From an uncultured Bifidobacteriaceae bacterium (GTDB lineage Bacteria > Actinomycetota > Actinomycetes > Actinomycetales > Bifidobacteriaceae), in contig CAMPNN010000004.1 in NCBI GenBank assembly GCA_946891915.1, forward strand, positions 1 to 60,207: DNA of 60,207 bases, given 5' to 3'. The position numbers and the translations under genes were made by a program. Numbering within the stretch: position 1 is the first letter of the stretch; each line of letters starts with the position of its first letter. The notes below the pieces were generated by a model that saw nothing but the letters and a program-made list of their open reading frames with translations, did no database searches and was not told the origin of the DNA. Of the stretch, positions 1 through 60,207 are shown piece after piece.

Positions 1-1
1 T

Positions 2-784
2 CAAGAAAAAAAGCGACGCGAAGATGAAGAAGCAGAAGCAGCTGCTCAAGCTGCTATTGATATTGCGAATGCGGCCGCTGCTGATTATATGAATAAAAAT
101 AGCGATAAAAACGCTAGTGACGCAAGTAACGCAAGTGACGCAAATAACGCAAATAGCGCTAGTAACGACGGAAGTTTTGACGATTCCAACAGCGATAATT
201 CTAACAATGCTAATCGCGGAACGGAGCTTGTTAAGCACGAAACTAAGTCACCATTTTTCAACATATGCCCAACTCCATTCACGGTTACAGCAGTAGTTTC
301 TATGAAGGGTGTTGCTAAACAAGACACGCGTTCTGCTATGCTGAGAATAGTTGCATTACTCGAACAGGATAGAGAGTCGCGCATTGATGGCGTTTCGGCA
401 TTATATGTTGCCAATGCGCTTGATGGTGACTACTATGCCGCAACGTTTATTCTGTCTTCGGGTGGTGACGAAATTGAACTGCTGCGTTTGGTTCGTGCGG
501 TTGCTGCTTTGTATAAAAACACGGTAACTGTTCGGGTGCTTGGCATGCGTTCATACGGCGCGCCTGCTACTGAAACAAAAACAGTCAATCCAGAAGGATT
601 GCCGCGAGAACTAGCGGAAATGGTAATAGTTGACCCTAAGTCACCTGAACTTATGCCATGGATGCAAATTGAGTCGGATGCTGTTCTGGATAAAAGCCCA
701 GTTGCATATTCATTAGCTCTTGCTATGGATACTCAAACTGTTGGCGTATACTCAGAGCAATGGCTTATAGGGGATGATTATTAA
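2..784 (+). CDS. FolK-like protein, C-terminal part (gene enters from before the window)
   Basis: The frame is open back to the first base, so the true start lies upstream and only about 260 C-terminal residues are seen. The first 30 visible residues are a charged, Ala-rich stretch, then an Asn/Ser/Asp-rich linker, then a compact domain of about 165 residues. That domain resembles 6-hydroxymethyl-7,8-dihydropterin pyrophosphokinase (FolK) in outline: an N-terminal strand, a helix ending LLEQDRES, an LYVANAL stretch like the FolK SxLYxT region, and a closing PELMPWMQIESDAVL like the FolK segment ending in PWLEIDPDA. The R-x-RxLDLDLL catalytic stretch of active FolK is not recognisable, so this may be a degenerate or non-catalytic copy. 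The stop codon overlaps the next start by one base (TAATG), which implies translational coupling to the DUF3180 gene, a neighbour of folK in many actinobacteria. The assignment rests on this context and weak similarity. Confidence 0.4.
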   Translation, partial: QEKKRREDEEAEAAAQAAIDIANAAAADYMNKNSDKNASDASNASDANNANSASNDGSFDDSNSDNSNNANRGTELVKHETKSPFFNICPTPFTVTAVVSMKGVAKQDTRSAMLRIVALLEQDRESRIDGVSALYVANALDGDYYAATFILSSGGDEIELLRLVRAVAALYKNTVTVRVLGMRSYGAPATETKTVNPEGLPRELAEMVIVDPKSPELMPWMQIESDAVLDKSPVAYSLALAMDTQTVGVYSEQWLIGDDY

Positions 785-1284
785 TGAAAGCGTATCGCAC
801 TCCTTGGTGGTACCTAGTTATAGGTATCTTATTTGGCTTTGTTTTGGGCGCGTTCTTGGTGTCGTCGACCGAGTCCAGTGCTATGTCGCTAGCTGGCGCG
901 CCGTGGGTTGTTGTAGCAATCATGGTTATTGCAGGATTAGCAACGTTTGTTATGGCTTGGCAGACGCATCAGAGCGTTAGTGACAAAAATAAGAATAAGA
1001 AGCGTCTAAATCCCCAGTTTGCTGTTGCTGCTCTTATGCTGTCAAAGTCATTGGGAATGGCGGGCGCTATTTTGTCTGGCTGGTATGTGGGGCAGCTGTT
1101 AATGAGCTTGCCTCATAGCGAAATAATACTGTATAGTTCAGTTGTGCGAGAGTGCTCCATCGCAGGCTTGGTTTGCTTTGTTGATATGATTTTAGGAATT
1201 ATTGGCGAATTGCTTTGCCAGATTCCGCCTGAAGATGGTGCCGAGGCTGCTAATAAATCTAATCGCACGGCTGCAACATGCTAG
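784..1284 (+). CDS. DUF3180 family membrane protein
   Basis: A 166-residue predicted inner-membrane protein of unknown function. Four hydrophobic segments are visible, at about residues 10-27, 38-58, 80-104 and 124-144. The loop between segments 2 and 3 is Lys/Asn-rich (DKNKNKKRLNPQ). The stretch NPQFAVAALMLSKSLGMAGA matches the most conserved part of the actinobacterial DUF3180 family, which is usually about 150-170 residues long and often sits just after the folate genes. Its ATG overlaps the upstream stop codon by one base, so the two are probably co-translated. A 68-codon reading frame overlapping the start in another frame is a shadow. The family call is fairly safe; no biochemical role is known to me. 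Confidence 0.75.
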   Translation: MKAYRTPWWYLVIGILFGFVLGAFLVSSTESSAMSLAGAPWVVVAIMVIAGLATFVMAWQTHQSVSDKNKNKKRLNPQFAVAALMLSKSLGMAGAILSGWYVGQLLMSLPHSEIILYSSVVRECSIAGLVCFVDMILGIIGELLCQIPPEDGAEAANKSNRTAATC

Positions 1285-1352
1285 TTTTATGAGTTTTATT
1301 GCGCGCCTAACGCTGGAATTTTAACGTTTTTTTTTAAGGATGGTATATTACT

Positions 1353-3029
1353 TTGGCTGAATTTATCTATCAGATGATTAAGGCGCGTAAGTCTTATGGG
1401 GATCGCGTAATTCTTGACGATGTTACTTTAAGCTTCCTGCCGGGCGCGAAGATTGGTGTTGTGGGCCCGAACGGCATGGGTAAGTCTACGCTGCTGAAGA
1501 TTATGGCTGGACTAGAGAATGTTACCAATGGTGAAGCTTCTCTTACGCCTGGCTACACTGTAGGTATTTTGCAGCAGGAGCCGCCGCTGGACGAAACTAA
1601 GACGGTTGGCGAAAATATTAAGATGGCTTTTGGCGAAATTGCGCAAAAAGTTGAGCGCTTTAACCAAATTGGCGAAGAAATGGCTAATCCGGATGCTGAT
1701 TTTGATGCCTTAATGGAAGAAATGGGCAAGCTGCAAACGGAGATTGATGCGGCAAACGGTTGGGATTTGGATTCGCAGCTTGAGCAGGCGATGGATGCTT
1801 TGCAGTGCCCGGATCCGGATTCGCCTGTTTCAGTGTGCTCGGGTGGTGAAAGGCGTCGAGTTGCATTGTGCAAGCTTTTGCTTGAAGCACCAGACTTGCT
1901 GCTTTTGGACGAGCCTACGAACCACTTGGATGCGGAGTCTATTCTTTGGCTGGAACAGTTCTTACACAAGTATGAAGGCGCTGTTATTGCAGTAACGCAC
2001 GATCGCTACTTTATGGACAACGTTGCAGAGTGGATTTGCGAGGTGGATCGCGGCCAGCTTTACCCATACAAGGGCAACTATTCCACGTACTTGGAAACCA
2101 AGGCCAAGCGTATGGAAATCCAGGGCTTGAAGGATGCCAAGCTCGCTAAGCGCTTAAAGAACGAACTTGACTGGGTGCGTAGTTCGCCGAAGGCTCGTCA
2201 GGCTAAGAATAAGGCTCGTTTGGAGCGCTACGACCAGATGGAGCAGGAAGCACGCAATTCCAAGAAGCTCGACTTTTCCGAAATTCAGATTCCAGCAGGT
2301 CCACGCTTGGGTTCGCAAGTTTTGGAAGCGAAGCATATTCACAAGGCTTTTGGTGACCGCGTGCTGATCGACGACTTGTCGTTTACGCTGCCGCGTAACG
2401 GTATTGTTGGCGTGATTGGTCCGAACGGCGTCGGTAAGTCAACGCTTTTCAAGACGATTGTGGGATTGGAACCGCTTTCTGGCGGCGAGCTTATTGTTGG
2501 CGATACTGTGAAGATTTCTTACGTTGACCAGAATCGTGCAGGCTTGGATCCAAACAAGAACTTGTGGGAAGCTGTTTCTGGCGGACTCGATTATATTGAA
2601 GTTGCAGGCGTTGAAATTCCTACTCGCGCTTACGTTGCAAGCTTTGGTTTTAAGGGTTCGGATCAGCAGAAGCTTACTGGCGTGCTTTCCGGCGGTGAGC
2701 GAAACCGTTTGAACTTGGCGTTGACGCTTAAGCAGGGTGGAAACTTGCTGCTTCTCGATGAGCCTACAAACGATTTGGACGTTGAAACTTTGGAAAGCTT
2801 GGAGAATGCTTTGATTGAGTTCCCAGGCTGCGCTGTGGTTGTTTCGCACGACCGTTGGTTCCTTGACCGCGTTGCCACACATATTCTCGCTTGGGAAGGT
2901 GACGACGATAATCCTGCGAAGTGGTACTGGTTCGAAGGTAACTTCCAAGCTTACGAAGAAAATAAGATTGCGCGCTTGGGTGAGGAAGCGGCTCGTCCGC
3001 ATCGTTTGCATCGTAAGCTTACGCGATAG
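1353..3029 (+). CDS. ettA: Energy-dependent translational throttle protein EttA (ABC-F ATPase)
   Basis: A soluble ABC-F protein of 558 residues, the usual EttA length. Family members bind the ribosomal E site and gate entry into elongation according to the ATP/ADP ratio. Two ABC domains are complete: Walker A GPNGMGKST (about residue 38) and GPNGVGKST (about 354), signatures CSGGERRR and LSGGERNR, and Walker B plus D-loop LLLLDEPTNHLD and LLLLDEPTNDLD. Between them is the charged linker (SSPKARQAKNKARLERY) that contacts P-site tRNA in this family. There are no membrane segments, so it is not a transporter. The start is TTG, preceded by TTAAGGA about 11 bases upstream. It stands alone: a repeat-rich gap follows. 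A T9 run just upstream (about 1328-1336) is a homopolymer that could vary in length. Confidence 0.95.
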   Translation: MAEFIYQMIKARKSYGDRVILDDVTLSFLPGAKIGVVGPNGMGKSTLLKIMAGLENVTNGEASLTPGYTVGILQQEPPLDETKTVGENIKMAFGEIAQKVERFNQIGEEMANPDADFDALMEEMGKLQTEIDAANGWDLDSQLEQAMDALQCPDPDSPVSVCSGGERRRVALCKLLLEAPDLLLLDEPTNHLDAESILWLEQFLHKYEGAVIAVTHDRYFMDNVAEWICEVDRGQLYPYKGNYSTYLETKAKRMEIQGLKDAKLAKRLKNELDWVRSSPKARQAKNKARLERYDQMEQEARNSKKLDFSEIQIPAGPRLGSQVLEAKHIHKAFGDRVLIDDLSFTLPRNGIVGVIGPNGVGKSTLFKTIVGLEPLSGGELIVGDTVKISYVDQNRAGLDPNKNLWEAVSGGLDYIEVAGVEIPTRAYVASFGFKGSDQQKLTGVLSGGERNRLNLALTLKQGGNLLLLDEPTNDLDVETLESLENALIEFPGCAVVVSHDRWFLDRVATHILAWEGDDDNPAKWYWFEGNFQAYEENKIARLGEEAARPHRLHRKLTR

Positions 3030-3049
3030 TTTGACGGTAGTTGCGTTTT

Positions 3050-3086
3050 GCGCGCTTGCTTGCTTTGGTGAGCTTGCGCGCTTTTT
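3050..3086 (+). terminator. Possible weak terminator after ettA
   Basis: GCGCGC (3050-3055) can pair with GCGCGC (3076-3081) across a 20-base loop and is followed by TTTTT. The stem is short and the loop long, so this is only a candidate. Confidence 0.35.
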
Positions 3087-3188
3087 CGCTTTTGCGAGCT
3101 TGCGTGCTTACTTTCGCACGAAAGTTCTTGTCTAATGTGGCGCGAGTTTTGGGGGATTTCTTTATTTGCGATTTTATTTTGTGTGGCT

Positions 3189-3366
3189 GTGTGAGATAGG
3201 AATTACTTATCTCGCAGCGCTCCGCTCTTATACCTTACTTGGACTTAAAGGTTGCATAGTTAAGTTTAGTTTTTTACTTACTTTTTCTGCAGAAATAGTA
3301 TTCATCAAAAAGCTACTACTATCGCTCCGCTTTTATATTGCTCGACAAGCAATTCCTATCTCGCAC
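3189..3366. repeat. 178-bp MITE-like element with 23-bp inverted ends, copy A
   Basis: The left end (3189-3211, GTGTGAGATAGGAATT...) and right end (3344-3366, ...AATTCCTATCTCGCAC) are near-perfect inverted repeats. A second copy of exactly the same length lies at 26226-26403, after glnA. The interior has no credible gene. I could not find a clear target-site duplication. A small non-autonomous mobile element is the simplest reading. Confidence 0.65.
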
Positions 3367-3538
3367 TACTAGTAGAACCGCTAGTGTTTTGTGGTGTGGT
3401 AGGAGTTTCTGGTGTGGTGTGTGCAGCACGGACGCTAGTGTTCTTTAAGCAACAAGTACTCAGCGTCTGCAGAGCAATACTGTTAAAGTTCGCTAAGCAA
3501 AAAGTAATCACTGTTTGCAGAAGCATTACTGCAAAGCG
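3367..3538. repeat. Repeat block shared with 26404-26574
   Basis: Directly after the MITE-like element both copies continue with about 170 bp of highly similar sequence (ACTAGTA, CCGCTAGTGTTTTGTGGTGT, GTACTCAGCGTCTGCAGAGC, AAGTAATCACTGTT and so on). The block contains internal imperfect repeats (CGCTAGTGTT twice; AGTACTCAG and AGTAATCACT). No gene is supported in it; short open frames are not conserved between the two copies because of indels. Confidence 0.6.
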
Positions 3539-3548
3539 AGTGAAACAA

Positions 3549-3690
3549 TTGCGCGACGACCTGCTTTCGCGCAGCATTGCGCGCGCGAAAGCAACTCGGA
3601 GCGGAAACTCGCTTAAGTTGGAAGTCCAGTGGACTTCCAACGCGAGTTTCGTAGCGAGCGCGTTACCCGCGCGAGTGTCCTGGCGCTGAT
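3549..3690 (+). repeat. Multi-hairpin structured element, copy 1
   Basis: Starts GCGCGACGACCTGC and ends near GTGTCCTGGCG. Stem A: TGCTTTCGCGC (3562-3572) with its complement at 3583-3593. Stem B: GAAACTCGC (3604-3612) with GCGAGTTTC (3642-3650), enclosing a perfect hairpin TTGGAAGTCC (3618-3627) / GGACTTCCAA (3631-3640). Stem C: GCGCG (3658-3662) / CGCGC (3668-3672). Copies at 26887 and 57667 carry the same stems with different but still paired sequence. See the findings. Confidence 0.75.
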
Positions 3691-3770
3691 ATGTAACATT
3701 TGCCGGAATTTTAACTGGCTTTTGTAGCTACTTTGGTGGTTTTGTGGAACATTTGCCGGGATTGTGATTT
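3691..3770 (+). repeat. Two 53-bp repeat units (AACATTTGCCGG family)
   Basis: AACATTTGCCGG recurs with its CCGG at 3703 and 3756, exactly 53 bp apart. This is the reverse complement of the unit in the large array at 5757-6170. The rest of the gap to the helicase start (3771-3854) holds only its putative leader. Confidence 0.7.
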
Positions 3771-3854
3771 GATTGTGCGGCGCTTGTGCTAGGCTCAGTT
3801 AGTTCACGGTTTGAAATTTAAGTTTTGAATACACATATTTTACGAAAGGCTATT

Positions 3855-5753
3855 GTGCCGCATACTCATAATGCTGCGTCTGCAAAACTGCGAGGCGCGA
3901 AGAACACTAAATCTACTAGCGCAAAAAGTGGCGCAAGGAATACGAATACTACCAGCGCAAGGAAGTCCGCAAAAAATTCAGCAAAAAAGCGCAATCCATT
4001 TGAATATCATGGAAATCATAAAAATCACGGCGTAAAGGACAGTGCTAATCGCGCCTATAATCACTCTTCTAATCACGAGTTTAATACGCGCAGGGAGCGC
4101 AATCGTAAGGCGGAAAAGGCGCGTGAAAAGGCACGTCAGAAAGCTTTGCGTTACGAGGAGATGGCAATTCGCGACGCTGAGCAGGATTTTGCTAATCAAG
4201 AAAATAGTAAGAAAGAAAATAATAAAAAAGATTACGCTAAAAAAGATTACGCAAATCAAAACAATATTAAAAAAGATTTTGCAAAGAAAGATAAAACCTC
4301 ACAATCTTCTAAAAATTTGCAAAATTCAGTAATAATTCCGGATTCTGCAGTCGATTCTCGCGAAAATTACGAAGACGACGTAACTTTTGCGCAACTCGGT
4401 GTGCCGGAGCCGCTTGTGGAAGTGCTGCGTGCGGATGGCAAAACCACAGCCTTCCCAATTCAGCAGGCCACGCTGCCGGACTCCTTGCGAGGCGCTAATA
4501 TTCTTGGTCGCGGTCGCACTGGAAGCGGAAAAACTTTAGCATTTTCAATTCCGCTAGTTGCGCGCTTGGCGGAAAATTTCGTCGATTTAATTAAAACCGG
4601 CAAAAAGCGTAACCAAAACGAAAGTGGCGATATTCCGGCTCCTCGCGCAATGATTCTTGCGCCAACTCGCGAGCTTGTGCACCAAATTGACGACGTAATC
4701 GCACCTCTTGCTGCGGCTTACGGCATGAAAACTGTAACTGTATACGGCGGCGTGCGATACCAGCGCCAGGTATCACAGCTTAAGCAGGGTGCGCAAATTG
4801 TGCTTGCTTGCCCGGGTCGTTTGGAAGATTTGCTTCGCCAGGGTGCGTTGACTCTTGAAAAGGTGATGGTAAGCGTTCTTGACGAGGCTGACGAAATGGC
4901 AGACATGGGCTTTTTGCCAGCTGTGACGCGACTTCTTGAGCAGGTGGCGCCGGACGGGCAGCGAATGCTGTTTTCTGCAACGCTTGATAAGCAAGTTTCT
5001 ACTCTTGTGAATCGATTCCTTCCAGATGCAGTGGTTCACGCGGTAGATGATGCGGATTCGCAAGTTGACACTATGACGCATCACATTTTTGCAGTTTCTG
5101 CTGGAGATAAGTACGAGGTTTTGCGAAATCTTGCTTCTGGTTGCAAGCGTTCCATATTCTTTACGCGCACAAAGTATCAAGCGAAGAATATGGCGAAAAA
5201 GTTTGTGCAGCAGGGCATTCCTGCAGTTGATTTGCAGGGTAATTTGTCGCAAAATCAGCGCGATAGGCATTTGGCAGTATTTGCGGAAGGTTTGGTTCGC
5301 GTGCTTGTTGCGACGGATGTTGCGGCGCGAGGCATTGATATTAGTGACGTTGCGCTGGTTGTGCAAACGGAGCCGCCGGAGGATCCAAAGTCGTTCTTGC
5401 ACCGTTCTGGTCGTACCGCTCGTGCAGGCGAAGAAGGTGACGTTGTAACTTTAGTGTTGCCGAACCAAAAGCGAGCTGCGCATATGATGCTTCGTAGGGC
5501 TGGGATTCATGCGAAGGCGGAGGATGTGAATCCTGCTTCGCCGATTTTGCGCGAAATTGTGGGGGAGGCTGCTGAGCTTCAGGAAGGATGGAGTATGCCG
5601 GAGCCTGAGCAGCAGAAGCGCAAAGGGCGTGGTCGCGGGCGTGGGCGTGGTCGCGGATGGCGCGGCGGAAAAGATAACGAGCGCGGCGAGCGCGGAGGAA
5701 GAAATCGCGGACGCGGTGGGCGCAGCGAGCGCGAAAAAGCACCGCGAAAGTAG
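3855..5753 (+). CDS. DEAD-box ATP-dependent RNA helicase
   Basis: A cytoplasmic RNA helicase of about 632 residues, likely acting in ribosome assembly or RNA turnover. The first 170 residues are low-complexity, rich in Lys, Asn and Ala, and include a short Asp-Tyr-Ala-Lys tandem repeat. The core follows: Q motif around FAQLGVPEP...FPIQQATL, motif I GRTGSGKT, Ia PTREL, II DEAD, III SAT, V RGID, VI HRSGRTARAGEEG. The C-terminal tail is an RG-rich basic stretch (GRGRGRGRG...), typical of RNA-binding tails in actinobacterial homologues. I prefer the GTG start at 3855 because ACGAAAGG lies 5 bases upstream; an in-frame TTG at 3825 has no good ribosome binding site. It is probably monocistronic, flanked by repeat DNA on both sides. 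RhlE/DeaD-type subgrouping is not resolved. Confidence 0.9.
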   Translation: MPHTHNAASAKLRGAKNTKSTSAKSGARNTNTTSARKSAKNSAKKRNPFEYHGNHKNHGVKDSANRAYNHSSNHEFNTRRERNRKAEKAREKARQKALRYEEMAIRDAEQDFANQENSKKENNKKDYAKKDYANQNNIKKDFAKKDKTSQSSKNLQNSVIIPDSAVDSRENYEDDVTFAQLGVPEPLVEVLRADGKTTAFPIQQATLPDSLRGANILGRGRTGSGKTLAFSIPLVARLAENFVDLIKTGKKRNQNESGDIPAPRAMILAPTRELVHQIDDVIAPLAAAYGMKTVTVYGGVRYQRQVSQLKQGAQIVLACPGRLEDLLRQGALTLEKVMVSVLDEADEMADMGFLPAVTRLLEQVAPDGQRMLFSATLDKQVSTLVNRFLPDAVVHAVDDADSQVDTMTHHIFAVSAGDKYEVLRNLASGCKRSIFFTRTKYQAKNMAKKFVQQGIPAVDLQGNLSQNQRDRHLAVFAEGLVRVLVATDVAARGIDISDVALVVQTEPPEDPKSFLHRSGRTARAGEEGDVVTLVLPNQKRAAHMMLRRAGIHAKAEDVNPASPILREIVGEAAELQEGWSMPEPEQQKRKGRGRGRGRGRGWRGGKDNERGERGGRNRGRGGRSEREKAPRK

Positions 5754-5756
5754 CTA

Positions 5757-6170
5757 CATTTGCCGGAAATTCTCCGGCAAATGTTCCACAAAACCACCAA
5801 TTCAGCGACAAAAGACCTGTAATTCTCCGGCAAATGTTCCACAAAACCACCAATTCAGCGACAAAAGACCTGTAATTCTCCGGCAAATGTTCTATAAATT
5901 GGCTAATCTAGCGACAAAACCTGGAAAATCACCCGGCAAATGTTTCACAAAACCACCAATTCAGCGACAAAAGACCTGTAATTCTCCGGCAAATGTTCTA
6001 TAAATTGGCTAATCTAGCGACAAAACCCGGAAAATCACCCGGCAAATGTTCTATAAATTGGCTAATCTAGCGACAAAACCCGTAGAATTCCACGGCAAAT
6101 GTTCCACAAATCAGATGGTGTAGCGACAAAACCCGTAGAATTCCCCGGCAAATGTTCCACAAAACTGCCA
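5757..6170. repeat. Tandem array of eight 53-bp units
   Basis: The core CCGGCAAATGTT recurs at 5774, 5827, 5880, 5933, 5986, 6039, 6092 and 6145, a spacing of exactly 53 bp every time. Two unit variants alternate irregularly: one reads CCACAAAACCACCAATTCAG, the other CTATAAATTGGCTAATCTAG, each followed by CGACAAAA. Unlike a CRISPR array there are no unique spacers; the whole unit repeats. The first core lies in an inverted repeat with the bases before it (TTTGCCGGAAATTCTCCGGCAAA at 5759-5781), just after the helicase stop. Confidence 0.9.
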
Positions 6171-6175
6171 AAGTG

Positions 6176-6264
6176 ACAATTCCTTTACGCGCGTGCATAG
6201 GAAATGTCGAAATCTCACGAAAAAGCGATTAAAACTTTACAGTCGTGTAAAGAAACTGTCGCCG
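6176..6264. repeat. Two units of the 52-bp CTTTAC/GTAAAG palindrome family
   Basis: CTTTAC begins at 6183 and again at 6235, 52 bp apart. The second forms CTTTACAGTCGTGTAAAG. The flanking GACAATT, AAATGTCGAAAT and AAACTGTCG words match the longer arrays at 26669, 36672 and 57919. Confidence 0.65.
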
Positions 6265-6270
6265 CGTTAC

Positions 6271-6702
6271 TTACTTGCTTTGGCCTTTGCCAAACGCACG
6301 CAACTGAACGCCATTCCAATCGGCGCTTACAGTTAAAGGCGTTGCGGCGTTCATGCCTGCGGTTTTAGCGGCTGATTGCACGGTGCTAGAACTTGGGGAA
6401 CCTTCGCGACCTGGCTTTGGAGTAAGAACCCACATAGGAGCGTCGTCATCAAGCATATTCGTAGCGTCCATAATGGTGTCCGCAAGCTCGTCTTCATCGT
6501 CGCCGTCGCGCCACCAAATAATCACGCCATCAACAGCAGCATCGTAATCTTCGTCCACCAGTTCTTCCCCGGTGAGTTTTTCGATGCTTTCACAAATTGT
6601 TTCGTCAACATCATCGTCCCAGAGCCATTGTTGCACAATGTCTCCTGGTTGGAATCCGAATTCCTGTGCATGCTGAAAAGCTATCTGTTCCACGTGACTC
6701 AA
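6271..6702 (-). CDS. DUF3052 family protein
   Basis: A small acidic cytoplasmic protein of 143 residues, the usual length for DUF3052, which is confined to actinobacteria and whose function is not established. Recognisable family stretches are FGFQPGDIVQQWLWDDDVD (residues 15-33), the acidic GEELVDEDYDAAVDGVIIWW (about 45-64) and the MWVLTPKPGREG near residue 90. The start is uncertain: TTG at 6702 gives the longest form, but a GTG three codons in (6693-6691 on this strand) is preceded at seven bases by TATATT, so a leaderless message starting there is possible. It is divergent from nrdD. A 3' terminator is not obvious; the gene ends in the repeat array. Confidence 0.8.
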   Translation of the reverse strand: MSHVEQIAFQHAQEFGFQPGDIVQQWLWDDDVDETICESIEKLTGEELVDEDYDAAVDGVIIWWRDGDDEDELADTIMDATNMLDDDAPMWVLTPKPGREGSPSSSTVQSAAKTAGMNAATPLTVSADWNGVQLRAFGKGQSK

Positions 6703-6824
6703 TATATCAAAGCGTCACGAAGTGCGCGCGCATAACGGCGTGTATTGCACTTACGCCGATTCCTTATTGTTTATCAATTACGACACACGAGGACACGCCT
6801 CAAAAATCGCGCATGTGACATAAA

Positions 6825-6872
6825 TCACTACATATAGTTGGTCATCTTTGTGTTCTGCCCTAGATATTGGGC
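6825..6872 (+). promoter_or_regulatory. nrdD promoter overlapped by tandem NrdR boxes
   Basis: Two sites resemble the NrdR box (ACACTATATATTGTGT): TCACTACATATAGTTG (6825-6840) and GCCCTAGATATTGGGC (6857-6872). Their starts are 32 bp apart, about three helical turns, which is the arrangement known for this repressor. A promoter fits exactly within them: -35 TTGGTC (6838-6843), a 17-bp spacer, -10 TAGATA (6861-6866). Box 1 therefore covers the -35 and box 2 the -10, as expected for repression when dATP is high. Confidence 0.75.
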
Positions 6873-6971
6873 ATGAGTTGGGCTATAGTAGAGCGAGTTG
6901 TTAAAAATAGTTCCTATTTTGCAACGGGAGAATTTGCTAGAAGGAACAGTGTTTAAGAAAGGTCTGTACCG

Positions 6972-9392
6972 ATGCAGGTTTTGGAAGAAACTGATGTTAA
7001 GAGCGCAGCAATTAGTATGGATGATGGTGTGGCTGAGGCTCCAGTTTCTCGCGTGCAGGTCGAGAAGCGCGATGGTCGCGTAGTTGATTTTGATCCGCTG
7101 AATATTATTATGGCCATTAAGGCTGCTTTTAAGGATTTGGGCAAGGAAGTTGGTCCTCAGGAAGAGCAGATGATTCGCAGCATCGCCAACCATATCGAGG
7201 CTGAGATTCAGGATCGTTACAATGGCCCTGCAAAAATCGAGGATATCCAAACTCTTGTTGAGCACGGTCTTATTGAAAATCACCTTTATGAGGTTGCTCG
7301 CTGCTACACAAGCTACCGTTTGAACCGCGACATCGATCGCGCAAAAGCTACCGATATTAATGAGGCAGTGAATCGCCTCGTGAATCGCGACGAGTCGCTT
7401 GTGCGCGAAAACGCAAACAAGGATTCTAACGTTTACGCCACTCAGCGCGATCTTCTTGCTGGCGCTGTTTCTAAGGCTTCCGCGTTTTCTATGCTTCCTC
7501 ACGCAGTTTCTAACGCGCATATGAAGGGAGATATTCACTTCCACGACGCTGATTATTCGCCGTTTACTTGCATGAGCAACTGCTCGCTTCCTGATTTTGG
7601 CGACATGCTTGCTAAGGGTTTTGCTCTTGGCAACGCCATGATGGATAGCCCGAAGTCTATTGGTACCGCGGCAACTCAGGTTACGCAGATTATTAAGGAT
7701 ATTGCTGGCGCGCAGTACGGTGGTCAGACGGTTAATCGTGCGGATGAAATGCTTGAGCGTTACGCTAAGTGCGATTATGACAAGAATCTTGCTATGGCTC
7801 AGGCTATGATTCCGGATTCTACGCCAATTGAAGTTGCGAAGGATATGATTGACGGTTTGAAGGCGCAGGAGCCTAAGAATCTTCATTGTTTGGATAGGGA
7901 TCCGCTTCCTGCTGACACTCCTTTTGATGAGAATTTGGGTGAGCTTGATCAGATTCGTGAGATTTACGCGAAGATTATGACGCGTAAGGCTATTTACGAT
8001 GCTATGCAAACTATGGAGTATCAGATTAATTCCAACCGTGTTTCTAATGGTCAGACTCCGTTCGTAACAGTTGGTTTTGGCTTGGGTACGTCTTGGTTTG
8101 CTCGCGAAATTCAGCGCGCTATTTTGCTTAATCGTATTCGTGGCCTTGGTAAGGATCGTCATACTGCTATTTTCCCTAAGCTTGTGTTTACTATTAAGCA
8201 CGGTGTGAATGCGGATCCGGGCGACCCGAATTACGATTTGAAGCAGCTTGCGCTTGAGTGCTCTACTAAGCGCATGTATCCAGACGTTGTGTTCTACGAG
8301 AATATTGTTAAGATTACCGGCTCCTTTAAGGCTCCTATGGGTTGCCGTTCCTTCCTTCAGGGTTGGATTGATCCAAAGACTGGTAAGGATGTTGAAGATG
8401 GCCGCATGAATCTTGGCGTTGTGACGGTTAATATGCCGCGTATTGCGCTTGAATCTCACGGCGATGTGACTCGCTTCTGGAAGCTTTTTGACGAGCGTAT
8501 GGAAGTTGCTCACCAGGCTTTGCGTTTCCGCATTATGCGTTGCAAGCAGGCCACTCCTGTGAATGCTCCAACCCTGTTCCGCTACGGTGCTTTTGGCCGT
8601 TTGGAAGCTAATGAGAGCGTTGATCAGCTGTTCCGTAACGAGCGCGCTACAGTTTCGCTTGGCTACATTGGTTTGTATGAGACTACGGCTGTGTTCTTCG
8701 GCAAGGATTGGATGCAGGATCACAGTTGGAATGAGGAGGGCAAGGAGTTTGCGCTTTCTTTGGTTCGTCGCATGAATAAGCTTTGCCAGCAGTGGTCGAA
8801 GGCTGAAGGCTATCACTACTCTGTGTACTCGACCCCAGCTGAATCCCTCACTGACCGCTTTAACCGCATGGATCGTCAGAAGTTTGGCCGCATTGAAGGC
8901 GTTACCGATCACGACTTCTACACCAATTCCTTCCATTACCCGGTTTGGTTGCAGCCAACTCCTATGGAGAAGCTTCGTTACGAGGTTGACTTCCCGTATC
9001 TTGCTTCCGGCGGCTTTATTAATTACTGCGAGTTCCCTTGCTTGCAGGCGAATCCTAAGGCTTTGGAAGCTGTTTGGGATTACGCTTATAAGATTGGCAT
9101 TGGTTACTTGGGTACGAATACGCCTATTGATCACTGCTTCGTTTGTGGTTTCCAGGGCGATTTTGAGCCGACTAAGGAAGGTTTCCGTTGCCCTGAGTGC
9201 GGCAATAGTGATCCGGATAAGTGCAATGTTACGAAGCGTACTTGCGGCTACTTGGGTAATCCTGTTCAGCGTCCGATGGTTCACGGTCGTCACGAGGAGA
9301 TTGCTCACCGCGTGAAGCATATGTCTGGCGAAACTGGTCACGTGATGCTGGATAATGGCGAATCTCGCGAATGGTACGAAGAAACTAAATAA
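6972..9392 (+). CDS. nrdD: Anaerobic ribonucleoside-triphosphate reductase (class III)
   Basis: Reduces ribonucleoside triphosphates to deoxyribonucleotides without oxygen, using a glycyl radical. The 806 residues contain an N-terminal ATP-cone (about 25-115, VEKRDGRVVDFDPLNIIMAI), which senses ATP/dATP, then the large catalytic barrel. The C-terminus carries a zinc site formed by C722/C725 (CFVC) and C740/C743 (CPEC), and the glycyl-radical loop RTCGYLG with the radical glycine at about G759. The ATG at 6972 follows AAGAAAGGT at a suitable distance. Its activase NrdG is encoded next, about 225 bp downstream, and an NrdR-type control region lies upstream. This fits a facultative or strict anaerobe. 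The long open frame on the opposite strand across this gene is a codon-bias shadow. Confidence 0.97.
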   Translation: MQVLEETDVKSAAISMDDGVAEAPVSRVQVEKRDGRVVDFDPLNIIMAIKAAFKDLGKEVGPQEEQMIRSIANHIEAEIQDRYNGPAKIEDIQTLVEHGLIENHLYEVARCYTSYRLNRDIDRAKATDINEAVNRLVNRDESLVRENANKDSNVYATQRDLLAGAVSKASAFSMLPHAVSNAHMKGDIHFHDADYSPFTCMSNCSLPDFGDMLAKGFALGNAMMDSPKSIGTAATQVTQIIKDIAGAQYGGQTVNRADEMLERYAKCDYDKNLAMAQAMIPDSTPIEVAKDMIDGLKAQEPKNLHCLDRDPLPADTPFDENLGELDQIREIYAKIMTRKAIYDAMQTMEYQINSNRVSNGQTPFVTVGFGLGTSWFAREIQRAILLNRIRGLGKDRHTAIFPKLVFTIKHGVNADPGDPNYDLKQLALECSTKRMYPDVVFYENIVKITGSFKAPMGCRSFLQGWIDPKTGKDVEDGRMNLGVVTVNMPRIALESHGDVTRFWKLFDERMEVAHQALRFRIMRCKQATPVNAPTLFRYGAFGRLEANESVDQLFRNERATVSLGYIGLYETTAVFFGKDWMQDHSWNEEGKEFALSLVRRMNKLCQQWSKAEGYHYSVYSTPAESLTDRFNRMDRQKFGRIEGVTDHDFYTNSFHYPVWLQPTPMEKLRYEVDFPYLASGGFINYCEFPCLQANPKALEAVWDYAYKIGIGYLGTNTPIDHCFVCGFQGDFEPTKEGFRCPECGNSDPDKCNVTKRTCGYLGNPVQRPMVHGRHEEIAHRVKHMSGETGHVMLDNGESREWYEETK

Positions 9393-9464
9393 TTACTAAA
9401 TAATTGCTAAGTAATCCTTATAAATAAATAGCGCTTATTGTGTTTATTTTTAGGTGATAATCTG

Positions 9465-9512
9465 GCCGTTAGGGAATGTTGATTGCGTTTTGTGGTTGCA
9501 CTTTCTAACGGC
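9465..9512. other. Inverted repeat between nrdD and nrdG
   Basis: GCCGTTAG (9465-9472) pairs with CTAACGGC (9505-9512) around a 32-base loop; a T-rich stretch follows. It may be an attenuating or mRNA-processing hairpin. A second small inverted repeat, CGCAAG-TCA-CTTGCG, lies at 9530-9544. The rest of the 226-bp gap contains direct repeats of TTTAGTTGATTA and no gene. Confidence 0.45.
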
Positions 9513-9618
9513 TGGATTTATTTTATTTGCGCAAGTCACTTGCGTAGGTTATTAGTTTTAGTTGATTATTTAGTTGATTATTTAGTTCCAGCCGATTATT
9601 AGCTTTAAGGAGGTGGGT

Positions 9619-10326
9619 ATGGCACGCATTACTTTGCATGATTTTGCGCCGAATGACGCGAATCGCGGGCCGTGGATTCCTACTTCACTTTCTAATAATC
9701 CGCGCGCCGGTCAGTGGTCGAGCGAGCGCATGAGCCAGGGCATGGTTGCCGACTATAAGCGCTTTTTGATGACGGACGGCGAGGGTATTCGTTGCTCGCT
9801 TTACGTTTCCGGCTGCCCGTTCCATTGCGTTGAATGCTATAACGAGTCGATTTGGGATTTTCGCGCGGGTCATCCGTATACTCAAAAGCTTGAAGACCAG
9901 ATTATGTCGGATTTAGCGGAGCCTTACGTTCAAGGTTTGACTCTTCTTGGTGGCGAGCCGCTGCTTAATACTGGCATTTTGCTGCCTTTGTGTAAGCGTA
10001 TTCGCGAAGAATTTGGCAATACGAAAGATATTTGGAGTTGGACTGGCTACACTTGGGAAGAGCTTATGCGCCCGGGGGAGACTTCGGATAAGCTTGAGTT
10101 GCTGAAATATATTGATATTCTTGTTGACGGCCGCTATATGAAGAATTTGCACGATTCGCTTCTGCAGTTCCGCGGCTCCAGCAATCAGCGCATTATTGAC
10201 GTGCCGAAATCTTTGGAAAATCCGCACGAGCCTCCTGTAATTTGGGAAAAGCTTCACGATCAGGAGCGTTTTATTCCGTCGATTTACGGCAAAGATCGCG
10301 CGTCTGGCGAAGGCGATGCTTCGTAA
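9619..10326 (+). CDS. nrdG: Anaerobic ribonucleotide reductase activating protein (radical SAM)
   Basis: The radical-SAM activase that installs the glycyl radical on NrdD. The iron-sulfur motif is CPFHCVEC, with cysteines at about 66, 70 and 73 in the standard CxxxCxxC spacing. TLLGGEPLL near residue 112 is the family GGEP motif that contacts SAM. At 235 residues it is longer than the E. coli enzyme (about 154) because of an N-terminal extension of about 45 residues and a C-terminal tail, as in other actinobacterial versions. The start is ATG 9619, since AAGGAGG (9607-9613) sits five bases upstream; an in-frame GTG at 9613 is inside that Shine-Dalgarno and is unlikely. It is in the same orientation as nrdD and probably shares its message, though the gap allows its own control. 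Confidence 0.95.
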   Translation: MARITLHDFAPNDANRGPWIPTSLSNNPRAGQWSSERMSQGMVADYKRFLMTDGEGIRCSLYVSGCPFHCVECYNESIWDFRAGHPYTQKLEDQIMSDLAEPYVQGLTLLGGEPLLNTGILLPLCKRIREEFGNTKDIWSWTGYTWEELMRPGETSDKLELLKYIDILVDGRYMKNLHDSLLQFRGSSNQRIIDVPKSLENPHEPPVIWEKLHDQERFIPSIYGKDRASGEGDAS

Positions 10327-10357
10327 TCCTATTGAATTTGCTACTCATACGATATAT

Positions 10358-10702
10358 TTAACAATGTTTGCGGACGATTATAAGAATGCATACATATACA
10401 CATGTTACGGTAAATATAATTAATCTCGTAACATCTGTATTGCAAACTGCTAAAAGAATTATGCTAACTATGCTCATAAATACTGTAACTAAACGATAGA
10501 TAGTTTGGTATGTTTTTTCTTTGCATAAATATAAAAGATAGATTAGTAATATTAATAGGACGAATGCTTGAATGGTGAGACTAACAGTATTAATACAAGT
10601 GTTATCGTCTTTTAAGTCCTTCAATTGTTTAAAGAAATAAATAGCTGACGAAATATAACAAAGCAGCGTTATTGGCAGTAGAACTACGTGTTTGCTGTTC
10701 AT
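10358..10702 (-). CDS. Small hydrophobic membrane protein, unknown
   Basis: I do not recognise this protein. It is 114 residues and nearly all membrane: four hydrophobic helices at about residues 5-22, 38-58, 67-86 and 90-109, with short charged loops (KQLKDLKDDN, CKEKTYQ). The start is chosen at 10702 because TGAGGAACAAT immediately precedes that ATG on the minus strand; an upstream in-frame ATG at 10747 lacks a binding site. The gene is markedly richer in A/T and in ATA/TTA codons than its neighbours and lies alone, convergent with nrdG, in an A/T-rich patch (10330-11170). Those traits suggest acquired DNA. Small four-helix proteins of this sort are sometimes immunity or accessory membrane proteins, but nothing here shows that. 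Confidence 0.6.
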   Translation of the reverse strand: MNSKHVVLLPITLLCYISSAIYFFKQLKDLKDDNTCINTVSLTIQAFVLLILLIYLLYLCKEKTYQTIYRLVTVFMSIVSIILLAVCNTDVTRLIIFTVTCVYVCILIIVRKHC

Positions 10703-11134
10703 ATTGTTCCTCACATAATTGTTGATATTAATAGTGGAAATTCTCACTGCAAGTCGACACGAATGCCTTTCTGCTGTGCTACAGCGCCAACTATCTTCGT
10801 ACTGCTCAATAAGTTTCTTCTTGGGTGTTGGCTTGAACTTGCAATGATAGTAAAAAAGATATGGATAATGCTACTGAGCAAGTAAGTATTCTATTAATAA
10901 CTTTTTTATATTCATGACAGTACCTCTTTATACATGCGAATATACATTCTTTCACTATATAATTTTTATAAGATGAAATCAATCGTCGTTTATAATTTGA
11001 ATTTGTAGAAGCACTTTTTCGTATGTGATTTGTCTGTATGCTAATATGTCAAAGATTAATCTATTTATGCATTTGGTAATTAAATAACTCAATGCGGGAA
11101 TATTTCCATTCGCAATAGTTAAAATTTGAGAAGT
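10703..11134. other. A/T-rich gap without a convincing gene
   Basis: About 430 bp. A 65-codon plus-strand frame (10688-10885) has no ribosome binding site and overlaps the divergent gene's leader. On the minus strand a short open stretch around 10740-10840 reads ...KIVGAVAQQKGIRVDLQ followed by a stop, which looks like the end of a protein but has no start; it may be a gene remnant. Nothing else is supported. Confidence 0.4.
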
Positions 11135-11156
11135 GATACTATTAAACTTAAGTATC
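11135..11156 (+). promoter_or_regulatory. Inverted-repeat operator before the ABC exporter operon
   Basis: GATACT (11135-11140) and AGTATC (11151-11156) are a perfect inverted repeat with a 10-bp spacer, ending five bases before the Shine-Dalgarno. TTGAGA (11126-11131) could be the -35. This looks like a dimeric repressor site of the TetR or MarR type; no regulator gene is adjacent. Confidence 0.5.
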
Positions 11157-11174
11157 GTCTAAGAAGGGGGCGCA

Positions 11175-13064
11175 ATGGCGGAGGAAGTAACGCGAAAATC
11201 GTCGAAGAAATCAAAAAACCGCGCTAATCGTGCTCCTCACGCCTTACGCACCATTCTTAATTCTTTGAAAAACTATCGCCTGCTCGGTGCTCTTACTTCC
11301 GTATCAATTATTTTTGAAGCAGCGATGCAAATAATCGTTCCTTCTGTAATGTCGAATCTTATTGATTTTGGCATCATGGGCCGCTCGCAAAAAGCCGTGC
11401 AATATTACGGTTTGCAGCTCCTATTATTTGCTGCAGTTGCAATGATTACTGGCGTTATTTCGGGAATTTGCTGCGCGCATTCTAGCGCCGGTTTTGGTAG
11501 GAATTTGCGGCATAATATTTTTGCGCGACTGCAGTCTTTAAGTTTTTCTGATTTAGATAAGTTTTCTACTGGCACGATTGTGACGCGCATGACAAGCGAC
11601 GTGTCTAATGTGCAATTTTCCTACCAGCTGATTATTCGTTCAGGCGTTCGTAGCGTTGTGATTATTGCGGCAGCATGGTGGTTCACTTTTTCAATTAGCC
11701 CAGCTATTTCTTGGGTTTTTCTTAGTTTTGTGCCGATTGTTGGTTTGATTGGTGCTGTTGGTGCTGCGATTGTTGCACCTAAATTTATGCGAATTTATCG
11801 CATGATTGACGAGATGAATAATCGTGTTGGCGAGAATTTGCACAATATTCGAGTTGTGAAGTCTTATGTGCGCGCCGACTATGAAAATAGCCGTTTTATG
11901 CGAATTTCGCACAAGATTTACCAGCATTTTCTTAAGGCTGAGTACGTGCTTAATTACAGCATTCCGCTGTTTAATTTGTGCTTCTATTCTGGAATGTTGC
12001 TTATTGCGTGGATGGCTTCGCGCGAAATTGTGGCTTCAGGAAATAATCCTGCATTTGGATTAACTACCGGAAATCTTGCGGCTTTGGTTGTGTATGCGCT
12101 GCAAATTTTGTTTGCGCTTGCGAATTTGGTTGCAGTTTTTGTTATGTCTGTAACAGCGCGCGCTTCTATGCATCGAATAGCAAAAGTGTTGCAATCTAAA
12201 AATACTGAGTTTGTTGCTAAAAATCCGCTTACTAAACTTTCGGATGCTTCTGTGCGTTTTGAGCATGTTTCGTTGCGATATCCGAATTCAGATAATTCAA
12301 ATAATTCAGATAATTCAGATGAATCTGCTCATACTGAACAGGAAATTTTACACGATATAAACTTGAGCATTCCTTCCGGCGCAACTGTTGGAATTGTGGG
12401 CGCAACGGGATCTGGAAAATCAAGTCTTGTGCAGCTTATTGCAAGGCTTTACGACGCAACTAAAGGCGCTATTTTTGTTGGCGGCGCAAATATTTTAGAT
12501 TACAATCCTCAAAGTTTGCGAGAAGAAGTTGGCGTTGTGTTGCAAAAAAATATTCTGTTTAGTGGCACGATTGCCGAAAATCTTCGTTGGGGAAGACTGG
12601 ATGCAAGTGATGAAGATTTGCGCGCGGCATGCAAAATTGCTTGTGCGGAGGAGTTTATTAACGACTTGCCAGATGCTTACAACACTCATATTGAGCAGGG
12701 TGGCAAGAATATTTCCGGCGGTCAGCGTCAGCGTTTGTGCATTGCGCGTGCGCTTTTAAGGAAACCGAAAATTTTAATCCTGGACGATTCAATGAGCGCG
12801 GTCGACATGAAAACTGATTCTAAAATTCGTGAGGGTTTGAAGAAATTTATGCCTGATTCTACGCAAATTATTGTTGCTCAGCGCGTATCTTCAATCGAAC
12901 ATGCCGATTTAATCGTAGTGCTTGACAATGGTTACGCAATTGCTCAAGGATCACATAGTGAATTGCTTGCATCCTGCGAAATATATAGAAATATGGCGGA
13001 ATCTCAAGCAAAAAGTCGCGTACAAAGCAAAGAAATTATTGCGGAAGAAGGTGTTGAAAAATGA
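11175..13064 (+). CDS. ABC exporter half-transporter with degenerate ATPase site (heterodimer subunit 1)
   Basis: A fused membrane-ATPase half-transporter of 629 residues, with six transmembrane helices over about residues 35-330 and one nucleotide-binding domain after it. Walker A is GATGSGKSS and the signature is ISGGQRQRL. Walker B reads ILILDDSMSAVD, with Asp where the catalytic Glu should be, and the H-loop reads VAQRVSS, with Gln in place of His. These are hallmarks of the degenerate partner in asymmetric exporters such as TM287/288, BmrCD and LmrCD. The linker before the ATPase domain has a 9-bp in-frame repeat encoding NSDNSNNSDNSD. The ATG follows AGAAGGGGG, and the stop overlaps the next gene's start (ATGA). 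Substrate unknown; drug or lipid export is typical of the family. Confidence 0.92.
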   Translation: MAEEVTRKSSKKSKNRANRAPHALRTILNSLKNYRLLGALTSVSIIFEAAMQIIVPSVMSNLIDFGIMGRSQKAVQYYGLQLLLFAAVAMITGVISGICCAHSSAGFGRNLRHNIFARLQSLSFSDLDKFSTGTIVTRMTSDVSNVQFSYQLIIRSGVRSVVIIAAAWWFTFSISPAISWVFLSFVPIVGLIGAVGAAIVAPKFMRIYRMIDEMNNRVGENLHNIRVVKSYVRADYENSRFMRISHKIYQHFLKAEYVLNYSIPLFNLCFYSGMLLIAWMASREIVASGNNPAFGLTTGNLAALVVYALQILFALANLVAVFVMSVTARASMHRIAKVLQSKNTEFVAKNPLTKLSDASVRFEHVSLRYPNSDNSNNSDNSDESAHTEQEILHDINLSIPSGATVGIVGATGSGKSSLVQLIARLYDATKGAIFVGGANILDYNPQSLREEVGVVLQKNILFSGTIAENLRWGRLDASDEDLRAACKIACAEEFINDLPDAYNTHIEQGGKNISGGQRQRLCIARALLRKPKILILDDSMSAVDMKTDSKIREGLKKFMPDSTQIIVAQRVSSIEHADLIVVLDNGYAIAQGSHSELLASCEIYRNMAESQAKSRVQSKEIIAEEGVEK

Positions 13065-15094
13065 CCACAAATAAAAACACCCGCGCAATCAACTGGCCAA
13101 CTCTAAAACGCCTAGCTTCCTGCGTGCTTGCTTATCGCGCAAAAATTTTCGTAATCGTATTTGCAATAATAGTAAGTTCAATTGTGCAAGCAGCTTGCGC
13201 AATGTTTCTGCAATCTCTTGTGGACGTGTATATTTTGCCGTTGATTGGCAAGCATAATCCAGATTGGATGCCGCTTGTGCGCATGATAATTCTTATGGCA
13301 AGCGTTTATGCGGTTGGTGTGTTTAGTTGTTGGTTGTGGAGCAGGCTGGTTGCGAACGTGTCGGAAAGTGTTATGCGCGATTTGCGTGACGCAATGTTTA
13401 AGCACCAACAAAAGCTTTCGCTTAAATACCTTGATTCTCAAGGCTACGGCGACGTTATGAGCCGCTACACGAACGATACTGAAGTGCTTCGAGAAGCGAT
13501 TTCGTGGGCTTTTCCTGACTCGTTTTCTGCGCTTATTTCTATTACGGCAGCTTTTGTGTCAATTATGTGGCTTTCGCTTCCTGTGGCCGCTTTTGTGGCT
13601 GTTTTTACTGTGCTGCTTCTATTTTTAGTTCGATTCATGCTTACGCGTTCTGGCAGACTTTTTAAGCAATTCCAAAGCGCTTTGGGTGAGCTTAATAAGT
13701 TTGTAGAAGAAGCGGCATCTGGCAGTAAAGTTATTAAAATCTTCAATCACGAAGAAGTTGCGCTTAAAAAATTAGATATTTACGTTGAAAAAGTACAAAA
13801 AATTTCGGCAAGTGCTAATTCTTACGCAAATAATGTTATGCCAGTAATTAGTAACGCAAGTTACCTGCTTTATGTGCTTATTGCTTTGCTTGGAGCGTGG
13901 GCAGTTTCTGCAGGTTTTCCAACCTTTGGTCTTGCAGGCTCTGGGCCTTTGACTATTGGAACGCTAATATCTCTGCTCACTCTTTCGCGCGCGTTTATTA
14001 ATCCTATTGGCGAAATTACAATGCAACTAAATTCGCTTATGATGGCTTTGGCTGGAGCGTCGCGCATTTTTGAGCTTCTTGACGAAAAGCCAGAATTGGA
14101 TGCTGGCACGGTTCGTTTGGTGAAGGTTCGAGTGGCGCAATCGGATAAAGCTCTCGCTGCTGAATCTACTTTTGACGTTTTGCAAGAAGTTGACGAAAAA
14201 GAAGAAGGAGCAAATATTTACTGGGCTTGGAAACGAGCTAAGCAAGATAATGGCACTAAGGCGGTTGCGCGCGCTAAGGAATTAAGCGAGATGGCGCAAG
14301 AAGTTGTTTTGCACGCAAAGCGCGACGCTCGCACTTCTAAAGACGGCCGCTACACTCTTCTTCGAGGAGATGTGCGCTTTACGGATGTTGTGTTCGGGTA
14401 TGACCACGATAAGACGGTTTTGCATGATATTACTTGGTTTGCAAAGCCGGGCCAAAAAGTTGCTTTGGTTGGTGCTACTGGCGCTGGTAAAACTACTATT
14501 GCGAATCTTCTCACACGTTTTTACGATATTGACGACGGACAGATTTTGTACGACGGCATTGATGTGCGCGATATTTGCAAAACGGATTTGCGTTACGCTA
14601 TTGGCACAGTTTTGCAAGATGTGAATTTATTTACCGGCAGCGTTATGGATAATATTCGTTACGGCCGTCTCGACGCAACTGACGAAGAGTGCGTAAAAGC
14701 TGCTAAATTAGCGCATGCTGACGCGTTTATTTCGAATCTTCCTGACGGTTACAATACGCAGCTTAAAAATGGTGCAGAAGAGCTTTCTCAAGGCCAGAAG
14801 CAACTTATTTCTATTGCGCGCGTTGCTGTTGAAAATCCGCCTGTTTTGATTTTGGACGAAGCTACCTCTTCAATTGACACGCATACTGAGGCTTTGGTGC
14901 AGCATGGCATGGATTCGCTTATGGAAGGCAGAACTGTGTTTGTGATTGCGCACAGGCTTTCTACAGTTCGTAATGCGGATGTAATTATGGTTTTGGATCA
15001 CGGACGCATAATTGAGCGCGGTTCGCACGATGAGCTGCTGGCTAAGCGTGGGGAATACTATCAGCTTTGCACGGGCGCGATTGAGCTTGAGTAA
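13061..15094 (+). CDS. ABC exporter half-transporter with catalytic ATPase site (heterodimer subunit 2)
   Basis: The partner of the preceding gene, overlapping it by four bases. It has 677 residues: six transmembrane helices (about 25-325), a long charged linker of roughly 90 residues (about 345-440), and an ATPase domain. Walker A is GATGAGKTT, Walker B LILDEATSSID and the H-loop IAHRLST, all canonical, so this subunit carries the active Glu and His. Its signature is LSQGQKQ rather than LSGGQ. In asymmetric exporters the weaker signature belongs to the degenerate composite site formed with the partner's Walker A, so the pair is self-consistent. It ends 102 bases before tRNA-Asp with no strong terminator between. 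Substrate unknown. Confidence 0.92.
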   Translation: MTTNKNTRAINWPTLKRLASCVLAYRAKIFVIVFAIIVSSIVQAACAMFLQSLVDVYILPLIGKHNPDWMPLVRMIILMASVYAVGVFSCWLWSRLVANVSESVMRDLRDAMFKHQQKLSLKYLDSQGYGDVMSRYTNDTEVLREAISWAFPDSFSALISITAAFVSIMWLSLPVAAFVAVFTVLLLFLVRFMLTRSGRLFKQFQSALGELNKFVEEAASGSKVIKIFNHEEVALKKLDIYVEKVQKISASANSYANNVMPVISNASYLLYVLIALLGAWAVSAGFPTFGLAGSGPLTIGTLISLLTLSRAFINPIGEITMQLNSLMMALAGASRIFELLDEKPELDAGTVRLVKVRVAQSDKALAAESTFDVLQEVDEKEEGANIYWAWKRAKQDNGTKAVARAKELSEMAQEVVLHAKRDARTSKDGRYTLLRGDVRFTDVVFGYDHDKTVLHDITWFAKPGQKVALVGATGAGKTTIANLLTRFYDIDDGQILYDGIDVRDICKTDLRYAIGTVLQDVNLFTGSVMDNIRYGRLDATDEECVKAAKLAHADAFISNLPDGYNTQLKNGAEELSQGQKQLISIARVAVENPPVLILDEATSSIDTHTEALVQHGMDSLMEGRTVFVIAHRLSTVRNADVIMVLDHGRIIERGSHDELLAKRGEYYQLCTGAIELE

Positions 15095-15136
15095 TACGTT
15101 GATTTTGTGCGGCAACACGCCGAACACGCCCGGCAC

Positions 15137-15164
15137 TTGCATTTTGCCAAGGATTCTGTAAGAT
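15137..15164 (+). promoter_or_regulatory. Promoter for tRNA-Asp
   Basis: TTGCAT (15137-15142), a 16-bp spacer and TAAGAT (15159-15164) lie 32 bp before the mature tRNA. Confidence 0.5.
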
Positions 15165-15196
15165 AGTGACTCGGCTGTTCAAGAGAACAAAGCCAC

Positions 15197-15270
15197 GGCC
15201 CCGTAGCTCAGTTGGTTAGAGCGCCGCCCTGTCACGGCGGAGGTCACCGGTTCAAGTCCGGCCGGGGTCG
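15197..15270 (+). tRNA. tRNA-Asp (GTC)
   Basis: A 74-base cloverleaf: acceptor GGCCCCG pairs with CGGGGTC (one G-U), D-loop AGTTGGTTAGA, anticodon arm CCGCC-CTGTCAC-GGCGG with anticodon GTC, T arm ACCGG-TTCAAGT-CCGGC, discriminator G. CCA is not encoded. Confidence 0.97.
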
Positions 15271-15283
15271 CGATTTATAGGAG

Positions 15284-15304
15284 ACCCGGTTCGCCGGGTT
15301 TTTT
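15284..15304 (+). terminator. Rho-independent terminator between the two tRNAs
   Basis: ACCCGG (15284-15289), loop TTCG, CCGGGT (15294-15299), then a run of T. The UUCG tetraloop makes it very stable. It lies only 9 bases before tRNA-Phe, so either read-through or a separate start must supply that tRNA. Confidence 0.8.
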
Positions 15305-15313
15305 ATTCATCAT

Positions 15314-15386
15314 GGCTCTGTAGCTCAGTTGGTAGAGCGAGCGACTGAAAATCGCTAGGTCAGCGGATCGATCCCGCTCGGAGCCA
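15314..15386 (+). tRNA. tRNA-Phe (GAA)
   Basis: A 73-base cloverleaf: acceptor GGCTCTG with CGGAGCC, D-loop AGTTGGTAGA, anticodon arm AGCGA-CTGAAAA-TCGCT with anticodon GAA, T arm ending CGGATCGATCCCG, discriminator A. CCA is not encoded. Confidence 0.95.
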
Positions 15387-15401
15387 CAAGTAAAACAACA
15401 A

Positions 15402-15432
15402 AAAACGCGCGGCAGTTCTTGTCGCGCGTTTT
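15402..15432. terminator. Bidirectional terminator between tRNA-Phe and galE
   Basis: AAAACGCGCG (15402-15411) pairs with CGCGCGTTTT (15423-15432). An A-rich flank on the left and a T-rich flank on the right let it serve both the tRNAs and the convergent galE. Confidence 0.85.
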
Positions 15433-15451
15433 GTTTTATCTAGCAAATCTT

Positions 15452-16462
15452 CTAATCAATCTGCTTCCAAGAATCGACATCAATATGATGTTCAGGATTT
15501 GCCTGCCAAGCTGCCCAAGCCGACTCAACAATATCCTTCACGTCGTAGCGAGCGTGCCATCCCATTTCTTCGTTGATGCGCTTAGTGCTACCAATAAGCT
15601 GCGGAGGATCTCCAGCTCTACGATCCAGCACAGTTTCCTTAAATGGCAATCCAGTAACTTCTCTAACTTCTTCAACAATCTCACGCACGGAAGTGCCTTT
15701 ACCTGTACCAACGTTAAAAGCATCGTACTTGCGTTCGTCACGATCCAAATACTTAAGCGCAGCAATGTGAGCGTCTGCCAAATCCGAAACGTGAATGTAG
15801 TCGCGAATGCAAGTGCCATCCGCAGTAGGGTAGTCGTCGCCAAAAATAGCAGGAGCTTTTCCGCGCTGCAAACGTTCAAACAGCATAGGAATCAGGTTCA
15901 AAATAGCAGGATCTTCCAATTCCACAGGTCCGCAACCAGCCACATTAAAGTAACGTAGTGCGCAGAAGCGAATTCCGTAAGTGTGCTCGCAAGCGCGCGC
16001 CATCCACTCTCCAAAAAGCTTAGTTTGGCCGTAAGGGTTGATCGGCAGCATTGGCACAACATCTTCTGGCACAACATCAACAGGTGGAACGCCGTAAGTT
16101 GCTGCAGAAGACGAGAATACGAGCTTCTTTACGCCGCTATCTTTCATGCCTTCGAGCACATTAAGCATACCGTTAATATTCTGCTGGTAATACCAAAGCG
16201 GCTTTTCTACGGACTCGCCAACCTGCTTGCGTGCAGCGAAATGAATTACGGAATCAACATTCTCGTCCTTCATAATTTGCGCAAGTCTTCTTCCGGAATC
16301 AGGAGAAGAAATATCCATGCCGTAAAGTCGCGCACCTTCAATGCGCGTAGGTTTTCCGTAGCTTAAATCGTCAATGACGACGACTTTCTGCTGCGCTTCG
16401 TGCAAGGCATGAACTACGTGTGCACCAATGTAGCCGCAGCCGCCAGTAACAAGAACAGTCAT
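15452..16462 (-). CDS. galE: UDP-glucose 4-epimerase
   Basis: Interconverts UDP-glucose and UDP-galactose with bound NAD, in the Leloir pathway and in supply of cell-surface sugars. The 336-residue length is standard. The Rossmann start is VLVTGGCGYIGAH (residues 3-15), with DDLSYG near residue 31 binding the adenosine end. The SDR catalytic pair is in SSSAATYG (Ser at about 120) and PYGQTK (Tyr and Lys of YxxxK at about 145-149). NxxN substrate contacts and the RYFNVAGC stretch are present. The ATG at 16462 is preceded on this strand by GAAAGGTCAATC. A TATAAT on this strand (16502-16507) lies about 40 bases upstream, within a small palindrome AGAT-TAT-ATCT. It is transcribed alone, convergent with the tRNAs. 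Confidence 0.96.
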   Translation of the reverse strand: MTVLVTGGCGYIGAHVVHALHEAQQKVVVIDDLSYGKPTRIEGARLYGMDISSPDSGRRLAQIMKDENVDSVIHFAARKQVGESVEKPLWYYQQNINGMLNVLEGMKDSGVKKLVFSSSAATYGVPPVDVVPEDVVPMLPINPYGQTKLFGEWMARACEHTYGIRFCALRYFNVAGCGPVELEDPAILNLIPMLFERLQRGKAPAIFGDDYPTADGTCIRDYIHVSDLADAHIAALKYLDRDERKYDAFNVGTGKGTSVREIVEEVREVTGLPFKETVLDRRAGDPPQLIGSTKRINEEMGWHARYDVKDIVESAWAAWQANPEHHIDVDSWKQID

Positions 16463-16710
16463 GATTGACCTTTCCTAATGTTTTCCTTACTAATCATTGA
16501 GATTATATCTCGTCAAACTGAAGTATTGGTTTAAGCATTAATTCTTGCGAGCGCAAGGTTTCTTAGTATGTGGTTTACATGGTTTACGTGGTTTATTAGC
16601 ATTGATTAGTTATTTGTTAGTATTTATAGTGTTTTATTAGTATTTTTAAATAAAAATTATTAAGTAAGTTTTATTAAGCAAAATATTTTTATTATGAGGA
16701 TGATTTGATT

Positions 16711-16995
16711 ATGTTAGCTGTAATGCTTTTGCTTTTTATTTTGCGCATGCTTATTCGCGCATATTTACTAGTCATGATTATTCGCATGATTCTCGACTGG
16801 TTGCCTGTGCTTATTCCGCGCTTTAGACCAACAGGAATTATTGCTTTTATTGCGCACATTATTTACTTTGTAACAGAGCCTCCTTTGCGTTTTTTGCGTA
16901 AGTTTATTGCGCCAATGCGTTGCGGGAATATTAGTATTGACATAAGTTACATGGTTTTATACTTTGCTCTGTACGTACTTCAGATACTGCTGTAA
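16711..16995 (+). CDS. YggT family membrane protein
   Basis: A 94-residue membrane protein of the YggT family (about 90-100 residues), with two long hydrophobic segments at roughly 2-30 and 40-60 and a third at the C-terminus. The family stretch RMILDWLPVL...TEPPLRFLRKFIAPM (about 25-72) is clear. In actinobacteria yggT commonly sits in the ftsZ-sepF-yggT-divIVA group and is linked to envelope growth. Here divIVA follows, but galE rather than sepF/ftsZ precedes it. The start could be ATG 16711 or TTG 16705; GAGGA at 16696-16700 is ten bases from the first and four from the second. The upstream 240 bp carry short GGTTTAC and TTAGTATTT direct repeats and no gene. Confidence 0.85.
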   Translation: MLAVMLLLFILRMLIRAYLLVMIIRMILDWLPVLIPRFRPTGIIAFIAHIIYFVTEPPLRFLRKFIAPMRCGNISIDISYMVLYFALYVLQILL

Positions 16996-17139
16996 CTTTT
17001 ACTTTTAATCCTAATTTTTATAGAAGCGGCGTTTTGCGAAATAAATTTTCGTATTATCTACTCTAATTTTCTGCGCACGTGATAGCATCGAATAGATATA
17101 TATCAATGAGATGCGTCCCAAAAGCGAGGTGTAAAGCAT

Positions 17140-18471
17140 ATGACTCTGTTGACGCCTAAGGACATTCGAGAACATACCTTCCAAATTGTGCGTTTCAAGG
17201 GAGGATATGACGTTGACGAGGTCGACGAGTTTCTCGATCAAGTTACAGAAACAATAGAAGCGCTTGGTCAGCAGGCAGTTCAGGGACTTGGGGCTTCAAC
17301 GCAGTCCCTTGGCCGCGATGTTGCGGGCTTGAATACCAAGATTGCTGAGTTGACTTCTAAAGTAGAGTCCTTAACTAAAGAAAACGAAACGTTGCGCAAC
17401 GCTGCTAAGCAGGATGGCGAATCTAACGAAACCGCTTCCCAGCTTGAAGCTACCTTAACTAAGTTGCGTGAGGCAGAAGAAAGCAACAGCGCATTAACTG
17501 CTCAGAATCAGCAGTTAAAGGAGCAGTTGGATGGCTTAGGCGCTCAGGTTGATCAGCTTACTGCTCAGACTGCTCAGGCAGATAACGCTCAGAAGTTGCA
17601 GAAGGAACTTGAAAACGTTACTCGCGAGCGCGATGACTTCCGTGCAAGCAGCGAAAACTTGGGCCGCGAGCTTGAAACTGTTCGCCAGCAGCTTGTTGTA
17701 ACCCAGCAGGAGAATACGAAGGTTGAGGAGCTTACCAAGCAGCTTGATGAATCTCGTCAGCGTGAAGAGCAGCTTCGTCAGCAGGTTTCTAAGTTGGAGC
17801 CAAATACTGAAACCGGTAGCTTGCAGAAGATTGCTGGCGCTGGTGCTGAAGCTCAAGGCACAGAGCCAGAACGAGCAACTGCAATGTTGACGCTTGCTAT
17901 GCAATTGCATGATCAGTATGTTGATAAGGGCAAAGCTAAGGCTCGTCAGATTGTTGAAGAGGGCCAGGCTCGTTACAACGAAACAGTTGCTAAAGCTGAT
18001 GAGTATTCTGCTCGCACTCGCGCTGAGGCTGAAGAGTATAGCAACGGCACTCGCGCTGAGGCTGATACTTACGCGACTAATACTCATGAAGATGCTGATG
18101 CTTATGCTGCTCGCGCTCACAATGAGGCGGATGCTTACTCTGGTAAGGTTCGTCAGGCTGCAGATGATTACGCTAAGAAGACTCACGATAGTGCTGATCA
18201 ATATGAGTCTGAAATTCAGCATCGTGCTGCAGAATACGATTCTACAACTCGCACAGCTGCCGACGCTTATGCTCGTCAAGTGCGCGAGAATTTGGAGAAG
18301 CAGACTCAGGTTATTGAGGGCAACATTAAGGGTCTTAAGCAGTTTGAAACTGAGTACCGCACTTGCTTGTCTGATTTCCTGCACAAGTTGCTTGCAAAGG
18401 TTTCTGACGAAAAGCTGTATTCTGAATTATGCAAGATGCAGCAGAATGACGAATCCGCTAAGGAAGAATAG
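17140..18471 (+). CDS. divIVA: DivIVA/Wag31-type polar growth and division scaffold
   Basis: A coiled-coil membrane-curvature scaffold that marks poles and septa and recruits the peptidoglycan machinery in actinobacteria. The N-terminal lipid-binding domain is textbook: LTPKDIREHTFQIVRFKGGYDVDEVDEFL (residues 3-31). A Gln/Glu-rich coiled coil fills residues 60-220. A second helical stretch, 250-420, is built on recurring Ala-Asp-Ala-Tyr and Ala-Glu-Ala-Tyr blocks. At 443 residues it is longer than B. subtilis DivIVA (about 164) and Wag31 (about 260), but bifidobacterial versions are long. ATG 17140 follows GAGGT ten bases upstream. Neighbours yggT, lspA and the pseudouridine synthase match the conserved order. 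Wag31 is a serine/threonine kinase target; no site is assigned here. Confidence 0.93.
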   Translation: MTLLTPKDIREHTFQIVRFKGGYDVDEVDEFLDQVTETIEALGQQAVQGLGASTQSLGRDVAGLNTKIAELTSKVESLTKENETLRNAAKQDGESNETASQLEATLTKLREAEESNSALTAQNQQLKEQLDGLGAQVDQLTAQTAQADNAQKLQKELENVTRERDDFRASSENLGRELETVRQQLVVTQQENTKVEELTKQLDESRQREEQLRQQVSKLEPNTETGSLQKIAGAGAEAQGTEPERATAMLTLAMQLHDQYVDKGKAKARQIVEEGQARYNETVAKADEYSARTRAEAEEYSNGTRAEADTYATNTHEDADAYAARAHNEADAYSGKVRQAADDYAKKTHDSADQYESEIQHRAAEYDSTTRTAADAYARQVRENLEKQTQVIEGNIKGLKQFETEYRTCLSDFLHKLLAKVSDEKLYSELCKMQQNDESAKEE

Positions 18472-18480
18472 TATTTTAGC

Positions 18481-18555
18481 AGTGCGCTACTGATTTTACG
18501 TAAGTTGCGTAACGTAAGTTGTGTTACGTAAGTTTCATAACACAAGTTGCGCACT
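18481..18555. repeat. Tandem ACGTAAGTT repeats inside an inverted repeat
   Basis: Imperfect 14-bp repeats (TACGTAAGTTGCG, AACGTAAGTTGTGT, TACGTAAGTTTCAT, AACACAAGTTGCGC) are enclosed by AGTGCGC (18481-18487) and GCGCACT (18549-18555). The whole could fold as one hairpin between divIVA and lspA; no T-run follows, so it is not an obvious terminator. Confidence 0.5.
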
Positions 18556-18594
18556 GTGCCGATACTATTTGAACTACTAAAGATCGGATAAAAA

Positions 18595-19149
18595 TTGACG
18601 CATAGAGATGTGCGTGTGAAACGGCTGCGTACTCGCGCAGCCGTTTTTGCACTTATAGTTGTTGTTGGGCTTGCGCTGGATCGTGCCACTAAATTGTGGG
18701 CACTTTACGGATTGGCTTCAGGAAAGCATATTGGTGTTGTTCCTAATGTGCTTTCGCTTTCACTAGTTAGGAATCCTGGTGCTTCGTTCGGTTTAGGTGC
18801 TGGTGCAACCTGTGGTATTAGTATTTTGGCGATTGTGGCTTGCGTGGCGATAGTTGTGGCTATTTGTCGCACGTCATCGTTGCATTGGACTTTAGCGCTT
18901 TCGTTTGCTTTTGCTGGAGCGTTTGGCAATTTAATCGACCGTGCAATTTATGCCGAACATTTTTTGGATGGCAAGGTGGTTGATTTTATTAACTACGGTT
19001 GGTCTGTTGGTAACGTTGCGGATATTATTCTTGCGATTGCTGGCGTTTGGTTTGTGGCTTTAGTTGTGTTTGAGTTTCCGTTTAAGCCAGGTGAAGTAAG
19101 CTACGAAACTAGTAGCGAAAGTAACGAAAGTAACGAAAGTAACGAATAA
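18595..19149 (+). CDS. lspA: Lipoprotein signal peptidase (signal peptidase II)
   Basis: A membrane aspartyl protease that removes signal peptides from diacylglyceryl-modified prolipoproteins. All family boxes are present in about 184 residues: LDRATK (about 28-33), VRNPGASFG (about 58-66), the first catalytic Asp in GNLIDRAI (about 111-118) and the second in SVGNVADI (about 137-144). Four transmembrane helices are evident. The C-terminal tail is a 9-bp in-frame repeat encoding SNE three times and lies beyond the catalytic core. The start is TTG at 18595 with only a weak GATCGGA upstream; GTG codons at 18610 and 18616 are alternatives, since the core begins only around residue 10. The next gene begins two bases after the stop. 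Confidence 0.93.
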   Translation: MTHRDVRVKRLRTRAAVFALIVVVGLALDRATKLWALYGLASGKHIGVVPNVLSLSLVRNPGASFGLGAGATCGISILAIVACVAIVVAICRTSSLHWTLALSFAFAGAFGNLIDRAIYAEHFLDGKVVDFINYGWSVGNVADIILAIAGVWFVALVVFEFPFKPGEVSYETSSESNESNESNE

Positions 19150-19151
19150 TT

Positions 19152-20183
19152 ATGCAAAATAATATGCCGGTTCCAGAAGATTTAGTTGGTTTCCGTTTTG
19201 ACGTTGCTATTGCGAAATTGCGTAATATTTCGCGCTCAAAAGCAAGCGATCTTATTTCTAACGGAACCGTGCATATTGTTAATCGAAAAGCAAATAAATC
19301 TGCACTTTTGCTTAGTAGTGACGAAATAATATTTGAAGATTTAGTTAGTGAAAATTTTGTTGCGAAAATTTACGAAAATGAAACTTCTAAAGAAGAATCT
19401 CAAGTATCAAAGCAAATATTAAATCAAGCAGAATCTCAAGCAGAAAATCAAGCAGAAAATCAAGCAGAAAATCAAGCAATCGAACAAAGCATGGAAATCG
19501 CCTACCAAGACGACGATATTGTGGTTGTTAATAAACCGGTTGGCATGGCTGCTCACAAAGCTCAAGGATGGTGTGGACCAACTGTTGGAGAGGCCTTAAA
19601 AAATCGCGGAATCAGCATTTCTTCTACTGCTGGAGACGAAAATAGGCGAGGTATCGTAAGCCGCCTCGATGCTGGCACAAGCGGCCTAATGCTCGTATGC
19701 AGAACAGATTTCGCATACGAAGCAATGAAAAAGCAGTTTGCAAATCATACTGTTAAAAAAACGTATCATGCGCTTGTTCAAGGTAACTTAGCACAAGATA
19801 AAGCCACTATTGAAGCGCCGATTGGTAGGGCAAAAGTTTCAGATTTTCGCTTTACGATTACGCCAGACGGAAAGCCTGCTGTTACGCATTGGGATGTTCT
19901 TGAACGATTCGGCCAGGCAACTTTAGCAAGTGTTAATTTGGAAACGGGCCGCACGCATCAAATTCGCGTACACTTTACGTCGATTGGTCACCCTTTGGTT
20001 GGTGATTCAATGTATGGAGCTAACCCAGTTTTGGCTCAAAAGCTTGATTTAACAAGGCAGTGGCTGCATTCTATGGAGCTTACTTTTACGCATCCTAGAA
20101 CGGGCAAAGTTGTTACAGTGAAGTCAGATTATCCTTCCGATTTGCAACACGCTTTAGAAGCTATGCGAGCATTATCAAAGTAG
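19152..20183 (+). CDS. RluA/RluD-family 23S rRNA pseudouridine synthase
   Basis: Converts uridines to pseudouridine in large-subunit rRNA. An S4 RNA-binding domain occupies residues 1-70 (FDVAIAKLRNISRSKASDLI). A low-complexity linker follows (about 75-115) with a 12-bp in-frame repeat encoding AENQ units. The synthase domain then runs to the end: the catalytic Asp is in GIVSRLDAGTSGLML (about residue 176), followed by KKTYHALVQG and GRTHQIRVHF. The 343 residues compare with about 325 for RluD. In actinobacteria this gene follows lspA, as here with a two-base gap, so co-transcription is likely. Exact target positions, including the RluD sites 1911/1915/1917, cannot be assigned from sequence alone. 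Confidence 0.9.
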   Translation: MQNNMPVPEDLVGFRFDVAIAKLRNISRSKASDLISNGTVHIVNRKANKSALLLSSDEIIFEDLVSENFVAKIYENETSKEESQVSKQILNQAESQAENQAENQAENQAIEQSMEIAYQDDDIVVVNKPVGMAAHKAQGWCGPTVGEALKNRGISISSTAGDENRRGIVSRLDAGTSGLMLVCRTDFAYEAMKKQFANHTVKKTYHALVQGNLAQDKATIEAPIGRAKVSDFRFTITPDGKPAVTHWDVLERFGQATLASVNLETGRTHQIRVHFTSIGHPLVGDSMYGANPVLAQKLDLTRQWLHSMELTFTHPRTGKVVTVKSDYPSDLQHALEAMRALSK

Positions 20184-20228
20184 CGTTTTTGAATTTTTCA
20201 GTCAACTTTCGACTATAGAATATCATCT

Positions 20229-23200
20229 ATGACTCATCCGGAAACCAACTTCGTACATTTACACAACCACACGCACTATTCGCTTCTTGACGGTGCGTCA
20301 AAAATTCCTGATTTGGTAAAACGTGCGAAAGAACTTGGTATGCCGGCTGTAGCAATTACTGATCACGGCAACATGCACGGCGCGTACGAAATGTGGAGCA
20401 CTGCTGTAAAAGCTGGAATTAAGCCGATTATTGGCATAGAAGCGTATGTTACTCCTGAAACCGCAAGGCAAGACAAAAGCCGCGTGCATTGGGGGACGGA
20501 AGATCAGCGTGCAGACGACGTTTCAGGCGGCGGCTTAATTACTCACATGACAATGTGGGCGGAAAACGATACCGGCTTAACTAATCTTCTTAAAGCTTCG
20601 TCTGTTGCAAATCTTGAAGGCCGCGTTATGCGCTACCCGCGTATGGATAAAGAAGTGCTTTCAACATACTCAAAAGGCGTAATTGCGTCTTCTGGATGCC
20701 CTTCTGGAATTATTCAAACGCGTCTTCGCCTAGGCCAGTTTAAGGAAGCATTGCGTGCTGCAGGCGAGTTCCAGGATATTTTTGGGCGTGACAATTTCTT
20801 TATTGAACTTATGAATCATGGGCTTTCAATCGAAACGCGCGTAACTAAAGACTTACTTGAAATTGCGAAAAAACTTAACGCTCCTCTTCTTGCTACGAAC
20901 GATTTGCATTACGTTCATGAGGAGGATCGCGAAGCTCAAGACGCTATGCTTTGCATTAATTCCGGTTCACGCTTGGACGATCCTGACCGTTTTAAGTTTG
21001 ACGGTTCCGGATACTATTTGAAGTCCGCTGAGCAAATGCGCGAGCTTTTTAAAGAGTTTCCTGAAGCTTGCGACAATACGCTTGAGATTGCGCGCCGTTG
21101 CAATGTTATGTTTGATGACGGCGAAGATGGCGCTTTTATGCCGCAATTTGACTGCCCGGAAGGTTGGGATGAGACTTCGCTATTCCTTAAAAAAGTTGAG
21201 GAAGGTTTGGAGCGTCGTTACAGCAACAACATTCCGATGGAAGTGTTAAAGCAGGCTGACTACGAGTGTGGCGTGATTTGCCAAATGCAGTTCTGCGGCT
21301 ACTTTTTAGTTGTTGCAGACTATATTAATTGGGCTAAAGCGCATGGAGTGATGGTTGGCCCTGGTCGTGGTTCTGCTGCAGGCGCTATGGTTGCGTATGC
21401 AATGGGCATTACTGAGCTTGATCCTATGAAGCACGGCCTTATTTTTGAACGCTTCTTAAACCCAGAGCGCGTATCATTGCCAGATATTGACGTTGATTTT
21501 GACCCGGATGGCCGTGCGAAAGTTCTTGAATACGTTGGTGAAAAATACGGCAGAGATAAAGTTGCTCAGTGCGTTATTTACGGAACGATTAAAACTAAGC
21601 AGGCGTTGAAAGATTCTGCGCGCATTATGGGCTACGAGTTTTCAGTAGGTGAGAAAATTACGAAAGTTCTTCCTCCTGCTAAAAACGGCAAAGATATGAG
21701 CTTGCACGATATTTTCGACGAAAAATCAAAGCGCTACGCTGAAGCGCGCGAGTTTCGCGAAATGTACGATACGGATCCAGATACGCATCGTATTACGGAA
21801 GAAGCAAAAGGCATTGAAGGTTTGATTCGCCAAACCGGTGTGCATGCTTGCGCAACAATCATGGGCTCGGAGCCAATCACAAACACTTCTCCGCTTTTAG
21901 AGCGCACTGACGGCACGATTACAACAACTTTTGAGTATCACACTTGCGAAACGCTCGGTCTCGTAAAAATGGACTTTTTAGGCCTTTCCAACTTGACAGT
22001 TATTCGCGATACTTTGCGAAATATTAAAAATAATGGAAAAGAGCCAATCGATTATACGAAAATTCCTTTAGACGATAAGCCAACGTACCAGCTTCTTTCA
22101 AGAGGAGATACTTTAGGCGTTTTCCAGCTTGATTCCGACGGCATGCGCGCACTTCTTCGCACCCTAAAACCGGATAATTTCAACGATATTTCGGCTTTGA
22201 TCGCACTTTACCGTCCTGGCCCTATGGATATGGATTCGCATACGAATTACGCTAAGCGCAAGAACGGTTTGCAAGATATTATTCCAATCCATCCGGAAGT
22301 TGAAAAGCCTCTTAAGGAAGTTTTGGACGAAACTTACGGTCTTATTGTTTACCAGGAGCAGGTGCAGTCTGCCGCGCGTATTTTGGCAGGATACAGTCTT
22401 GGTAAAGCAGATGTGTTGCGTCGAGCAATGGGTAAGAAGAAGCCGGAAGTGCTGGCAAAAGAGCAAGTGCCGTTCTTTGAAGGCATGAAAGCGCACGGAT
22501 ATTCTGAAGAAGCTGCACAAGCTGTGTGGGATGTTTTGGTTCCGTTCTCCGGATACGCGTTTAACAAAGCTCACTCTGCAGCTTACGGCTTAATCTCTTA
22601 CTGGACAGCATACTTAAAAACGCATTATCCAGTGGAATTTATGGCAGCTTTGCTACAAAACGAGCGTACTAATAAAGACAAAACCGCGCTTTATTTGGGT
22701 GAAGCGCGCCGCATGGGTATTCAAGTTTTGCAACCGGATGTAAACGAGTCCGTGCTTGAATATTCTGCAGTTGGAGATGTTGTGCGCTTCGGCTTGGGTG
22801 CTATTCGTAACGTTGGAGATAAAGCAGTAAACGATATTATTGCGGAGCGTGAAAGTGAGCGCGGACGTTTCGTAAACTTTATGGACTTTATTAAGCGCGT
22901 ACCAATCACAGCACTAAACAGACGACTAGTTGAATCTCTTATTAAAGCTGGAGCTTTTGATTCAATTGATTCAAACCGTCGTGCGTTGCTGCAAATTTGC
23001 GATCCTGCAATCGATTCTGTAATTGCGCTTAAACGCAAGCAAGCAGAAGGACAGTTTGACTTATTTGCCGACCTTGATTCATCTTCTGCGGACGGCGATT
23101 CGGGAAATAACGGCATGGGAGATATGCAAATTACTGTGCCTGATGTTGAAGAATGGGATAAAAAAACAAAGCTTAATTTTGAGCGCGAAATGCTGGGATT

Positions 23201-23801
23201 GTATGTTTCTGACCACCCATTAAGTGGCTTGTCTGCAGTTTTGGCAGAATTGCGCGAAATGTCTATTGCGCAACTCATTGATCGCGCAAGAACTATGAGC
23301 GACGGTCAGCAAGCAACTATTGCAGGTCTTGTTACAAGCGTAGACAGAAGAGTGTCTAAAAAAGGTAACGCTTGGGCAATTGTTACTGTTGAAGACATGG
23401 AAAGCTCTGTGCAATGCATGTTCTTTGGCAAAGTTTACGAAGCTTCCGCGCAGGAGCTTGCAATTGACCAGGTTGTGCGCATTCGAGGACAAGTTGAAGT
23501 GCGTGATGAAACTGTGTCTATGCGCGCTACTGAATTTGAAGTGCCAACGTTGGAATCAGTGGACGAAAGACCAATAACTATTGTGGTTCCGCGTAAAACT
23601 TTAGATAAAGGGCGAGTGGCAGAACTTAGTAATATTTTGCACCGTCACCCGGGATGTTGCGAAGTGCGATTAGCTTTAATTGACGATTCTGGGCGTGCGC
23701 AAGTTCTTACTTTTGGAGATAATTTCCGTGCAAAGCGTGACACTTCGCTATTTGCAGAAATGAAAATTGTTTTTGGATCTAACTGCTTGCCAAGCGCGTA
23801 G
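20229..23801 (+). CDS. dnaE: DNA polymerase III alpha subunit
   Basis: The replicative DNA polymerase, 1,190 residues, close to other actinobacterial DnaE1 proteins. The N-terminal PHP domain begins with HLHNHTHYSLLDGA (residues 8-21) and keeps its metal-ligand histidines (DHGNMHG near 45). The catalytic aspartates are in PDIDVDFDPDGRA (about 418-430). The beta-clamp region, the GYAFNKAHSAAYG stretch (about 775) and a C-terminal OB fold (TIAGLVTSVDRRVSKKG, about 1028-1044) follow. There is no ribosome binding site before ATG 20229, but TAGAAT (20216-20221) lies seven bases upstream, which would place transcription initiation on the ATG. A leaderless message is therefore plausible. The next gene is 84 bp downstream. 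Confidence 0.97.
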   Translation: MTHPETNFVHLHNHTHYSLLDGASKIPDLVKRAKELGMPAVAITDHGNMHGAYEMWSTAVKAGIKPIIGIEAYVTPETARQDKSRVHWGTEDQRADDVSGGGLITHMTMWAENDTGLTNLLKASSVANLEGRVMRYPRMDKEVLSTYSKGVIASSGCPSGIIQTRLRLGQFKEALRAAGEFQDIFGRDNFFIELMNHGLSIETRVTKDLLEIAKKLNAPLLATNDLHYVHEEDREAQDAMLCINSGSRLDDPDRFKFDGSGYYLKSAEQMRELFKEFPEACDNTLEIARRCNVMFDDGEDGAFMPQFDCPEGWDETSLFLKKVEEGLERRYSNNIPMEVLKQADYECGVICQMQFCGYFLVVADYINWAKAHGVMVGPGRGSAAGAMVAYAMGITELDPMKHGLIFERFLNPERVSLPDIDVDFDPDGRAKVLEYVGEKYGRDKVAQCVIYGTIKTKQALKDSARIMGYEFSVGEKITKVLPPAKNGKDMSLHDIFDEKSKRYAEAREFREMYDTDPDTHRITEEAKGIEGLIRQTGVHACATIMGSEPITNTSPLLERTDGTITTTFEYHTCETLGLVKMDFLGLSNLTVIRDTLRNIKNNGKEPIDYTKIPLDDKPTYQLLSRGDTLGVFQLDSDGMRALLRTLKPDNFNDISALIALYRPGPMDMDSHTNYAKRKNGLQDIIPIHPEVEKPLKEVLDETYGLIVYQEQVQSAARILAGYSLGKADVLRRAMGKKKPEVLAKEQVPFFEGMKAHGYSEEAAQAVWDVLVPFSGYAFNKAHSAAYGLISYWTAYLKTHYPVEFMAALLQNERTNKDKTALYLGEARRMGIQVLQPDVNESVLEYSAVGDVVRFGLGAIRNVGDKAVNDIIAERESERGRFVNFMDFIKRVPITALNRRLVESLIKAGAFDSIDSNRRALLQICDPAIDSVIALKRKQAEGQFDLFADLDSSSADGDSGNNGMGDMQITVPDVEEWDKKTKLNFEREMLGLYVSDHPLSGLSAVLAELREMSIAQLIDRARTMSDGQQATIAGLVTSVDRRVSKKGNAWAIVTVEDMESSVQCMFFGKVYEASAQELAIDQVVRIRGQVEVRDETVSMRATEFEVPTLESVDERPITIVVPRKTLDKGRVAELSNILHRHPGCCEVRLALIDDSGRAQVLTFGDNFRAKRDTSLFAEMKIVFGSNCLPSA

Positions 23802-23885
23802 AAAATTGCTGTATTAGTTTGGTAAAATATAAGATTTAAGAAGCTGTATTAAATAATTTATATTTAAGTGGAGAAAGTAATAAAA

Positions 23886-24599
23886 ATGTTAAATAATGGC
23901 GACGAGCGCAATAATAACGAGCGCAAAAATAACGAAGCTAACGATGACGATTCAGTGCGCGCATCTTTTACGGATGCTGAATTAGATAACGCGCTTGCAG
24001 GCTTTGAAAAAGAATTCCAAGAAAACGAAAATCAAAACAACTCAAATAACGAAGATTTACTAGACGATTCCAATAGCAAAAATCAAGAAAATAATTCTAT
24101 TGAAGAAGCAATGCGCGGAATTGAAGAAGCAAATTTTGAAGAAGATTTGCAAGGCATTCTTGGCAATAAAGCAAAAGTTGCAATGATAATCACATATGTT
24201 GAGCCGGCGAAATTGCTTGCTGCTTTTTGCAAAATGGCGGATGTTAGTGCAATGTGCTTTGCTGAAGACAAGGGTTCTATTGCAATATTGAAGAATTTGG
24301 ATGGCAACGGTCCGGAAGAAAATGTGCAAAAATTCGTGGACTTCTTCCGTGGAATGGATGTAATGCTTATTACAAATCGTGCGGATAAATTAAGTGCGAA
24401 TGTGTATCAATACAACGAAAAACCGCAAGAAATAGTGGCGCCATTGGCATTATCGCTATGGTCAAGAACGGTAGAAGATCTTGCTATTTGCGTTGAAAGT
24501 GTTGATAGCGTTAAAAAACAGGGCTTAGAAATGTTCGATAGCGACGATTTGAGCAATATGCAAGCGATGAAAATATTTAACAAATACGGCAAACGGTGA
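23886..24599 (+). CDS. Uncharacterised acidic protein with a disordered N-terminus
   Basis: I do not recognise the family. About 237 residues. The first 85 are highly acidic and Asn/Glu-rich (NNNERKNNEANDDDS, ENENQNNSNNEDLLDDS), surely disordered. From about residue 90 a compact alpha/beta domain runs to the end: KVAMIITYVEPAKLLAAFCKMADVSAMCFAEDKGSIAIL, then QKFVDFFRGMDVMLITNRADKL and ALSLWSRTVEDLAICV. No catalytic motif, membrane segment or signal peptide is seen. ATG 23886 is preferred because GGAGAAAG is eight bases upstream; GTG 23868 lies before it. The position between dnaE and glnA2 suggests a conserved bifidobacterial hypothetical, but I cannot test that. Confidence 0.65.
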   Translation: MLNNGDERNNNERKNNEANDDDSVRASFTDAELDNALAGFEKEFQENENQNNSNNEDLLDDSNSKNQENNSIEEAMRGIEEANFEEDLQGILGNKAKVAMIITYVEPAKLLAAFCKMADVSAMCFAEDKGSIAILKNLDGNGPEENVQKFVDFFRGMDVMLITNRADKLSANVYQYNEKPQEIVAPLALSLWSRTVEDLAICVESVDSVKKQGLEMFDSDDLSNMQAMKIFNKYGKR

Positions 24600-24600
24600 A

Positions 24601-24712
24601 TATAGCGGAAAATATCGCAAATAAATATCGCAAATAAATATCGCAAATAAATATCGCAAATAAATATCGCAAATAAATATAGCGAATAAATATAGCGAAA
24701 AATACTGCGAAA
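24601..24712. repeat. 13-bp A/T-rich tandem repeat, about eight units
   Basis: CGCAAATAAATAT recurs with its first T-C-G-C at 24615, 24628, 24641, 24654 and 24667, then as variants TAGC at 24680 and 24693 and CTGC near 24706. It fills the leader side of glnA2 and could vary in copy number between strains. Confidence 0.8.
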
Positions 24713-24845
24713 AAAATAAGTATTGCGTAATTTCATTACAATTACGTAAATTCATTGCGTATAGCTGTAATTAGTGCAGCATAATGCGCAATAATAAATT
24801 AGAATTGCATTTAATTGCGTAAAAATGCTACCCAAGGGGCTAATT

Positions 24846-26183
24846 ATGGATAGACAACAAGAGTTTGCCTTACGTACTGTTGAAGAACGCGACGTGCGTT
24901 TTATTCGACTCTGGTTCACTGACGTGCTCGGCACGTTGAAATCTGTTGCTATTGCCCCTGCGGAATTAGAGGCAGCGTTTGAAGAAGGAATTGGATTCGA
25001 CGGCTCGGCAATTGAAGGCATGACGCGTGTGCTGGAAGACGACATGATTGTGAAGCCGGATCCGTCAACTTTCCAAATTCTCCCATGGCATGGAGGGCCG
25101 GAAGGCACAGCGCGAATGTTCTGCGATGTTCTAACTCCCGACGGAGAGCCTTCGCTAGGAGACCCTCGTCACGTGCTTAAAACTGCGCTCGCAAAAGCGA
25201 AGGAGAAGGGCTTTACTTTCTACGTGCATCCGGAAATTGAGTTTTATTTGTTCGAAGCTCAAGATGATTGGTCTAAAGCGCCTGTGCCGATTGACGAGGG
25301 CGGCTACTTTGACCACGTTCCTAGAAGTTCAGCAATGGACTTCCGTCGCAATGCTGTAAGCATGCTGGAGCAGATGGGTATTTCTGTTGAATACTCGCAT
25401 CACGAGGGCGGACCTGGCCAAAACGAAATCGACTTGCGTTACGCGGATGCGCTTACTACCGCGGATAATATTATGACTTTCCGCACTGTAGTTAAGGAAA
25501 TTTCGCTTGAGCGCGGAATATACGCAAGCTTTATGCCAAAGCCGCTAACCGATCAGCCGGGATCTGGAATGCACACGCATTTGAGCTTGTTTGAAGGAGA
25601 TACGAACGCTTTCTATGAGGCTGGTCAAGAGTTTAATATGTCGCTTATTGCGCGTCAGTTTGCTGCCGGAATTTTGCATCACGCTTCGGAAATTTGCGCT
25701 GTAACTGATCAGTATGTGAATTCTTACAAGCGCTTGTGGGGTGGTGCGGAAGCTCCTAGTTACGTGTGCTGGGGTCATAGCAACCGTTCTGCGCTTCTTC
25801 GCGTGCCGCAATACAAGCCTGGAAAGGGCAATTCTTGCAGGATGGAATTCCGCGCTTTGGATCCTGTGGCGAATCCGTATCTTGCTTACTCTGTGCTTTT
25901 GGCTGCAGGCTTGGATGGCATTGAAAAGCAGATGACTTTGTGCGATCCGACTAGCGACGACGTGTGGGAGCTTACTGATGCTGAGCGTCAGGCTATGGGA
26001 ATTCAGCCGTTGCCGGAATCCTTGGACGAGGCGCTAAAGATTATGGAGCGCTCGGACTTTGTGGCAAGCGTATTAGGCGAGCATGCTTTTGAGTATTTCT
26101 TGCGCAATAAGCACCAGGAGTGGGAAGAGTACCGTCGCCAAGTGACGCCTTTTGAGCTGGAGAAGTATTTGCCGCGCTTGTAA
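24846..26183 (+). CDS. glnA: Glutamine synthetase, GlnA2 type
   Basis: Joins ammonia and glutamate to glutamine with ATP. The 445 residues begin MDRQQEFALRTVEERDVRFI, close to actinobacterial GlnA2 rather than the longer adenylylated GlnA1. Active-site stretches are IGFDGSAIEGM (about 48-58), VHPEIEFYLF, HHEGGPGQNEIDLRY (about 186-200), GSGMHTHLSLF (about 240-250) and MEFRALDPVANPYLAYS (about 333-349). The GlnA1 adenylylation stretch with its Tyr is not evident near the C-terminus, so covalent control by GlnE is unlikely. ATG 24846 is chosen because AAGGGG (24834-24839) precedes it; an in-frame ATG at 24825 overlaps that site. It is followed by a large repeat field and is probably the last gene of its transcript. 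Confidence 0.93.
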   Translation: MDRQQEFALRTVEERDVRFIRLWFTDVLGTLKSVAIAPAELEAAFEEGIGFDGSAIEGMTRVLEDDMIVKPDPSTFQILPWHGGPEGTARMFCDVLTPDGEPSLGDPRHVLKTALAKAKEKGFTFYVHPEIEFYLFEAQDDWSKAPVPIDEGGYFDHVPRSSAMDFRRNAVSMLEQMGISVEYSHHEGGPGQNEIDLRYADALTTADNIMTFRTVVKEISLERGIYASFMPKPLTDQPGSGMHTHLSLFEGDTNAFYEAGQEFNMSLIARQFAAGILHHASEICAVTDQYVNSYKRLWGGAEAPSYVCWGHSNRSALLRVPQYKPGKGNSCRMEFRALDPVANPYLAYSVLLAAGLDGIEKQMTLCDPTSDDVWELTDAERQAMGIQPLPESLDEALKIMERSDFVASVLGEHAFEYFLRNKHQEWEEYRRQVTPFELEKYLPRL

Positions 26184-26225
26184 CTGTTTTGGCTGGTGTT
26201 TAGCTGGCGTGCTTTCTGTGTGGCT

Positions 26226-26403
26226 GTGTGAGATAGGAATTGCTTGTCTTGCAGCGCTACGCTCCTATACCTCATTTGGTCTAGTGGATAGGTAGTTAAG
26301 TTTAGTTTTTTACTTACTTTTTCTGCGGAAATAGTTATTTATCAAAAAGATATTACTATCGCTCCGCTTTTATATTGCTCGACAGGCAATTCCTATTTCA
26401 CAC
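26226..26403. repeat. 178-bp MITE-like element with 23-bp inverted ends, copy B
   Basis: The left end (26226-26248) and right end (26381-26403, starting GACAGGCAATTCC) are inverted repeats matching at about 21 of 23 positions. Length equals copy A at 3189-3366. Internal words such as ATCGCTCCGCTTTTATATTG are identical between copies. Confidence 0.65.
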
Positions 26404-26574
26404 TACTAGTAAAACCGCTAGTGTTTTGTGGTGTGGTAGGAGTTTCTGGTGTGGTGTGTGCAGCAGCACGGACGCTAGTGTTCGCTAATCAGAAAGTACT
26501 CAGCGTCTGCAGAGCAATACTGTTAAAGTTCACTAAGCAAAAAGTAATCACTGTTCGCAGAAGCATTACTGCAA
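26404..26574. repeat. Repeat block shared with 3367-3538
   Basis: Near-identical to the block after copy A, with small indels (an extra GCA at about 26464) that shift any open frame. The similarity stops after ACTGCAAAGC, the point where copy A continues toward hairpin copy 1. Confidence 0.6.
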
Positions 26575-26635
26575 AGCTTCAGGAACATTTGCGGGAGTTT
26601 TTTCTCCGGGTTTTGTAGTTGTTTTGACGCTGATA

Positions 26636-26876
26636 TGGAACATTTGCCGGAGATTGTTTCGACGGTTTCTTTACGTAGCGGTAAAGGAAAAATCGTTTTT
26701 TGGCGAGATTTCGTTATTTTCTTTACAGCGCTGTAAAGGAATAATCACTTTTCGGCTTAATTTCGATTTTTTCTTTACGTGACTGTAAAACAAATGTCAA
26801 TATTTCGTCAGATTTCGACAATTTCTATACACGAACGTAAAGAAACTGTCGTGCAAAGCACGACTGCAAAGCTTCA
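26636..26876. repeat. 52-bp palindrome array, left of the giant surface gene
   Basis: Four units start at 26669, 26721, 26773 and 26825 (CTTTAC or CTATAC), each 52 bp apart and each followed by a GTAAAG-like half. Bases 26729-26861 are identical to 36734-36866 beyond the surface-protein gene, in the same orientation. Confidence 0.85.
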
Positions 26877-26886
26877 GGAACATTTG

Positions 26887-27022
26887 CGCGACGACCTGCT
26901 TTCGCGCTCAGAGCGTAGCGCGCGAAAGCAATTCGGAGCGTGAGCTTGCTCAGACGGAAAGTCCAGTGGACTTTCCGTGCAAGCTCAGTAGCGAGCGCGT
27001 TAATCGCGCGAGCGTTCTGGCG
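26887..27022 (+). repeat. Multi-hairpin structured element, copy 2
   Basis: Stem A 26897-26907 with 26920-26930. Stem B GAGCTTGC (26942-26949) with GCAAGCTC (26979-26986), enclosing CGGAAAGTCC (26955-26964) / GGACTTTCCG (26968-26977). Stem C GCGCG-TTAAT-CGCGC near 26994-27008. Relative to copy 1, stem B and its hairpin changed on both sides in step. Confidence 0.75.
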
Positions 27023-27027
27023 TTGTT

Positions 27028-27175
27028 ATGGAAAATTTGCCGGAGAATATCCGGCGTTTGTAGTTACATCAGCTGTTTTGTGGAACATTTGCGGGAAAAT
27101 TCCCGGCTTTTGTAGTTGTTTTGACGCTGATGTGAAACATTTGCCGAGGAATTTTCTCCGGCTTTTGTAGTTGTT
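27028..27175 (+). repeat. Three 52/53-bp AACATTTGCCGG units
   Basis: The TTTGC core recurs near 27039, 27091 and 27143. Each unit contains a small inverted repeat around the core (CCGGAGAATATCCGG, CGGGAAAATTCCCG). Confidence 0.65.
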
Positions 27176-27195
27176 ATGGTCTTTTGTAAGTTCCG

Positions 27196-27225
27196 TTAGT
27201 AAACGGGGGGGGGTATGTGTATAAT
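27196..27225 (+). promoter_or_regulatory. Candidate phase-variable promoter with a nine-G spacer tract
   Basis: A perfect -10 TATAAT (27220-27225) is preceded by a run of nine G (27205-27213). A weak -35 TTAGTA (27196-27201) would lie 18 bp away, so the G run occupies the spacer. Gain or loss of one G would change the spacer to 19 or 17 bp. It is the nearest strong -10 to the giant surface-protein gene. Confidence 0.55.
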
Positions 27226-27230
27226 TCTCT

Positions 27231-27246
27231 GGAGGATATGATGTAG
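27231..27246 (+). other. Strong ribosome binding site followed by a two-codon open frame
   Basis: GGAGG (27231-27235) is followed by ATG ATG TAG (27238-27246). This sits near the predicted transcript start, about 130 bp before the surface-protein start. It may be a minimal upstream ORF or the relic of an old start. Confidence 0.4.
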
Positions 27247-27375
27247 TGCAATAAAAATACCGATGTTGTGCATTTTTGTTGCCTATTTTAATATCTACTG
27301 AACTAGCGAATCTGTTATTTCGATTATCATCGATTATCTAAAATAATAAAAAGTGATTTGGGGATAGGGAAGATT

Positions 27376-30300
27376 ATGAACGCTAAGCGTCAGAATAATG
27401 ATATGCATGCTGATAGTAGTGATTTGCAAAATAAAGATACTCGCAAGAATACCGTTCATAAAAAAGTGAATCGCAAGAAGGTAAGTGTTGCTTCTGTTGC
27501 ACTTGCTTCTACATTAGCGATGATTCTTCCTTCATCAGCTGCGGCGCAAGTTTCTCTTTATAAGCAGAATTTAAGCGATGAAGAGGTAATTCGCGAAGCT
27601 CATAATGTACATAAGAAAAATCATTTTGAAGTTTTATCTCCAGTTGCAAGTGATTCCAGCAAGCGTACTGCAAGCAAACTTGTTAAGGAAGCCAAGAAGG
27701 TAATTGCGCATTCCGTAGGAACTGTTACCAATGACGTTAATAATGATTCCGAGAATGATGTTGACGATAATTCTGAAAATACTGATGGCAATATTGTTGT
27801 AAATACTGATGACAATAAGGCTGATGACAATGCTGAAAATAGCATAATTAATAATTATGCTTACAGTAATATTTCTGGATATTCAATTGATAATACTGAA
27901 AATAATGTAGTCGAGAATTCTGCGGATAATTCTGCGGATAATTCTGCGGAAAAGTTTACAGATAAGCCTGCAGAAAATGCTGCTGAGAAGCCTGCGGAAA
28001 ATCCTATTGAGAAGCCTGCGGAAAATCCTACAAAAAAGTCTGCTGAAGTTACCGGCGAAAAACTTGCGGAAAAGCATGCAGATACGTCTGCAGAAAAGTT
28101 GGCATCTAAGACATATGTTAGTCCGGTAGCAAAGAAGCAAGAAGCTAAACAGGAAGCTAAGCAAGATACAAAGCAAGAAGTTAAAAAAGACGCAAAGTCA
28201 GATTTAAAGTCAGAAACAACGTCGCAGCCTGAAATAAAGTCTCATGAAGATGCAAAACAGCATGCTGTAGAAAAGTCTGAGCCAAAAGCTGAGGCTAAGA
28301 ATAATACAGAAACTGCTTCGAATAACGAGCTGAATAACGATTCAACTAAGGAATCGAATACTAGTTCTGCGCATAGCACAGATGCAAAACCACAATCGGA
28401 CGTAAAACAGCAGCCGGATGCAAAAACACAGTCTGAAGTAAAACAGAATTCTAAAAACAACGCTCAGGAATCTGTAAACGCTCAAGAGCCTGCAAAGCCA
28501 AAGACTGGTACTCCAACAGATAGCGTTCATAATGCAACTACAACTGCCGCTGCAACTAGTGACACAACTACGACTGCAACTGCTGCTTCCGCTGCAACTT
28601 CAACTACTGCTGCAACTACCGACAAAGATAAAGGTACAACTAAAGCCGAAACTAAAGCCGAAACTGATGTAAATTCTGCAGTTGTATCCAAATCTTCTTA
28701 TGCTACAACTCCTGTTGAGACTAAATCGCCGTCTTCTTCTAAAGAAAATGCTTCTACTATTCCAACTTCTGAAACTCAAGTTTCTACTTCTAAGGAAAAT
28801 ACTGCTAAATCTAAAGAAGGTGCTTCTAATAGTGAAGTAAGAAGTGAAGAAAATGCAGGCGACTCTAGCTCAAGCTCGAATAATAATAGCCAAGTTATTA
28901 CGCCGAATAATAGTAATACAACAGCTCAAAATGTAGGAGAAGCTAACAAGCAGGTTCAGACTGACGAGAAGCCAAATAATACTTATAATTTGAAGATTCT
29001 TTACACACTTGGTGGCGCTCCAAATAAGCAACTTGTTCAGCCGTATGAGCTTACGATTGACCAAAAAATGCTTGATGATCTTGGAAAAGATAACAAGTAT
29101 GAGTACATCCCTGTTCCTAAAGCCTCGGGATATTACCCAGAAACAAGTAACGCAAAAAACTATAAGTATTATGTAAAGGATTCACATGGCAATTATGTTG
29201 AAGATGAAGGCATAAGTGGCCAGGATGCTCAGCGTTATTTGCAACTAAACAAGCAGCTTATAAAAGACTATTGCACTAAAAAAGACGATAAAACTGGTAT
29301 GAGTGTTGGTGAAATCGTTATTGATTACACTCCGCATATTGCCAAATATTACGTGCGTCACTTGTTGCAAAGCAAAGATAATCCTGAAAACTTTGATACA
29401 GATTATGACAAAGTTGGCAAGGTAATTACTATTAAAGAAACTGACGATAGTGGAAATGTTGTAAGCAAGAAGATTCACGTAACTGAGCATACGGGCACTG
29501 TAGGTTACAACGTTTATCCTCAAGCGCTTGATATTCCAGGCTACGAGCCGGAACATAACCTTGTAAGCTCGCCGCTTTCCGACAAGGCGGACGATAAAGA
29601 CAATAAGCTTGTTCTAAACTTGCGCTACTACCGCAAAACTTATGAAGTAACTTACGATACTGATGGCGGCACGGATATTACAGCTCAGCGCGTGTATTAC
29701 GGAATTAAAATTCCAAAAGTTAATAACCCTACAAAAAGAGGTTACACATTTGATGGTTGGCAAGTGGTTGATGCACAAGGAAACCCTGCAGAAAAACAGC
29801 CAAACATTGATGATGTAACTGGCGGCGGCGCTCATACGCTTGCGGATCAAGCCAGCTTCCCAATGCCTAATGGTGACGTGCATTTTAAGGCTCGTTGGAA
29901 GGCGAATGAAACTACCAGCTATCGCGTGAATGTGTGGGTGCAAAAAGCAGATTTGGTAGACGAGGCGCATCCAGAATCGCTTAAAAACTACGACTTCGTC
30001 ACTACAGTTGTGCGCAATAATGTTAAGACTGGAAGTGATGTTGCGCTAAATAAAATGAAAGATTCTGGTGAGATTGCTGACGCTAATGCCAGCAGCTCAA
30101 GCGCAAACAATGCTGTTGAAAATCCATACCTTGGCTTAACTGCTGCAGAATTGCAAGGTGCAAATGGCGGCAGTGGCAACGATGGCATTATTAAAAAATT
30201 CAACTGGATGAGTGATGATCCTGTAACAAGCTTAAGCGGTTACAATGTGAACAATCCTTATGATCCACAAAATGCTGGCAAAGACTTGTTTACACGCTAC

Positions 30301-33300
30301 TTCCATGTAAACAGAAAGCTTAGCCAAAGCTTGAACAAATCTACTAAAGTAGATCCGAATGATTTAAATAATACGTTGAACTTGGTGTACGACCGCTCAA
30401 TGTATGAGATTATTTTTGCAGCTCCTAAGGAAACTAATAAGATTTATGAAAGACATGGAGATACTCGTGGTGAAAAAGAAGAATTTTCTAATCTTGGCGT
30501 GTATCGAATAGATAAAAAAACCGGCAAAAAGGTTATGTATTGCTATCCAGGCAATAAATCTGATTGCGCTGAAGAGTTTAATGGCAAGGATAAAGACGAC
30601 GAAGGCAATGAAATTATTCACGAGGCATACCGTGCAAAAGTTCGTTATGGTCAAAGTCTTGCGGGTATTATGCCTGCTGTTAGTGAGTTAAAATTTAGTA
30701 AAAAGAGGTTTGGTTCTTTTGGGTGGATTATAGCTCCGAATAGGAATGCTATATTTAAGGATGATCAGGATTATCGAGATACTCCTCCATATCGTTTTAC
30801 AAGAAAAGAGTTTGCATCTTCAGAATTTACTGTAAACAAAGCATTTAAGGTAGAATCTGAGCTTAGTGGTAATTCTGAAATTGGTGGCGACCCTAGTAAT
30901 CCTACTCTCGCAGATAATCAACGTGTATTGTATCATCAGCAAACTTCTGCTGAAGAGTGGCCGGAGGATACTGACTACGAAGGTCAGGCGGCATCTGCTC
31001 CTATACAGGTGGCTATTCATCTTGAAACAGTAGATTCTGCTAATTCTAAAGATGCCAATAAACATGTAGCAGAACTATCTGATTTATCTTATTACAAAGA
31101 TGATATTAGAGGTTATGACGAATATAATCCTCCTATGATTGCAGGTTTTACTGCTGTAAAAGATGATTTTAAACCTATTGGTAAGCACATGCACCTTACT
31201 CAATACTCAGAAAAAGGTTTCGAAGATAAAATTAAAGAAGAGTGGAACAATTATAAGACAATCCATCCGAATGAGAATATTAGTCTTGAGGACTTTAAGA
31301 ATAAAGTCCATATTTATTATCGAGACTATATGCCTTATGATGTTAATAAGAAGTATAAGCAAGCTACCAACTACTTCTTGAATCTTACGTATGCTCGAAA
31401 TAAATACAACGTTGAATTCTATAATCCTGGAGATCTAAATCCTATTGCAAGTGAGAATTTAGCGTATGAAACGAATCTTTCGAATAGAAATTATGACGGC
31501 GACGTTAAGTCTTCTGAAGGAACAGATGTTTTGTTCCCAAATACTTATACGTTTACTTTAGGTGGTAAGCAATATACGATTAGCCGCCCTTCGACTGTGC
31601 CAAACGATTACATTTTTGTAGGTTGGGCTAGAGATGCTGCTGGAACGAATCTTATAAAAGGTTCTGATACCACAATGCCAGTAAATGGCATTAAGTTGTA
31701 TTCTGTTTGGCGAAAGGGTGAAGCAAAGCATACTGTAACAATTGATTACAATATGACTGGCACAAACGGCCAAAATATACAAGAAACTAGTCAGTTTAAT
31801 CACAAAGCTAAGCTGAGCGAATCTAGTATTAACGTTCCTACTCGAAACGGCTACGACTTCTACGGATGGCAGATTGTTAAAAAGGGCAAGTCGAGTGTAA
31901 CTCCTGGTCCTTATGCTTTTGGCAACGGTATTGTTGAAGACATTACGCTTAAAGCCGTGTGGATTAAGGATACTAGATATAGCGCCACTGTTAATCACGT
32001 ATTCTTAAAGCCTGGATACACGATTGATCAGTATAAGAATGCTAATGATACTGAAAAGCAGGCTATGGTTGAGCGTTCTGTAACGCAGAAAGCCAACGGA
32101 TTGCGTGAGCATTTGCGCTATAGTGCGGAAGCTTCGTATCGTGATGCGCAGCACTTCCCGGATCAAAACTATCAAAGCTTTGAAATATCGAAAAATAGTG
32201 ATAAAAATACTGCAACATTTGTGTATCAGGCGTATAACACGCGCAAGTACACAATTAAGTATATAGATCAAAATGGCAAAACCTTACTTCCAGATAAAAC
32301 TGTAAGTTCTGTAAACCAAAAGTACGACGTAGCATTCTACACGCCAATTGCTGGCTTTAAGCCTAGCGAATTGCAGCAGAATGTTTTGTATAAAACTGGT
32401 GATGACGGCAAGCAGAGTGAGATTCCTGTTTACACGTTTACTTATAACGATGTTCGCGTGCTTAAGCGCGATGACGATAAGCAGTCTACTCCAACTAGCT
32501 ATACGCGCTACGTGTTCAAAGTTGCTGACGGCGAGCAGAACATGGGAAGTATTGCTGACTACAATGGTCACACTGCTGGAAAGGATGGTTTAGTCTACGA
32601 CGTTATTGGTGGCACGAAGGCTTACCAAATGCCTTTGCCTCAAGATCCAATAGCTAAGAAGGGCTACGAGTTTGCTGGCTGGACTTCTAAAGTTTATATA
32701 ACTAAGGCTGACGGTAATACTCAAGAAACTGTAGGTGTTGACCGTTTGCCAATTCTTTCTGAATCGCAATCAAACCCGAAGGTTGTTTATACTGCAAACT
32801 TTAGGCTAATAGCTCCTAAGTCTGCACAAGAAATAATTGTTGCTCCTGGAACAACGAGCTTAACTGATGTTACTAGGAATAGGCTGATTAGTGATCTTGT
32901 GCAGAATTCTAACGAGTTCCCAGATGGTTCTGAATTCTCGTATGCTGATGGCGAAAAGTTTGATAGCACTCCAGGCTTGCATAAGATTAAAGTGCAAGTG
33001 AAGATGGGCAATCAAACGAAGACGACGGATGTTTTCTACCGCGTACTGCCGAATATTGTGTACGGAAATGAGTGGGAAAAGTTTAAGAATAGCGATTATG
33101 CAAAAACGCAAGCTTCTTCATACGTGCCGCTTAAATTTACTACTTTTGATGATCAGGGTGAAATTGTTGGCAAGGAAGATACTGTTAAAGATGGTGACGG
33201 AACTGGCTTAAATGCTAAGCAAGCTCTAACAGTGTACGTGTACAAGGGCAAAAAGGTTAAGATAGCGCTTCCTAAGGCTTTTGGTAAAGATCATAATGAT

Positions 33301-36300
33301 CAAAAGTACAATTACGTGTTTAAGGGTTGGAAGAGCACAGACGGTAGTCTTGTGAACTTTACTGATGGCATGGTCTTTGATCTTGCAACAGACAAGCCTT
33401 ATGCAGAAATGACTTTGAACAACTCAACTACGTATCAGGCTGTTTATAAGAAGATTGATTACGTTTCTGGAAAGTCAGATAGTGGCGAAATTCCTAAGGA
33501 TTCTGTAGTTGCAATCTTTAAGCCTGCTCCAGGTAGATTGTGGAGCGATGGTACGAGCGGTCCTAAAGTTTTCTACGTTAAGAAAAATTCGAACGTAAAC
33601 GATATAAAGATTAACTACGACGGCTCTGAGAAGTCTATTCTTAGTATTCTTAGCGGAATGTTGACGGGTGCTACTGGCTGGTCGCAAAGTAACATGAATC
33701 CAATAGATAAAAATAATGTGAAGGATAAAGTCGAATATTCTGAAGAAGTTAAGAATTGGATTATGGGCGGCCATGCATTCCAAGAGTTCGTGGCAAATCA
33801 AACGCCGCTTGCTAAGCCTAAAGGTTTGGATCATGCTCTTCTTGCTGTGCAAGGTGTAGATAAGTCTCTGCCAAAATTAGAAGAGTATATTGAAAACTAT
33901 ACTAGTGAGCTTAAGAAAGATCCTAATATTTCAGACATAAAAGTTGAGTATGCTTCTAAGGCTCCGAATATTAATAATGCTGCAACTTATACTGTGCCAT
34001 TAAAGGTGACTATAAAGTATAAAGATGTAAGAGATCCTCAGCCTTACGATGTTGTTGGCGTTCTGCAAGTATTGCCAAAGCTTGTGCCGCAGAATGATAA
34101 TTTGCTAAGTGGTGGAACTCAAGGTGGTGGACAAGGCACAACTAAGCCTAATGATGTAGTTCAAAAGATTACTAATACTAATGATACAAATTCACCATAT
34201 GCAAAAGTTACTTTTGAAGATGCCCCAAAGGAAACTGTTGGTACTGCTCATGTTGAACCGGGAAGCATTACTGGTAACAACGTATTCTACGTTGTAAAGG
34301 ATTCTAACGGCGTTACTGCTCCTCAAGCTGTTGGCAATGATTATGACGACAATGGCTACCACTACGTGTTCAAAGGCTGGAAGGTAATAGAAGGAACTGT
34401 TAATGGAAGTAATACTGTAAATGCGTTACGTGTTGCAGAAAATAGAGTTGTGCCTACTATGACTCTGCTTGCAAGTACTTCTGAAACTCCTACGACGGTA
34501 GCTCCAAGTGTAGAAAGCTCAAAGATTTACACTCCTGAAGAAGTTGCAAAGTTGTCGTTTAAATCTCCTGAAGTTACGCTTCAAGCAGTGTACGAAAGGA
34601 TACAAAACGTTATTCAGGCAAGTAATAAGAATAAAATCCCAGCTAACTATGTGCCTTATGTGTTTATGCCTGCTTTCGGAAGAAAGTGGAATGATGGCTC
34701 ATACAAGCCACAAGTTTTCTATTTCAAGTCAGACGCCGGAAACTTCAAAGATTCTGTTGTTGAAACAGATAAGAAACTGGGCAGTCAACTTAAAGGCTTT
34801 AGCAAGTGGGAAGTTTATGATGCAGGCAACAGTCCTGTTTTGGAATCTGACAAATATGCTAATAAACAGATTCGTGTGTTTGTGGCAAATCAGATTGCTG
34901 ATATGCCTGTGAATGTATCTCAGTTTGTTAGAAGTGTTGGAGATGAAGTTCCTGCTCCTAAAGAGCTTGTGTCTGATGTCGATCCTAAGCACCTAGTGAT
35001 TGCGGGCATGCACGGTGCTGGTGTAGTTTACTCTTCTGGTAATGAGGCTGTAAAAATTGCGAAGCCTGGCATTACTACTGTTAGAGTGAGGATTGAAAAA
35101 GAATCAGATGCGACTGGTGAAACGAAAGTAATTTATGAAGATGTACCTATTCAAGTGCTTCCTAATGTAATCTCAGAGCGAGATTTGCCTTCAGTTGACA
35201 GTCAAGCAGGAAAGTTTATTTTAGAGAATTACACCAGGGTAACGTATGTAGCTGGCGGTGGTGGAACTATGCAGTCGCCAATGCACACATACTGGGTGCG
35301 TAAAGGTAGAATGTCTGAAATAAATAATTATATTCCAGACGTGCGTGCAAATGCTGGATATGTGTTTAAGGATTGGAACACTGTTTCTAACAGTCTTGTT
35401 ATTGAGCCAGAGGATAGTCATGGAAAGGCTACTGCTGGACAGCGTGAAGTCTTAGCTGAGATTGCAGAGCTGTGTGGAAAGAATTACTTAGCGCATATAA
35501 TACGCGGATCTAAGAAGTCTACGCTTGCCGCTTTGAAGAATCTGCTTCTTAAGACTGTGCCGAGTAAGAATGTGCTGCAGTATATTGCTTCTCGTGAGAA
35601 GATTGCACAAATTGCGGAAGCTTCTGGTAAGTCGTTTGTTACAAACATCATACGTAGCTCTAAGAAGTCAAGTATTGCTGCTTTGAATAATTTGCTTGTT
35701 GAGGCTGGTTGTGATGATGCTCGTATGGTTCTGCCAAATGTAGAAACTGATACGATTATTGTTGCCAACTTCGAGAAGATGGCTCCTGTGGAGTTTAAGT
35801 TTAGCGGCAAGGCGGTTGAGGGTGTTCCTGCAACGTTTACGCTTGCAAACTTAACTAGGGGAGTTCTTAATGATGACGGAACGCCGAATGCTAACGCAAC
35901 TGTTTCGGTGGATAATAAGCCGTTTACTGTTAATGCGTTGTCTAGTGATAGTTTGAAACAGCTTGGAATTTCTCATTCTTGCGAAGGCACTACTTGCACA
36001 ATTTCTGGTACGCCTAAGATTGTTGATGGTAAGAAGGTTGTTGAACTTACTTTCACGAGTGTGGATAAGTATGGTCGCGAAGCTAGGGTGACGGTTGATA
36101 TTGAAGTGCTTCCTGAGAACAAGCCAACTCCAACTCCATCGCCATCGCCGGTTCCAACGCCAACTCCGGAGCCAACTCCAGAGCCTGAGCCTGAGCCACA
36201 GCCTGAACCGCAGCCGCAGCCGGAACCAGAACCTGAAGCTCCGGAGTCTTATGCGTTTGTGCCAAATAATGCGTCGTATACTACGCCAAAGCATAAAGCT

Positions 36301-36492
36301 CCAGAACCAAAATCTGTTCCTAATACTAAGGCTGATGGTCCTGCAGAGAATGAGAATGCTGCTGCTGCGCCTGAGCTCGCTAAAACTGGTAGTAATGTTG
36401 CGCAATCTGCAATACTTGCTGGCTTGTTAGCGTCTGTTGGTTTAGCTGGATTGGCTGGTAAGTATCGCCGCAAGCACGAAGATAATAAGTAG
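27376..36492 (+). CDS. Giant LPXTG-type cell-wall-anchored surface protein (3,038 residues)
   Basis: A secreted, sortase-anchored protein, probably an adhesin. The N-terminus has a basic region (VHKKVNRKKVS) and a hydrophobic core ending SSAAAQVS, an export signal cleaved near residue 56. Residues about 120-540 are low-complexity, rich in Asn, Lys, Glu, Ala and Thr (AENPIEKPAENP, KQEAKQEAKQ). The rest holds repeated beta modules of the Listeria-Bacteroides (InlB B-repeat) type, each ending in G-Y-x-F-x-G-W (GYTFDGW near 790, NGYDFYGW near 1490, and others), plus MucBP-like and Rib-like stretches. A duplicated helical insert lies near 2700-2775. A Pro/Glu wall-spanning segment leads to LAKTG (about 3001-3005), a hydrophobic helix and the basic tail KYRRKHEDNK. 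ATG 27376 follows GGGAAG. Direct repeats flank the gene and a G9 tract lies upstream. The ligand is unknown. Confidence 0.9.
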   Translation: MNAKRQNNDMHADSSDLQNKDTRKNTVHKKVNRKKVSVASVALASTLAMILPSSAAAQVSLYKQNLSDEEVIREAHNVHKKNHFEVLSPVASDSSKRTASKLVKEAKKVIAHSVGTVTNDVNNDSENDVDDNSENTDGNIVVNTDDNKADDNAENSIINNYAYSNISGYSIDNTENNVVENSADNSADNSAEKFTDKPAENAAEKPAENPIEKPAENPTKKSAEVTGEKLAEKHADTSAEKLASKTYVSPVAKKQEAKQEAKQDTKQEVKKDAKSDLKSETTSQPEIKSHEDAKQHAVEKSEPKAEAKNNTETASNNELNNDSTKESNTSSAHSTDAKPQSDVKQQPDAKTQSEVKQNSKNNAQESVNAQEPAKPKTGTPTDSVHNATTTAAATSDTTTTATAASAATSTTAATTDKDKGTTKAETKAETDVNSAVVSKSSYATTPVETKSPSSSKENASTIPTSETQVSTSKENTAKSKEGASNSEVRSEENAGDSSSSSNNNSQVITPNNSNTTAQNVGEANKQVQTDEKPNNTYNLKILYTLGGAPNKQLVQPYELTIDQKMLDDLGKDNKYEYIPVPKASGYYPETSNAKNYKYYVKDSHGNYVEDEGISGQDAQRYLQLNKQLIKDYCTKKDDKTGMSVGEIVIDYTPHIAKYYVRHLLQSKDNPENFDTDYDKVGKVITIKETDDSGNVVSKKIHVTEHTGTVGYNVYPQALDIPGYEPEHNLVSSPLSDKADDKDNKLVLNLRYYRKTYEVTYDTDGGTDITAQRVYYGIKIPKVNNPTKRGYTFDGWQVVDAQGNPAEKQPNIDDVTGGGAHTLADQASFPMPNGDVHFKARWKANETTSYRVNVWVQKADLVDEAHPESLKNYDFVTTVVRNNVKTGSDVALNKMKDSGEIADANASSSSANNAVENPYLGLTAAELQGANGGSGNDGIIKKFNWMSDDPVTSLSGYNVNNPYDPQNAGKDLFTRYFHVNRKLSQSLNKSTKVDPNDLNNTLNLVYDRSMYEIIFAAPKETNKIYERHGDTRGEKEEFSNLGVYRIDKKTGKKVMYCYPGNKSDCAEEFNGKDKDDEGNEIIHEAYRAKVRYGQSLAGIMPAVSELKFSKKRFGSFGWIIAPNRNAIFKDDQDYRDTPPYRFTRKEFASSEFTVNKAFKVESELSGNSEIGGDPSNPTLADNQRVLYHQQTSAEEWPEDTDYEGQAASAPIQVAIHLETVDSANSKDANKHVAELSDLSYYKDDIRGYDEYNPPMIAGFTAVKDDFKPIGKHMHLTQYSEKGFEDKIKEEWNNYKTIHPNENISLEDFKNKVHIYYRDYMPYDVNKKYKQATNYFLNLTYARNKYNVEFYNPGDLNPIASENLAYETNLSNRNYDGDVKSSEGTDVLFPNTYTFTLGGKQYTISRPSTVPNDYIFVGWARDAAGTNLIKGSDTTMPVNGIKLYSVWRKGEAKHTVTIDYNMTGTNGQNIQETSQFNHKAKLSESSINVPTRNGYDFYGWQIVKKGKSSVTPGPYAFGNGIVEDITLKAVWIKDTRYSATVNHVFLKPGYTIDQYKNANDTEKQAMVERSVTQKANGLREHLRYSAEASYRDAQHFPDQNYQSFEISKNSDKNTATFVYQAYNTRKYTIKYIDQNGKTLLPDKTVSSVNQKYDVAFYTPIAGFKPSELQQNVLYKTGDDGKQSEIPVYTFTYNDVRVLKRDDDKQSTPTSYTRYVFKVADGEQNMGSIADYNGHTAGKDGLVYDVIGGTKAYQMPLPQDPIAKKGYEFAGWTSKVYITKADGNTQETVGVDRLPILSESQSNPKVVYTANFRLIAPKSAQEIIVAPGTTSLTDVTRNRLISDLVQNSNEFPDGSEFSYADGEKFDSTPGLHKIKVQVKMGNQTKTTDVFYRVLPNIVYGNEWEKFKNSDYAKTQASSYVPLKFTTFDDQGEIVGKEDTVKDGDGTGLNAKQALTVYVYKGKKVKIALPKAFGKDHNDQKYNYVFKGWKSTDGSLVNFTDGMVFDLATDKPYAEMTLNNSTTYQAVYKKIDYVSGKSDSGEIPKDSVVAIFKPAPGRLWSDGTSGPKVFYVKKNSNVNDIKINYDGSEKSILSILSGMLTGATGWSQSNMNPIDKNNVKDKVEYSEEVKNWIMGGHAFQEFVANQTPLAKPKGLDHALLAVQGVDKSLPKLEEYIENYTSELKKDPNISDIKVEYASKAPNINNAATYTVPLKVTIKYKDVRDPQPYDVVGVLQVLPKLVPQNDNLLSGGTQGGGQGTTKPNDVVQKITNTNDTNSPYAKVTFEDAPKETVGTAHVEPGSITGNNVFYVVKDSNGVTAPQAVGNDYDDNGYHYVFKGWKVIEGTVNGSNTVNALRVAENRVVPTMTLLASTSETPTTVAPSVESSKIYTPEEVAKLSFKSPEVTLQAVYERIQNVIQASNKNKIPANYVPYVFMPAFGRKWNDGSYKPQVFYFKSDAGNFKDSVVETDKKLGSQLKGFSKWEVYDAGNSPVLESDKYANKQIRVFVANQIADMPVNVSQFVRSVGDEVPAPKELVSDVDPKHLVIAGMHGAGVVYSSGNEAVKIAKPGITTVRVRIEKESDATGETKVIYEDVPIQVLPNVISERDLPSVDSQAGKFILENYTRVTYVAGGGGTMQSPMHTYWVRKGRMSEINNYIPDVRANAGYVFKDWNTVSNSLVIEPEDSHGKATAGQREVLAEIAELCGKNYLAHIIRGSKKSTLAALKNLLLKTVPSKNVLQYIASREKIAQIAEASGKSFVTNIIRSSKKSSIAALNNLLVEAGCDDARMVLPNVETDTIIVANFEKMAPVEFKFSGKAVEGVPATFTLANLTRGVLNDDGTPNANATVSVDNKPFTVNALSSDSLKQLGISHSCEGTTCTISGTPKIVDGKKVVELTFTSVDKYGREARVTVDIEVLPENKPTPTPSPSPVPTPTPEPTPEPEPEPQPEPQPQPEPEPEAPESYAFVPNNASYTTPKHKAPEPKSVPNTKADGPAENENAAAAPELAKTGSNVAQSAILAGLLASVGLAGLAGKYRRKHEDNK

Positions 36493-36496
36493 CGTT

Positions 36497-36655
36497 TTTG
36501 CGACGACCTGCTTTCGCGCTTTTGACGCTGATGTGAAACATTTGCCGGAGTTTTTTCTCCGGCTTTTGTTTTCGTTTTGGTCTTATTTGACCACATTTGC
36601 GGGAAAATTCCCGGCGTTTGTAGTTACATCAGCTGTTTTTTGGAACATTTGCGGG
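36497..36655 (+). repeat. Reduced hairpin element plus 53-bp units
   Basis: Begins GCGACGACCTGCTTTCGCGC like the multi-hairpin copies, but then jumps to TTTTGACGCTGATG, as if the hairpins had been lost. AACATTTGCCGG-type units follow, with GGGAAAATTCCCG at 36602-36614. An inverted repeat CCGGAGTTTTTTCTCCGG (36545-36562) with T-rich flanks could end the surface-protein transcript. Confidence 0.6.
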
Positions 36656-36881
36656 AGATTGTTTCGACGGTTTCTTTACGTGGCTGTAAAGGAATAATCA
36701 CTTTTCGGCGAGATTTCGTTATTTTCTTTACAACGCTGTAAAGGAATAATCACTTTTCGGCTTAATTTCGATTTTTTCTTTACGTGACTGTAAAACAAAT
36801 GTCAATATTTCGTCAGATTTCGACAATTTCTATACACGAACGTAAAGAAACTGTCGTGCAAAGCACTAGTGCAAAGCTTCT
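36656..36881. repeat. 52-bp palindrome array, right of the giant surface gene
   Basis: Direct copy of the array at 26636-26876. The stretch 36734-36866 is identical to 26729-26861 over 133 bp. CTTTAC-type cores fall 52 bp apart, and the last reads CTATACACGAACGTAAAG. Confidence 0.85.
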
Positions 36882-36987
36882 GTGGCTGGAAGATTGCTGT
36901 AGTGCGACCTTCGCGCAGAAACCGTTCTGCGTTAGGGCCTTTTGTTTGCTGTTTTAAGACCCTCATGCAGTTGGCGTTATGCGTGGG

Positions 36988-37013
36988 TGTCTCATTTCGC
37001 TTGGTTTGAGACA
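36988..37013. promoter_or_regulatory. Inverted repeat upstream of the division cluster
   Basis: TGTCTCA (36988-36994) and TGAGACA (37007-37013) are perfect inverted repeats with a 12-base gap. It could be a repressor site or an mRNA hairpin. Apart from this and the MraZ boxes, the 36882-37181 gap holds no gene that I can support. Confidence 0.4.
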
Positions 37014-37099
37014 TTGGCGCAGTACGGTTTCGGCGCGAGTGTATCATTTTTATCTCCGGTGGTGTTTTTTGGAAAAAAATAGAATTTTTTGTAAAAAAG

Positions 37100-37134
37100 T
37101 GGGGATTTTTGGGGAGTGATGGGGTAAAATGGTG
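37100..37134 (+). promoter_or_regulatory. MraZ operator: three TGGGG boxes plus a fourth, 10-bp spacing
   Basis: TGGGG starts at 37100, 37110 and 37120, and TGGTG at 37130, each separated by five bases. MraZ proteins bind exactly such TGGGN repeats with 10-bp period in front of their own operon. TAAAAT (37125-37130) overlaps the third and fourth boxes and may be the -10. Confidence 0.85.
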
Positions 37135-37181
37135 ACGAACGTGCAAATGGCATAGTGCATGTTGAGTTAAGGAGGTGGAAT

Positions 37182-37979
37182 ATGGCGCGTCGTGCTACCA
37201 ATAAGCAACCGCATAATAAAGCCGATTCTTCCTCTATGCATCCTTCAAATCAGGCTCAGCCGACTGCAGAATCGAATTTCCAGCAAACGCAGATGCCACT
37301 GCAAATGCCGGTTTCGCAACTTATGCAACAGCCGTACTATCAGCCTGTGCCGCCTATTCAGTCAAATAAGAATTATTCTGGGATGCCTCAAACTGCTATG
37401 CCAGTAGTGCAGCAGCAAATGCAGGCGCCGCCCTTCACCTCCACTCCATACGGCGCTAATTCTGCTGCTCAAGCTGCAACTATGCCAGTTGCACCGTTTT
37501 CATACCAACCATCCCAACCATCCCAACCATCTCAAATACTTACGCCTATTTTGCTCGGCACGTATACGCCAAAAATTGACGACAAAGGTCGCGTGGCGCT
37601 TCCTGCAAAATTCCGCGCTCAGCTGGGCGATGGTTTTGTTATGGCTAGAGGCCAGGAGCGTTGCGTTTACGTGCTTCCTATGGCTGAGTTCCAGCGCATG
37701 GCCACTCAGATTCAGCACACGTCAATGGGCAATAAGTCCGCTCGCGATTATTTGCGAGTCTTTCTTTCGGGTGCTGTTGACGAGCAGCCGGATAAGCAGG
37801 GCCGCATTGTTGTGCCGCAAATGCTGAGGGATTATGCCGGTTTGGGTAATGAGATAGTTGTTATTGGCGTTGGTACCCGCGCGGAAATTTGGAATAAGTC
37901 CGCTTGGGAAGCGTACCTTTCTGATCGCGAGCAAGGATATGCTGATATTGCCGATGATGTGCTGCCGGCGGTGATGTGA
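37182..37979 (+). CDS. mraZ: MraZ, transcriptional regulator of the division and cell-wall cluster
   Basis: A ring-forming DNA-binding protein that controls the cluster it heads. Two SpoVT/AbrB-like halves are seen at about residues 120-265: LGTYTPKIDDKGRVALPAKFRAQLGD and FLSGAVDEQPDKQGRIVVPQMLRDYAGL, each with the DxxGRxxxP signature. The N-terminal 115 residues are unusual: disordered, rich in Gln, Pro and Met (SQLMQQPYYQPVPPI), ending in a 9-bp in-frame repeat coding PSQPSQPSQ. MraZ is normally about 145 residues; here it is 265. ATG 37182 follows AAGGAGG; GTG 37155 upstream is less likely. The TGGGG boxes upstream are its probable operator. Its stop overlaps the rsmH start by one base. 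Confidence 0.93.
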   Translation: MARRATNKQPHNKADSSSMHPSNQAQPTAESNFQQTQMPLQMPVSQLMQQPYYQPVPPIQSNKNYSGMPQTAMPVVQQQMQAPPFTSTPYGANSAAQAATMPVAPFSYQPSQPSQPSQILTPILLGTYTPKIDDKGRVALPAKFRAQLGDGFVMARGQERCVYVLPMAEFQRMATQIQHTSMGNKSARDYLRVFLSGAVDEQPDKQGRIVVPQMLRDYAGLGNEIVVIGVGTRAEIWNKSAWEAYLSDREQGYADIADDVLPAVM

Positions 37980-39013
37980 TGACAGATATTACAGCTATTC
38001 ACGCCCCGGTTTTATTGCAAGATTGCGTTGATTTGGTAGCCCCTGCTTTGCAGCATAAGGGTGCAATAGTAGTAGATTGCACTCTTGGTCTTGCTGGTCA
38101 CGCAACTGCTTTTCTTAAAGCCGCGCCTTACGCGACGCTTGTTGGCATTGATCGCGACACTGAAGCGCTTGCTTTAGCTACAGAGCGCATGCGCAATGAA
38201 GGACTTGATAATCGTTTTATTCCAGCTCACGCAGCTTTCGACGAGATTGATGAAGTATTGCGTGAGCACAATATTGACAGCATTGACGCTGCTTTTATGG
38301 ATTTGGGACTTTCTAGTTTGCAGATTGATGAAGCGGATCGCGGTTTTTCCTATTCGCACGACACTGCTTTAGATATGCGCATGGATACTACGCAATCTGT
38401 TACTGCTGCAACGATTTTAGCTACTTATGACGTTCATGAATTAACTAAGATTTTCCGAGAATATGGCGAGGAGCGTTTTTCTGCTCCTATTGCTCGTCGT
38501 ATTGTTGAAATTCGTGATACTCAGCCTATTGCCACTTCCGGCCAGTTGGTGAGTTTAGTTGATTCTGTTATTCCGAAGGCTCATCGCGCAACAGGTAATC
38601 CTGCGAAACGAGTGTTCCAAGCTTTGAGAATTGAAGTTAATGGTGAGTTGGATAAGCTTAGTCGCACTCTTCCAAAAATTGTTTTGAATCTTCGCGAGCA
38701 TGGTCGCTTGGTTGTGGAATCTTATCATTCTTTGGAAGATACTACGGTTAAGCGTTTTATGAATCAGGGCTTAACCGTTGATGTTCCTGCAAATATGCCT
38801 GTTATTCCAGATGATGCTCAGCCTTTCTTTAAGCCGCTTACTCGCGGTGCGATGAAAGCTTCTAAAGAAGAAATTGCGCATAATACTCGTTCTTCATCGG
38901 TTCGTTTGAGGGCTGTTGAATTGTGCCGTCCTGTTCCTAAGCGCTGGTTGCCAAGGCTGCAAGATGAGGCTTACGGTTTCGTGAATAGTAAAGGAGGGCG
39001 TTTACATGGCTAA
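37979..39013 (+). CDS. rsmH: 16S rRNA (cytosine(1402)-N4)-methyltransferase
   Basis: Methylates N4 of C1402 in 16S rRNA with SAM. About 344 residues. The SAM-binding stretch VVDCTLGLAGHATAFL (about 30-45) and VGIDRDTEALALA (about 56-68) are typical, as are the family motifs DAAFMDLGLSSLQIDEADRGFSY (about 103-125) and NPAKRVFQALRIEVNGEL (about 206-223). The C-terminal VVESYHSLEDTTVKRF is also conserved. The start is ATG 37979 in the TGATG overlap with mraZ; a GTG one codon earlier is equally possible. The end overlaps ftsL by eight bases. The mraZ-rsmH-ftsL-ftsI order is conserved across bacteria. Confidence 0.96.
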   Translation: MTDITAIHAPVLLQDCVDLVAPALQHKGAIVVDCTLGLAGHATAFLKAAPYATLVGIDRDTEALALATERMRNEGLDNRFIPAHAAFDEIDEVLREHNIDSIDAAFMDLGLSSLQIDEADRGFSYSHDTALDMRMDTTQSVTAATILATYDVHELTKIFREYGEERFSAPIARRIVEIRDTQPIATSGQLVSLVDSVIPKAHRATGNPAKRVFQALRIEVNGELDKLSRTLPKIVLNLREHGRLVVESYHSLEDTTVKRFMNQGLTVDVPANMPVIPDDAQPFFKPLTRGAMKASKEEIAHNTRSSSVRLRAVELCRPVPKRWLPRLQDEAYGFVNSKGGRLHG

Positions 39014-39605
39014 TGGTAAAAATCGCGTGTTGCGCTCTACTTCTTCCTCGTATGCTCCTGCTGGTCGCGCAAAGGATACGTCTGCTCGTAAAGAGTATGT
39101 TCGTGCTAAATCTTCCGCTGCTCTTTCTGCAAATCAGAATGGTTCTTCCACTGTTTTTGACAGATTCCACAAGGTTATGGCGTGGAGTAATACGCGCAAA
39201 GTGCCTCTTATAAATTTCTTGATTATTGTGGTTTTTTTGGTGTTTATGTTGTCGACTTCGCTTATGCTTCGTACGCAAATGGCTGAGCTTTCGTTTGAAC
39301 AAGCGGCTACGCAGTCGCGAATTTCGCGTTTGCATCAGGATGTGGAAACTAGGCAGGCGCAGCTAGATACTTTGGAGGCTGAGCTTCCTGCAAAAGCTCA
39401 GCAAATGGGAATGGTTCCTCAGCAGGGTTCTATTGCAATTGATTTGAGTGATTATGCTGCAAAACGACAGCATCACAATAAAAATCAAAATCAACAAAAT
39501 AAACAGAATCAGCAACAGAATCAACAACAAAATCAAAATCAACAGCAACAGCAACAAAATCAACAAAATCAAAATCAACAACAAGCGAAACAGGAGAAAC
39601 ATTGA
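39006..39605 (+). CDS. ftsL: FtsL-like division protein with a Gln/Asn-rich tail
   Basis: A bitopic septal protein identified mainly by position between rsmH and ftsI. Residues 1-60 are a basic cytoplasmic segment; one transmembrane helix lies at about 67-85 (INFLIIVVFLVFMLSTSL); a periplasmic leucine-zipper-like coiled coil follows (about 88-130). That is the FtsL/DivIC layout. The final 45 residues are almost only Gln and Asn (QQNQQQNQNQQQQQQ), encoded by CAA and AAT repeats. FtsL is normally about 90-120 residues; this is 199 because of the tail and the long N-terminus. The gene overlaps both neighbours. The tail is made of short repeat units and may vary in length between strains. Confidence 0.82.
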   Translation: MANGKNRVLRSTSSSYAPAGRAKDTSARKEYVRAKSSAALSANQNGSSTVFDRFHKVMAWSNTRKVPLINFLIIVVFLVFMLSTSLMLRTQMAELSFEQAATQSRISRLHQDVETRQAQLDTLEAELPAKAQQMGMVPQQGSIAIDLSDYAAKRQHHNKNQNQQNKQNQQQNQQQNQNQQQQQQNQQNQNQQQAKQEKH

Positions 39606-41446
39606 TGCGCAACTTATTAAAACAACGTTTCGCCCCTAAGCAAGTATTTGCTCGCAAATGCGCTATTATCGCCACGGTTTTTGCAATCATTGGCACTGGC
39701 GCAATATTAAGACTTAGCTTTATTCAGCTTGTTGACGCTCGTTCTACGGCACAAGCAGCACAGGAGGAGCGCAGTCGAGTTCGTCCAATTCTTGCGCGTC
39801 GTGGACGAATTTTGGATGCTAATGGTGCTGTTTTAGCTCAAAGTGTTGAAAGATTTAATATTATTGGAGACCCTCTTAATGCGCAGGCGTTTAAGCCGAC
39901 TCCATGCACGAAGCAGACTGAAAATAATTGCCATTCACTTAACGGAAAGCCGGTAGAAGGCGTTGGTGCTGTGGCTGTTGCTCGTTTGCTTGCACCAATT
40001 TTGCACATGAATGCTGTAGAAATTGGCGGCAAATTGGCTGGAGTTGGGCGATACGTGCTTTTGAAGCGTAATGTAACTCCTGCACAAAAGCGCGCAATAG
40101 ATAAACTTAATCTTTCCGGTTGCATTTATGCAGAAAATAGCAGCGAGCGCGTTTATTCGAGCGGCCCAATTCTTGGATCTGTGCTTGGCGCTGTAACTAG
40201 CGCGGACGAATCCAACAATAAGAATCTTAAGAACAGAAAAGGCGAGGTTGGTATTTCTGGTCTTGAGCTTACTAACGATTCAACTTTAACTGGCGTAGAC
40301 GGGTATCAGAGCTATCAGGGAAATAATGCAGGTAACGAAAAAATCCCTGGAACTGTGACCAAAACTAAGCCTGCTGTAAACGGAAGCGATATAAAGCTTA
40401 CTATTGACAGCGATGTTGACTGGTATGTGAAGAAAGTGCTGCTCGATGGCAAGCGTCAGTACCATGCAGCGTGGGGTGTTGCGGTAGTCCAGGACGTTCG
40501 CACTGGTGAGATTCTCGCTTTGGAGGATACTGACGAGATTAAAGCTGGCACAATGGATGCGAAGGTTAAGTTGTCTCGCGCTGTAAGCCAAACGTTTGAG
40601 CCTGGTTCTATTGGTAAGGCTTTTGCAATGTCTGGCATGCTTCAAACTGGCGCGCACAAGCTTACTGATCAATTCGTAGTGCCTAATGACATTAATAAGA
40701 ACGGCCAGGTTTATCACGATGCCGTTAATCACGGTGCTGAGCGTTGGACTTTGGCTGGTATTCTTGCAGAATCTTCTAACGTTGGCATGGTTATGGCTGG
40801 CGAAAATTATCCGTTGGATAAGCGTTATGAGTATCTTGCTAAGTTTGGTCTTGGACAGTATTCCGGATTGAATTTGCAGGGTGAATCTCGCGGCTTACTG
40901 CCTAGCGTTCAGGCTTGGGATGGCCGTAAGAAGGATACTGTGCTGTTTGGTCAGGGTTATGCTGTGAATGCTTTGCAACTTACTAACGCTATGGCAACTA
41001 TTGCTAATAAAGGCGTTAAGTTGCGTCAAACTTTAGTTAAGTCTGTTATTGACGCAAACGGTCATGTGACGAAGCCAACTCGTCCGGAAGCAACTAGAGT
41101 TTTGGATGAAAATGTTGCTGCAGATATGATGAATGCTTTGGAAAATTCTGGTGAGCATTATCATCGTTTTGCTGGCGTTGATGGATATAGGGTTGCTGCA
41201 AAGAGTGGTACTGCTGAGGTTGCTGGTGATGATGGAAGACTTAGTTCTACGATTAGCGACTGGTCTGGCGCAATTCCGGCAGATAATCCTCGTTTTGTTA
41301 TTACAGTTGTTTTGCGAGATCCGCAAGGTATGTACGGTGGTATGACTGCAGGACCATTGTTCAAAACAATTGGCGAGTTCCTTATGCAAAAGTTTGATGT
41401 TCCAGCTTCTACTCCACGCACGAACCCTGTTGCTGTAAATTGGTAG
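39605..41446 (+). CDS. ftsI: Septal peptidoglycan transpeptidase FtsI (PBP3 type)
   Basis: Cross-links septal peptidoglycan at division. About 613 residues. A single transmembrane anchor lies at roughly 17-38 (IIATVFAIIGTGAILRLSF). The pedestal domain starts with RRGRILDANGAVLAQSV (about 60-76). The transpeptidase domain has the full penicillin-binding signature: active-site Ser in FEPGSIGK (S335), SSN (about 396) and KSGT (about 536). PASTA repeats are absent. The start is ATG 39605, sharing its A with the ftsL stop (TGATG). It ends 44 bp before the next gene. It is expected to work with FtsW, encoded downstream, as a septal synthase pair. Confidence 0.96.
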   Translation: MRNLLKQRFAPKQVFARKCAIIATVFAIIGTGAILRLSFIQLVDARSTAQAAQEERSRVRPILARRGRILDANGAVLAQSVERFNIIGDPLNAQAFKPTPCTKQTENNCHSLNGKPVEGVGAVAVARLLAPILHMNAVEIGGKLAGVGRYVLLKRNVTPAQKRAIDKLNLSGCIYAENSSERVYSSGPILGSVLGAVTSADESNNKNLKNRKGEVGISGLELTNDSTLTGVDGYQSYQGNNAGNEKIPGTVTKTKPAVNGSDIKLTIDSDVDWYVKKVLLDGKRQYHAAWGVAVVQDVRTGEILALEDTDEIKAGTMDAKVKLSRAVSQTFEPGSIGKAFAMSGMLQTGAHKLTDQFVVPNDINKNGQVYHDAVNHGAERWTLAGILAESSNVGMVMAGENYPLDKRYEYLAKFGLGQYSGLNLQGESRGLLPSVQAWDGRKKDTVLFGQGYAVNALQLTNAMATIANKGVKLRQTLVKSVIDANGHVTKPTRPEATRVLDENVAADMMNALENSGEHYHRFAGVDGYRVAAKSGTAEVAGDDGRLSSTISDWSGAIPADNPRFVITVVLRDPQGMYGGMTAGPLFKTIGEFLMQKFDVPASTPRTNPVAVNW

Positions 41447-41489
41447 TGTTACGCATTAGTATTGTGTTGTATACGAAGTAGGGTGAGCG

Positions 41490-42626
41490 ATGAATGCGGT
41501 TGATGAATATTCAAGAGTAAGAGTGACGTTAGGTTTTGCTGCAAAAAACTACGGTTTTGAGGTAGTTCCTTCTTTTGCTGCAGGTGTTACTATTACTTCT
41601 CTTGCTCATGATGTGCGTCAGGTGCGGCCTGGGTGCTTGTTTGTGCCAATTGGTCGTGTAGATCGTCGCCAACTTGAGGCAGCGCGTGATGCTGGTGCGT
41701 ATGCGGCTTTGGTTCCTCCTGAATTTCGCAACGATGCTTCTTCGTTAGGAATGCCATTGTTAGTGTCTTCGCCTAATCCTGTTGCTTTAGGTAAGCTTGC
41801 TTGCGATATTAACGCAGATCCTTCTTCTTGCGTAGCGACTTTTGCTATTGCTGGCGATGATGATGACGAAATTAACGCTAATGTGTTGCGTTTGGCTGAC
41901 TTTTTGCACATGCTTGGAAATCCAGTAGGTGTGATTAGTAGCCAAGGTTCTACTTCTCTTCAGCGTGAACTTTCTTTGCAGTATCCGTTGAATATTGCGG
42001 ATGTTCAGCATACTTTAGCTGTTTGTGCAGAAGATGGTGCTGCGGCTGTTGTTATGGCGTTGAATTCGGAAACATTTTCTAAAAACGCTTTGCAGTCTGT
42101 GAATATTGATGTTCTTGGCGTGGAAAAAACTGAAGATACTAATAATCCTGAATCTGAACGCACTATGGAATTTGTGCGAACAAATAAAGCTGAATCTGCA
42201 AGTGAATCTGCAAAAGAATCTACCAATAAGCTTGGTAGCAATCCTACAAATCCAGCCAATCCTACAAATCCAGCCAATCCTGCCAATCCTGCCAATCCTG
42301 CAGATATCGCAATCTCTGCAACTGCTGAATCTTCTACAAAACCAGAAACGATGTCAGTTACAGCTGCAGCTTCATTATTTGATTCTTTGCCTGCGCAAAA
42401 TCTGAGTTTTTATTCTCTTCGTCAACGCTACGGTTTTTGCAGCAGAGAGCACTCGTATTGTGTGCTTAGATCAGCTGAATCGGATGAATTAGCGCAATTG
42501 GCCGATCAAATAGGCGGAAAGGACATCAAGCGGCATCTTTCATTGGCGATTGCGATGGTGCTGGCTGCCGGCGTTCGTCGTGGAACTATTAAAAGCGCAT
42601 TGCGAGTTTCTCATGAGTTGCGCTAA
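41490..42626 (+). CDS. MurE-like protein lacking the ATP-binding loop (probable pseudoenzyme)
   Basis: It occupies the slot where murE sits in most dcw clusters and resembles the N-terminal half of MurE ligases: VTITSLAHDVRQVRPGCLFVPIGR (about 29-52) matches the MurE substrate-binding domain, followed by GAYAALVPPE. Where a ligase has GTNGKTTT, this protein has FAIAGDDDDEINA (about 116-128), so the P-loop is gone. The later GVISSQGS, YPLNIADVQHTLAVCAEDGAAAVVMALNSE follows the MurE order, but EVSSH is replaced by ALNSE. Residues about 235-275 are a disordered Asn-Pro-Ala/Thr repeat. The 378 residues compare with about 490 for MurE. It cannot be an active ligase as read; a scaffold or regulatory role is inference. 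ATG 41490 follows AGGGTGAG. Confidence 0.7.
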   Translation: MNAVDEYSRVRVTLGFAAKNYGFEVVPSFAAGVTITSLAHDVRQVRPGCLFVPIGRVDRRQLEAARDAGAYAALVPPEFRNDASSLGMPLLVSSPNPVALGKLACDINADPSSCVATFAIAGDDDDEINANVLRLADFLHMLGNPVGVISSQGSTSLQRELSLQYPLNIADVQHTLAVCAEDGAAAVVMALNSETFSKNALQSVNIDVLGVEKTEDTNNPESERTMEFVRTNKAESASESAKESTNKLGSNPTNPANPTNPANPANPANPADIAISATAESSTKPETMSVTAAASLFDSLPAQNLSFYSLRQRYGFCSREHSYCVLRSAESDELAQLADQIGGKDIKRHLSLAIAMVLAAGVRRGTIKSALRVSHELR

Positions 42627-42827
42627 TTAAAGCCGGAATAGTGTGTACGGAGAATTTATTTGTGAGTTTGTGCGTTTGAGTGAGATAAAAGTGCCTGATA
42701 TTTAATAGTTTAAGAGTTTTAGGACTAAATACTTAGGACTTAATACTTAATACTTAGGGCTTATAAAGATTAAGCCTTAAAACTGTTAAAAATTGTATAA
42801 AGCTAAGAAGCTGTTTTGGAGGATAAC

Positions 42828-44471
42828 ATGACTTGTAATGATGCGAATGTGAGTTGTAAGGATGAATTGTCGCATGCGGAAATGATGCCAATGAAAGTGA
42901 GCGAAATCGCTGATGCTGTTCAAGGCGTTGTGCACGTGAGCGAGCAGAGCAGTAATAGAGACAATTCGCTCAGCAATAATAGCAGCTTCAACGGTTTAGA
43001 CGCTACAGCTACTTCTGCTTGCAGTGATTCTCGTCAAGTTCGTGACGGTTCCGTTTTTATTGCCATCCCGGGAGAGCATGTTGACGGTCACGATTACGTT
43101 CGTAAAGCACAAATTGGCGGCGCTGTAGCGGCAATAGTCGAGCATGTTGTGGAAGATTCTTCACTTGTGCAAATTGTTGTGGAAGATTCTGTTAAAGCAT
43201 TAGGAATGCTTGCTAAACATAATTTGCGTCGTCGCAAAGATTTTCCGCAGCCGTTTACGATTGTTGGAATTACTGGCTCCGTTGGAAAAACAACAACAAA
43301 AGATATGCTTAAAGTTTTGTTGAGTAGTTTAGGAGAGACTGTTGCTCCAGTTGGTTCGTTTAATAACGAGATTGGTTTGCCGCTTACCGCTCTTAAAGTT
43401 GGGAGTGAAACACGATTTTTAATAGCGGAAATGGGCGCTAATCACGTTGGTGAGATTGCTGGCTTAACTCGTATTGCACCTCCAGATCTTGCAGTTGTTC
43501 TTAAAGTCGGAGTTGCTCATTTAGGTGAGTTTGGTTCAGTTGAGCGAATTGCGCAAGCAAAAAGTGAGATTGTTCGCGGACTTGTGCCGGATGGTATTGC
43601 AGTGTTAAACGCTGACGATTTTCGCGTTTGTGCAATGTCTAATCTCGTTCAAAGCAAGCGTGTGCGCTGGTTTGGCAAAAATGCGCAAAATGGTGTATTG
43701 GAAGAAGCTAAAAAAGGCGAATATCAGCTTTTTGCAAGCGATATAAAGCTGGATTCTCTTGGAAAACCAATATTTACTCTTAACGAAATTGATAATTTAG
43801 GAAATTGCGCTAACAAAACACAAGTACATCTTGCAATACAAGGTGAACACAATGTAATGAACGCTCTTGCTGCAGCGAATGTTGCTAGATATTTAGGCGT
43901 AACTTTAGAAAATATTGCCGACTTGCTCAGTAAAGTTTCTCATATTAGCCCGCATCGTATGCAGCTTAGCACGGTTGAAAATAATGGTAGTAAATTTACG
44001 CTTATTGACGATTCGTTTAATGCAAATCCTGATTCAATGAAAGCTGGAATTGACGGTTTATGCGCGTATGAGCACGACGATAGTGCGCAATCATGTAATC
44101 TTTTCCGAATTGCTGTTCTTGGTTCCATGCTTGAGCTTGGTGAAAACGAAGACGAATTGCATACCAATATTGGAAAGTATGCTGCAGATTCAAACGTCGA
44201 CGCAGTTATAGCAGTTGGTTCAAAAGATGGTGCCGATTTGTACAACTTGGCTAAGTGCATTGAGCAGGGAGCGCGCGCTTCTTGGCATAATAAGAAGCTT
44301 ACCGCGGATTGCGCAGTGTATTGCGCTCATAATGCGGATGAAGCCGATGATATTGTTTGGAAGCTTGTGGCCGACCATCCGAGTAGTGTTGTGTTATTGA
44401 AAGGCTCACACGCTTCAGGATTAAGCGTGCTTGCTGAACGCTGGGCAAGCCTTCCAACGCATAATAATTAG
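42828..44471 (+). CDS. murF: UDP-N-acetylmuramoyl-tripeptide--D-alanyl-D-alanine ligase
   Basis: Adds D-Ala-D-Ala to complete the peptidoglycan stem peptide in the cytoplasm. About 547 residues, longer than E. coli MurF (452) because of an N-terminal stretch and small inserts. The N-terminal domain has DSRQVRDGSVFIAIPGEHVDGHDY (about 68-91). The P-loop is TGSVGKTTTKDML (G150 onward), followed by FNNEIGLPLT and the conserved LIAEMGANHVGEI. The C-terminal domain holds LIDDSFNANPDSMKAGID (about 390-407). ATG 42828 follows GGAGG (42818-42822); a TTG within that site is not credible. The 200-bp gap before it has ACTTAATACTTA direct repeats but no gene. Confidence 0.96.
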   Translation: MTCNDANVSCKDELSHAEMMPMKVSEIADAVQGVVHVSEQSSNRDNSLSNNSSFNGLDATATSACSDSRQVRDGSVFIAIPGEHVDGHDYVRKAQIGGAVAAIVEHVVEDSSLVQIVVEDSVKALGMLAKHNLRRRKDFPQPFTIVGITGSVGKTTTKDMLKVLLSSLGETVAPVGSFNNEIGLPLTALKVGSETRFLIAEMGANHVGEIAGLTRIAPPDLAVVLKVGVAHLGEFGSVERIAQAKSEIVRGLVPDGIAVLNADDFRVCAMSNLVQSKRVRWFGKNAQNGVLEEAKKGEYQLFASDIKLDSLGKPIFTLNEIDNLGNCANKTQVHLAIQGEHNVMNALAAANVARYLGVTLENIADLLSKVSHISPHRMQLSTVENNGSKFTLIDDSFNANPDSMKAGIDGLCAYEHDDSAQSCNLFRIAVLGSMLELGENEDELHTNIGKYAADSNVDAVIAVGSKDGADLYNLAKCIEQGARASWHNKKLTADCAVYCAHNADEADDIVWKLVADHPSSVVLLKGSHASGLSVLAERWASLPTHNN

Positions 44472-44620
44472 CTTGATTGTGCGGAAGAATTGTCGAATAA
44501 AACTGAACAGTAAACTCAATATAAAACTGAACAGTAAACTAAAATAAACAAATAAACAAATAAACTTAAAGTAAACTAATAGACGGAACGGTAAGCGGAA
44601 TAGTAAATGGAGGTTAAGCG

Positions 44621-45724
44621 GTGATTGCGCTTATTATAGGAATTGTTGTGTCACTCGTAGTTACTATTGCTGGCACTCCTTTGCTTATTCGTTTGGTGCA
44701 TCGTTTGCATTACGGCCAGTACATTCGTCAGGATGGGCCGCAATCGCATTTTGTAAAACGTGGCACGCCAACAATGGGCGGCGTTGTAATTAATCTTGCG
44801 GTTGTTGTTAGCTGGGCTGCTTCTGCGCTGTACAGGTACTTGTCTGTGGGGCGAGCGCCTTCTTGGTCCGCCGTTTTGGTGCTTTTTGCAATGCTTTCTA
44901 TGGGTTTGCTTGGTTTTATTGACGACTTTGCTAAAGTCCGTAAAAAGCAGAATCTTGGTCTTTCTGTTCATGCTAAATTTATTGGTCAGGTTGTGTTCGC
45001 AAGCATTTACGCTTTGTTGGCTTTGCTTTTGCCGACGCAGTCTGGTTTGCCAAGTGCTCAAGCTGGAATGAGTTTTATTGAGCGTCCATTTTTTGATTTT
45101 TCGATTCTTGGGCGAGGCGTTGGGATCGTAGTATTTATTATTTGGGTTAATTTCCTCATTGCAGCATGGTCGAATGCTGTGAATTTGACTGATGGTCTTG
45201 ACGGCTTAGCTGCAGGATCTTCCATGATTGCTTTTGCAGGATACGCGTTGATTGCTTTTTGGGAAAGCTACCATGTGCGTGGCGGTGGTCATTTTGGATT
45301 CTCATACGCGGTTTCGGATCCTCTTGATTTAACTATTATTGCAGTATGTGCTGCAGTTGCTTGCTTTGGATTCTTGTGGTTTAATTCAAACCCTGCGCAA
45401 GTATTTATGGGAGATACTGGATCTTTGGCATTGGGCGGCTTGTTTGCTGCGCTTTCGATTGCAACTCACACCGAGTTTTTGGCAGTAATTTTGGGTGGGT
45501 TGTTTGTTATGGAAGCCGCAAGTGATGTTATTCAGGTTGGTTTCTTTAAGGCTACGCATAAGCGCGTGTTCAAAATGGCTCCGATTCATCATCATTTTGA
45601 ATTGTTGGGATGGACGGAAACTAAGGTTGTTGTGCGTTTCTGGATGATTGAACTCATGTTTGTGTTATCTGCGCTCATGATGTTCTATGCTGATTGGGCA
45701 GGTCGTTCAGGATTGCTTATTTAA
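44621..45724 (+). CDS. mraY: Phospho-N-acetylmuramoyl-pentapeptide transferase
   Basis: Transfers phospho-MurNAc-pentapeptide to undecaprenyl phosphate, forming lipid I at the membrane. 367 residues with about ten transmembrane helices. Family motifs are intact: [13 protein letters not shown] (about 49-61), [17 protein letters not shown] (about 98-114), [13 protein letters not shown] (about 188-200) with its catalytic aspartates, [11 protein letters not shown] (about 265-275) and the PIHHHFE loop (about 323-329). The start is GTG 44621 after GGAGGTTAAGCG. The 149-bp upstream gap contains AACTGAACAGTAAACT direct repeats and AAATAAAC runs, with no gene. The murF-mraY-murD order is standard. Confidence 0.97.
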
Positions 45725-45746
45725 TAGAAAATCGGAAGGCTTAAAT

Positions 45747-47330
45747 ATGAATACTTTTATGGGTTCTGAAGCATCTGTTTCTTCACAATCGTGCGCACCA
45801 AACAACGCGTTTCCATTTCGACGTGTTTTAGTTGCTGGTCTTGGTGTATCTGGACGAGGTGCTGCCGAGGTTTTGTGTGCTGTTGGAGTGGAACCAATAA
45901 CAGTTGATGAAAATAAGCCTGAAGCGGATATTCATGATTTTGCATCAATTGACTGGTCGAAGATTGATGCTGTTGTTACTTCTCCAGTATTTAATCCTCG
46001 TACTCAATTTTTGCTTGAGGCTGCTTCTCGTAATATTCCGGTAATGAGCGAAGTTGAGTTAGCTTGGAGGTTGCGCGTAAATTCTAAACGCACAAACATG
46101 CCAGCTTACTGGGTTGGAATTACTGGCACTAATGGTAAAACATCTACTACCGAAATGACTTCCAATATGCTTACTGCGTGTGGATTAAACGCTCCAGCAG
46201 TTGGGAATATTGGAAAATCTGTTTCGCACGCAGCTTTGGAAGCTGAGCATGATGCTTTGTGTGTTGAATTAAGTTCTTTCCAACTGCATTTTACTGATTC
46301 TTTAGCTCTTGACTGTGCTGCTATTACTAATATTGCTGCCGACCATTTGGATTGGCATGGCGGCATGGAAGCTTACGCTAAAGATAAGTCAAAAGTTTTT
46401 AATAATGTGCGTAAGGCGTTGGTTTATAACGCTCAGGATGCACGAGTTAAGGCTTTGGCGTTTGCTGCAAAAGTTGCAGATGGATGCAAGCGTATTGGTT
46501 TTACTTTGGAAGATCCAGCTGTTGGTGAAATCGGTGTTAAAGACGGTTGGATTGTAGACAACAGTGGTGTTGCGGGCGGTGTTAAAGGCGAGCCGAAACG
46601 TATTGTGCAATTGTGTGATTTGAAGCATTTATGCGAACCGGATGGCACAGTTTACCCACATTTGTTGGCGGATGCGCTCACGGCTTTGGCTTTAACTTTA
46701 GGTTTGACTGGTAATGTTGCGTGCGCTGTTCGTGCATTGTGTGAATTTGCGCCGGGTGGGCATCGTATTCAAACGGTTGCAACTTTGCCGTCTGAAGATG
46801 GGAATCCTTTACACGGTATTCGATTTGTGGATGATTCTAAAGCTACTAATGCACATGCTGCTGCAGCATCTTTGGCAAGTTTTTCTGAAAATTCTGTAGT
46901 TTGGATTGCTGGCGGTTTGGCAAAGGGCGGTCATTTTGAAGATCTAGTAGAACGCCAACGTCACGTTATTAAAGCTGTTGTTGTTATTGGCGTAGATCAG
47001 CGTCCGATTGTTGAGGCTCTTCATTCTAAAGCTTCGGATTTGCCGGTAACTATTGTTTCTCCTGACGGTTCTTATGCTAAATCTTATGATGGCGTTAATG
47101 ATTCTGTTTACGCGCTTATTGAGCAGAATGTTATTGAAACAGCTGGCTCTAAGTGCGGTGAGGCTGTTATGAGCAAAACTGTGGAAGCTGCTGGCAATTA
47201 TGCCAAGCCGGGGGATGTTGTGCTTCTTGCTCCTGCCTGCGCGTCTATGGACCAATTTGTTTCGTATGCTGATCGCGGTAACCGTTTCGCTCAGGAATCT
47301 CAACGATGGGTGCATAATCATGGTATTTAG
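45747..47330 (+). CDS. murD: UDP-N-acetylmuramoylalanine--D-glutamate ligase
   Basis: Adds D-Glu to UDP-MurNAc-L-Ala in the cytoplasm. 527 residues, longer than E. coli MurD (438), mostly through inserts in the C-terminal half. The N-terminal Rossmann motif is [17 protein letters not shown] (about 28-44). The P-loop is [14 protein letters not shown] (about 129-142), followed by [20 protein letters not shown] and [21 protein letters not shown]. The C-terminal domain has [17 protein letters not shown] and [18 protein letters not shown] 45747 follows GGAAGG; the in-frame ATG 60 bases earlier lies inside mraY and lacks a binding site. Its 3' end overlaps the ftsW start by 11 bases. Confidence 0.96.
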
Positions 47331-48558
47331 CAGTAAAAAGCCTGTTAATTGGATGCGCTCATTGGTGCATAAAAAAAGCATTGAGGAGCGCAGTCAGGAT
47401 TCGGAATTAAAACAGTACACTGGTTGGCACAGCTTAAACAATCCGCTCTGGTGCTTGAACGGCATGAGAATATCAATAGTTATTTTGTCTATTTTTGGCT
47501 TATTTATGGTATTTTCTAGCTCGTCGGTAACAATGATCACGTATGGTGCTGCTCCATGGGGCCAGGGAGTAAATCAAACAATGTACTGCATTTTGGGGCT
47601 GATTGGTTATATTTTTGCTTCCAGAATTCCAGTTTCGTACTACAGTCGATATGTTGCGATTATTTACATTGTGGCCGCTGTTGCTCAGTTCTTAACTTTT
47701 GTGCCGGGTTTAAGGCATGAGGTTAATGGTAATGCTGGCTGGATTGCTATAGGTCCTATTACGTTGCAGCCTGCAGAAATTACTAAGCTGTCTTTGTGTA
47801 TTTGGCTTCCAATAGCGCTTCTTGCAGCGAAGCAAGCGTATAAGCGCGTTAAAATGCGAGCGTATATTCCTGCAGCTTCCGGACTTGGATTGTCGCTTTT
47901 GCTGGTTGTGGCAGGAAAAGATCTCGGTACTGCTTTGATTATTATACTTATTGCGCTTATAGCGTTTTATCTTGGCGGATTCCCTACGCGCTGGCTGCTA
48001 TTAAGCATATTTGTTGTGGGGTTATTGGTGGCGCTGCTGGTGCTTACAAGCCAAAATCGTATGCGTCGTATTCTTGCAGCTTGGTACGGTTGCGATGCTA
48101 AAGCTGCTAAAGGCGTTTGCTTCCAAACTATTCATGCACAATATGCGATGGCTTCCGGCGGACTTTTAGGCGTTGGTATTGGTAACTCTCGTGAAAAATG
48201 GAATTATTTGCCTTATGCGCATAATGATTTTATTTTTGCGATTATTGGCGAAGAAATGGGATTTTTGGTTGCAGCGGCCGTAATTTTGCTATACATAATA
48301 ATCGGATGGTGCATGCTTTCTTCTGCGTTACAAGCAGAGTCAAAGTTTATTTCAATCACTTTGATGTGCATTGCAACTTGGATTGTTGGGCAAGGTTTAG
48401 TAAATATTTTGGTAGTTGTGCAAATTTTGCCAGTTATGGGCGTTCCTATGCCGTTTGTGTCTGCAGGTGGTTCTTCGCTTGTTATGTGTTTGGTTGCAGT
48501 TGGTGTTGCTGACGGACTTATGCGGGCAAATCCACAGATTGCAATAAAGAAGCAGTAA
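47320..48558 (+). CDS. ftsW: Septal peptidoglycan glycosyltransferase FtsW (SEDS family)
   Basis: Polymerises glycan strands at the septum as partner of FtsI. 412 residues with about ten transmembrane helices. SEDS signatures are visible: [22 protein letters not shown] (about 138-159), [22 protein letters not shown] (about 200-221), and the last-loop [14 protein letters not shown] (about 376-389). The N-terminal 45 residues are cytoplasmic and basic. ATG 47320 is chosen because it overlaps the murD end in the usual way and the protein then starts [11 protein letters not shown]; an upstream in-frame ATG at 47200 lies deep within murD. murG follows after 25 bp. Confidence 0.95.
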
Positions 48559-48583
48559 TTTTGTATGGGAAGGGTGAGTAATA

Positions 48584-49777
48584 ATGCTAGATAATGGTAA
48601 AAGTAAGGATTTGCACATTGTTCTTGCGGGTGGGGGAACTGCAGGACATGTTAATCCGCTGCTCGCAGTTGCGGACGCTATTAAGAATCGTGAACCGGAA
48701 GCGCATGTTAGCGTAATCGGAACAGCAGTCGGATTGGAAAAAAATCTTGTTCCTCAAGCAGGATACGAACTTGACACTATTGAAAAAGTTCCATTTCCGC
48801 GAAAACCAAACTTGGATGCTCTTAAGTTTCCAATCCGCTGGTTGCGCGAAAAACGCAAGGTTGCAAATATTTTGAATAAGCGAAAAGCGAATATTGTTGT
48901 AGGCTTTGGCGGATATGCTGCGGCACCAGTGTATTCACAAGCTCACTCTCAGCATATTCCTATTGTTATTCACGAACAGAATGCAAAAGCTGGAATGGCT
49001 AATAAGCTTGGCGCTCGCTGGGCTGCAAAAATTGGAACAGTGTATGAAAATACAGGTTTGCACGCAAGCAAAAGCGCTGAAATTGAGCGAGTAGGCTTGC
49101 CTCTTAGACCTGCTATTGCTAAGTTGTGTGAAAAATTCGCAGAAGATTGCGACTCGGCTTGTGTTCAAGGAGCGTGCAAGCTTGGACTTGATCCTCGCAA
49201 ACCAATTATTCTTGTTACGGGCGGATCTTTAGGTGCTAAAAGCATTAACTTATCTGTTGCTAAAGCTTCTAAAGATTTACTTAAATACTCGCAAATAATT
49301 CACTTAACTGGTCGCGCAAAATCTAAAGAAGTGCGAGATATTGTTGCCAAGCAAGTGGGAGAATCTCAAATAAACGATATTAGCCCTGAAAATGCTGGCA
49401 AAGGCGATTATCATATTGCAGAATATTTGGAAAGAATTGACTGGGCTTTTGCTTGTGCAGATTTAGTTATTTGCAGGTCGGGAGCCGGAACTGTTGCCGA
49501 AATTTCCGCGCTTGGCTTGCCAGCAGTTTACGTGCCGCTTCCTATTGGTAACGGCGAGCAGCGTTTTAATGCGGAACCCGTTGTGAAAGCTGGGGGAGCT
49601 GTAATTGTGAACGATGCTGATTTTACTGAGGAATGGTTGTGTAACGAAGGTTTAGCGTTATTAAAAGATGAGAAACGCTTACAAAATATGCGTGAAAATG
49701 CGTGGAAATACGGTATTCGCAACGCCGCAGACGTTATGGCAAAGCGTATTCTTGAAATCGCAAAAGAAAGCAGATAA
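48584..49777 (+). CDS. murG: UDP-N-acetylglucosamine--N-acetylmuramyl-(pentapeptide) pyrophosphoryl-undecaprenol N-acetylglucosamine transferase
   Basis: Adds GlcNAc to lipid I, giving lipid II, on the inner face of the membrane. 397 residues. The GT-B fold motifs are present: [17 protein letters not shown] (about 14-30), [15 protein letters not shown] (about 106-120), [18 protein letters not shown] (about 127-144), [12 protein letters not shown] (about 211-222) and the acceptor stretch [28 protein letters not shown] (about 296-323). The start is ATG 48584 after GGAAGGGTGAG. murC starts two bases after the stop, so the pair is coupled. Confidence 0.97.
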
Positions 49778-49779
49778 TA

Positions 49780-51387
49780 ATGACAAGCGTGAAAAACAGC
49801 ATGAATTCATCTTGTGAAAATGTTGACGTTGAAAATATCGACGTTGAAAATATCGACTTAAACCCTGTAAAAGCAGCATTTGACAATTCGCAAAAAGTTA
49901 CTTCTCTCGGACGCGTTCATTTTATTGGCATAGGTGGTGCCGGTATGAGCGTGCTTGCGGAAATGCTTCACGAAGAAGGCGTGAAAGTTAGCGGATGCGA
50001 TAAAGAAGAAAATGACCACACTCAACGCTTGCAAGAATTGGGTATTGAAGTAAAAATTGGCCAGAATGCTTCTCACGTTGACAGCGCGGATGTGCTCGTA
50101 TACTCAAGCGCAATTAAACCAAGCAATCCCGAAATTGTAGAAGCACACAAGCGCGGCGTAAAACTTGTGCACAGAAGTGATATTCTCGCTCTACTGCTTT
50201 CTTCAAAACGCGGCGTAACTGTTGCTGGAGCGCATGGAAAAACCACAACTAGCTCACTTCTAGCTCACATATTAAACGTTGCTGGAACGGGAGAACTTGC
50301 GGACGCAAGCTATGCAATAGGCGGATCAATTCAAGCAGCGGACGGAAGCGTAATAGACGGCGGCCACGCTGGAAGTGGAAGCGTTATGGTTGCCGAAGCA
50401 GACGAATCGGACGGAAGCTTTGAAAAATACCATCCAGAAGTAGCAATCGTAACAAACGCAGAAGCTGATCACCTAGATCATTACGGATCTGGCGAAAAAT
50501 ATCGAGAAGCTTTTGTTGAGCACGTAAGTCACGCAATTAAACACGTAGTAATATGCGCAAACGATGCCGGTGCTCGCCAAGTGCTTGAAGCAATGTCGGA
50601 TGATTCTTTGCGCTCTACTGTGGCTTATGGCAGCGCGGATACTTGGAAGCTTTCAGTAAACGAGCGCGTGCAAAAGTTGGCAATGTTTGCTGCAGTTGAG
50701 CATGAAAGTGAGCAAGCTTTTAGTGGATTGGAAGAATTCACGCTTGTTTTGCCAAAAAATCTTATGAAAAATGAGGATTCTTGCGCTGCAAAAGAGGATT
50801 CTTGCAGTGTAAAAGTTAGCTTGCTTATTCCAGGATTGCATAATGCGTTGAATGCTTCTGCGGCTATTATTGCTGCGGTTTTGCTTGGTATGAGTCCGGA
50901 AGATGCTGCGCGTGGTGCTAAAAGTTTTAGGGGTGCTTCGCGTCGTTTTGATATTCGCGGATGTGTTAATGGTGTGACGGTTGTGGATGATTATGCGCAT
51001 CATCCAACGGAGATTGAGGCGCTTTTGCGCGCTGCAAGAAGACGTTACCCTTCCGCTTCGCTTCGTGTGCTTTTCCAGCCGCATTTATTCTCTCGCACGC
51101 GCGCTTTTGCTAAGGAGTTTGCGAAGGCTTTGGCTTTGGCGGACGATGTGATTGTTACGGGAATTTTCCCTGCTCGAGAAAAGCAGGAAGATTTTGCGAA
51201 TATTCATGCGTCGACAATTGTTGAAGCTGCTAAAGCTCAGGAAATTCTAGTGCCGATGGAAGCGGTGGAAAATATGCGCGAGGCTGCGTTGAAACTAGCT
51301 AATCGCGCAAAATCTGGAGATGTGCTTCTTACGGTTGGTGCTGGAAGTATTACTGCAATGACGTCTGTTATGCTTGAGGCTTTATAG
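49780..51387 (+). CDS. murC: UDP-N-acetylmuramate--L-alanine ligase
   Basis: Adds L-Ala to UDP-MurNAc, the first Mur ligase step, in the cytoplasm. 535 residues. A 40-residue N-terminal extension contains a 15-bp in-frame repeat encoding DVENI twice. The enzyme starts at VHFIGIGGAGMSVLAEML (about 46-63), with the P-loop VAGAHGKTTTSSL (about 147-159), VAEADESDGSF (about 207-217) and NAEADHLDHYGSGE (about 228-241). The C-terminal VVDDYAHHPTEIEALL (about 404-419) and LFQPHLFSRT are typical. No clear ribosome binding site precedes ATG 49780, consistent with coupling to murG. The following gap (51388-51579) has AAGTAAGCAAAAGT repeats and no gene. Confidence 0.97.
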   Translation: MTSVKNSMNSSCENVDVENIDVENIDLNPVKAAFDNSQKVTSLGRVHFIGIGGAGMSVLAEMLHEEGVKVSGCDKEENDHTQRLQELGIEVKIGQNASHVDSADVLVYSSAIKPSNPEIVEAHKRGVKLVHRSDILALLLSSKRGVTVAGAHGKTTTSSLLAHILNVAGTGELADASYAIGGSIQAADGSVIDGGHAGSGSVMVAEADESDGSFEKYHPEVAIVTNAEADHLDHYGSGEKYREAFVEHVSHAIKHVVICANDAGARQVLEAMSDDSLRSTVAYGSADTWKLSVNERVQKLAMFAAVEHESEQAFSGLEEFTLVLPKNLMKNEDSCAAKEDSCSVKVSLLIPGLHNALNASAAIIAAVLLGMSPEDAARGAKSFRGASRRFDIRGCVNGVTVVDDYAHHPTEIEALLRAARRRYPSASLRVLFQPHLFSRTRAFAKEFAKALALADDVIVTGIFPAREKQEDFANIHASTIVEAAKAQEILVPMEAVENMREAALKLANRAKSGDVLLTVGAGSITAMTSVMLEAL

Positions 51388-51579
51388 ATTTATTTGAAAA
51401 ATTCCGAAAAAAATAAGCAAAAGTGGCAAAATGCCGCAAAAAGTAAGCAAAAGTAGGAAATCAAGTAGATAAGTAAAGTACGTAAAATCGTTAAAAAATA
51501 ATCTTAAGCTGTAAATAACATTCTGCTATAAATAATAGTATTCTGTTATAAATATTTGATTTTTACGAAAGGTAACGGT

Positions 51580-52803
51580 ATGGGTCGCTTTATAAAAAGC
51601 AAATCAAATGATTCTGCTGCAAATAACGCGTACCCTCGTACTGTTTCGAGTATTAATCTTGTAGGCTCTGCTAATTTGAATTCCGCAAAATCAAGTGAAG
51701 CGAAATCGAGTGTAGTGAAATCAAGTGTAGTGAAATCAAGTGTAGTGAAGTCGCGCGTAACAAAGTCGCGCGTGGCAAAATCGCGTGAAACAAAGTCGCG
51801 TGAAACAAAATCAAGTATTGTAAAACCGCATATTTCAAAGCCGCGATTTACATCGTCTACTAAAAAATCGCAACGTATTAAACTGCACTCAATCACGCAA
51901 AAAACCGAGCAAATCAAGCTTCCTAACATTATTAGTGAGGACCATCAAGGCAAATTTGTTGACGCTCGTCGACTGCCTGGGCTTGATTTTGTTAAAAAAA
52001 CGTTAAGTCAAACTTCTGGCTCGCTTGGGATGATGACGCGTCCGCACATCATCAATTTTCGAGAAAGATTTAAGGAGCGGAAAAACGCAATTATTCGTTT
52101 TACTTTGAAAAGAATAATTGCAACGCTTGTCGTCGTTGCCGCAGTAACTGCAACGGTTTGGTTATTGCTTTTTTCGCCAGTGTTTAGGCTACAAGCGGAC
52201 GATATTGATATTTCCGGATCTAACGAATGGGTAAGCGAGCAAACAATTGCCTCAATTGCCTCAACGCAAGTCAATAAATCACTATTTTTAGTGTCTTCGC
52301 AAGAAGTAATTTGTCAGCTTAACGATATTCCGGGCGTTACTAAAGCAAAAGTAATCAAAAATTTCCCGCATAGCCTACAAATTACCGTGCGAGCGCAGCG
52401 CCCTGCAGCAATGCTAAAAACGCGAGACAGCAACAGAATGACTGCTGTAGATGCTAAAGGTCGTGTGCTAAACGCAGTAGCGCAGGTTTCTATTAAAGGC
52501 ATTCCTGTAATTGAAGTGACAGATATGCGGCGAAGCTTAAATAGCCGAGCTGTTCTTGAAGCTGTAAAAATCGTAAGCTCTCTTCCTGAATCTTTGCGAA
52601 TGCGAGTTACGAAAGTTACTGCAAAAACGCAGGATTCTGTGGAAACTGAGCTTGGGGATGTGAAGCGAACAATCGTGTGGGGAGATTCTTCGCAGCTTGA
52701 ATTAAAAAAGGCGATTGTTGCAAAAATTATTGACGACCCTAGTAAGATTGGCAACAGAAGTCGCCTTGATGTGTCGTCTCCTGTGCGGCCAATTCTTAAG
52801 TAA
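51580..52803 (+). CDS. ftsQ: FtsQ/DivIB-type cell division protein
   Basis: A bitopic divisome protein that bridges early and late division proteins. 407 residues. The cytoplasmic region (1-170) is long, basic and low-complexity, with a 15-bp repeat encoding VVKSS, then RVTKS/RETKS variants (about 38-75). One transmembrane helix lies at about 177-200 (LVVVAAVTATVWLLLF). A POTRA domain follows (FRLQADDIDISGSNEW, GVTKAKVIKNFPHSLQITV) and then the FtsQ beta domain (VDAKGRVL, GIPVIEV). ATG 51580 follows GAAAGG. It is the last gene of the cluster; ftsA and ftsZ do not follow, and the str operon starts instead, as in other bifidobacteria to my knowledge. Confidence 0.92.
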   Translation: MGRFIKSKSNDSAANNAYPRTVSSINLVGSANLNSAKSSEAKSSVVKSSVVKSSVVKSRVTKSRVAKSRETKSRETKSSIVKPHISKPRFTSSTKKSQRIKLHSITQKTEQIKLPNIISEDHQGKFVDARRLPGLDFVKKTLSQTSGSLGMMTRPHIINFRERFKERKNAIIRFTLKRIIATLVVVAAVTATVWLLLFSPVFRLQADDIDISGSNEWVSEQTIASIASTQVNKSLFLVSSQEVICQLNDIPGVTKAKVIKNFPHSLQITVRAQRPAAMLKTRDSNRMTAVDAKGRVLNAVAQVSIKGIPVIEVTDMRRSLNSRAVLEAVKIVSSLPESLRMRVTKVTAKTQDSVETELGDVKRTIVWGDSSQLELKKAIVAKIIDDPSKIGNRSRLDVSSPVRPILK

Positions 52804-52823
52804 GTTAAGTAAAGACGAAAATT

Positions 52824-52888
52824 GCGTTGTCAGGCGTTGGTGAGCGTTGTCAGGCGTTGGTGAGCGTTGTCAAGCGTTGGTGTATAAT
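52824..52888 (+). promoter_or_regulatory. str operon promoter with three 20-bp tandem repeats
   Basis: GCGTTGTCAGGCGTTGGTGA is repeated at 52824, 52844 and 52864 (the last copy varies at two positions) and runs directly into TATAAT (52883-52888). Each unit offers -35-like TTGTCA and TTGGTG words; the best placed is TTGGTG 52857-52862, with a rather long 20-bp spacer. Confidence 0.6.
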
Positions 52889-52889
52889 A

Positions 52890-53108
52890 GTAATTCGTGT
52901 GTGCCAACGGCGTGCCTTATGTAATAGGTGTGCGGGTTGGGATATCCCAAGTGCCAAAGATAGCGCGCAGTAATGCGTGGCTGGAGGTGCGAGGGCCATC
53001 GGGCCGGTGGACTGTGGCTTTTACTCTTTAACCGATTCATGCGTTAAGGTGTGCTGCAGTGTGGCGGTTTCACCAAATAGAAGATATCAATGAATCGGAG
53101 AACTTAAG
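52890..53108 (+). other. Long leader of the str operon
   Basis: About 215 bp without a gene. It contains a 14-bp palindrome TTGGGATATCCCAA (52937-52950), a GC-rich stretch around GAGGGCCATCGGGCCGG, and two ATGAATCGG/CGATTCATG words (53033-53042 and 53089-53098) that are inverted relative to each other and could pair to enclose the region before the start. It may carry translational or transcriptional control of ribosomal proteins. Confidence 0.4.
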
Positions 53109-53480
53109 TTGCCTACGATTGAACAACTCGTCCGTAAGGGACGTCAGGCCAAGCCGAAAAAGTCAAAGACTTTGGCCTTGAAGGGTAGCCCGCTGCGTCG
53201 TGGCGTGTGCACCCGTGTGTACACCACCACTCCTAAGAAGCCAAATTCCGCGCTTCGTAAGGTTGCTCGTGTGCGCCTCAGCTCTGGTATTGAAGTAACC
53301 GCCTACATTCCAGGCGAAGGTCATAACTTGCAGGAGCACTCCATCGTGCTCGTGCGTGGTGGCCGTGTGAAGGATCTCCCAGGTGTTCGTTATCACATCG
53401 TGCGTGGTGCGCTCGATACACAGGGTGTCAAGGACCGCAAGCAGGGTCGTTCCCTGTATGGAGCAAAGAAGGCGAAGTAA
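53109..53480 (+). CDS. rpsL: 30S ribosomal protein S12
   Basis: A decoding-centre protein of the small subunit. 123 residues. The universally conserved [20 protein letters not shown] (about 39-58) and [16 protein letters not shown] (about 85-100) are present. Lys43 and the Lys of VKDLPG, the positions whose substitution gives streptomycin resistance in many bacteria, are both wild type. The start is TTG 53109 after CGGAGAACTTAAG, in front of the usual [12 protein letters not shown]. rpsG follows after three bases. Codons end in C or G much more often than in the neighbouring division genes, as expected of a highly expressed gene. Confidence 0.98.
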
Positions 53481-53483
53481 AAC

Positions 53484-53954
53484 ATGTCACGTAAAGGACC
53501 TGCAAAAAAGCATCAGCTGCTTCCTGATCCAATCTACGGCTCGACCGTCGTGGCTCAGTTGATTAACAAAATTCTTCTCGATGGCAAGAAGTCCATCGCA
53601 GAAAACATCGTCTACACCGCTCTTGAGCAGGTGAAGGCAAAGACCGAGCAGGAGCCAGTTTCTGTTTTGAAGCGCGCTCTTGACAACATTCGTCCAAGCC
53701 TTGAGGTTCGTTCCCGCCGTGTCGGTGGCGCAACCTACCAGGTGCCAGTCGAAGTTAAGCCTGCTCGTGCAAACACTCTTTCCCTCCGCTGGCTTACTGA
53801 CTTCTCCCGCGTTCGTCGTGAGAAGACAATGGCTGAGCGTTTGGCCAACGAAATTCTCGATGCCTCCAATGGCTTGGGTGCTTCTGTGAAGCGCCGCGAG
53901 GATACCCACAAGATGGCAGAAGCAAACAAGGCTTTTGCTCACTATCGCTGGTAA
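53484..53954 (+). CDS. rpsG: 30S ribosomal protein S7
   Basis: A primary 16S rRNA-binding protein that nucleates assembly of the 30S head. 156 residues, the standard length. Typical stretches are [20 protein letters not shown] at the start, [20 protein letters not shown] (about 29-48), [21 protein letters not shown] (about 73-93) and the C-terminal [24 protein letters not shown] 53484 lies three bases after rpsL, so translation is coupled. The order rpsL-rpsG-fusA-tuf is the classical streptomycin operon. A long minus-strand frame across this gene and fusA is a codon-usage shadow. Confidence 0.98.
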
Positions 53955-53996
53955 TCCACAAGATAATCGGTATCTTAAAGAGCTAAGGATAAGAAT

Positions 53997-56126
53997 ATGG
54001 CACAAGATGTGCTTAACGACCTGAATATGGTTCGTAATATCGGCATCATGGCGCACATCGATGCTGGTAAGACTACTACTACCGAGCGTATTCTTTACTA
54101 CACTGGTAAGAATTACAAGATCGGTGAAACCCATGATGGCGCTTCTACCATGGACTTCATGGCTCAGGAGCAGGAACGCGGTATTACTATTCAGTCTGCT
54201 GCAACCACCTGCTTCTGGAAGCGTCAGACTCATGACGTTGATGACCGTTACCAGATCAACATCATCGATACCCCAGGCCACGTGGACTTCACCGCTGAGG
54301 TGGAGCGTTCCCTGCGTGTTCTCGATGGTGCTGTTGCAGTCTTCGACGGCAAGGAAGGCGTGGAGCCTCAGTCTGAAACCGTGTGGCGTCAGGCAGATAA
54401 GTATAGCGTTCCACGTATTTGCTTCATTAACAAGATGGATAAGCTTGGCGCTGATTTCTACTACTCCGTCAAGACCATCAAAGAGAAGCTCGGCGCAACC
54501 CCACTCGTTATTCAGCTCCCAATCGGTGCTGAAAACGACTTCATTGGTGTTGTTGACTTGATTCGCATGAAGGCTTACGTCTGGAATGACGTTAAGGACG
54601 ATATGGGTGCTCACTATGACACCGTCGACATTCCTGCAGATTTGCAGGAGCGTGCAGAAGAGTATCGTGCCGAGCTTATGGATCAGGTTGCTGAAGCCGA
54701 CGACGAATTGGTTGAGAAGTATCTCGAATCCGGCGAACTTACTGAAGAAGAAATGCGCGCTGGCATTCGTAAGCTCACAATCGAACGTAAGGCCTTCCCT
54801 GTAACCTGCGGTTCTGCATTCAAGGATAAGGGCGTTCAGCCAATGCTGGATGCTGTTGTTGACTTCCTTCCAAGCCCAGAGGATGTTCCATCCATTAAGG
54901 GCTTCAAGCCAGGCGACGAATCCGTTGAAATTGACCGCAAGCCAGTGAACACCGATCCATTCGCAGCTTTGGTCTTCAAGATCTCTACCCATCCGTTCTA
55001 CGGCAAGCTCGTGTTCGTGCGCGTTTACTCTGGCGAAGTTAAGCCAGGCGATTCCGTGTACGATTCCACCAAGTCCAAGAAGGAACGCGTTGGCAAGATC
55101 TTCCAGATGCACGCTGACAAGGAAAATCCTGTAGATTCCGCAGAAGCCGGCAACATCTACACCTTCGTTGGTTTGAAGAACGTCAGCACTGGTGATACCT
55201 TGTGCGACGAAAAGAACCCAATCTCCTTGGAATCCATGACCTTCCCAGATCCTGTTATCGAGGTGGCTGTGGAGCCAAAGACGAAGGCTGATCAGGAAAA
55301 GATGAGCTTGGCTTTGGCTAAGCTTTCTGACGAGGATCCTACATTCCAGGTTAAGACTGATGAAGAATCCGGTCAGACTTTGATTTCCGGTATGGGCGAG
55401 CTTCAGCTTGACATTATCGTTGATCGTATGCGCCGTGAGTTCAAGGTCGAAGCGAACGTTGGTAAGCCACAGGTTGCTTACCGTGAGACGATTCGTAAGG
55501 CTGTTATGAACCAGGAATACACTCACAAGAAGCAGACCGGTGGTTCTGGTCAGTTCGCAAAGGTTTTGATGAACTTCGAGCCTCTCGATACCGAATCTGG
55601 CGAAACCTACCAGTTCTTCAACGAAGTTACCGGTGGCCACATCACCAAGGAATTCATTCCTTCCATCGACGCAGGTGTGCAGGAAGCTATGGAATCCGGC
55701 GTGTTGGCTGGCTTCCCAGTTGTGGGCGTAAAGGCAACCGTCACCGACGGTCAGACTCACGATGTCGATTCTTCGGAAATGGCCTTCAAGATTGCAGGTT
55801 CCATGTGCTTCAAGGAAGCTGCTCCAAAGGCTAATCCGGTAATTCTCGAACCAATTATGGCTGTTGAAGTCCGTACTCCAGAAGAGTACATGGGCGATGT
55901 CATGGGCGATTTGAACTCTCGCCGTGGAAGCATTCAGTCTATGACTGATGCAACCGGCGTAAAGGTCATCGACGCCAAGGTGCCGCTGAGCGAAATGTTC
56001 GGCTACATTGGCGATCTTCGTTCCAAGACTCAGGGCCGCGCAATGTTCACCATGCAGATGGACTCTTACGCAGAGGTCCCGAAGGCCGTTTCGGACGAGA
56101 TTATTAAGGCTCAGCGCGGCGAATAA
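53997..56126 (+). CDS. fusA: Elongation factor G
   Basis: The GTPase that drives translocation of tRNA and mRNA, and ribosome recycling with RRF. 709 residues, the usual length. The G motifs are [13 protein letters not shown] (G1, about 18-30), RGITI (G2, about 61), DTPGHVDF (G3, about 88-95), NKMDKLGA (G4, about 142-149) and GSAF (G5). Domains II-V follow, with [19 protein letters not shown] in domain III and the RRGSIQSM loop near residue 642. ATG 53997 follows AAGGATAAG. It is separated from rpsG by 42 bp and from tuf by 168 bp, the latter with a nested hairpin. Confidence 0.98.
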
Positions 56127-56136
56127 AGCGCACGCT

Positions 56137-56204
56137 ACTTCGGTGTTTTCTGTCCCCGGTCAACGCTAGAATTTCCTACGTTGACTGGGTTCTGGCACCG
56201 AAGT
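56137..56204 (+). other. Nested hairpin between fusA and tuf
   Basis: An outer stem ACTTCGGTG (56137-56145) / CACCGAAGT (56196-56204) encloses CCGGTCAACG (56156-56165) / CGTTGACTGG (56179-56188). An alternative pairing CTGGGTT (56185-56191) / AACCCAG (56211-56217) competes with the inner stem. There is no T run, so a processing site or regulated leader fits better than a terminator. Confidence 0.6.
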
Positions 56205-56294
56205 GGCACCTAACCCAGAAACCCAGTAATATGTAGCGAAAGACCTCTCACAAATGTGCGAGGCAAACTACGAGACGTCCAGGAGGACAAACAC

Positions 56295-57494
56295 ATGGCA
56301 AAGGAAAAGTACGAGCGTACTAAGCCGCATGTTAACATTGGTACCATTGGCCACGTCGATCACGGTAAGACTACCTTGACCGCGGCTATTTCTAAGGTGC
56401 TGCACAGCGAATATCCTGATCTGAACCCTCAGTATGACTTCGATCAGATTGATGCCGCTCCAGAAGAGAAGGAACGCGGTATTACCATCAACATCGCACA
56501 CATCGAGTATCAGACCGCTGAGCGTCACTACGCTCACGTGGACGCTCCAGGCCACGCTGATTACGTTAAGAACATGATCACCGGTGCTGCTCAGATGGAT
56601 GGAGCAATCCTCGTGGTTGCTGCTACCGATGGTCCTATGGCTCAGACCCGTGAGCACGTTTTGCTCGCAAAGCAGGTCGGTGTCCCGAAGATCCTCGTCG
56701 CTTTGAACAAGTGCGATATGGTTGATGACCCAGAGCTTATTGACCTCGTTGAAGAAGAGGTTCGTGACCTCCTCGAAGAAAACGGCTTCGATCGCGACTG
56801 CCCAGTCATCCGCACCTCTGCTTACGGTGCTTTGCACGATGACGCTCCAGATCACGACAAGTGGGTAGAGACCGTCAAGGAACTCATGAAGGCTGTTGAC
56901 GAGTACATCCCAACCCCAACTCACGATCTTGACAAGCCATTCTTGATGCCAATCGAAGATGTGTTCACCATCTCCGGTCGTGGTACCGTGGTCACCGGTC
57001 GTGTTGAGCGTGGTAAGCTCCCAATCAACACCCCAGTTGAGATTGTTGGTTTGCGTCCAACTCAGACCACCACCGTTACCTCCATCGAGACCTTCCACAA
57101 GCAGATGGATGAGGCCGAAGCTGGCGATAACACTGGTCTTCTTCTCCGTGGTATCAACCGTACCGACGTTGAGCGTGGCCAGGTTGTGGCTGCTCCAGGT
57201 TCTGTGACCCCACACACCAAGTTCGAAGGCGAAGTTTACGTCTTGACCAAGGATGAAGGTGGCCGTCACTCGCCGTTCTTCTCCAACTACCGCCCACAGT
57301 TCTACTTCCGCACCACCGACGTCACCGGCGTTATCACCTTGCCAGACGGCGTTGAGATGGTTCAGCCAGGCGATCACGCAACATTCACTGTTGAGTTGAT
57401 CCAGGCCATCGCAATGGAAGAGGGCTTGACCTTCGCAGTTCGTGAAGGTGGCCGTACCGTTGGTTCCGGTCGTGTGACCAAGATTCTTGCCTAG
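56295..57494 (+). CDS. tuf: Elongation factor Tu
   Basis: Delivers aminoacyl-tRNA to the ribosome as a GTP complex. 399 residues. G1 is [14 protein letters not shown] (about 19-32), G2 RGITI, G3 [26 protein letters not shown] (about 84-109), G4 NKCDMVDD (about 139-146). Domains II and III end with VTKILA. ATG 56295 follows AGGAGG (56281-56286); an in-frame TTG at 56256 is in the leader and not credible. Codon use is strongly C-ending, the sign of very high expression. The strong terminator at 57534 closes the operon. Confidence 0.98.
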
Positions 57495-57533
57495 TATTTT
57501 CTACTAACTAAAGGTATTAGCTAAGGCTCAATC

Positions 57534-57568
57534 AAAGACCCCGCGAGGAAACTCGTGGGGTCTTTTGT
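57534..57568 (+). terminator. Strong terminator after tuf
   Basis: AAAGACCCCGCGAG (57534-57547), loop GAAA, CTCGTGGGGTCTTT (57552-57565), then TTGTTTT. A 14-bp stem with one G-U pair and a GNRA tetraloop. Confidence 0.95.
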
Positions 57569-57578
57569 TTTATCCTGT

Positions 57579-57665
57579 TGTGGAACATTTTTCGGAGATT
57601 TCCTGGCGTTTGTAGTTGCCTCAGCCTTTTTGTGGAACATTTTCCGGAGTTTTTTCTCCGGCGTT
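57579..57665 (+). repeat. 53-bp AACATTTGCCGG-type units, variant
   Basis: GGAACATTTTTCGGAG and GGAACATTTTCCGGAG lie about 53 bp apart; the second is followed by TTTTTTCTCCGGCG, giving the CCGGAG...CTCCGG inverted repeat. They lead straight into hairpin element copy 3. Confidence 0.6.
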
Positions 57666-57666
57666 T

Positions 57667-57800
57667 GCGCGACGACCTGCTTTCGCGCTTAGAGCGTAGC
57701 GCGCGAAAGCAACTCGGAGCGTGAGCTTGCTCAAGTTGAAAGCACAGTGTGCTTTCAACGCAAGCTCAGTAGCGAACGCGCTGTGCGCGTGAGCGTTGGC
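57667..57800 (+). repeat. Multi-hairpin structured element, copy 3
   Basis: Stem A 57678-57688 with 57701-57711. Stem B GAGCTTGC (57723-57730) / GCAAGCTC (57760-57767), enclosing GTTGAAAGCAC (57735-57745) / GTGCTTTCAAC (57749-57759). Stem C ACGCG-CTGTG-CGCGT near 57776-57790, where an A and a T replace the G and C of copy 2 at paired positions. Confidence 0.75.
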
Positions 57801-57900
57801 TGGTTTATGGAACATTCTCCGGAGTTTTTTCTCCGGCGTTTGTAGTTGTTTTGGCGTTGTTGTGGAACATTTGCCGGAAAAATAACCAGCAAATGTTTAC
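57801..57900 (+). repeat. 53-bp AACATTTGCCGG units downstream of copy 3
   Basis: TATGGAACATTCTCCGGAG and GTGGAACATTTGCCGGAAA lie about 53 bp apart. Confidence 0.55.
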
Positions 57901-57914
57901 TAATATAAGCGTTA

Positions 57915-58105
57915 TTTCCTTTACATCGCTGTAAAGTAATTGTCGCTTTTTGGCGAGATTTCGTTAGTTTCTTTACGCAGCTGTAAAGTAATTGTCGCTA
58001 TTTAGCAAGATTTCGTTATTTTTTATACACTTACGTAAAGTATTAATCGCTTTTCGGCAGAATAACGACATTTCCTATACGCGACTGTAACGAAACTGTC
58101 AGTTT
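57915..58105. repeat. 52-bp palindrome array, four units
   Basis: CTTTAC or CTATAC-like cores begin at 57919, 57971, 58023 and 58075, exactly 52 bp apart, each paired with GTAAAG/GTAACG. The flanking words (AGTAATTGTCGCTTTTTGGC, GAGATTTCGTTA) match the arrays beside the giant surface gene. Confidence 0.8.
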
Positions 58106-58137
58106 GTAGGCTTTGGTTTGGAGCGAAGAGCGCATAA

Positions 58138-58168
58138 TAAAACCCTGCCGAACGAATCCAGCAGGGTT
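58138..58168 (-). terminator. Terminator of the Bax-inhibitor-1 family gene
   Basis: Read on the minus strand: AACCCTGC (58168-58161), a 12-base loop, GCAGGGTT (58148-58141), then TTATT. It lies about 55 bp after the minus-strand stop codon. Confidence 0.8.
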
Positions 58169-58221
58169 AGTTGTTTATTTACTTATTTAGTTACTTATTT
58201 AGTTAGATACTTAACTATAAG

Positions 58222-58968
58222 CTAGTCTCTATTATTTCCAAGCAATTGCAGCAAGTAAATGAACATATTAATAAAGTCCAAATAAAGCTGGAAAGCGCAG
58301 AAAATAGAAAGTTTCTTTACCATTGCCGGCTGATTTGCGTACTGATCAAGAAGCGCGCGAGTTGATTGCGCATCGTAAGCAGTAAGGCCAGCAAAAATCA
58401 GGATTCCAATAGCTGCAACGAACTTCAACACTCCCGCACCAGGAGCTACGAACATCAAAATAACTTGCGTAATAACTAACGCAACAAGCGCAACCATAAG
58501 AATCGGTCCCGTCTTAAGCAAATCCTTTTTAGTAGTAAGCGCAAGCATAGTCAAGCAAAGGAAGAATCCTGCAGTTAATGCAAATACGAGCGCAATCGAA
58601 CCTAAGCTAAACGCCATAAAAATAGTGCTCATCGTAAAACCAGTCAGCGCCGAATAAACGTAAAACAGAACGCGCGCAGTAGTAGTGCTCATTTTCATAA
58701 TGCGCGTACCCATAAAAATAGATATGATAATTTGCGCGCCGATTAGCAAAATCCAGCCAAAGCCGCGAGTTGCAACCATAAAGTTCAGGAATAAATTGCC
58801 AGTTTGCGTAATCATTGCTACGAGAGCAGTGACAATAAGACCCAGCGTCATCTCGCCATAAGTGCGTCCTACAGAAACTCTTTTCGCTTCTTCAAAAGCG
58901 TAAGTGGCATTAGTGTCGATTACTTCGGGAGTGCCGTTCCCGTAATAATCTTGAGTAAAGTTTGTCAT
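58222..58968 (-). CDS. Bax inhibitor-1 (YccA/YbhL) family membrane protein
   Basis: A seven-helix membrane protein of 248 residues. Bacterial members such as YetJ act as pH-sensitive calcium leak channels; others interact with FtsH. The N-terminal cytoplasmic part holds YAFEEAKRVSVGRTYGEMTLGLIV (about 23-46), the conserved entry of the family. The typical segment ALTGFTMSTIFMAFSLGSIALVFALTAGFF (about 107-136) and the C-terminal GLTAYDAQSTRALLDQYAN...LYLDFINMFIYLLQLLGNNRD follow. The Asp pair in YDAQ and YLDF matches the di-aspartyl sensor of characterised members. The ATG at 58968 follows AAGGAGAAATT on the minus strand. It is monocistronic, closed by a terminator, and divergent from the alarmone synthetase. 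Confidence 0.92.
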   Translation of the reverse strand: MTNFTQDYYGNGTPEVIDTNATYAFEEAKRVSVGRTYGEMTLGLIVTALVAMITQTGNLFLNFMVATRGFGWILLIGAQIIISIFMGTRIMKMSTTTARVLFYVYSALTGFTMSTIFMAFSLGSIALVFALTAGFFLCLTMLALTTKKDLLKTGPILMVALVALVITQVILMFVAPGAGVLKFVAAIGILIFAGLTAYDAQSTRALLDQYANQPAMVKKLSIFCAFQLYLDFINMFIYLLQLLGNNRD

Positions 58969-59102
58969 AATTTCTCCTTAACAGCCATGAAATAAAACGC
59001 TGTCAAGACAACGTTCTCACAATATTCTATCTGATGCATCTTAAAGAATGCTAAAAAATGTAACGCAATTTAGTACGTTTGCACAAATAGACCATATGTT
59101 CT

Positions 59103-59132
59103 TTTACAGTTTAGCAGTTTCGCGAGTATTAT
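59103..59132 (+). promoter_or_regulatory. Promoter that would give a leaderless relQ-type transcript
   Basis: -35 TTTACA (59103-59108, five of six consensus), an 18-bp spacer and -10 TATTAT (59127-59132) end eight bases before the GTG start at 59141. There is no Shine-Dalgarno. Transcription would begin at or next to the start codon. Confidence 0.6.
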
Positions 59133-59140
59133 AGAAAAAC

Positions 59141-59971
59141 GTGATACTTGATCGTCATAATCGCGTAAACGCAGCAGAATTGTACGCCCGCCTTCATAGC
59201 AACGAAGCAATTAGTGAGCAGGGCACAGAAAATAATACTAATACAAATACGCACGAGCAGCACGAGCACGCGCACATTCCGCATAATTGCCCAAACTGCG
59301 GCAAATCCAACTCCCCAATGCTGCCGGAAGATCAAATCGACGAATTCGTAAACATGATGCAAGTGTACGAAGGCGCAATGTACGAAATCAGCACAAAGCT
59401 CGAGATTCTCGACAGCGAGTTTCAAGTGCGCTTCTCACACGACCCAATTCACCACATGGAGCGCCGCCTTAAATCAGTCCACTCGATTTTTGAAAAGCTG
59501 CAGCGCCGCCATCTCGACATTTCCACGCGCTCAATACGCGACAATCTTTTCGACGTAGCCGGCATTCGCGTCATATGCAATTATTGCGACGACGTATATT
59601 CAGTAGCGCAGTACCTTTCTAAGCAAACCGACATTCAGGTGCTGCAAGTCAAGGATTATATTAAAAATCCTAAGCCAAATGGATACCGCAGTTTGCACGT
59701 GATTTACGCCGTGCCTGTGTTCTTGTCGTCGGGCGCGCATTACACGCCGGTTGAGGTGCAATTCCGCACAATTGCAATGGATTATTGGGCTAGCTTGGAG
59801 CACGCTTTGCGATATAAGGCCGGTTTGCCGGACGCTAAGTTGGCTGAGCATTCGCAGACTTTGCTTGATTGCGCGCGCAGTTTGCAAAATATTGAGGCGC
59901 AGATGCAGGGCATTCATCGCGATATTAACGGCGCTCCTCGTGCCGAAGAAGCTCCAGATAGCAAAGCGTGA
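59141..59971 (+). CDS. Small alarmone synthetase (GTP pyrophosphokinase, RelQ/YjbM-like)
   Basis: Makes (p)ppGpp from ATP and GTP/GDP, a stringent-response signal. 276 residues with a single RelA_SpoT synthetase domain at about 60-240; no HD hydrolase, TGS or ACT domain, so it is a small synthetase. Motifs: RRLKSVHSIFEKLQRR (about 107-122), DVAGIRVICNYCDDVYSVAQYL (about 139-160), KDYIKNPKPNGYRSLH (about 172-187), VEVQFRTIAMDYWASLEHALRYK (about 206-228). An N-terminal extension of about 50 residues is rich in His and carries CPNC (HEQHEHAHIPHNCPNCG, about 40-56), a possible metal site not usual in RelQ. The start is GTG 59141 with no ribosome binding site, read as leaderless. It stands alone before a structured repeat. 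Confidence 0.9.
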   Translation: MILDRHNRVNAAELYARLHSNEAISEQGTENNTNTNTHEQHEHAHIPHNCPNCGKSNSPMLPEDQIDEFVNMMQVYEGAMYEISTKLEILDSEFQVRFSHDPIHHMERRLKSVHSIFEKLQRRHLDISTRSIRDNLFDVAGIRVICNYCDDVYSVAQYLSKQTDIQVLQVKDYIKNPKPNGYRSLHVIYAVPVFLSSGAHYTPVEVQFRTIAMDYWASLEHALRYKAGLPDAKLAEHSQTLLDCARSLQNIEAQMQGIHRDINGAPRAEEAPDSKA

Positions 59972-60085
59972 GAATCGTTTCAGCGGCCCTCGGGGTTATA
60001 GCTTCTTTTACATCTTAATTGTGCGTTATTCAGTCGTGTGGATATTCGTGTGGTAGAGATTTGAGATTTTTCGCACTGAACGAAG

Positions 60086-60207
60086 GCACGCTCGCGCAGC
60101 GCTTTGACCGAGCTTGAAATCAACAGGATTTCAAGCTCCTTCAAAGCGTGATTTGGCTCAATTGTGAAGCACGGTGTGCTTCACATGCCAAATCAGCCGA
60201 ACGGCTA
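60086..60207 (+). repeat. Multi-hairpin structured element, divergent copy 4 (cut by the window end)
   Basis: CGCTTTGA (60100-60107) / TCAAAGCG (60141-60148) encloses GAGCTTGAAATC (60110-60121) / GATTTCAAGCTC (60127-60138), a perfect 12-bp stem. Next, GATTTGGC (60150-60157) / GCCAAATC (60187-60194) encloses TGTGAAGCAC (60163-60172) / GTGCTTCACA (60176-60185). Stem positions and linker words (GTGA before stem B, CTCA after it, TCAG after its partner) match copies 2 and 3 although the stem bases differ. The preceding 59972-60085 has no gene. Confidence 0.7.

Follow-up and report, generated by a model that had tools for sequence, protein, structure and literature searches.

The attC sites of integrons are hairpins that are recognised through their shape, the base being conserved and the tip variable, and REPs are found without target duplication. 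As far as the available text of PMC3049150 goes, the BOX elements of Streptococcus pneumoniae consist of modular hairpin blocks in high copy, with modules that can be exchanged or repeated; they insert into one another, would fold strongly if transcribed, and are enriched between convergent genes, which is argued there as a sign of parasitic spread. The same portion of that source describes MITEs as AT-rich, tightly folded, dispersed elements of less than 200 bp. REPs and BIMEs appear in the corresponding part of PMC2817692 as abundant extragenic imperfect palindromes arranged in mosaics.

The window analysed here, a 60,207-nt stretch of DNA from an uncultured Bifidobacteriaceae bacterium, carries several copies of a multi-hairpin element. 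The element is real and spans the GTDB genus Bifidobacterium, with many dispersed copies in Gardnerella, and most Bifidobacterium genomes that were read keep it at the end of a peptidase gene. The best explanation as a whole, which we hold to be just probable, is that the Gardnerella copies are members of a multi-hairpin family extending across this genus. By analogy, its spread would work most like that of BOX or REP, and the version at the peptidase gene most like a structured messenger tail.

The elements have the modularity of BOX: hairpins A and B are followed by C, D or C2, units form tandem arrays, and B is swapped between orthologous copies. They also share, within the scope of PMC3049150 given above, the high copy number, the enrichment between convergent genes, the insertion into one another and the strong predicted folding of the transcript, and they may likewise be parasitic. 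Unlike BOX, they are genus-wide, have recurrent tandem GA loops and include a version that sits at the end of one orthologous gene; target duplication was not found here, and no partner insertion sequence occurs among the domains searched. They also have no match in Rfam, which may or may not include a BOX family. At gathering thresholds Rfam returned two tRNAs only over the window and no family over the elements, and a permissive search around copy 2 gave unrelated families with a best E of 0.35. The earlier note on this DNA knew of no named family with this layout.

The tested defining features of REP/RAYT systems and of classical MITEs are absent. The abundant extragenic palindromes in mosaics recall REPs and BIMEs (PMC2817692, in the part cited), but the elements here combine several different hairpins in a fixed order on the same strand, and the RAYT-type domain Y1_Tnp (PF01797) was found in none of seven Gardnerella genomes (among 14 controls, five were positive). 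RVT_1 (PF00078) and IS110 (PF01548) were likewise found in none of the seven, with positive controls matched. Size, tight folding and dispersal are as in MITEs (PMC3049150, same portion), but the family in the window has about 60% GC, inspection revealed no long inverted repeat between its ends GCGCGACGACC and GCGAGCGT(T), and no target site duplication was detected among 47 copies (shared run 3.66 versus 3.60 shuffled; 176 of 500 shuffles as high). The shape-type hairpins with a conserved base and a variable tip resemble attC sites; unlike these, no cassette arrays were seen, and each of nine Gardnerella-type genomes has just two to three matches to PF00589.

The earlier note had reported four plus-strand copies of a single architecture, at 3549-3690, 26887-27022, 57667-57800 and 60086-60207, and its observations proved largely right. 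All four stretches are present on the plus strand and fold strongly (z -6.6, -5.4, -4.7 and -8.2 for copies 1 to 4, each against 200 dinucleotide shuffles), and the pairing changes in B and C between copies are as it described. The shared architecture holds for copies 1 to 3, which are one discrete element of 127-129 bp (family I) made of hairpin A, bulged hairpin B and hairpin C, and not for copy 4, which belongs to a second, related family (family II) rather than being a truncated copy. The restriction to the plus strand is true inside the window and not elsewhere, where both strands carry copies. The note overlooked a truncated family-I trace on the plus strand at 36500-36519, which comprises only the 5' arm of hairpin A. 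It was recovered with the 18-mer GCGACGACCTGCTTTCGC, which at up to three mismatches occurs four times in the window against 0.07 expected, namely in copies 1 to 3 and at 36500, copy 4 not being among them.

A covariance model trained on 46 copies of family I, which included copies 1 to 3 but not copy 4, delimits all three family-I copies of the window on the plus strand at about 145 bits each. Copy 1 (3551-3677) comprises hairpin A at 3551-3603, which is also supported by folding and alignment, hairpin B of subtype GAAACTCGC / GTTGGAAGTCC at 3604-3651, also by folding, and hairpin C with a GA/GA internal loop at 3652-3677, also by alignment. In copy 2 (26886-27014), hairpin A (26886-26940, with folding as additional evidence) is followed by hairpin B of subtype TGAGCTTGC / ACGGAAAGTCC at 26941-26988 and hairpin C at 26989-27014. 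Copy 3 (57667-57795) has its hairpin A at 57667-57721, inside a 52-55 nt repeat downstream of tuf, hairpin B of subtype TGAGCTTGC / GTTGAAAGCAC at 57722-57769 and, at 57770-57795, a hairpin C whose stem has A-T in place of G-C, as seen in the alignment. Copy 4 reaches 57.5 bits with structure; a model of the same alignment that ignores structure matches part of the copy at 19.3 bits. Minus-strand model matches in the window are weak, up to 34.5 bits, and are to be expected because the elements are palindromes.

Family I hairpin A is composed of an outer stem, a 2x2 loop and an inner stem, while hairpin B has an outer stem, a bulge of 4-5 nt on the 5' side, a stem of 10-11 bp and usually a three-base loop. 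Hairpin C is replaceable by D or C2, and units recur in tandem, as A-B-D of about 179 nt in L114-L117 (Gardnerella) and as ABC-ABC in L246. The units are discrete: the base-composition signal is gone immediately left of GCGC(G)ACGA (88 copies) and, among the 56 copies listed, 2-3 bases past GAGCGT on the right.

Copy 4 begins at about 60099, and its A and B come from family II: hairpin A2 lies at 60099-60147 (folding and covariance model), bulged hairpin B2, TGATTTGGC / TGTGAAGCAC, at 60148-60196 (covariance model and the set of B hairpins), and the start of hairpin C2 (GCCGAACGGCTA...) at 60196-60207, all on the plus strand, with C2 cut by the window end and complete in L121, L142 and L047. 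To its left, 60088-60097 is a family I hairpin-C arm read backwards, on the minus strand. In three other loci (L121, L075 and L189) the left side of this type of copy resembles the window, including the reversed arm, and the right side carries the other C arm and the remainder of a minus-strand family-I element, which indicates nesting in that element. From these loci, the arm at 60088-60097 is probably the remnant of a host family-I element in the window as well, where the right side falls beyond the window end. L142 has the same nesting as L121 with a different flank; family II is located within hairpin A in L047 and L140, and family I inside hairpin B of family II in L125, L155 and L113. 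Of 81 loci collected and two more, those inspected were the 40 recorded as Gardnerella or NR021/NR047, and all of these but L083 were used.

Pairing is maintained across the dispersed copies as their sequences change. Among all 44 distinct, uninterrupted hairpins of the 48 B 49-mers, 95.8% of 880 cells are paired (shuffled mean 80.6, slid at most 45.9), in a count that, like the other pairing and genome counts here, is not one of independent cases since copies and genomes are related. Two-sided changes affect 12 of 20 B pairs (shuffled 8.5; reached by 10 of 500 shuffles), and the covariation score of 0.466 compares with 0.183 shuffled and at most 0.154 slid; further pair types are not unusual (26 versus 24.7 shuffled). 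This set replaced 33 hand-picked 49-mers, which gave 98.3% pairing and the same 12 pairs, and does not count 29 distinct 50-mers and five B hairpins of other length. Every helix is 94-100% paired across the 46 whole copies (46 of 48 ABC elements were aligned). Pairing was controlled by shuffles, slides and a control arm; the list of A stems serves as a catalogue and not as a test, as its search pattern itself required pairing. The compensatory changes that the earlier note described are borne out by two-sided pairs, but a part of them comes from whole-hairpin swaps: at one orthologous site (L089 versus L162) A and C are nearly identical and the B hairpins different.

The elements are abundant in a subset of genomes. 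With copy 3, blastn gave 24-70 matches per genome in seven genomes (20-40 candidates scored in each). Run across the GTDB genus under strict filters, with 31 candidates scored per genome, the covariance model found 12 of 112 genomes rich in matches (at least 16-31 each), all of them genomes of 1.5-1.8 Mb; seven of the 12 are named Gardnerella or Bifidobacteriaceae NR021/NR047, and the other five are probably Gardnerella. When 150 candidates were scored, G111 had 45 elements and G016 had 30. Eighteen of the other 100 genomes have one to three weaker model matches and 82 have none. We rejected the idea that Gardnerella alone has the element and that the 18 weaker matches in other Bifidobacterium arose by chance, as the bulged hairpin was found in many: by a scripted rule (a loop of 3 nt, an inner stem of at least 9 bp, a 5' bulge of 3-7 nt, an outer stem) it occurs in 12 of the 18 loci, one example being TGAGCC-gttaa-GCGGAAAGCCC-agt. 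No Rfam family reaches gathering over these 18 Bifidobacterium loci. Bulged hairpins outside Gardnerella raise the odds of an RNA role and lower those of a purely mobile element.

The tip of inner B, AAGYCCNGTGGRCTT (15 bases), reaches further, into 81 of 112 genomes (the 12 Gardnerella-type genomes and 69 of the 100 others), and the same pattern read backwards, as a control, has one match across all 112. In other Bifidobacterium species the tips are often in tandem, about 112-119 nt apart. An outer stem was found by a simple rule at 19 of 50 tips in inspected loci, so the full structure is established for only some of the tips. By eye, the next hairpin in L280 and L281 again has a GC-GA-stem-GA-GC base. 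Several Bifidobacterium loci among L219-L225 have in common another hairpin after B and C as well as a conserved tail (...GAGTCTCGCC..GGCGAGTCCGTAATTGCAGG). Phages and plasmids searched with copy 3 gave no match, and two IMG/VR contigs (L277 and L278) carry an A-B form. With L144, L182 and L188, these contigs share a fully paired A base (GCGAATCGA) and similar flanks; in L277 the A-B form adjoins two large serine recombinase genes, and L277 is probably the same record as the G001 contig that gave L144. A term search of the stem-loop family survey PMC2267715, confined to the text available, found neither Bifidobacterium nor Gardnerella mentioned.

In nine of the 18 weak-match loci the structure lies directly 3' of a gene whose product ends in ...WDPMGALA and is by domain match a Peptidase_C1_2 protein, known as aminopeptidase C. 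The gene was found in 112 of 112 genomes, and its 3' region was read in 89 of them (90 reads, L309-L398, G061 twice; 23 genomes left out). A 12-nt arm formed by the last codons finds a partner downstream in 60 of the 89 genomes (at least 9 of 12 Watson-Crick pairs, no more than 120 nt downstream), compared with a mean of 7.6 in shuffled downstream sequence and with 1 of 89 for a control arm from further upstream in the gene; 29 genomes have no codon-pairing stem at this threshold. In 54 of the 60 the genome's own arm is strictly the best of 23 distinct arms, and in six it is worse. Under a stricter mixed score the stem appeared in 48 of 90 reads, against 1.9, and the own arm was best in 44 of 48; this score favoured G-T, and the repeat given above counted Watson-Crick pairs only. 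The own-arm fit indicates that, at one orthologous site, the non-coding arm changes in step with synonymous codon changes. This is in-place covariation, selected or produced by recopying. A bulged hairpin lies on the peptidase gene strand in 47 of 89 genomes and on the opposite strand in six, three genomes having both (mean at most 0.2 in shuffled 3' regions); the 12 Gardnerella-type genomes have the codon stem in 11 and, by the strict rule, the bulged hairpin in 8. The codon stem can include the stop codon, and in some species the bulge itself holds the stop (ATAA in L220).

Covarying helices of the kind seen in structured RNAs are present both in the dispersed copies, which swap modules, and at the orthologous peptidase site. 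The earlier note proposed selection or copying that keeps the pairs, with a structured RNA or a transposition substrate as examples. This proposal is well supported, and each half seems to have its case: the Gardnerella copies look like mobile elements, and the gene-end version covaries in place. The note's interpretation as a whole is supported in part.

Tandem GA pairs are stable in both RNA and DNA. GA stands opposite GA in the A base of 45 of 46 copies and in the C hairpin of 42 of 46, while inner A has GA/GA in 15 of 46 versus TC/GA in 22; on the opposite strand the GA/GA loops would read TC against TC. By RNA folding energy the sense strand comes out ahead in 42 of 46 near copies, in 19 of 24 distant copies (drawn from 35 listed) and in 39 of 47 peptidase-gene regions, as well as in the eight D-type and two family-II copies found by a pattern search. 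DNA energies, sense versus opposite, give 28 to 16 for near copies, 10 to 13 for distant copies and 32 to 14 for peptidase regions, and for module A they prefer the opposite strand by 31 to 12. Mismatches of G-T outnumber those of A-C by 33 to 12 across all helices of the 46 copies and by 27 to 14 in the codon stem. The GA/GA loops, the energies and the G-T bias together lend moderate support to folding as RNA.

Comparison of genomes gives some view of how dispersed copies sit in their sites. An empty counterpart exists for seven of 47 copies with usable flanks, which represent five distinct sites, and a sixth filled/empty pair is formed by L096/L147 against the window and L177 (L193 versus L060 was not counted, as the difference exceeds the element). 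Filled sites lack about 3, 5, 6-7, 7-8 and 9-10 bp at the five sites and 31 bp at the sixth; some lie within tandem repeats, so recombination is possible. A literature search found no paper on short-patch double illegitimate recombination. We rejected hairpin loops as the usual insertion sites of family I, since its flanks pair with one another no better than shuffled ones (4.49 versus 4.50). At L126 (G001:C1:186200-188900), two similar A-B-D elements lie in a CRISPR array, each breaking a repeat with the same left junction; by a term search, PMC3559282, a paper on CRISPR in Gardnerella, does not use the word insertion in its main text. Downstream of tuf, the window and seven genomes all carry element modules (8 of 8), which differ in all eight, and a second tuf terminator is conserved in 7 of 7 that are readable. 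The tuf downstream region of G006 (L165) also holds a probable inverted-repeat element with ends GGGTTATAGGCCAAAAAGTGTGTAAA... and a tandem array, sitting in a 52-55 nt repeat beside a family-I element.

By crude ORF calls in which tandem copies were counted, 104 of 144 B copies have genes called on both sides: 34 between convergent genes, 31 in the same direction as both, 29 opposite and 10 between divergent genes. Fifteen of the remainder have one side unknown and 25 lie inside a called ORF, some of these ORFs running over the element itself. With 31 in the same direction and 29 opposite, the dispersed copies show no bias of orientation, which lends no support to an RNA role for them.

If the genus-wide family is the correct reading, the order of first stem, bulged B with three-base loop and C would be conserved while stem sequences drift, with the sense strand folding, most likely as RNA, and selection acting on the fold. 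Dispersed copies would have spread by some process and been tolerated mainly between convergent genes, and the peptidase-gene version might be the one from which the others derive, or one kept because it serves the tail of that messenger. A more specific scenario, somewhat unlikely in our view, starts from a genus-wide structured RNA whose first stem includes the last codons and stop of the peptidase gene. In Gardnerella it would have broken loose as a mobile repeat; its fold, with the tandem G-A pairs, would be what is recognised, and the inserting enzyme, which would leave no target duplication, would belong to none of the Y1, IS110 and reverse-transcriptase families. It is unlikely that cellular function comes first, with the element acting as a structured messenger tail or small RNA and its dispersed copies serving many genes instead of being parasitic. 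Such a role would fit the in-place covariation with synonymous codons, the bias of the hairpin to the gene strand at the peptidase site (47 to 6), the preference of RNA energies for the sense strand, the excess of G-T over A-C in all helices and in the codon stem, the modules downstream of tuf in all eight genomes and the tandem arrays, but dispersed copies are indifferent to gene orientation and often truncated or interrupted, and the region upstream of them is not conserved.

The fold might alternatively be under no selection at all if template switches during replication copied one palindrome arm into the other. We consider this improbable: nearly all copies keep the bulge, the GA/GA loop recurs in the A base, inner A, C, D-type B and C2, one strand is favoured, and G-T exceeds A-C outside B. 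Arm copying would, however, also match codons to the downstream arm, and three of 144 B copies (L118, L104 and L189) do have the bulge strand duplicated into the opposite arm. Stem mismatches in B are moreover rare (49 of 2622 cells, in 133 of 144 B copies), with G-T at 19 versus A-C at 14, and 12 versus 12 without four misregistered copies. Least probable is a host DNA site, acting through cruciforms, the nucleoid or recombination, a kind of role that PMC2817692, in the part cited, reports or suggests for REPs and BIMEs. The intergenic, palindromic elements enriched between convergent genes would suit such a site, as would their clumping on the G111 chromosome, where no element occurs across 371 kb around the origin (a gap reached by 16 of 5000 random placements); the G016 copies are unclumped (1582 of 5000 placements reach the largest gap), position and subtype vary at the orthologous tuf site, and there is no replication-strand bias with the origin placed by dnaA (20 with and 18 against in G111, 15 and 11 in G016).

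Were the genus-wide family confirmed, a structured element without an Rfam match would span a major human gut and vaginal genus and would offer a rare natural case in which an orthologous RNA-like structure can be compared with dispersed, mobile-looking relatives, so that selection on folding could be separated from selfish spread. The tuf downstream region, different in all eight genomes read, would provide typing markers, and the question would arise of how hairpin repeats are moved in genomes that show no RAYT-type transposase.

Other repeats share the intergenic regions of the window. Arrays of a 52-55 nt repeat (GTGGAACATTTGCCGGA...TCCGGCGTTTGTAGTTGTTTTGG) occur on both strands at 3690-3760, 5710-6171, 26579-27200, 36530-36680 and 57579-57880; several of these repeats carry family-I elements at an identical point, and a second hairpin repeat (TTTACA..TGTAAAG) adjoins the arrays. 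Two intergenic blocks are duplicated, one at 26636-26875 and 36641-36880 (96% identity over 240 nt) and the other at 3299-3556 and 26336-26596 (90-95% over about 260 nt), which suggests recombination between repeat-rich spacers. A 3044-aa open frame at 27358-36492 matches the TIGR02543 repeat in its first 1000 residues and, from that match, probably encodes a large surface protein. The glutamine synthetase gene has a 13-nt tandem repeat (AAATATCGCAAAT) on its upstream side, at 24597-24726.
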